From an uncultured Erysipelotrichaceae bacterium (GTDB lineage: Bacteria > Bacillota_I > Bacilli_A > Erysipelotrichales > Erysipelotrichaceae), in contig CACZNO010000164.1 of assembly GCA_902782505.1 (NCBI GenBank), forward strand, positions 1 to 19,222: a stretch of 19,222 bases of DNA, written 5' to 3'. The translations under genes were made by a program, and so were the position numbers. The notes under the pieces are model-generated. The model was given only the letters and a program-made list of their open reading frames with translations. It was not told the DNA's origin and searched no databases. Below, piece after piece: positions 1 to 19,222 of this stretch (position 1 is its first letter; each line of letters opens with the position of its first letter).

Positions 1-93
1 CAATATTATTATCACAACGACACCAACACGGTTAAATGAAATAGTTGTTTCATCTTCATAAGCAGCAGAGTCATATGCCATGTATTCCAGCAT
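1..93 (-). CDS. Partial hypothetical membrane protein (N-terminus only)
   Basis: Only the first 31 codons are inside the window. The product starts MLEYMAYDSAAYEDE, followed after a short polar stretch by a hydrophobic run (VGVVVIIIL) that looks like the start of a membrane helix. The start is supported by a strong ribosome site, GGGGAGGA, 5 bases before the ATG at 93. The frame is open to the window edge. I do not recognise the family. A possible extended -10 promoter lies about 80 bases upstream. This stretch is clearly richer in A+T than the genes to its right, so it may belong to an accessory region outside the window. Confidence 0.5.
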   Translation of the reverse strand, partial: MLEYMAYDSAAYEDETTISFNRVGVVVIIIL

Positions 94-173
94 TATTTTA
101 TCCTCCCCAATAATTCTCGTTTTGTTGGCGAATGCGGTTTCGGAGCACTAACCTCTGGTTATTCTTTATAAAT

Positions 174-182
174 AATATACCA
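174..182 (-). promoter_or_regulatory. Candidate extended -10 promoter for the partial gene at the left edge
   Basis: On the minus strand the sequence reads TGGTATATT, a TG-n-TATATT extended -10. No convincing -35 is visible. It would give a leader of about 75 bases before the ATG at 93. Confidence 0.3.
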
Positions 183-186
183 TACA

Positions 187-214
187 TTGACATAACCGGC
201 AGCCTTCATACAAT
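187..214 (+). promoter_or_regulatory. Candidate sigma-A promoter for the Nudix gene
   Basis: A perfect TTGACA (187-192) is followed after 16 bases by TACAAT (209-214). Transcription would start near 221 and leave a leader of about 140 bases before the ATG at 361. The rest of 94-360 is A+T-rich and I see no gene, repeat or recognisable riboswitch in it. A second TATAAT (294-299) has no properly spaced -35. Confidence 0.4.
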
Positions 215-360
215 TCGATCCATATCCAAAATCTCAACATATCAAAAGATATGTTTCAATAACGGTCAGTTCTGCTTCTATTGAAATACTTTTTATAATG
301 CCGGCTGGTTCTTCACATTCCTCTAAAAAAGTGTAGAATATTCACGGAAAAGAGGTTTTT

Positions 361-915
361 ATGGGAGAAAACAAACCGAGAATCGAAAAACAGGTTCGGG
401 AAAACCTGTTATACAGCGGAAGAATCATTTCGCTTTACAATGATGAAGTGGAACTCGACAACGGGAATCACGCTATGCGCGAAGTCGTGACGCATCCGGG
501 CGGATCGTCCATTCTGGCAATCAACGATAAGGACGAAGTCTATTTTGTCCGGCAATACCGTTACCCGATGCGGGATTTCATTCTGGAATTGCCTGCGGGA
601 AAGCGAGACAACGGCGAAGATCCCTTTGAGACCGCAAAGCGCGAATTACATGAAGAGACCGGCATGGAAGCCGATACGTGGATCCCGTTAGGAAGTTCCC
701 TTTCTTCTCCGGGCTGTTTTACGGAACGTCTTTATCTTTACGCTGCGAAAGATTTACACGCCGTCGGGCAGCACCTTGACGAAGGAGAATATCTCGGCGT
801 CTTCACGATTCCCTATGAAAAAGCGCTGGAGATGGTCAAAAACGGAGAGCTGGACGACGCGAAAACCCAGCTGGCATTACTGAAATACGACGCGCTGTAC
901 CGTCACGTAAAATAA
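361..915 (+). CDS. nudF: Nudix hydrolase, ADP-ribose pyrophosphatase type
   Basis: Predicted cytosolic hydrolase that splits ADP-ribose (and possibly related nucleoside diphosphate sugars) into AMP and ribose 5-phosphate. The Nudix box is complete at residues 80-102: G80, E86, then R94-E95-L96 and E98-E99-T100-G101. This matches GX5EX7REUXEEXGU, with the metal-binding glutamates present. The upstream strand GGSSILAIN and the FVRQYRYPM segment followed by ELPAGK are typical of the ADPRase subfamily. The length of 184 aa equals the Bacillus NudF class. The start has an AGAGG site 5 bases upstream. The gene is a single transcription unit closed by the hairpin at 938-965. Substrate assignment rests on subfamily resemblance only. 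Confidence 0.9.
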   Translation: MGENKPRIEKQVRENLLYSGRIISLYNDEVELDNGNHAMREVVTHPGGSSILAINDKDEVYFVRQYRYPMRDFILELPAGKRDNGEDPFETAKRELHEETGMEADTWIPLGSSLSSPGCFTERLYLYAAKDLHAVGQHLDEGEYLGVFTIPYEKALEMVKNGELDDAKTQLALLKYDALYRHVK

Positions 916-937
916 ACCCGAACCTGTGTTATGACAA

Positions 938-965
938 AAAACAGTCCGCAAAACCGGACTGTTTT
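938..965. terminator. Shared bidirectional terminator
   Basis: An 11-bp stem (core AACAGTCCG / CGGACTGTT) with a 6-base loop, flanked by an A-run on the left and TTTT on the right. It lies between the convergent Nudix and HMA genes and can serve both strands. Confidence 0.75.
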
Positions 966-1013
966 CATTCCCCCGACATACCGCAATACCATCGGAAGAC
1001 CCGGATCCGCAGC

Positions 1014-1268
1014 CTATCTTCTTGCGAACAGGCCTTTTCTTTCATAAGGAACGGATTCCGCGCCGATCCATGTATATCCGGTTTCATCAATCGCCGCCTT
1101 CAGAAGGCCGGTGTCAATCGCTTCTTCGCATAAAAAGGACGCCTCGCCTTTATGCCGGGAAACGGAAACTTTTTTCGCGGAAGGTACCGTTTTCCGGATC
1201 GTATCCGCAATGTGCGCTTCGCACATCGAACACATCATGCCTTCAATTTTCAACGTCGTCCTGATCAT
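1014..1268 (-). CDS. Heavy-metal-associated (HMA) domain protein, CopZ-like
   Basis: An 84-residue single-domain protein with the HMA signature GMMCSMC. C13 and C16 are the metal-binding pair of the GMxCxxC loop, and the rest of the domain fits the ferredoxin-like HMA fold (residues 3 to about 70). Family knowledge suggests it carries a soft metal such as Cu(I) in the cytosol, as CopZ-type chaperones do. A third cysteine (in SFLCEEAID) is extra. The start has GAGAGG 6 bases upstream. No P-type ATPase or CsoR/CopY gene is adjacent, so the partner is unknown. A perfect inverted repeat at 1298-1317, 30 bases upstream, suggests regulation by a dimeric repressor. The metal is not proven by sequence alone. 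Confidence 0.8.
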   Translation of the reverse strand: MIRTTLKIEGMMCSMCEAHIADTIRKTVPSAKKVSVSRHKGEASFLCEEAIDTGLLKAAIDETGYTWIGAESVPYERKGLFARR

Positions 1269-1297
1269 ACACTGCCTCTCTTTTCGTCTTTGTCCGC

Positions 1298-1317
1298 TGG
1301 TTAGACATATCTAACCA
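1298..1317. promoter_or_regulatory. Operator-like palindrome upstream of the HMA gene
   Basis: TGGTTAGA-CATA-TCTAACCA is a perfect 8-bp inverted repeat with a 4-base spacer, 30 bases before the HMA start codon. The position fits a repressor site overlapping the promoter. The GGTTAG/CTAACC half-sites recall DtxR/IdeR boxes, but the central spacing differs, so the regulator is not assigned. Confidence 0.55.
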
Positions 1318-1375
1318 ACACAATACTAACTTGAATGCTGCCAGAAATCAAGACTCGTCCGGATTTCTTTCCGAA

Positions 1376-1415
1376 GAAAAACGGTGTTATCTTTTGAGGA
1401 TCCACCGTCTTTTTG
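1376..1415. terminator. Weak hairpin after the CpXC gene
   Basis: ACGGTG (1381-1386) pairs with CACCGT (1403-1408) around a 16-base loop. Runs of A on the left and T on the right could act as U-tails on either strand. The loop is large, so this is a weak call. Confidence 0.3.
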
Positions 1416-1432
1416 ATAAAGCATCCGGAGTT

Positions 1433-2080
1433 CTACGAAGCGCTGTCCGGTCTGTGCAGCAAATTGGTCAGATGTTCCATCGCCCATCCGATGTCCACGA
1501 ACAGATCGTCCTGAACCACGCCGGTATCCCGCGAAAGGAACCGTTCCTTCACCCCCGGGATCAAGGCGGGATCGGCGTCCACCGAACCGATGTAACGGCC
1601 TTCTTTATAGAAATCGATCTTGTGCGCTCCGTCACGGTATCCGTATAACGCGTCATCGGCTTCGAAATCTTCATGATGGGAGACGATCCGGTAGAGATAC
1701 GTCAGTTTCCACATCTCCAGGGCTTTGTCGTCGTATCCCTGTTCGAAAGCGCGGATCTTTTCAAGAAAACGCCCTTCGTCTTCCGTGATGCGCACGGTAT
1801 ACCCTGCCGGTTTCTCTTCGAACATGTTCATGACTTCTTTTACCTGGTTTGGATCCGGGCAGTAGAAACACAGGATTCTCTTTTCCGGATCATGGAACAT
1901 GACTCCGAAGGTCACGTGCATCTTTCCGCCGCAATGCGGACAGGTGTATTCAAACAATGTGCCGTCAAGGATCCGGCGGTATGCGTCCGGGTCATCCAGC
2001 TTGTGCACCGTCGTCGGAACGCTGACGCGCTGCGCCGCGTGACAATGCGGACATTCGAGTTCCAGAATTTCTTCGTTCAT
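1433..2080 (-). CDS. CpXC-domain zinc-ribbon protein of unknown function
   Basis: A 215-residue protein with two CPHC knuckles near the N-terminus: C10/C13 (ECPHCH) and C47/C50 (YTCPHCG). This is the arrangement that defines the CpXC family, and it should bind one zinc ion. The remainder is acidic and rich in aromatic residues, with segments such as DKALEMWKLTYLYRI and HKIDFYKEGRYIGSVD. No catalytic motif is visible. The family has no established biochemical role and I do not add one. The start is supported by GAGG 8 bases upstream and an extended -10 promoter at 2107-2115. It is monocistronic and divergent from the UMF1 transporter. Confidence 0.8.
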   Translation of the reverse strand: MNEEILELECPHCHAAQRVSVPTTVHKLDDPDAYRRILDGTLFEYTCPHCGGKMHVTFGVMFHDPEKRILCFYCPDPNQVKEVMNMFEEKPAGYTVRITEDEGRFLEKIRAFEQGYDDKALEMWKLTYLYRIVSHHEDFEADDALYGYRDGAHKIDFYKEGRYIGSVDADPALIPGVKERFLSRDTGVVQDDLFVDIGWAMEHLTNLLHRPDSAS

Positions 2081-2106
2081 AACCGATACCTCGTTTTATC
2101 AAGGAA

Positions 2107-2115
2107 AGTATACCA
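2107..2115 (-). promoter_or_regulatory. Extended -10 promoter of the CpXC gene
   Basis: On the minus strand the sequence is TGGTATACT, a TG-n-TATACT extended -10 placed about 27 bases before the ATG at 2080. The -35 is weak. Confidence 0.5.
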
Positions 2116-2161
2116 TAAAGTTTGAATTTGAACGCATTGTACATCACCTGCGCCGTTTTTA

Positions 2162-2170
2162 TGTTAAAAT
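2162..2170 (+). promoter_or_regulatory. Extended -10 promoter of the UMF1 transporter
   Basis: TGTTAAAAT (TG-n-TAAAAT) lies about 48 bases before the ATG at 2219, inside a TATGTTAAAAT string that is also present in the rex promoter. It is followed by a 10-base palindrome TAAGATCTTA (2174-2183) in the predicted leader. Confidence 0.45.
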
Positions 2171-2218
2171 GAATAAGATCTTAACAAATCACCATTCATC
2201 ATTACAAAGGAGAGTTTT

Positions 2219-3487
2219 ATGTTCAAAGGACTGACCAAACAGGAAAAAGCGTGGGTTCTCTATGACGTCGGCAACTCGGCGTTCACCATGCTGGCGTGCT
2301 CATTGATCCCGATTTTCTTCAAGGAACTGGCAATCGGCACCAATCCCGGACAAATCACCGGCGACAAGGCAACGGCGTACTATTCCATCGCGATTTCCGT
2401 CGTAACCATCGTCGTCGCGATCATCGGACCGGTATTCGGAGCCATCGCGGACCACAAGGACAAAAAGAAGATCTTCTTCTCGACCGCGGTTGCGCTGGGT
2501 GTGATCGGCTGTATCGCCAACGGTTTCGCGACCAGCTGGGTCGTGTTCATCGTCATCTTCGTTCTGACGAAAATCGCTTACTCCGCTTCGCTGACCTTCT
2601 ATGATTCGATGCTGAACGACGTAACGACCGAAGAGCGCATGGACCAGGTATCCTCCTACGGGTATGCCTGGGGTTATATCGGATCGTGCTTACCGTTCCT
2701 TCTGGCCATGGTCGCCTACATTTTATCCGGCGGCTTAAAACCGGAGCTGATGCTGTTCCCGCCGATGGTAGGACGCATCATCGGATTCGCGGTCACGGGT
2801 ATCTGGTGGATGATCGTTACCTTACCGTTGATCAAGAACTATAAACAGATCAATTACGTGGAGACCGAACACGGAGAAATCGGCAAGGTCTTCGCCAAGA
2901 TCTTCGGCACCTTCAAGAGAATCTTCACGACGGACAAGAAAGTATTCCTGTTCTTAGTCGCCTTCTTCCTTTACATCGACGGCGTCGGAACCATCATCGA
3001 CAACTGCATCAACATCGGCACCGACTTAGGTCTTCCGACCGTCGGTCAGGTCGTCTTCTTACTGGCGACCCAGGTTGTCGCGTTTGCGGGTTCCCTGGTC
3101 TTCGCAAAATTATCCAAGAAGTACGATACCGTTACCCTGATTCTGGTCTGCATCGTCGGCTACTTCGCCGTCTGCATCTACGCTTTGTTCCTGCATACCC
3201 TGCTCGACTTCGCGATCCTGGCGTTCGGCGTAGGCTGCTTCCAGGGCTCCATCCAGTCCTTATCGAGAAGTTACTATTCCAAGATTATTCCAGCGGAAAA
3301 CTCCGGCGAATACTTCGGTATCTACGATATCTTCTCCAAGGGTGCTTCCTTCTTAGGCTCCGCGGTCATCGCGTGGGTCAAGCTCGCGGGCGGTTCCATC
3401 AATATCGCCGTCGCGTTATTATCGATCTTCTTCGCGCTGGGCTTCCTCTTCCTGAAGCTTTCGGACAAACAGAAGAAGCTGGGATAA
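2219..3487 (+). CDS. UMF1-family MFS transporter (Atg22-like)
   Basis: A 422-residue integral membrane protein of the major facilitator superfamily. The N-terminal signature WVLYDVGNSAFTM is the hallmark of the UMF1 (vacuole effluxer Atg22-like) branch. After the second helix a loop ADHKDKKK matches MFS motif A. About 12 hydrophobic segments can be read, with a longer cytoplasmic loop between the sixth and seventh (about residues 200-240). Atg22 exports amino acids from the yeast vacuole, but bacterial UMF1 substrates are largely unknown, so no substrate is given. The start has AAAGGAGAG just upstream. Codon use is notably biased toward ATC, TTC and AAG compared with neighbours, which suggests high expression. 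A strong terminator follows immediately. Confidence 0.88.
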   Translation: MFKGLTKQEKAWVLYDVGNSAFTMLACSLIPIFFKELAIGTNPGQITGDKATAYYSIAISVVTIVVAIIGPVFGAIADHKDKKKIFFSTAVALGVIGCIANGFATSWVVFIVIFVLTKIAYSASLTFYDSMLNDVTTEERMDQVSSYGYAWGYIGSCLPFLLAMVAYILSGGLKPELMLFPPMVGRIIGFAVTGIWWMIVTLPLIKNYKQINYVETEHGEIGKVFAKIFGTFKRIFTTDKKVFLFLVAFFLYIDGVGTIIDNCINIGTDLGLPTVGQVVFLLATQVVAFAGSLVFAKLSKKYDTVTLILVCIVGYFAVCIYALFLHTLLDFAILAFGVGCFQGSIQSLSRSYYSKIIPAENSGEYFGIYDIFSKGASFLGSAVIAWVKLAGGSINIAVALLSIFFALGFLFLKLSDKQKKLG

Positions 3488-3505
3488 TCTCTTCCGGATA
3501 CACAC

Positions 3506-3538
3506 AAGGGACGCAAAACATGCGTCCCTTTTTCTGTT
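3506..3538 (+). terminator. Rho-independent terminator of the UMF1 gene
   Basis: AAGGGACGC (3506-3514) pairs with GCGTCCCTT (3522-3530) around a 7-base loop, followed by TTTCTGTTT. The minus side has no T-run, so it serves the plus strand. Confidence 0.85.
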
Positions 3539-3819
3539 TATGCGGCCCGTTTGATCCGGTCCCTTTTTTCCTTGATCCGAAAGAGAATACAGCGGATCCG
3601 GTACGAAGTCACCCCGAGTTTTTCGCCCGCGTCCTGTACCACACGCGAAGGTTCTCCGCCCTTTTCACCGATCAGCCGGAGGACCTTGATCTCGCGTTCC
3701 GTCAGGGTCGGTATATGGTCGATCATCCAGCGGATCTCTTCCCCGTCCAGGGAGTAAGCGAACCGGTCGGTTTCCAGACGGTCTTCGGCGGTGTATCTTT
3801 TTTTCACAGGTTCGTCCAT
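3538..3819 (-). CDS. Small DNA-binding protein with a sigma-region-4-like helix-turn-helix
   Basis: A 93-residue protein starting MDEPVKKRYT. The C-terminal half carries a helix-turn-helix of the sigma-70 region 4 type: LTEREIKVLRLI, then EKLGVTSYRIRCILFRI, resembling the -35-recognising part of sigma factors. No other sigma domain is present, so it is not a complete sigma factor. It is more likely a regulator. I chose the ATG at 3819 because AGAGGAGA sits about 7 bases before it. The ATG 21 bases further upstream (3840) lacks a ribosome site and would use that site as coding sequence. The gene is downstream of tRNA-Ser on the same strand, separated by a terminator hairpin. No separate promoter is obvious. 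Confidence 0.65.
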   Translation of the reverse strand: MDEPVKKRYTAEDRLETDRFAYSLDGEEIRWMIDHIPTLTEREIKVLRLIGEKGGEPSRVVQDAGEKLGVTSYRIRCILFRIKEKRDRIKRAA

Positions 3820-3842
3820 CGCAGTCTCTCCTCTTTTCATAG

Positions 3843-3864
3843 AAAAACCCTGTGATGACAGGGT
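3843..3864 (-). terminator. Terminator/attenuator after tRNA-Ser
   Basis: On the minus strand ACCCTGT and ACAGGGT form a 7-bp stem with a 4-base loop followed by TTTTTC. It lies between the tRNA and the ribosome site of the next gene, so that gene may depend on read-through. Confidence 0.75.
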
Positions 3865-3876
3865 ATCGTTCCTACA

Positions 3877-3965
3877 TGGCGGAGAGGGTGGGATTCGAAC
3901 CCACGTGACGTTGCCGTCAAACTGATTTCGAGTCAGCCCCGTTATGACCTCTTCGATACCTCTCC
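3877..3965 (-). tRNA. tRNA-Ser (CGA)
   Basis: A class II tRNA of 89 bases including an encoded CCA. The acceptor stem GGAGAGG pairs with CCTCTCC. The anticodon loop CTCGAAA gives anticodon CGA (3928-3930), reading UCG codons. The long variable arm (TGACG-GCAA-CGTCA) is diagnostic of serine tRNA, and the T arm is GTGGG-TTCGAAT-CCCAC. It has its own promoter and terminator. Confidence 0.96.
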
Positions 3966-3981
3966 GTGTGGCAGTAGTTAC

Positions 3982-4010
3982 AGTTTAGCGCAGTTCTAAA
4001 AAACGTGCAA
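3982..4010 (-). promoter_or_regulatory. Promoter of tRNA-Ser
   Basis: On the minus strand TTGCAC (4010-4005) and TAAACT (3987-3982) are separated by 17 bases, about 17 bases before the mature tRNA 5' end. Confidence 0.7.
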
Positions 4011-4023
4011 CCGAAAACGCAAT

Positions 4024-4052
4024 TTTACAGATAGGAAAAATCTTGCTATCAT
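4024..4052 (+). promoter_or_regulatory. Promoter of the peptide-binding lipoprotein gene
   Basis: TTTACA (4024-4029) and TATCAT (4047-4052) are separated by 17 bases, with a TG at -14/-15 (TGCTATCAT). The start codon at 4080 is about 28 bases downstream and has a GATGAGGA ribosome site. Confidence 0.7.
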
Positions 4053-4079
4053 AAATGCGATTGGGGAGATGAGGATACA

Positions 4080-5834
4080 ATGAAACAGATCCTGTGTGTT
4101 TTCCTGACCGGAATACTTCTTCTGGCAGGATGCGCGAATAAAAAGACGCCGGATAACGCGTACGGCGGATTCTACAAAGAAGCGCCGGATAATTTGGACT
4201 ATACTGCGTCAGGCGAAGCCGGGAATCTTTTCCTGACCGCCAACTTTACGGAAGGTCTCATGGAATACGATGAAGAAGGAAAACTGGTCGGTGCGATTGC
4301 TTCATCGGCGGAATCCAATGAAGACAAAACCGTCTGGACGTTCCAGCTTCGCAAAGACATACAATGGGTGAATGCGGACGGCGAAGAATACGCGGAAGTG
4401 ACCGCGGAGGACTTCGTCACGGGGCTCCAGCACGCCTTGGACAAAAAATCCGAAGACGCGAAGATCCTGGCGAAACGGATCGTCGGCGCGGAATCCTATA
4501 TGAACGGAACCGGCAGTTTCGCCGCGGTCGGCATTGAAGCCGCGGATCCGTATACATTGATCTACCGGCTGACAGCCCCCTGCGATTTCCCTGCCCTTAC
4601 GGTGCACGGGGTCTTGTATCCGATCAACCGCAGTTTCTTTGAATCCAAATCCTGTTCGCTCGGAAACGGGGATTCTCCCGTCTGCCGGTTCGGCGAAACC
4701 GGAAAAGACAACATTCTCTATAACGGACCGTATCTTCTTTCTGAATACAGCGAGAAAGGCACGATCCGCTTAGTCAAAAATGAAAACTACCGGGACCGTA
4801 AGAAGGTGTATCCCAAGGAAGTCACCTTCTACTACGATGACGGCACGGACCCCCACTTCGCCATGAAGAAATTCGAAGACGGCGAGATCTCGTATGCCCC
4901 GATCGAGAGTTTCTGGTTCAAGGATGACTATGATTCCTACATGTCCAAATACGAGGGCTACGTCCGCACCGCAGCGCCGGATGATTCCCTGCGGTTTGTC
5001 CTGTACAATCCTGACCGTGTCTACGGAGAAGGTTCCGAACGCTCCGCAGAAGAAATCGAGAATACCCGCAAGGCTCTGGCAGACAAGAATTTCCGCCTGG
5101 CGATCCTCACCGCGTTTGACCGCAGTCTCTACCTGACGCCGGAATGCGCGGATAAAGCCCTCGGCAACATGAGCTTACGCAACACGATATCCGAAGGCGG
5201 CGCGGAGTACCGCACGGTTCTGGAAGCCAAGCTCAAAGGCTCTTTCCTAAGCGGAAAAGATCTCGCGGACGGAGCCGACGCGTTCTTTGATCCCGCCGCG
5301 TCCAAGTCCTTTTTAGCCCTTGCCGGCGAAAACGGGATCACCTTCCCGGTCATTCTGGAGCTGGGATTCCCCGCTGACGATCCGGGAATGATGCACCGGG
5401 CGTCGATATTCAAGAATTCCGTGGAAACATCCACCAACGGCCAGATCCTGATCCGTCTTTCGGAAGGTGCGGACAAGACCCAAAGCGACCTTACCCTGAC
5501 GGGTGTACTTACTCCTTTGACTCTGGATCCCGCGTCGTATCTTGAAGAACTGATGACGCATCTTGCCGGAGAAGAAAACGAATCGGTGCGGGTGTTTAAC
5601 GACTTCATGCGCGCGGCAGAAAGCACCAAGGATGCGGAAGCGAAAACCGAGAAATACGCCGAAGCGGAAGCCTGGGTCTTATCGGAAGGACTCATCATTC
5701 CGATCGGTGCGTCAAGCGCTGTACGGACCGCGACGAGAGTCAAAAACGCGGAAACACCGCGGACTTCCCGCGGCATGTGCGCTTACCGGCTCAAGTATCT
5801 CTACGTATCCGACACCTTGGTTAAATCCGAATAA
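4080..5834 (+). CDS. Oligopeptide ABC transporter substrate-binding lipoprotein (family 5, OppA-like)
   Basis: A 584-residue extracytoplasmic solute-binding protein. The N-terminus is a lipoprotein signal: basic start, hydrophobic core, and lipobox LLAGC with C18 as the acylated cysteine. The mature part follows the family 5 (OppA/DppA) pattern. An early TEGLMEYDEEGKLVGAIA segment is followed by a WTFQLRKDIQW block and AEDFVTGLQHALD. The Ala/Glu-rich stretch near residue 520 and a late LIIPIGA segment end the fold. The length is typical of oligopeptide binders. It should capture peptides outside the membrane for import. Unusually, no permease or ATPase genes are beside it. It has its own promoter and terminator, so it either shares a remote transporter or acts as a sensor or accessory binder. 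Ligand is unknown. Confidence 0.88.
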   Translation: MKQILCVFLTGILLLAGCANKKTPDNAYGGFYKEAPDNLDYTASGEAGNLFLTANFTEGLMEYDEEGKLVGAIASSAESNEDKTVWTFQLRKDIQWVNADGEEYAEVTAEDFVTGLQHALDKKSEDAKILAKRIVGAESYMNGTGSFAAVGIEAADPYTLIYRLTAPCDFPALTVHGVLYPINRSFFESKSCSLGNGDSPVCRFGETGKDNILYNGPYLLSEYSEKGTIRLVKNENYRDRKKVYPKEVTFYYDDGTDPHFAMKKFEDGEISYAPIESFWFKDDYDSYMSKYEGYVRTAAPDDSLRFVLYNPDRVYGEGSERSAEEIENTRKALADKNFRLAILTAFDRSLYLTPECADKALGNMSLRNTISEGGAEYRTVLEAKLKGSFLSGKDLADGADAFFDPAASKSFLALAGENGITFPVILELGFPADDPGMMHRASIFKNSVETSTNGQILIRLSEGADKTQSDLTLTGVLTPLTLDPASYLEELMTHLAGEENESVRVFNDFMRAAESTKDAEAKTEKYAEAEAWVLSEGLIIPIGASSAVRTATRVKNAETPRTSRGMCAYRLKYLYVSDTLVKSE

Positions 5835-5862
5835 AAACAGGACCTGCGGGTCCTATTTTTCG
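5833..5862. terminator. Shared bidirectional terminator
   Basis: AGGACC-TGCG-GGTCCT (5839-5854) is flanked by AAAAA on the left and TTTTT on the right. It ends both the binding-protein gene and the convergent six-gene operon. The stop codon of the GH13 gene lies in its right arm. Confidence 0.8.
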
Positions 5863-7505
5863 TATTCGTATACCCGGCACTCATACGGGCGGGTTTGAAT
5901 CACCGGCGTGGATGGGTTGTCGGCATAATTCGCAAAGATAAGTTTCGCTTTCCTAAAATCAAAGTTTTTCGGGAAGGAATACTTCGCGGGTTTTTCGCTG
6001 AACGAACAGAGCACCAGCAGTTTTCTTCCTTCGTATTCACGTTCATAAATGTACAGTTTCGAATTCAGCGGTTCAAATTCCTTATAGGTACCGTACCGGA
6101 CGATCTCGCTTTGGGTGCGGTAATGAATCAGATCCCGGTAGAAATGCAGCAGCGAATCCGGATCTTTTTCCTCCGTTTCAACGTTGACTTCCGGATAATT
6201 CGGATTGACCGCAAACCAGGGCGCCGCCGTACTGAATCCGGCGTTGGGTTCATCGGACCACTGCATCACCGTGCGGGCATTGTCCCTCGTCGCTTTTTGG
6301 ATCTTCGGCAGCACTTTCTCCTTGGGTTTATGACGGATGCCTGCCTCGTAGTGCTTTAAAGCCATACAGTCCTTATAATCGGAAATATCCGGGAGTTTGA
6401 TGTTTGTCATGCCGATTTCCTGTCCCTGGTACACAAACGGCGTGCCTTTCTGGAACATGTACGATACCGCCAGGGACTTGCCGCTTTCGGTGCGGTATTT
6501 TTCACTGCCGTAGCGTGAAATCACGCGCGGATGATCGTGGTTTTCCAAGTACAGGGTATTCCAGGCTTTCCCTTCCAGCGCGTTCTGCCAGTGCGAAAAC
6601 GCGTGTTTCAGTTTCACTAAGGAAAACGGATGCGGAACGTAATCGGTAAAGAAACAATCTCCTTCCATGTGCTGGAAATGGAACATCAGATCCAGATCCG
6701 GATGATCGCCCGAAAGATACGGAAGAGCTTTCCGCACGCTCATCATCGGGCCTTCCCCGACGACAAAACAGTCATAATGATCCAGCACGTCGCGGCGGAA
6801 TTCCTGTAAATATTCATGGATGTGCGGTCCCGAATCAAACAGCTCAATCCCGCGCTGGGCAACCGAGATACTGTCCGGCAATCCTTCCGGCTTGGAGATA
6901 AACGTGATGACATCCTCGCGGAACCCGTCCACCCCCATGTCCAGCCAAAAGCGCATGATATCCTTGACCTCTTCGCGCACCTTGGGGTTATCCATATTCA
7001 GATCGACCTGTTTCTCATGGAACAGATGGAGATAATACGCATCGGTTTTGGGGTCATAGCTCCAGGCGTCTTTGGCGAAGAAACTGTCCCAGTTGTTCGG
7101 GGGACCGTTTTTCTTTCCCTTGCGCCAGAAGTAATAATCGCGGTAGGGACTGGCTTCATCGCGGCTTTTCACGAACCATTCGTGTTCATCCGAGGTATGG
7201 TTTACCACCAGATCCATGATGACCTTGATATCCAGTTCATGCGCCTTATCCAGCACTTTCCGGAAAATCTCCAGATCCCCGTAATCCGGGTGGATGTTTT
7301 TGTAGTCGGAGATATCGTACCCGTAGTCGGCGTTGGGCGACGGATATAACGGTGAAAACCAGATTCCGCCGATGCCTAAGGATTTCAGATAATCCAGACT
7401 TTCGTACACACCGTAAAGATCCCCGATTCCGTCGTTGTTGCCGTCGCGGAAACTGCGGGGCCAGATCTGATAAAAGACCCGGTCTTTGTACCATTCGTTG
7501 TTCAT
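5853..7505 (-). CDS. GH13 alpha-glucosidase, oligo-1,6-glucosidase type
   Basis: A 550-residue cytosolic glycoside hydrolase of family 13. It starts MNNEWYKDRVFYQIWPRSF. All GH13 motifs are present: DLVVNH (98-103), GFREDVI with nucleophile D198, VVGEGP with acid/base E251, and ENHDHPR with D324. A DGNNDGIGD calcium-loop-like segment lies at 21-29. Valine directly after the nucleophile is the feature linked to alpha-1,6 (isomaltase-like) preference, though trehalose-6-phosphate hydrolase remains possible. The open frame continues 120 codons upstream, but that part is an out-of-frame read of the metallopeptidase gene. The chosen ATG has GGAGG 7 bases upstream and overlaps the preceding stop as ATGA. 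It is the last gene of the rex operon. No sugar transporter or regulator is adjacent. Confidence 0.9.
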   Translation of the reverse strand: MNNEWYKDRVFYQIWPRSFRDGNNDGIGDLYGVYESLDYLKSLGIGGIWFSPLYPSPNADYGYDISDYKNIHPDYGDLEIFRKVLDKAHELDIKVIMDLVVNHTSDEHEWFVKSRDEASPYRDYYFWRKGKKNGPPNNWDSFFAKDAWSYDPKTDAYYLHLFHEKQVDLNMDNPKVREEVKDIMRFWLDMGVDGFREDVITFISKPEGLPDSISVAQRGIELFDSGPHIHEYLQEFRRDVLDHYDCFVVGEGPMMSVRKALPYLSGDHPDLDLMFHFQHMEGDCFFTDYVPHPFSLVKLKHAFSHWQNALEGKAWNTLYLENHDHPRVISRYGSEKYRTESGKSLAVSYMFQKGTPFVYQGQEIGMTNIKLPDISDYKDCMALKHYEAGIRHKPKEKVLPKIQKATRDNARTVMQWSDEPNAGFSTAAPWFAVNPNYPEVNVETEEKDPDSLLHFYRDLIHYRTQSEIVRYGTYKEFEPLNSKLYIYEREYEGRKLLVLCSFSEKPAKYSFPKNFDFRKAKLIFANYADNPSTPVIQTRPYECRVYEYEK

Positions 7506-8212
7506 GTTTCTGCCTCCGTGGAAAGATTTGTTCTGACGCATGTGCGCGGGTTGACAAACGCTGTCTGCCGCATTTTCGCGTGATTCTTCCGGTACGCGGG
7601 ATCGTACCCCTCCAGCACCTTGTAAAACCGCGCGGAATGATTGAGCACCCGGAAATGCGCGTATTCGTGATAAACGATCGAATCGATGATTTCCGGCGCG
7701 TAACAGGCCAGCTGCGTATTCAGATGGATCCGGTTTTTCTTGGGTGAACAGGACCCGTAGCGCGTGTGCATGATCCGGTATTGATATTCCGTTCCGGTAT
7801 GCCCGGTAACCCTTTCGTATTCTTCCCGGTGATTTTCCGTATACTCTTCCAGCACCGTTTTCCAAAGATGTTTCACTAAGGCTTCCAGCACATCCTCATC
7901 TTCCGGATCTTTCATCGTAAAAAGAACGGAATCTTTCCGGATCGTAAACGAGTTTTTCGTTCCTTTTAGGATCATGGTGCGGTAAGGCTGTCCCAGAAGG
8001 AAAAATCCCTGTACGGTCCGGTTCATGTGCCCGAGGATCCATCCTTCGTTTTGGGCCAGAAAATCCCGGATTTTCCATTCGGGGATGAAGCGTCCGGCAT
8101 GCACGATCAAAGGCGGATCGTTTTCCGCACGGTACAAAAGACGGATCCCGCGCGTTTTCGTCCGTTTCAGTTCGTAGGCGATTTCCTTATCCGCGATCTT
8201 AACCGTTCGCAA
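7502..8212 (-). CDS. YgjP-type M48-like metallopeptidase (DUF45)
   Basis: A 236-residue protein of the YgjP/SprT-like zinc-peptidase group. The zinc motif HEYAH is at 182-186. It is followed by the NHSARFY segment (191-197), where the family usually has a further conserved His. The upstream RYGSCSPKKNRIHLN block (151-165) is a family hallmark. Substrate is not known. The start is a TTG codon at 8212 (no ATG is suitably placed), supported by GGAGG 6 bases upstream. It overlaps the end of the ABC-F gene by 14 bases, and its own stop overlaps the GH13 start as ATGA, so translation is probably coupled on both sides. Confidence 0.82.
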   Translation of the reverse strand: MRTVKIADKEIAYELKRTKTRGIRLLYRAENDPPLIVHAGRFIPEWKIRDFLAQNEGWILGHMNRTVQGFFLLGQPYRTMILKGTKNSFTIRKDSVLFTMKDPEDEDVLEALVKHLWKTVLEEYTENHREEYERVTGHTGTEYQYRIMHTRYGSCSPKKNRIHLNTQLACYAPEIIDSIVYHEYAHFRVLNHSARFYKVLEGYDPAYRKNHAKMRQTAFVNPRTCVRTNLSTEAET

Positions 8213-10061
8213 GGTTTTCCTCCGCTTCTTCCCATTCCTTCATATACGCCGCGAGCACATTGTGCTGCGTTGAGATCTGATCTTCGAGTTCTTCCATCTT
8301 CCGGTAATCGTGATAGTATTCCGGTTCAAAACGCAAGGCGCGCAAACGTTCCAGTTCTTCTTCCGCCTCGCCGATTTTTTCTTCCAGGCGTTTGACTTCA
8401 TTTTTCCAGTTCTTTTTCCGCACCGGACGGGAAGCTTCCTTCTTCTTTTCTTCCGCGGCTTTTTCCTCGGCTTGTTTCGTCAAAACGCCTTCCATGTATT
8501 CCGCATAGGAATACGGGTAATACACCGCGTTTCCGTCCTTGAAAATCAAAAGACTGGTTGCGATTTTATTGATGAACCAGCGGTCATGCGATACCACCAG
8601 CAGCGTTCCTTCGTAATCTTTCAGCGCATCTTCCAGCGCTTCTTTTCCGGGAATGTCGAGATGGTTGGTCGGTTCGTCGAGCACCAGGAAATTCGCCTGT
8701 TTCAGCATCAGTTTCGCTAACGAAAGACGCACCTTTTCTCCGCCGGAGAGAACTCCGACTTCCTTGAATACCTCATCCGCCGTAAATAAGAAATTCCCTA
8801 AGACCGTCCTTACTTCCGTACGGGTCAGTTCCGGGTACTCGTCCCATAATTCATCGAGAACCGTATGATCGCCGCGGAACTGGGCGAGTTCCTGATCGAA
8901 ATACCCGATTTCGATCTGGTGTCCCAGTAAAAACTCTCCGCCTAACGGAGGAATCGCGGAAACGATCGTCTTCACAAACGTACTTTTTCCTTCCCCGTTG
9001 GGACCGATCACGGCGATGCGCTGTCCGCGCAGGATCTCCAGGTTGACCGTCGCCAAAGGCCGGTCATACCCGACGACAAGATCCTTGGTTTCCAGGACCT
9101 GTTTTCCGCCTTTGATCGCCGCGGTAAAGCGCGGGGAAAAGTTCTTCTTCGCCGCGGAAGGGCTCTCGATTCTCTCCATGCGTTCCAGATACTTGATTTT
9201 GGATTGCGCAAAGGCGGCCTTGTTTTTCTTGTAGCGGAACTTTTCAATCAGGGCTTCCAGACGCGCGATGTCTTTCTGCTGGCGGTTATACGCCGACTGC
9301 CGGCGCAGATAATCGGCTTCCTTGGCCTCCATGTAATCGCTGTAGTTTACGTGCCAAAGCACCAGTTCCTCGTCGTCCAGTTCGTAGATTTTCGAAACGG
9401 TACGATCCAGGAAATACCGGTCATGGGACGCGATCACCACAGCTTTGGGATACTTGCGGATATACCCTTCCAGCCATTCGATGGTCTCCAGATCCAGATG
9501 GTTGGTCGGTTCATCCAGCAGTAAAATATCCGGCTTTTCCAGAAGAAGGCACGCGAAAGAGATCCGGGTCCTTTCGCCGCCGGAGAACGAACGCACCGAC
9601 CGGTCCAGATCCTCTTCCGTAAATCCGAAACGGGAGAACACGGTCTTCTGTTCGTTTTGGTAGGTGTATCCTCCCATGGCTTCAAATTCTTCCTGTAAAC
9701 GCGCGTATTTCGTTAAAACAGCTTCCCCCGTGTCAAGGTTCATCCGTTCCTCTACTGCGCGTATTTCGGCTTCCAGCGCGTGAATCGGACGGTAAATACG
9801 CTCCATCTGTTCGCGCACGGTCAAAGACTCATCATCAAAAGCGTGCTGACGCAGATAGCCCACGGTCACCTTTCCGGACTTGGAGATTTCCCCTTCATCC
9901 AGAAACTCCTCTCCCGCCATAATGCGTAAAAGAGTGGTCTTTCCGGTTCCGTTGCGCCCGATCAGCGCGATTTTTTCATTTTCCCGGATCAGGAAATGAA
10001 TGTCTTTGAAAAGGGTCTTGGTCCCGAAGGACTTTGACCCTGAATGAATCTCATAAATCAT
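8199..10061 (-). CDS. ABC-F family ATPase (ribosome-associated)
   Basis: A 620-residue soluble protein with two ABC ATPase domains and no membrane segments. Domain 1 has Walker A GRNGTGKTT (35-43), signature SGGER (160-164) and Walker B ILLLDEPTNHLD (179-190). Domain 2 has GPNGEGKST (353-361), SGGEK (439-443) and LVLDEPTNHLD (459-469). Between them is the basic interdomain linker (about 240-310; KKNKAAFAQSKIKYLERM) that reaches into the ribosomal E site in ABC-F proteins. A charged C-terminal coiled coil (about 525-618) recalls Uup/YdiF-type members. The likely role is translation factor or ribosome protection; resistance cannot be concluded. The ribosome site TAGGAG includes the stop codon of the upstream gene, so the two are tightly coupled. 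Confidence 0.9.
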   Translation of the reverse strand: MIYEIHSGSKSFGTKTLFKDIHFLIRENEKIALIGRNGTGKTTLLRIMAGEEFLDEGEISKSGKVTVGYLRQHAFDDESLTVREQMERIYRPIHALEAEIRAVEERMNLDTGEAVLTKYARLQEEFEAMGGYTYQNEQKTVFSRFGFTEEDLDRSVRSFSGGERTRISFACLLLEKPDILLLDEPTNHLDLETIEWLEGYIRKYPKAVVIASHDRYFLDRTVSKIYELDDEELVLWHVNYSDYMEAKEADYLRRQSAYNRQQKDIARLEALIEKFRYKKNKAAFAQSKIKYLERMERIESPSAAKKNFSPRFTAAIKGGKQVLETKDLVVGYDRPLATVNLEILRGQRIAVIGPNGEGKSTFVKTIVSAIPPLGGEFLLGHQIEIGYFDQELAQFRGDHTVLDELWDEYPELTRTEVRTVLGNFLFTADEVFKEVGVLSGGEKVRLSLAKLMLKQANFLVLDEPTNHLDIPGKEALEDALKDYEGTLLVVSHDRWFINKIATSLLIFKDGNAVYYPYSYAEYMEGVLTKQAEEKAAEEKKKEASRPVRKKNWKNEVKRLEEKIGEAEEELERLRALRFEPEYYHDYRKMEELEDQISTQHNVLAAYMKEWEEAEENLANG

Positions 10062-10069
10062 ACAAACTC

Positions 10070-11350
10070 CTAAGGTTTGACAGCATTCAGATACGTTTCG
10101 ATTCCTTTCGCCATGGCTTGGGCGTATTGATCAAAATGATCGGTCCACGCTTTGGCGTCTTCCGCTAAAGCGATATTGCACAGACTGAAGTAGAGGGACT
10201 GCAATCCGTTCGCGTCAACCGCAAAGGTGTCCATCTCGCTGTTGGCGTCTGCCTTTCCGGCGCCCAGCGCCTTCCCGCCGGTTTCACGGATATCGTAGTC
10301 TCCGTCATAGCCGCCGTCGATGCGGTCACTCGAGGATACCGAGTATTCCCCGTTCTTTAACGCCATGCCGCCTTCCGTTACCAGCGTATCGAAAATCGTC
10401 TTCGCCAGCGTATCGGAAATGTAGCTGGAGTATGTTACGCCGACGCCGGTCTGCGGAGTTCCGTCATACATATCAAAGGAGAAGAAGTATTTTCCTTTGG
10501 ACTTGTAGGCCGATTCCGCAACGCCTCCGACGCCGTACATGCCGGCCCAGTCAAACTGATCGCGGGTCAGGAAGACCTTATAACCGTCCGCTTCCAGTTT
10601 TTTCTTGACTTCGCTTGCGAACCGGAACATTTCCTCGGATTCCGTCAAACCGTTGCCCGTCAGATCATCACGGCTTTTTTCCGTGACCGGCCCCGGGTTC
10701 AGCACGATGTCATAGACGTCTTCCGGCAGGTTTTTCACCTTACGCACGTCTAAGAAGACATAGTTTTTATCCAGCACATTCTCGGTCGATTTTTCCGAAT
10801 TCATCAGCTTCGCATCCGCGTACAGCGTGACTTCGTAACGGGTTTTGTCACGCGGGACCGTAATGATGGACGCCGCTTCGATCGGATTGGCCATATATAA
10901 GCGTTTTTCCAGCAGGTTTTCGATCAGATAGACTTCGTAGAATCCTTCCGGGATCCCCCGCAGATCCATCTGTCCGTCCAGCATGGTCGTGGTCTTGTCG
11001 ATGGTGATTTCCTTGCCGTTGCAAACGTTGCGGAGCACCAGCGTTCTTCCGGTCAGATTGGACGAAGCGCCTTTCGAATATTCCGAGGAATACAGATTCA
11101 GAAATTCCCCGTAGAACACATAGTCATTGATTTCCGCGGTGGAATCGTATTCTTTTTCCGCGAACTGGGTGCGCAGTTTCTTGGCCGAAAGACTGCAGGC
11201 AGTAAACGCCCCTTCTTCCTTCGAGAACGCGCCGCGAATCAGACCGATCAGTAAAGAGAAGAGATAAATAACCAATGCCAGCGCAACAACCAGCAGCAGG
11301 ACATTCTTCCAGCGGATACGGTATTTCACTTTTTTCTTGGGCTGACTCAT
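10070..11350 (-). CDS. Membrane-anchored amidase_3-like protein lacking catalytic residues
   Basis: A 426-residue protein with a basic N-terminus and one membrane helix (about 15-37), so the bulk should lie outside the cell. Residues 214-425 follow the layout of N-acetylmuramoyl-L-alanine amidases (Amidase_3): a VLNPGP strand, GLTESEE helix start, LEADGYKVFLTRD, KYFFSFDMYD, GVGVTY and a final LQSLYFSLCNIALAEDA block. The zinc ligands are changed. The usual DPGHGG histidine is P221 and the usual SxH histidine is D293. The late catalytic Glu appears replaced near S389. A Glu around 237-239 remains. I infer a non-catalytic peptidoglycan-related protein. The middle region (45-210) is unrecognised. 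It has a strong AAGGAGGAAG ribosome site and sits 26 bases after asnS and 8 before the ABC-F gene. Confidence 0.6.
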   Translation of the reverse strand: MSQPKKKVKYRIRWKNVLLLVVALALVIYLFSLLIGLIRGAFSKEEGAFTACSLSAKKLRTQFAEKEYDSTAEINDYVFYGEFLNLYSSEYSKGASSNLTGRTLVLRNVCNGKEITIDKTTTMLDGQMDLRGIPEGFYEVYLIENLLEKRLYMANPIEAASIITVPRDKTRYEVTLYADAKLMNSEKSTENVLDKNYVFLDVRKVKNLPEDVYDIVLNPGPVTEKSRDDLTGNGLTESEEMFRFASEVKKKLEADGYKVFLTRDQFDWAGMYGVGGVAESAYKSKGKYFFSFDMYDGTPQTGVGVTYSSYISDTLAKTIFDTLVTEGGMALKNGEYSVSSSDRIDGGYDGDYDIRETGGKALGAGKADANSEMDTFAVDANGLQSLYFSLCNIALAEDAKAWTDHFDQYAQAMAKGIETYLNAVKP

Positions 11351-11376
11351 ATTCTTCCTCCTTTTCGTTGTCTTGT

Positions 11377-12768
11377 TTAATATTCCAGATGTCCCGGTGT
11401 GCGCGGGTACGTAAGAACGTCCCGGATATTCGCCATACCGGTGATGTACATCAGCATTCTTTCAAATCCCAGACCGAAACCGGCGTGCTTGCATCCGCCG
11501 TAGCGGCGTAAATTCACGTACCATTCCAGCGGTTTGGGATCCATCTTCAATTCCTTCATACGCGCGTCGAGAAGTTCGTAGCGTTCTTCTCTCTGGCTTC
11601 CGCCGACCAGTTCGCCGACTTCCGGCAATAACAGATCGCATGCCGCAACGGTCTTGCCGTCATCGTTCAGACGCATGTAGAACGCCTTGATATCCTTCGG
11701 CCAATCCGTAACGAACACCGGTCCGCCGACTACTTTTTCGGTCAGATACCGTTCGTGTTCGGTCTGTAAGTCCTTGCCCCAGGAAATCGGGAATTCGAAC
11801 TTCTGTTTGGCGTTGGTCAGAGCTTCGATGCACTCGGTGTAGGTCATGCGCGCGAAATTGCTGGAAACGACTTTGTCCAGTCTTTCGATCAGTCCCTTGT
11901 GAATCATCGAATCGAAGAACTTCATCTCTTCCGGGCAGTTTTCCCGGATGTACTTGATGCAGTATTTCACCATGTCTTCGATCAGATCCATGACGTCTTC
12001 CAGATCCGCAAACGCGATTTCCGGTTCAATCATCCAGAACTCGTTGGCGTGCGTCGTCGTGTTGGATTCTTCGGCACGGAACGTCGGACCGAAGGTATAC
12101 ACATCACGGAACGCCAGCGCGAACGCTTCCACGTGCAATTGTCCGGAAACCGTCAGACTCGCATGACGCTTGAAGAAGTCTTCGTCGTATTTGCCGTCGG
12201 TGCGGGTCGTAACGGTGAATACTTCCCCCGCGCCTTCCGCGTCGTTGGCGGTAATGATCGGCGTATGAACATAAACGAATCCCTGATTCTGGAAGAACTC
12301 GTGGATCGCCATGGACAACACCGAACGCACGCGGAACACCGCGCTGAACGTATTGGTGCGCGGACGCAGGTATGCCTGGGTGCGCAGATATTCAAAGGAA
12401 TGACGCTTTTTCTGTAACGGATAATCCTCCGCACACGTTCCTTCGACCTTGACGGACGTCGCATGCAGCTCAAAAGGCTGTTTGAGTTCCGGCGTGAGAA
12501 GGAATTTTCCTTCCACTGTCACCGCGGAACCGGTCAGAAGCTTCGCGATTTCCTCCGCGTTTTCCAGCGAATGATCGTAAACGATCTGGCAGTTGCGGAA
12601 ATACGTGCCGTCATTCAGTTCGATAAATCCGATCTTCCCGTTATCGCGGTTGGTGCGGATCCATCCCTGCAATACGACGTATTCCACGCCGTCCAGTTCC
12701 ATCGGTTCATTGGAGAGAACCATTTCGTACAGTTCCCGTATCGTATAAAAATCAGCCATCTTTTTCAT
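11377..12768 (-). CDS. asnS: Asparagine--tRNA ligase
   Basis: A 463-residue class IIb aminoacyl-tRNA synthetase. The N-terminal OB-fold anticodon-binding domain spans about residues 30-110 ([24 protein letters not shown]). The catalytic core follows with motif 1 ([15 protein letters not shown], about 156-170), motif 2 ([15 protein letters not shown], 230-244) and motif 3 ([13 protein letters not shown], 432-444). The [12 protein letters not shown] sequence is characteristic of AsnRS rather than AspRS. It attaches asparagine to tRNA-Asn. It begins 7 bases after rex. GAGGGG lies only about 3 bases before the first ATG (12768) and about 10-12 before a second in-frame ATG (12759), so the start may be three codons later. 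I saw no T-box leader; expression appears to depend on the rex promoter. Confidence 0.96.
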
Positions 12769-12775
12769 TCCCCTC

Positions 12776-13405
12776 TTAAATGTTCATTTCATTGGTCTCG
12801 AAGACCAGTTCCTGGATCGCGCTGACGACGTCGACCTGTTTGATCTTGACGCCTTCAGGCACCCGAATATGTTCGTGTGTAAAGTCCACGATCCCGACAA
12901 TACCGCACTTGGCCAGACGGTCCACCGTCGCCTGTACGTCGCTGGACGCTGTCAGAATGGCGATGCGGCAGCCTTTCGGAATGCGTTCTTCCAGTTCGCT
13001 CATCGGATAGACCGGCACATCATAGCGCGCCACCAGTTTTTCCGGATCCACGTCAAACGCGCACGCAATTTCTCCGACGACATACTGCCAGCGGTTATAA
13101 TGCATCAGCGCGCTTCCGAGATTACCGGCACCGATCAGAATAATCTTCTCATCGAATTCCGTTCCCAGTTTTTCGTTAAATACATCGATCAGTTTTTCGA
13201 TCGAATAGCCGTACCCTTGTTTGCCTAACGTTCCCAAGAAAGAGAGATCTCGGCGAATCGTAGTCGATTTGATCTGAACATGTTTGCTGAGTTCATCCGA
13301 CAGGATCCTTTCCAATCCCTGTTTCTTTAACTGACGCAACGCTTTCAGATACACCGGGTACCGCTGTAAAGTAGCTTTTGGTACATTTCTAGAATTATTA
13401 CTCAT
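12776..13405 (-). CDS. rex: Redox-sensing transcriptional repressor Rex
   Basis: A 209-residue Rex protein, a dimeric repressor that senses the NADH/NAD+ ratio and controls fermentation and respiration genes. An N-terminal winged helix (about 8-65) has the family blocks [16 protein letters not shown] and IRRDLSFLG...GYGY. A Rossmann domain follows with the nucleotide loop GAGNLG (92-97) and the DVDPEK turn. Both domains and the length fit the family. There is no ribosome site before the ATG at 13405. Instead a promoter places the likely first transcribed base at the A of the ATG, so the mRNA is probably leaderless. Two Rex-like boxes overlap this promoter, implying autoregulation. It heads a six-gene operon with asnS. 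Confidence 0.95.
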
Positions 13406-13420
13406 GTTAATATTTTAACA
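13405..13420. promoter_or_regulatory. Rex operator 1 (rex autoregulation)
   Basis: On the minus strand TGTTAAAATATTAACA: TGTTAA and TTAACA arms around 4 bases, matching the Firmicutes Rex box core TGTTAAnnnnTTAACA. It covers the -10 and ends on the first base of the rex start codon. Confidence 0.75.
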
Positions 13421-13439
13421 TATATTGTGAATTATTCAA
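13412..13439 (-). promoter_or_regulatory. rex operon promoter
   Basis: On the minus strand TTGAAT (13439-13434) and TAAAAT (13417-13412) are separated by 16 bases, with an extended TG (TGTTAAAAT). Six bases then separate the -10 from the ATG, so initiation is predicted at the start codon itself. Confidence 0.7.
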
Positions 13440-13441
13440 CA
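13426..13441. promoter_or_regulatory. Candidate Rex operator 2
   Basis: On the minus strand TGTTGAATAATTCACA has the same 6-4-6 geometry as operator 1, with one mismatch in each arm. Its centre is 21 bp from that of operator 1, about two helical turns, and it covers the -35. Confidence 0.45.
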
Positions 13442-13525
13442 GATTTAGCAAAGCCCTCTTTGTGACCCTCAATTCGCTAAACCGGAAAATTTCTGGGACA
13501 GTTCCCTTGCAAGAGCGCTAAAAAG

Positions 13526-13693
13526 ATGTATATTGTAATCGCATTCAACCGACAGTTGAAATTGCAACATAAAGGCATCATGCCTCACAGACATGTGTAT
13601 TTGGATCACGGGAGAAGCACACCGGGTATTCCGCCTTTTCCAAGTGAGATTGAACTGATTGAAAAAATAAAAAAGGAGTTTCACCTCAAATGA
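13526..13693 (+). CDS. Small ORF, possibly the surviving tail of a toxin gene
   Basis: A 55-codon frame, MYIVIAFNRQLKLQHK onward, ending IEKIKKEFHLK. Its stop overlaps the start of the next gene as ATGA. It contains a His-rich patch (MPHRHVYLDHG) followed by GIPPFPSEIELIE. I do not recognise a named family. A compact His-bearing C-terminal end coupled to a small acidic gene is the pattern of polymorphic toxin/immunity pairs. There is no ribosome site before its ATG. Immediately upstream (13449-13525) another frame encodes DPQFAKPENFWDSSLARALK, and a single-base change in the AAAAA run near 13520 would join the two. I therefore suspect a truncated and frameshifted remnant. The region is A+T-rich relative to its neighbours. 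Confidence 0.4.
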   Translation: MYIVIAFNRQLKLQHKGIMPHRHVYLDHGRSTPGIPPFPSEIELIEKIKKEFHLK

Positions 13694-14043
13694 GAACTAA
13701 CGAATTCAATAGTCTTGAAGACTTCACAGCACAGTATACCGGAGAGTGGGCTCCGTCAGAAGGGCATTGGTTGGGACTGGATTTTTCATTCCGTAACATT
13801 GAATACCGTCTTCAGACAGGTTCAATGTTCGAGTCAAATACAGATGATCTTTCAGCGCCTTTGTTCTTTTTGTATCGCAAGTTTAAATCCAAAGGACATT
13901 CATCCGCCGATGTAATACATGATTACCAATTGATTGGGAGTTATTTCGACATGGAAGAATTACTGAACTGTACTGACATTCAGGATATTCCTTTTAAAGA
14001 AATCATCATGGATGATTCAACCGAATTACTTGGACAGGATTAA
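13690..14043 (+). CDS. Small acidic hypothetical protein, immunity-protein-like
   Basis: A 117-residue acidic soluble protein with no signal peptide or membrane helix. It has an aromatic-rich front (QYTGEWAPSEGHWLGLDFSFR, then EYRLQTGSMF) and an acidic C-terminus. I do not recognise a defined family. Size, acidity and ATGA coupling to a preceding short ORF fit the immunity partner of a polymorphic toxin, but this is inference. The ribosome site AAAAAGGAG lies 11 bases upstream, inside the preceding ORF. Codon use is A+T-rich compared with rex and the ATP-grasp gene, suggesting transfer. A strong terminator follows. Confidence 0.65.
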   Translation: MRTNEFNSLEDFTAQYTGEWAPSEGHWLGLDFSFRNIEYRLQTGSMFESNTDDLSAPLFFLYRKFKSKGHSSADVIHDYQLIGSYFDMEELLNCTDIQDIPFKEIIMDDSTELLGQD

Positions 14044-14048
14044 ATATT

Positions 14049-14081
14049 GCCTCTGATCATTATGATGACCAGAGGCTTTTT
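14049..14081 (+). terminator. Terminator of the immunity-like gene
   Basis: GCCTCTG (14049-14055) pairs with CAGAGGC (14070-14076). The stem continues through TCAT/ATGA after one mismatch, and TTTTT follows. The minus side has only a weak AT tail, so it may terminate the convergent ATP-grasp operon poorly. Confidence 0.85.
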
Positions 14082-14086
14082 ATCTA

Positions 14087-15121
14087 TCAGTGCGGAATCT
14101 TCATCCCGAATTCTTTTTCAAATTCCGGCAGGAAACCGTTTCCGTCCGGGCACCAGGCGGAGTTCTGGATAATATCGTATCCCGGCAGCACGTTTCCTTC
14201 CACCAACACCGGACCGTTCTCCGTAATCGCCACATCCCAGCCGATATATCCGAGTCTCGGTTCCACCATCGCGGCGTTTAACACGAGTTCCACGGCTTTA
14301 TCAAACATCGGTACGACGAAGCCTTTGATCACCGTTCCGGTATCCGGATGTGTTTCGTAGAAGACTCCTTCTTTTTCACAATATGCGGGATAACGCAGAA
14401 CGCCGTCACGGTCCACCTTGGTATAGATACCGCCGCTGGTCGCATTATCCACGGGTTTATCCCCCTTTCCCATTCTCAGACACGCATAAATGAATTTGGC
14501 CGTTCCGTCTTTGACGATCGTCACCATCCGCAGGGTGTTGACGCTTTTGGCGCATAAGCGGTTCATTTCGGGGTGCTGGTGAATGGCTTCCTCGATGACG
14601 TAACGCTTTTTCGGATCCGCAGTCAGTTCTTTATAGAGCGCATAGGGATCTTCCACTTCTGCCGTACGGATCTTCCGCACATCAAGTCCGCCGAAGGAAC
14701 CGGCGGCTTTGAGGAACACCGTATCGTATTTGGACAAAAACGTGCGGAACAATTCCTCGTTCATTTCGTCCACCACGTGGCATTCCCGTCCGAGGAAATT
14801 GCGGTAACGGTGAATAAATTCGGCCTTGTCGTCCACCATAGGCACCAGACTGTCGTCATTTAACATCTTGTTCAGGGCGACGCTGTGGTTCATCGTCATG
14901 TAGGTCTTGCGCTGTGCGCCTGACTTGTTTTCGAAACCGTAATTCGCGTACTCCTGGTAACCGATGCCGTAGCGCAGAATGCACCAGGCCATATCCCCCA
15001 GAATCAAAGGCGTCGGTTTCCCGGTGCGCTCATGGATGCCTTTCGCAAAGTTTCCCATGCGCTTGAAACTGCCGGAAGCGACCCGGTTCAGAAATACTTT
15101 TGCTTTGGTGATCGGATTCAT
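14087..15121 (-). CDS. Sugar-transfer-associated ATP-grasp protein
   Basis: A 344-residue protein of the ATP-grasp superfamily, of the type called sugar-transfer-associated (ATPgrasp_ST). Recognisable pieces are LKAAGSFGGLDVRKI (nucleotide-binding glycine loop), YVIEEAIHQHPEMN, the SVNTLRMVTI strand, DNATSGGIYTKVD, and the C-terminal GYIGWDVAITENGPVLVEGNVLPG, whose acidic and Asn residues should bind magnesium-ATP. ATP-grasp enzymes join a carboxylate to an amine or thiol through an acyl-phosphate. Members of this branch are often near cell-surface sugar genes, but the substrate here is unknown. The start overlaps the tsaD stop as ATGA, making it the fifth gene of the t6A operon, an unexpected neighbour. 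Confidence 0.8.
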   Translation of the reverse strand: MNPITKAKVFLNRVASGSFKRMGNFAKGIHERTGKPTPLILGDMAWCILRYGIGYQEYANYGFENKSGAQRKTYMTMNHSVALNKMLNDDSLVPMVDDKAEFIHRYRNFLGRECHVVDEMNEELFRTFLSKYDTVFLKAAGSFGGLDVRKIRTAEVEDPYALYKELTADPKKRYVIEEAIHQHPEMNRLCAKSVNTLRMVTIVKDGTAKFIYACLRMGKGDKPVDNATSGGIYTKVDRDGVLRYPAYCEKEGVFYETHPDTGTVIKGFVVPMFDKAVELVLNAAMVEPRLGYIGWDVAITENGPVLVEGNVLPGYDIIQNSAWCPDGNGFLPEFEKEFGMKIPH

Positions 15122-16152
15122 GCGTTCTCCTTTCCTGCGTCGTATGACTCTAATTCCAGCCCCGGATCCGGTCCGTCGAATAAATCGCCCCGTACACCGA
15201 GCTTGTAGGCATGCCAGCCGGCTTTCGCGATCATGGCCGCGTTATCCGTACAGCACCACATCGGGGGGATCGTATAGGTCATCTCCGCGTGTTTTTCACA
15301 TTCTTCCCGGATCAGCTCGCGTAACCGGGAATTCGCCGCGACGCCGCCCGCGGCCACAAAGTGTTTCGGCTGATAGATTTCAATGGCTTCACGGATCCGG
15401 TCGCGGATTTCCAATAACGCCGCTTCCTGGAAACTGCACGCCATATCGGCGGTATTCAATACTTCTCCCTTGCGCTCGATCCTTCCGAGGGACTGGATCA
15501 CCGCGGATTTCAAGCCGGAAAACGAGAAGTCCAGCGGATTTTCCGTATGCACCTTCGGTAACGGATACACCGGTTTTCCTTCCTTCGCGAGTTTGTCGAT
15601 CTTCGGACCGCCCGGATAGCCCAGCCCGAGAACCCGCGCAACTTTGTCGTAGGCTTCCCCGATCGCGTCATCGTGGGTCGTACCGACGATCTCAAAACGG
15701 AAATCGTCTTCCATCACGACCAATTCGGTATGTCCTCCCGAGACGACTAACGCCAATAACGGGAACCGTAACGGCGCAATATACTCGTTGGCGTAAATAT
15801 GCCCGGCCAGATGATGCACCGGCACCAGCGGCTTATGATACACATAGCCTAAGGTTTTCGCGGCTAAAACTCCCACGTGCAGCGATCCGATCAGACCCGG
15901 ACCCTGCGTATACGTGATCGCGTCCACGTCTTCCATGCGCACATTCGCTTCCTTCAATGCGGAAGAGATCACGTAGGAAATGTTCTCCACGTGCAGTCTT
16001 GACGCGACTTCCGGGACCACACCGCCGAACTCCGTATGTACGTTGATCTGCGACGAAACGATGTTCGACAACAGTTCTTCCCCGTTTTTCAATATCGCAC
16101 AGGCGGTTTCGTCGCAGCTCGACTCAATCGCCAGAATGATTTCATCGTTCAT
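15118..16152 (-). CDS. tsaD: tRNA N6-adenosine threonylcarbamoyltransferase TsaD
   Basis: A 344-residue ASKHA-fold enzyme that transfers the threonylcarbamoyl group from threonylcarbamoyl-AMP to A37 of tRNAs reading ANN codons. The N-terminus ILAIESSCDETACAI is the family phosphate-binding loop. The metal-binding HxxxH is H114-LAG-H118 (VHHLAGHIYANEY). The GVVPEVASRLH and TQGPGLIGSL blocks and the late FVAAGGVAANSRLRE and CTDNAAMIA blocks are all present. The length is typical. It should act with TsaB and TsaE, encoded just upstream in the same operon. TsaC/TsaC2, needed to make the intermediate, is not in the window. Its start overlaps the rimI stop (ATGA). Confidence 0.97.
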   Translation of the reverse strand: MNDEIILAIESSCDETACAILKNGEELLSNIVSSQINVHTEFGGVVPEVASRLHVENISYVISSALKEANVRMEDVDAITYTQGPGLIGSLHVGVLAAKTLGYVYHKPLVPVHHLAGHIYANEYIAPLRFPLLALVVSGGHTELVVMEDDFRFEIVGTTHDDAIGEAYDKVARVLGLGYPGGPKIDKLAKEGKPVYPLPKVHTENPLDFSFSGLKSAVIQSLGRIERKGEVLNTADMACSFQEAALLEIRDRIREAIEIYQPKHFVAAGGVAANSRLRELIREECEKHAEMTYTIPPMWCCTDNAAMIAKAGWHAYKLGVRGDLFDGPDPGLELESYDAGKENA

Positions 16153-16589
16153 CTTTCCAACTTCCTTCCCATCAGATATCCGTCTTCCGCGCCGTAATAA
16201 TTCCTTTTCCGGGCCAGAATTTCAAACCCGAATTTCCGGTACAGCGCGATCGCCCGTTCGTTTTTCTCACGCACTTCCAGGGTAATGTTTTCCCAATCCC
16301 CGTCTGCGCCGAGTTCCGTCATCCACGTCAATAACCGCGACGCGATGCCCTTGCGGCGTTTATCATTCCGAACGGCGAGATTGGTGATCTCCGCGCGGTC
16401 GTCATAATCCCAATACCCCATATAGCCGGTGATTTCTCCGTTTTCCTCTTCATAAACCACCATCCGCCCAAACGGATTCTCGTTCATTTCATACAGGAAA
16501 TCGTGCGCCGTCCAGGCTTCTTTTCCGAAACTCTCGTTTTCGATCTCCAGAACTTCCGGAAGATCTGTTTCTTCCATCGCCCTGATCAT
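16149..16589 (-). CDS. rimI: Ribosomal-protein-alanine N-acetyltransferase RimI
   Basis: A 146-residue GNAT acetyltransferase. The acetyl-CoA loop is R78-R79-K80-G81-I82-A83 within NLAVRNDKRRKGIASRLL. E105 in ITLEVREKN and Y117 in ALYRKFGF match the RimI catalytic glutamate and tyrosine positions. It should acetylate the N-terminal alanine of ribosomal protein S18. Placement between tsaB and tsaD is a well-known Firmicutes arrangement. The frame stays open 25 codons upstream, but that portion overlaps tsaB. I chose the ATG at 16589, which overlaps the tsaB stop as ATGA and gives the standard length. The ribosome site is weak, so coupling is likely. An alternative ATG four codons on (16577) has an AGGG upstream. 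Confidence 0.92.
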   Translation of the reverse strand: MIRAMEETDLPEVLEIENESFGKEAWTAHDFLYEMNENPFGRMVVYEEENGEITGYMGYWDYDDRAEITNLAVRNDKRRKGIASRLLTWMTELGADGDWENITLEVREKNERAIALYRKFGFEILARKRNYYGAEDGYLMGRKLER

Positions 16590-17194
16590 TTCTTTACCAG
16601 ATACTCCGAAGAATCCTTCAGATAGACCGGAACCAGCGGATCCACCGGGTCCGCCAAGCGCCATTCGCTGCGCAGATCGGCGAAATGGTACGGCGTATCT
16701 TCCTGAAGATCTTCCTTCCCGATCGGTTTCAGGTCTCCGCGGATCTGCGCGTCCGGATGTGCCGCACAGAATCCCGCGAGTTCTTCTTCCTTCAGAATTG
16801 TATCTTCCGTTACGCGCTTTCCGTAACGGTAGTATCCGAAATACCCGCGGTGCGCCCTGGCGTCCATGTAGACGATGGCTTCTTTGGCCGTACCGGCGAG
16901 AAACTGAAGCGATCCGACCGTGTATAACGGGATTTCTTTCATCCGCGCGTAAACCTTCGCCAGAGTCATCGCAATACGGATCCCGGTGTAGGAACCCGGA
17001 CCTTCCGTGATCACGATGGCCTCCACATCTTCCGGAGTAAATCCGTTTCGCGCAAGAAGGTTCTGTAATTCGGGCAGAATTTCCTCGCTTTGGTGCTTAA
17101 AACACTCCCGGTGCACGGTATCAATCGTCTTTCCCTCTTTGATCAGCGCCAGATTCAGATATCTTCCGGCGGTATCCATTCCCAATGTAATCAT
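16586..17194 (-). CDS. tsaB: tRNA threonylcarbamoyladenosine biosynthesis protein TsaB
   Basis: A 202-residue inactive paralogue of TsaD that acts as its dimer partner in the t6A complex. It opens MITLGMDTAGRYLNLALI, the ASKHA N-terminal hairpin, and has TEGPGSYTGIRIAM at about 63-76, the TsaB hallmark. The HxxxH motif of TsaD is absent, as expected. A further 46 codons are open upstream, but they overlap tsaE and lack a ribosome site. The ATG at 17194 has AAAGGAG 8 bases upstream and overlaps the tsaE stop as ATGA. Confidence 0.95.
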   Translation of the reverse strand: MITLGMDTAGRYLNLALIKEGKTIDTVHRECFKHQSEEILPELQNLLARNGFTPEDVEAIVITEGPGSYTGIRIAMTLAKVYARMKEIPLYTVGSLQFLAGTAKEAIVYMDARAHRGYFGYYRYGKRVTEDTILKEEELAGFCAAHPDAQIRGDLKPIGKEDLQEDTPYHFADLRSEWRLADPVDPLVPVYLKDSSEYLVKK

Positions 17195-17652
17195 CCGAGC
17201 CACTCCTTTAAAAGGTGTTCTTCCGCTTCTCCCTTGGCGTTTACGCTCCAGGTGCGCGTTCCTTCTTCGTCTGCCGTCACGGTGATTTCCAGCGCGTTTT
17301 CCGGCAGATACTCCTCTATAAACATCGGCCATTCCACGACCGTGACGCCGTCCGGTTCCTCCAGGTATTCCTCAAATCCGAGATCCTGGGACACGCCTTC
17401 CAGACGGTAGGCGTCAATATGCACAAGCGGAACCCTGCCGCGGTACATTTTCATGATCGTGAACGTCGGGCTGGTGATCACACGCGTGATTCCCAAGCCT
17501 TTCGCCAGGCCCTGGGTAAACGTGGTCTTTCCCGCGCCGAGATCACCGTACATCAAAACCGTCACCGGACGGTGAATATTCTCTCCTAAGCGTTCCCCGT
17601 ACCGCAGAGTTTCCTCTTTGGACCGGGTCGTGAAAGTTTTTTTCTTCTCCAT
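17191..17652 (-). CDS. tsaE: tRNA threonylcarbamoyladenosine biosynthesis ATPase TsaE
   Basis: A 153-residue P-loop ATPase that drives turnover of the TsaB-TsaD complex. The Walker A loop is GDLGAGKTT (36-44). It is followed by FTQGLAKGLG, the SPTFTIMKMYRGR segment, and the HIDAYRLEG block that contains the acidic residue of the Walker B region, then VVEWPMF. This is the standard TsaE order and size. The start has GAGGGG 6 bases upstream. It is the first gene of tsaE-tsaB-rimI-tsaD-ATP-grasp. A minus-strand TATATT (17683-17678) is a plausible -10 that overlaps the divergent HAD promoter. Confidence 0.96.
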   Translation of the reverse strand: MEKKKTFTTRSKEETLRYGERLGENIHRPVTVLMYGDLGAGKTTFTQGLAKGLGITRVITSPTFTIMKMYRGRVPLVHIDAYRLEGVSQDLGFEEYLEEPDGVTVVEWPMFIEEYLPENALEITVTADEEGTRTWSVNAKGEAEEHLLKEWLG

Positions 17653-17673
17653 GAACTACCCCTCTTTCAAATA

Positions 17674-17682
17674 TGGTAATAT
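17674..17682 (+). promoter_or_regulatory. Extended -10 promoter of the divergent HAD gene
   Basis: TGGTAATAT (TG-n-TAATAT) is followed by exactly 6 bases and then the ATG at 17689, so transcription is predicted to begin at the start codon. The same bases read TATATT on the other strand and may be the tsaE -10. The -35 is weak. Confidence 0.5.
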
Positions 17683-17688
17683 ACAACC

Positions 17689-18384
17689 ATGACAAAGAAA
17701 AGACACTATGAAGCACTTTTTTTCGATTTGGACGATACTCTCCTGAGTTTTTCCAAGGCCTCCAAAGCCGCGTTCCGCGCGGTATTTGAGGAACAGGGTC
17801 TGCCCTATTCCCGGCGCCTTTTCGCGCGCTACGAAGTCATTAACCTGGCTTATTGGAAGAATCTCGAGAAAGGTCTTGTGACGATGGAAGTATTAAGCTA
17901 CCGACGGTTCGAGGACCTCTTCCGCGAGTTTTCGATCGACGCCGATCCGCATCTGATCGGTGAACGGTATTTTTACCATCTGCAGTTCCAGCACCAGAAA
18001 ATGCCCTATATGGCTTCCGTATTACGGGAATTACGGAAACGCGGTTACCTTCTCTACGTCATCACCAACGGGGAAGCGCGCACCCAGAAACGCCGGTATC
18101 ACGATTCCGGATTGGATAGGCTGACCGAAAGACAGTTTATCTCCGGTGAAATGGGCTGTAAGAAACCCGACGTGCGTTATTTCGAGATCATCGAGGAAAC
18201 CGTCCGGATTCCCCGGGAGAATATCCTGCTGATCGGAGACTCGCTCTCCTCGGATATTTCCGGAGGAAAAAACTACGGCATCGATACCTGTTGGATGACC
18301 CCGGAAAACACACCGGAGGATCCCGCCGTATTGCCGGATTACCGGATCTCGGATTTGCGTCAGTTACTGGACATTCTTCCTTAG
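17689..18384 (+). CDS. HAD-superfamily hydrolase (YjjG/YfnB-like)
   Basis: A 231-residue haloacid-dehalogenase-type phosphatase. Motif I is DLDDT with nucleophile D13 and acid D15. Motif II is ITNG (T126), motif III the lysine in CKKPD (K158/K159), and motif IV GDSLSSD (D184, D189). An alpha-helical C1 cap (about 20-95) fits the YjjG-like nucleotidase or phosphoglycolate-phosphatase-like groups. The natural substrate cannot be read from sequence. The ATG has no ribosome site and lies 6 bases after a good extended -10, so a leaderless mRNA is predicted. The gene converges on another HAD gene and overlaps its stop by 4 bases, and its last codons form one arm of the terminator. Confidence 0.9.
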   Translation: MTKKRHYEALFFDLDDTLLSFSKASKAAFRAVFEEQGLPYSRRLFARYEVINLAYWKNLEKGLVTMEVLSYRRFEDLFREFSIDADPHLIGERYFYHLQFQHQKMPYMASVLRELRKRGYLLYVITNGEARTQKRRYHDSGLDRLTERQFISGEMGCKKPDVRYFEIIEETVRIPRENILLIGDSLSSDISGGKNYGIDTCWMTPENTPEDPAVLPDYRISDLRQLLDILP

Positions 18385-18402
18385 GGAAGAGTGTTTTCTT
18401 TT
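18371..18402 (+). terminator. Terminator whose loop holds both convergent stop codons
   Basis: ACATTCTTCC (18371-18380) pairs with GGAAGAGTGT (18385-18394), 10 bp with one G-T wobble. The tetraloop TTAG contains TAG of the plus gene and TAA of the minus gene. TTTCTTTT follows on the plus side. The minus side has no T-run. Confidence 0.7.
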
Positions 18403-19097
18403 ACGGTTTCACGCAGAAACCGGAAGATTTCCTTCTCATCAGAAGAAGACATATCCGGAATATATTCTGCGGGCGACGGGTTATCCAGGAAGTCCCGCTT
18501 GACCCAGACCGCGTGCCATCCGGCTTTCAGACTGCCTTCGATATCGCTGGAATAACTGTCCCCGATCATCCAGAGATTTTCCGGCTTTTCGCCGGTTCTT
18601 TTTTCGTATTCCCGGAAAACCGCAAGAGCCGGCTTATTGACGCCGATATCATCCGACACCAGAATCTCTTTCTCCTCAAAGAATTCGTAGAGACCCAATG
18701 CGGTGATTTTCACGCGCTGGCGTTTGGAAGGTCCGTTGGACAAGATTCCCATGCGTACGCCGTGTTTCTGTCCCCAAAGGATGATTTCACGGAATCCGGG
18801 CTGTAAAAGGATGGAACGCATGTTGGCGGAATACTGCGCCTGAAGCGCTTCCGCCTCTTCATCACTTAATTGCACGCCGAAAACCGCAAAGGTATCCCGC
18901 ACTCTTTCAATATACATTCTTTCAATGGTGATCAAACCGCGCGAATAACGGTCAAACGATTCCGCGTCGTAATGCCGCGCAGTACGGATCAGCTCGTTTT
19001 CATCCAGCGATACCCCCGGAAACAGGGAATGGAACGCGCGCAAATACGGTTCCGAGCGCAGATATAACGTATCATCCAAGTCAAATACCCACATCAT
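18381..19097 (-). CDS. HAD-superfamily hydrolase
   Basis: A 238-residue HAD phosphatase, distinct from but related to its convergent neighbour. Motif I is FDLDDT (D6, D8), motif II ILSNG (S120), motif III K155 in VNKPAL, and motif IV IGDSYSSD (D180, D185). A helical cap spans about residues 15-95. Substrate is unknown. The start is ATG at 19097, with GGGAGG 8 bases upstream; a second ATG follows at once. It lies directly downstream of the 5S rRNA terminator on the same strand. A minus-strand TACAAT (19123-19118) could be its -10, but the -35 is unclear. Its 3' end encodes the T-tail of the opposing terminator. Confidence 0.9.
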   Translation of the reverse strand: MMWVFDLDDTLYLRSEPYLRAFHSLFPGVSLDENELIRTARHYDAESFDRYSRGLITIERMYIERVRDTFAVFGVQLSDEEAEALQAQYSANMRSILLQPGFREIILWGQKHGVRMGILSNGPSKRQRVKITALGLYEFFEEKEILVSDDIGVNKPALAVFREYEKRTGEKPENLWMIGDSYSSDIEGSLKAGWHAVWVKRDFLDNPSPAEYIPDMSSSDEKEIFRFLRETVKENTLP

Positions 19098-19134
19098 TCC
19101 GAAAACCTCCCATAGGTATTGTACGACAAAATCG

Positions 19135-19161
19135 AAAAAAAGACCTGTCGAATGACAGGTC
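19135..19161 (-). terminator. rRNA operon terminator
   Basis: On the minus strand GACCTGTC-ATTC-GACAGGTC forms a perfect 8-bp stem followed by seven T. It lies just after the 5S rRNA 3' end. Confidence 0.85.
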
Positions 19162-19166
19162 GAGTA

Positions 19167-19222
19167 AGGAACCGGCGACGAACCGTTTTCACTAGGGCCA
19201 GGCCTAGCTATACCAGCCGCTG
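19167..19222 (-). rRNA. 5S ribosomal RNA, partial (3' end)
   Basis: Read on the minus strand, the edge sequence aligns with the 3' half of 5S rRNA. It has a GCTGGTATAG stretch (cf. GATGGTAGT), a helix IV hairpin CTAGG...CCTAG, then GTGAAAACGG (cf. GTGAGAGTAGG) and GTCGCCGGTTCC (cf. CGTTGCCAGGC). The 3' end is about 19167. The 5' half is outside the window. A terminator follows with no tRNA between, so this is probably the last gene of an rRNA operon transcribed leftward. Identity is by eye from conserved positions only. Confidence 0.65.

Follow-up and report, generated by a model that had tools for sequence, protein, structure and literature searches.

Rex repressors recognize operators with the consensus TTGTGAA-N4-TTCACAA or with TTGTTAA half-sites (PMC6391272, PMC6154617; the text available was partial, as for all papers cited here). 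In Streptococcus suis, rex is autoregulated, and a Rex site, TGTTGATTTTTTCACAA, lies over the -35 and is bound in vitro (PMC6154617); in Caldicellulosiruptor bescii, rex belongs to its own regulon (PMC6391272). In restriction-modification systems, C-protein genes are commonly leaderless, autoregulated and equipped with two operators (PMC4824078). Leaderless mRNAs amount to 8.6% of the mRNAs of S. pyogenes (PMC6431027) and to under 1% in two enterococci (PMC7724050), 212 leaderless transcripts are given for Clostridium acetobutylicum (PMC4533764), and a computational survey places the leaderless genes of Bacillota mainly in Lactobacillales and Mycoplasma (PMC3160421). What these accounts of Bacillota share with the present case, as predicted below, is leaderless mRNA; in their available parts, Erysipelotrichaceae are not named and membership of rex is not stated.

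The locus described here lies in a window of 19,222 nucleotides (the whole stretch of DNA that was analysed), which is contig C164 of the draft genome G000 of an uncultured Erysipelotrichaceae bacterium (1.46 Mb, 270 contigs, 88% complete). It resembles S. suis in having a Rex site at the rex promoter, one of its two boxes being nearly the same word as TGTTGATTTTTTCACAA, and it differs in that the available S. suis text describes one site, whereas at the present locus the -10, the predicted start and the ATG's first base all lie under a second, perfect box, and there is no Shine-Dalgarno sequence (SD). With the C-protein genes, as far as the partial source describes them, it would have in common a DNA-binding protein that controls its own gene and is made from a leaderless mRNA, and two operators at that gene's promoter; the C-proteins are of another family and activate before they repress, whereas Rex is a redox-sensing repressor. 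In a literature search of partial coverage, neither a leaderless rex nor any leaderless gene of Erysipelotrichaceae was found to be reported, and the leaderless, self-controlled rex proposed here would be a new combination of known parts, a compact form of the ordinary self-repressing switch.

The rex promoter and its two boxes

The rex gene (12776-13405, minus strand) encodes a redox-sensing repressor of 209 aa, matched by PF06971 (N-terminal winged helix, 64.2 bits), PF02629 (Rossmann NAD-binding, 57.6 bits) and the equivalog NF003989 (210 bits against a cut-off of 177), and its GAGNLG motif aligns to GVGNLG of PDB 2vt2. A sequence-only reading of this DNA had proposed a TTGAAT-16-TAAAAT promoter with an extended TG and with the A of the rex start codon as the first transcribed base, and all of these elements were recovered at their places on the minus strand. 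By pattern match, the -35 hexamer TTGAAT occupies 13439-13434 and the -10 hexamer TAAAAT 13417-13412, with a 16-nt spacer and a TG at 13420-13419; the -10 begins 12 nt 5' of the start codon. When the seventh base past the -10 hexamer is taken as +1, transcription is predicted to begin at 13405 (minus strand), the A of the ATG itself, with a C at -1.

No ribosome site was found either, in agreement with the same reading: an SD is absent from the 20 nt 5' of the ATG, where the anti-SD duplex reaches +1.0 kcal/mol. The start codon is firm because an in-frame TAA, read from the sequence, lies 12 nt upstream and because the ATG is the sole in-frame ATG, GTG or TTG ahead of the conserved N-terminus. 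For the predicted mRNA, the folding energy of the first 40 nt is -0.5 kcal/mol. The lack of an SD, the ATG start and the position of the -10 are all features of leaderless genes, and the placement of the -10 makes leaderless initiation at rex a strong prediction. Another promoter-like match (TTCACA-16-TAACAT, 13431-13404, minus strand) was rejected, as its +1 would fall within rex, with no in-frame start remaining before the conserved N-terminus.

Both promoter hexamers are overlapped by Rex-like boxes, the arrangement in which a regulator's operator overlaps the promoter of the regulator's own gene. Box 1, TGTTAAAATATTAACA (13420-13405, minus strand), is a perfect 6-4-6 sequence match that provides the extended -10, and its final A doubles as the first base of the start codon. 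Box 2, TGTTGAATAATTCACA (13441-13426, minus strand), lies over the -35, with an imperfect left half and a perfect right half. Their centres (13412.5 and 13433.5) are 21 bp apart, and the perfect box touching the start codon and the imperfect box 21 bp from it, as first described, were thereby confirmed. Dinucleotide shuffling of the 80-bp rex region, repeated 20,000 times, gave a perfect TGTKAAN4TTMACA box once, and a perfect box together with a second, non-overlapping box (at most one mismatch) never. The exact TGTTAAN4TTAACA occurs at two places in the 1.46-Mb host genome, rex and adhE. Relaxed patterns were not enriched there (17 places against 47 in the reversed control for TGTTAAN4TTAACA with two mismatches; 10 against 10 for TGTKAAN4TTMACA with one mismatch), and the relaxed search was dropped as a regulon finder in this genome, its counts not exceeding the control; in the sister genome G001, the latter pattern gave 20 against 9.

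The gene named adhE from its sequence carries three Rex-like boxes in both members of the genus (G000 C35:9909-9988; G001 C37:2828-2908), spaced by 42 and 22 bp in the former and 41 and 24 bp in the latter. As at rex, and in the same register, its middle box yields an extended -10 (TGT-TAAATT), and its third box ends beside an SD; unlike rex, adhE retains a leader with an SD. In S. suis, adhE is raised when rex is mutated, and Rex binds it in vitro (PMC6154617), and the boxes at adhE, a Rex target elsewhere, support the rex boxes as operators of this same Rex.

The reading that we favour, with a probability of roughly 0.75, is that rex has its own promoter and a leaderless mRNA, and that Rex acts at both boxes in a negative feedback that includes the genes reached by read-through. 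Its steps (start site, Rex binding, repression, 5'-AUG translation and co-transcription) are those that we infer here. A sigma-70-type promoter would drive rex, taking its extended -10 from the left part of a Rex box that serves as operator; RNA polymerase would start on the A of the ATG, and the resulting mRNA without a leader would be read by the ribosome from its 5' AUG, independently of an SD. At low NADH/NAD+, Rex dimers would block the polymerase by occupying box 2, over the -35, and box 1, which spans the -10 and the start site and takes in the first base of the start codon; a rise in NADH would free the promoter. Autorepression is thus the likely role predicted for the boxes, and by read-through the feedback would extend to asnS and later genes.

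Comparison with the sister genome and other Erysipelotrichaceae

The comparison within the genus is one of two incomplete drafts (about 88%), the sister G001 (isolate RUG11872) contributing locus L002. Of the 37 bases 5' of the rex ATG, 35 are identical in the sister, both changes falling in the 5-bp linker. The upstream alignment that had been proposed as a check finds both boxes kept, with 32 of 32 box bases identical (16/16 in each), although operator and promoter overlap and the conservation of one is not fully separable from that of the other. In the rex coding sequence, identity between the two genomes is 39 of 81 at four-fold sites, 127 of 209 at third positions and 521 of 630 over all bases. 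Directly 5' of the conserved 37 bases, 18 of 83 agree by position, and the best gapped match further 5' of rex in the sister is the ATP-grasp gene.

These figures bear on the possibility that the promoter lies further upstream and that rex has an AU-rich leader lacking an SD, bound by the ribosome through another route, with the boxes as operators only. There is room for such a promoter, about 640 nt of divergent open reading frames (ORFs) and non-coding DNA separating a terminator-like site from rex, and a gene of the sister that we take to be trmB shows an SD-poor start with a leader. Yet the sole other minus-strand match nearby is the one that would start within rex, and conservation that holds for 37 bp and then falls to 18 of 83 positions makes a shared promoter just upstream unlikely; we give this arrangement a small share of the probability. 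The region in question contains, at 13526-14043 on the plus strand, two small ORFs of 55 and 117 aa that overlap each other and run divergently from rex; the sister has neither room nor a match for them at that place, neither has a Pfam match above cut-off or an NCBIfam match, and the 117-aa ORF has no relative among viral contigs.

The leaderless, Rex-controlled promoter that we prefer can also be set against a wider group, the set of relatives comprising 39 loci, namely that of the sister and 38 others (L003-L040), which share with it the orthologous gene and its neighbours. All 38 relatives outside the genus have an SD word 5' of rex and neither genus member has an SD; pairing at or below -5.5 kcal/mol was obtained in 37 of the 38, with L032 as the exception. 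The relatives' starts were picked by best SD pairing, which biases toward an SD, but a control 40 nt further up gave the SD word in 0/38 and such pairing in 1/38, and these near-zero values indicate that the SDs of L003-L040 are real. Starts were set by hand for the sister (where the script took a GTG at codon 8, -3.0 kcal/mol), for L035 (where it found none) and for L032, where a TTG (-12.7) was changed to a GTG (-3.0), making it the sole relative above -5.5. Most relatives combine an SD, often GGTGAT, with a predicted leader of about 10-15 nt and with promoter and operator farther from the ATG.

A best Rex-like box with at most two mismatches over the 14 specified positions is present in 19 of the 38 relatives (0.3 expected from shuffles), two boxes with at most three mismatches are present in five (0.01 expected), and in 27 a spacing of 16-18 nt separates the Rex half-site TTCACA, in the -35 position, from an extended -10 (TGn-10); no Rex box was found in the near-identical loci L033, L035 and L036. 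Together with the exact box at adhE and the bases unchanged in the sister, these family-wide boxes support the predicted identity of the rex boxes as Rex operators, as originally claimed; the sites at rex and adhE, kept in the sister, are of the operator type with TTGTGAA or TTGTTAA half-sites at target promoters. The sequence-only reading had also predicted cooperative autorepression from the helical phasing of the pair. Cooperative tandem operators would keep such a spacing across species and targets, and as a general rule the phasing did not hold. The spacing is 21 bp in both genus members, and the 22 bp of L018, L024 and L025, where the second box is weaker (four mismatches), fit phasing, but the spacings at adhE shift and those of the five two-box relatives are 28 or 34 bp.

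Box 2 is similar to the -35 region of the family (AATAATTCACAA, L003 and L005), with the -35 role now on its left half. This match, and the overlap in sequence between a -10 and a half-site, would suit a rex that is leaderless and not usefully autoregulated, in which box 2 would be left over from the half-site at the family's -35, and box 1 would be an extended -10 that happens to resemble a Rex half-site. Such an outcome seems improbable to us, as box 1 is a full palindrome kept at 16 of 16 bases, including the half past the -10 that no promoter element needs. Weakest is the proposal that the boxes are a chance AT-rich palindrome or the operator of another regulator over a normal promoter, to which the unenriched relaxed patterns and the affinity of AT-rich promoters for such words lend something, but which is made very improbable by an exact box confined to rex and adhE in the host genome, by the shuffles and by the excess of Rex-like boxes at the relatives' rex genes.

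A match to rex was found in 185 of 195 genomes of the family, and 65 of these starts, from 51 other genera and with species partly shared with the earlier set, were examined as a wider sample. For 49 of the 51 genera, an SD word was present in every sampled genome, starts again being picked by best SD pairing. The exceptions are genus g17, with weak pairing (-4.5), and genus g47 (L238), in which a TATAAT ends 7 nt before the ATG, with neither SD word nor Rex box, and which provides a second leaderless-like rex; an automatic flag for leaderless-like genes was disregarded, having fired on many SD-led ones. In a Rex protein tree (27 of 40 rows, midpoint root, 13 of 24 inner branches open), the two leaderless rows group (100/99) beside the SD-led L003 and L004 (80/64). 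The half-site serving as a -35 in 27 of 38 relatives suggests that self-control is old and that the loss of leader and SD is derived; the simplest reading is that an SD-led, Rex-controlled promoter is probably ancestral, and that leader and SD were lost in this genus. If so, leader and ribosome site can disappear from a repressor gene while operator control is kept or gained. The SD-bearing near relatives provide a built-in comparison, and box 1 a clean test case for an operator that shares a base with a start codon.

Gene neighbourhood and downstream genes

On the minus strand, rex is followed after 7 nt by asnS, for asparagine-tRNA ligase (11377-12768), and then by genes for an N-acetylmuramoyl-L-alanine amidase (Amidase_3) protein (10070-11350), an ABC-F ATPase (8199-10061), a YgjP-like metallopeptidase (7502-8212) and an alpha-amylase-family glucosidase (5853-7505, its start at the methionine of MNNEWYK, as read from the ORF). 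The genes after asnS are close together or overlapping. The sequence-only reading had listed asnS, ABC-F and the glucosidase as downstream genes; all three are present, and its list omitted the amidase and the metallopeptidase. No minus-strand promoter-like match was found in 5400-13400, and the gene order makes co-transcription of rex, asnS and the later genes likely. The same interval has 19 terminator-like matches against 9.1 expected, seven of them on the minus strand, of which one (5761-5747) lies past the glucosidase and six are intragenic, and given these six, internal termination may occur within the run. The predicted redox control of the downstream genes derives solely from gene order, namely the 7-nt gap between rex and asnS and the lack of a promoter-like match in 5400-13400.

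Upstream, a terminator-like hairpin, known by pattern match only, lies between the tsaD and ATP-grasp genes and rex (14076-14049, minus strand); both members of the genus have the ATP-grasp gene in the interval from tsaD to rex. Across the 39 rex loci, which are short stretches giving lower bounds, tsaD lies upstream of rex in at least 33 and asnS downstream in at least 38, with the amidase in at least 21 and ABC-F in at least 16. Elsewhere in the window, there is a tRNA gene at 3880-3965 on the minus strand (Rfam RF00005, 52.9 bits).

Zero-leader starts and other candidate elements

The case of rex points to leaderless genes in Erysipelotrichaceae, and -10 hexamers with at least five of six matches were counted at the zero-leader position and at ten neighbouring positions in G000 (385 kb, 312 ORFs) and G001 (193 kb, 164 ORFs). 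Seven candidate ATGs were found at zero leader in G000 against a mean of 1.3 (Poisson, 4e-4) and six in G001 against 1.5 (4e-3). With rex removed, these become 6 against 1.3 (P 0.002) and 5 against 1.5 (P 0.019), and with rex and two late starts removed, G000 retains 4 against 1.3 (P 0.043); in G000, a leader length of 7 also reaches 8. Internal in-frame ATGs, taken as a control, gave 4 at zero (mean 2.3) in G000 and 3 (mean 2.9) in G001. The relatives' loci lend no support, with 5 at zero leader against a mean of 2.8 (P 0.15); these loci are homologous copies, and in them the internal-ATG control itself peaks at zero (20 against a mean of 4.3).

Among the candidates, a gene adjoining adhE that we take to be mug-like shows a -10 at zero leader in both species, the hexamer in G001 matching at 4/6. 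The gene's SD score of -9.1 in G000 stems from a GTGAT overlapping the -10. The presumed trmB has the zero-leader placement in G000 only, the leader in the sister being longer as well as SD-poor. By extrapolation, the leaderless class would be about 2% of ORFs in these bacteria. We tentatively entertain, with more doubt than confidence, a wider reading in which leaderless genes are a standing class of that size and rex entered it at least twice, in this genus and, with no Rex box, in g47. Here one genus, in losing the whole leader and the SD, would have brought together operator, extended -10, transcription start and the first base of the start codon in a single 16-bp element, and the mRNA of an NADH sensor would need a 5'-terminal AUG, which would tie redox feedback to conditions favouring leaderless translation.

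Further placements of this kind were seen as separate observations. In the window, a HAD-like hydrolase ORF (17689-18384, plus strand), which the sister matches at just 23-25% identity, has a TG and TAATAT (4/6) at zero leader and a weak SD, and in other genera a zero-leader -10 with no SD precedes ORFs of 295 and 271 aa (L003 and L005) and amidase-like ORFs of 439 aa (L027 and L028).

The box-ATG pattern was found at 41 places in 315 genomes against 28 in the reversed control; among the 32 matches listed (30 loci), four head an ORF of at least 100 aa, and the matches are mostly chance. One of the places, in a third genus (L247, G011 C5, ATG at 1033), has TTGAAC-16-TGTTAAAATATTAACATG with a single box and no SD before a gene that we presume to be glycerate kinase-like, and it shares the 18-bp box-ATG element and its spacing with rex. 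In the host genome, a relaxed Rex-like box lies near a gene on C74, presumably for a 2-hydroxyacid dehydrogenase-like protein. Two others may be possible further Rex targets: a single Rex-like box 19 nt before an ORF that we take to encode a CooC-like ATPase (L128, C261:3702), and a single Rex-like box over the start of a presumably reductase-like ORF (L064, C56:8081), the same word recurring in the sister at C203:4983.
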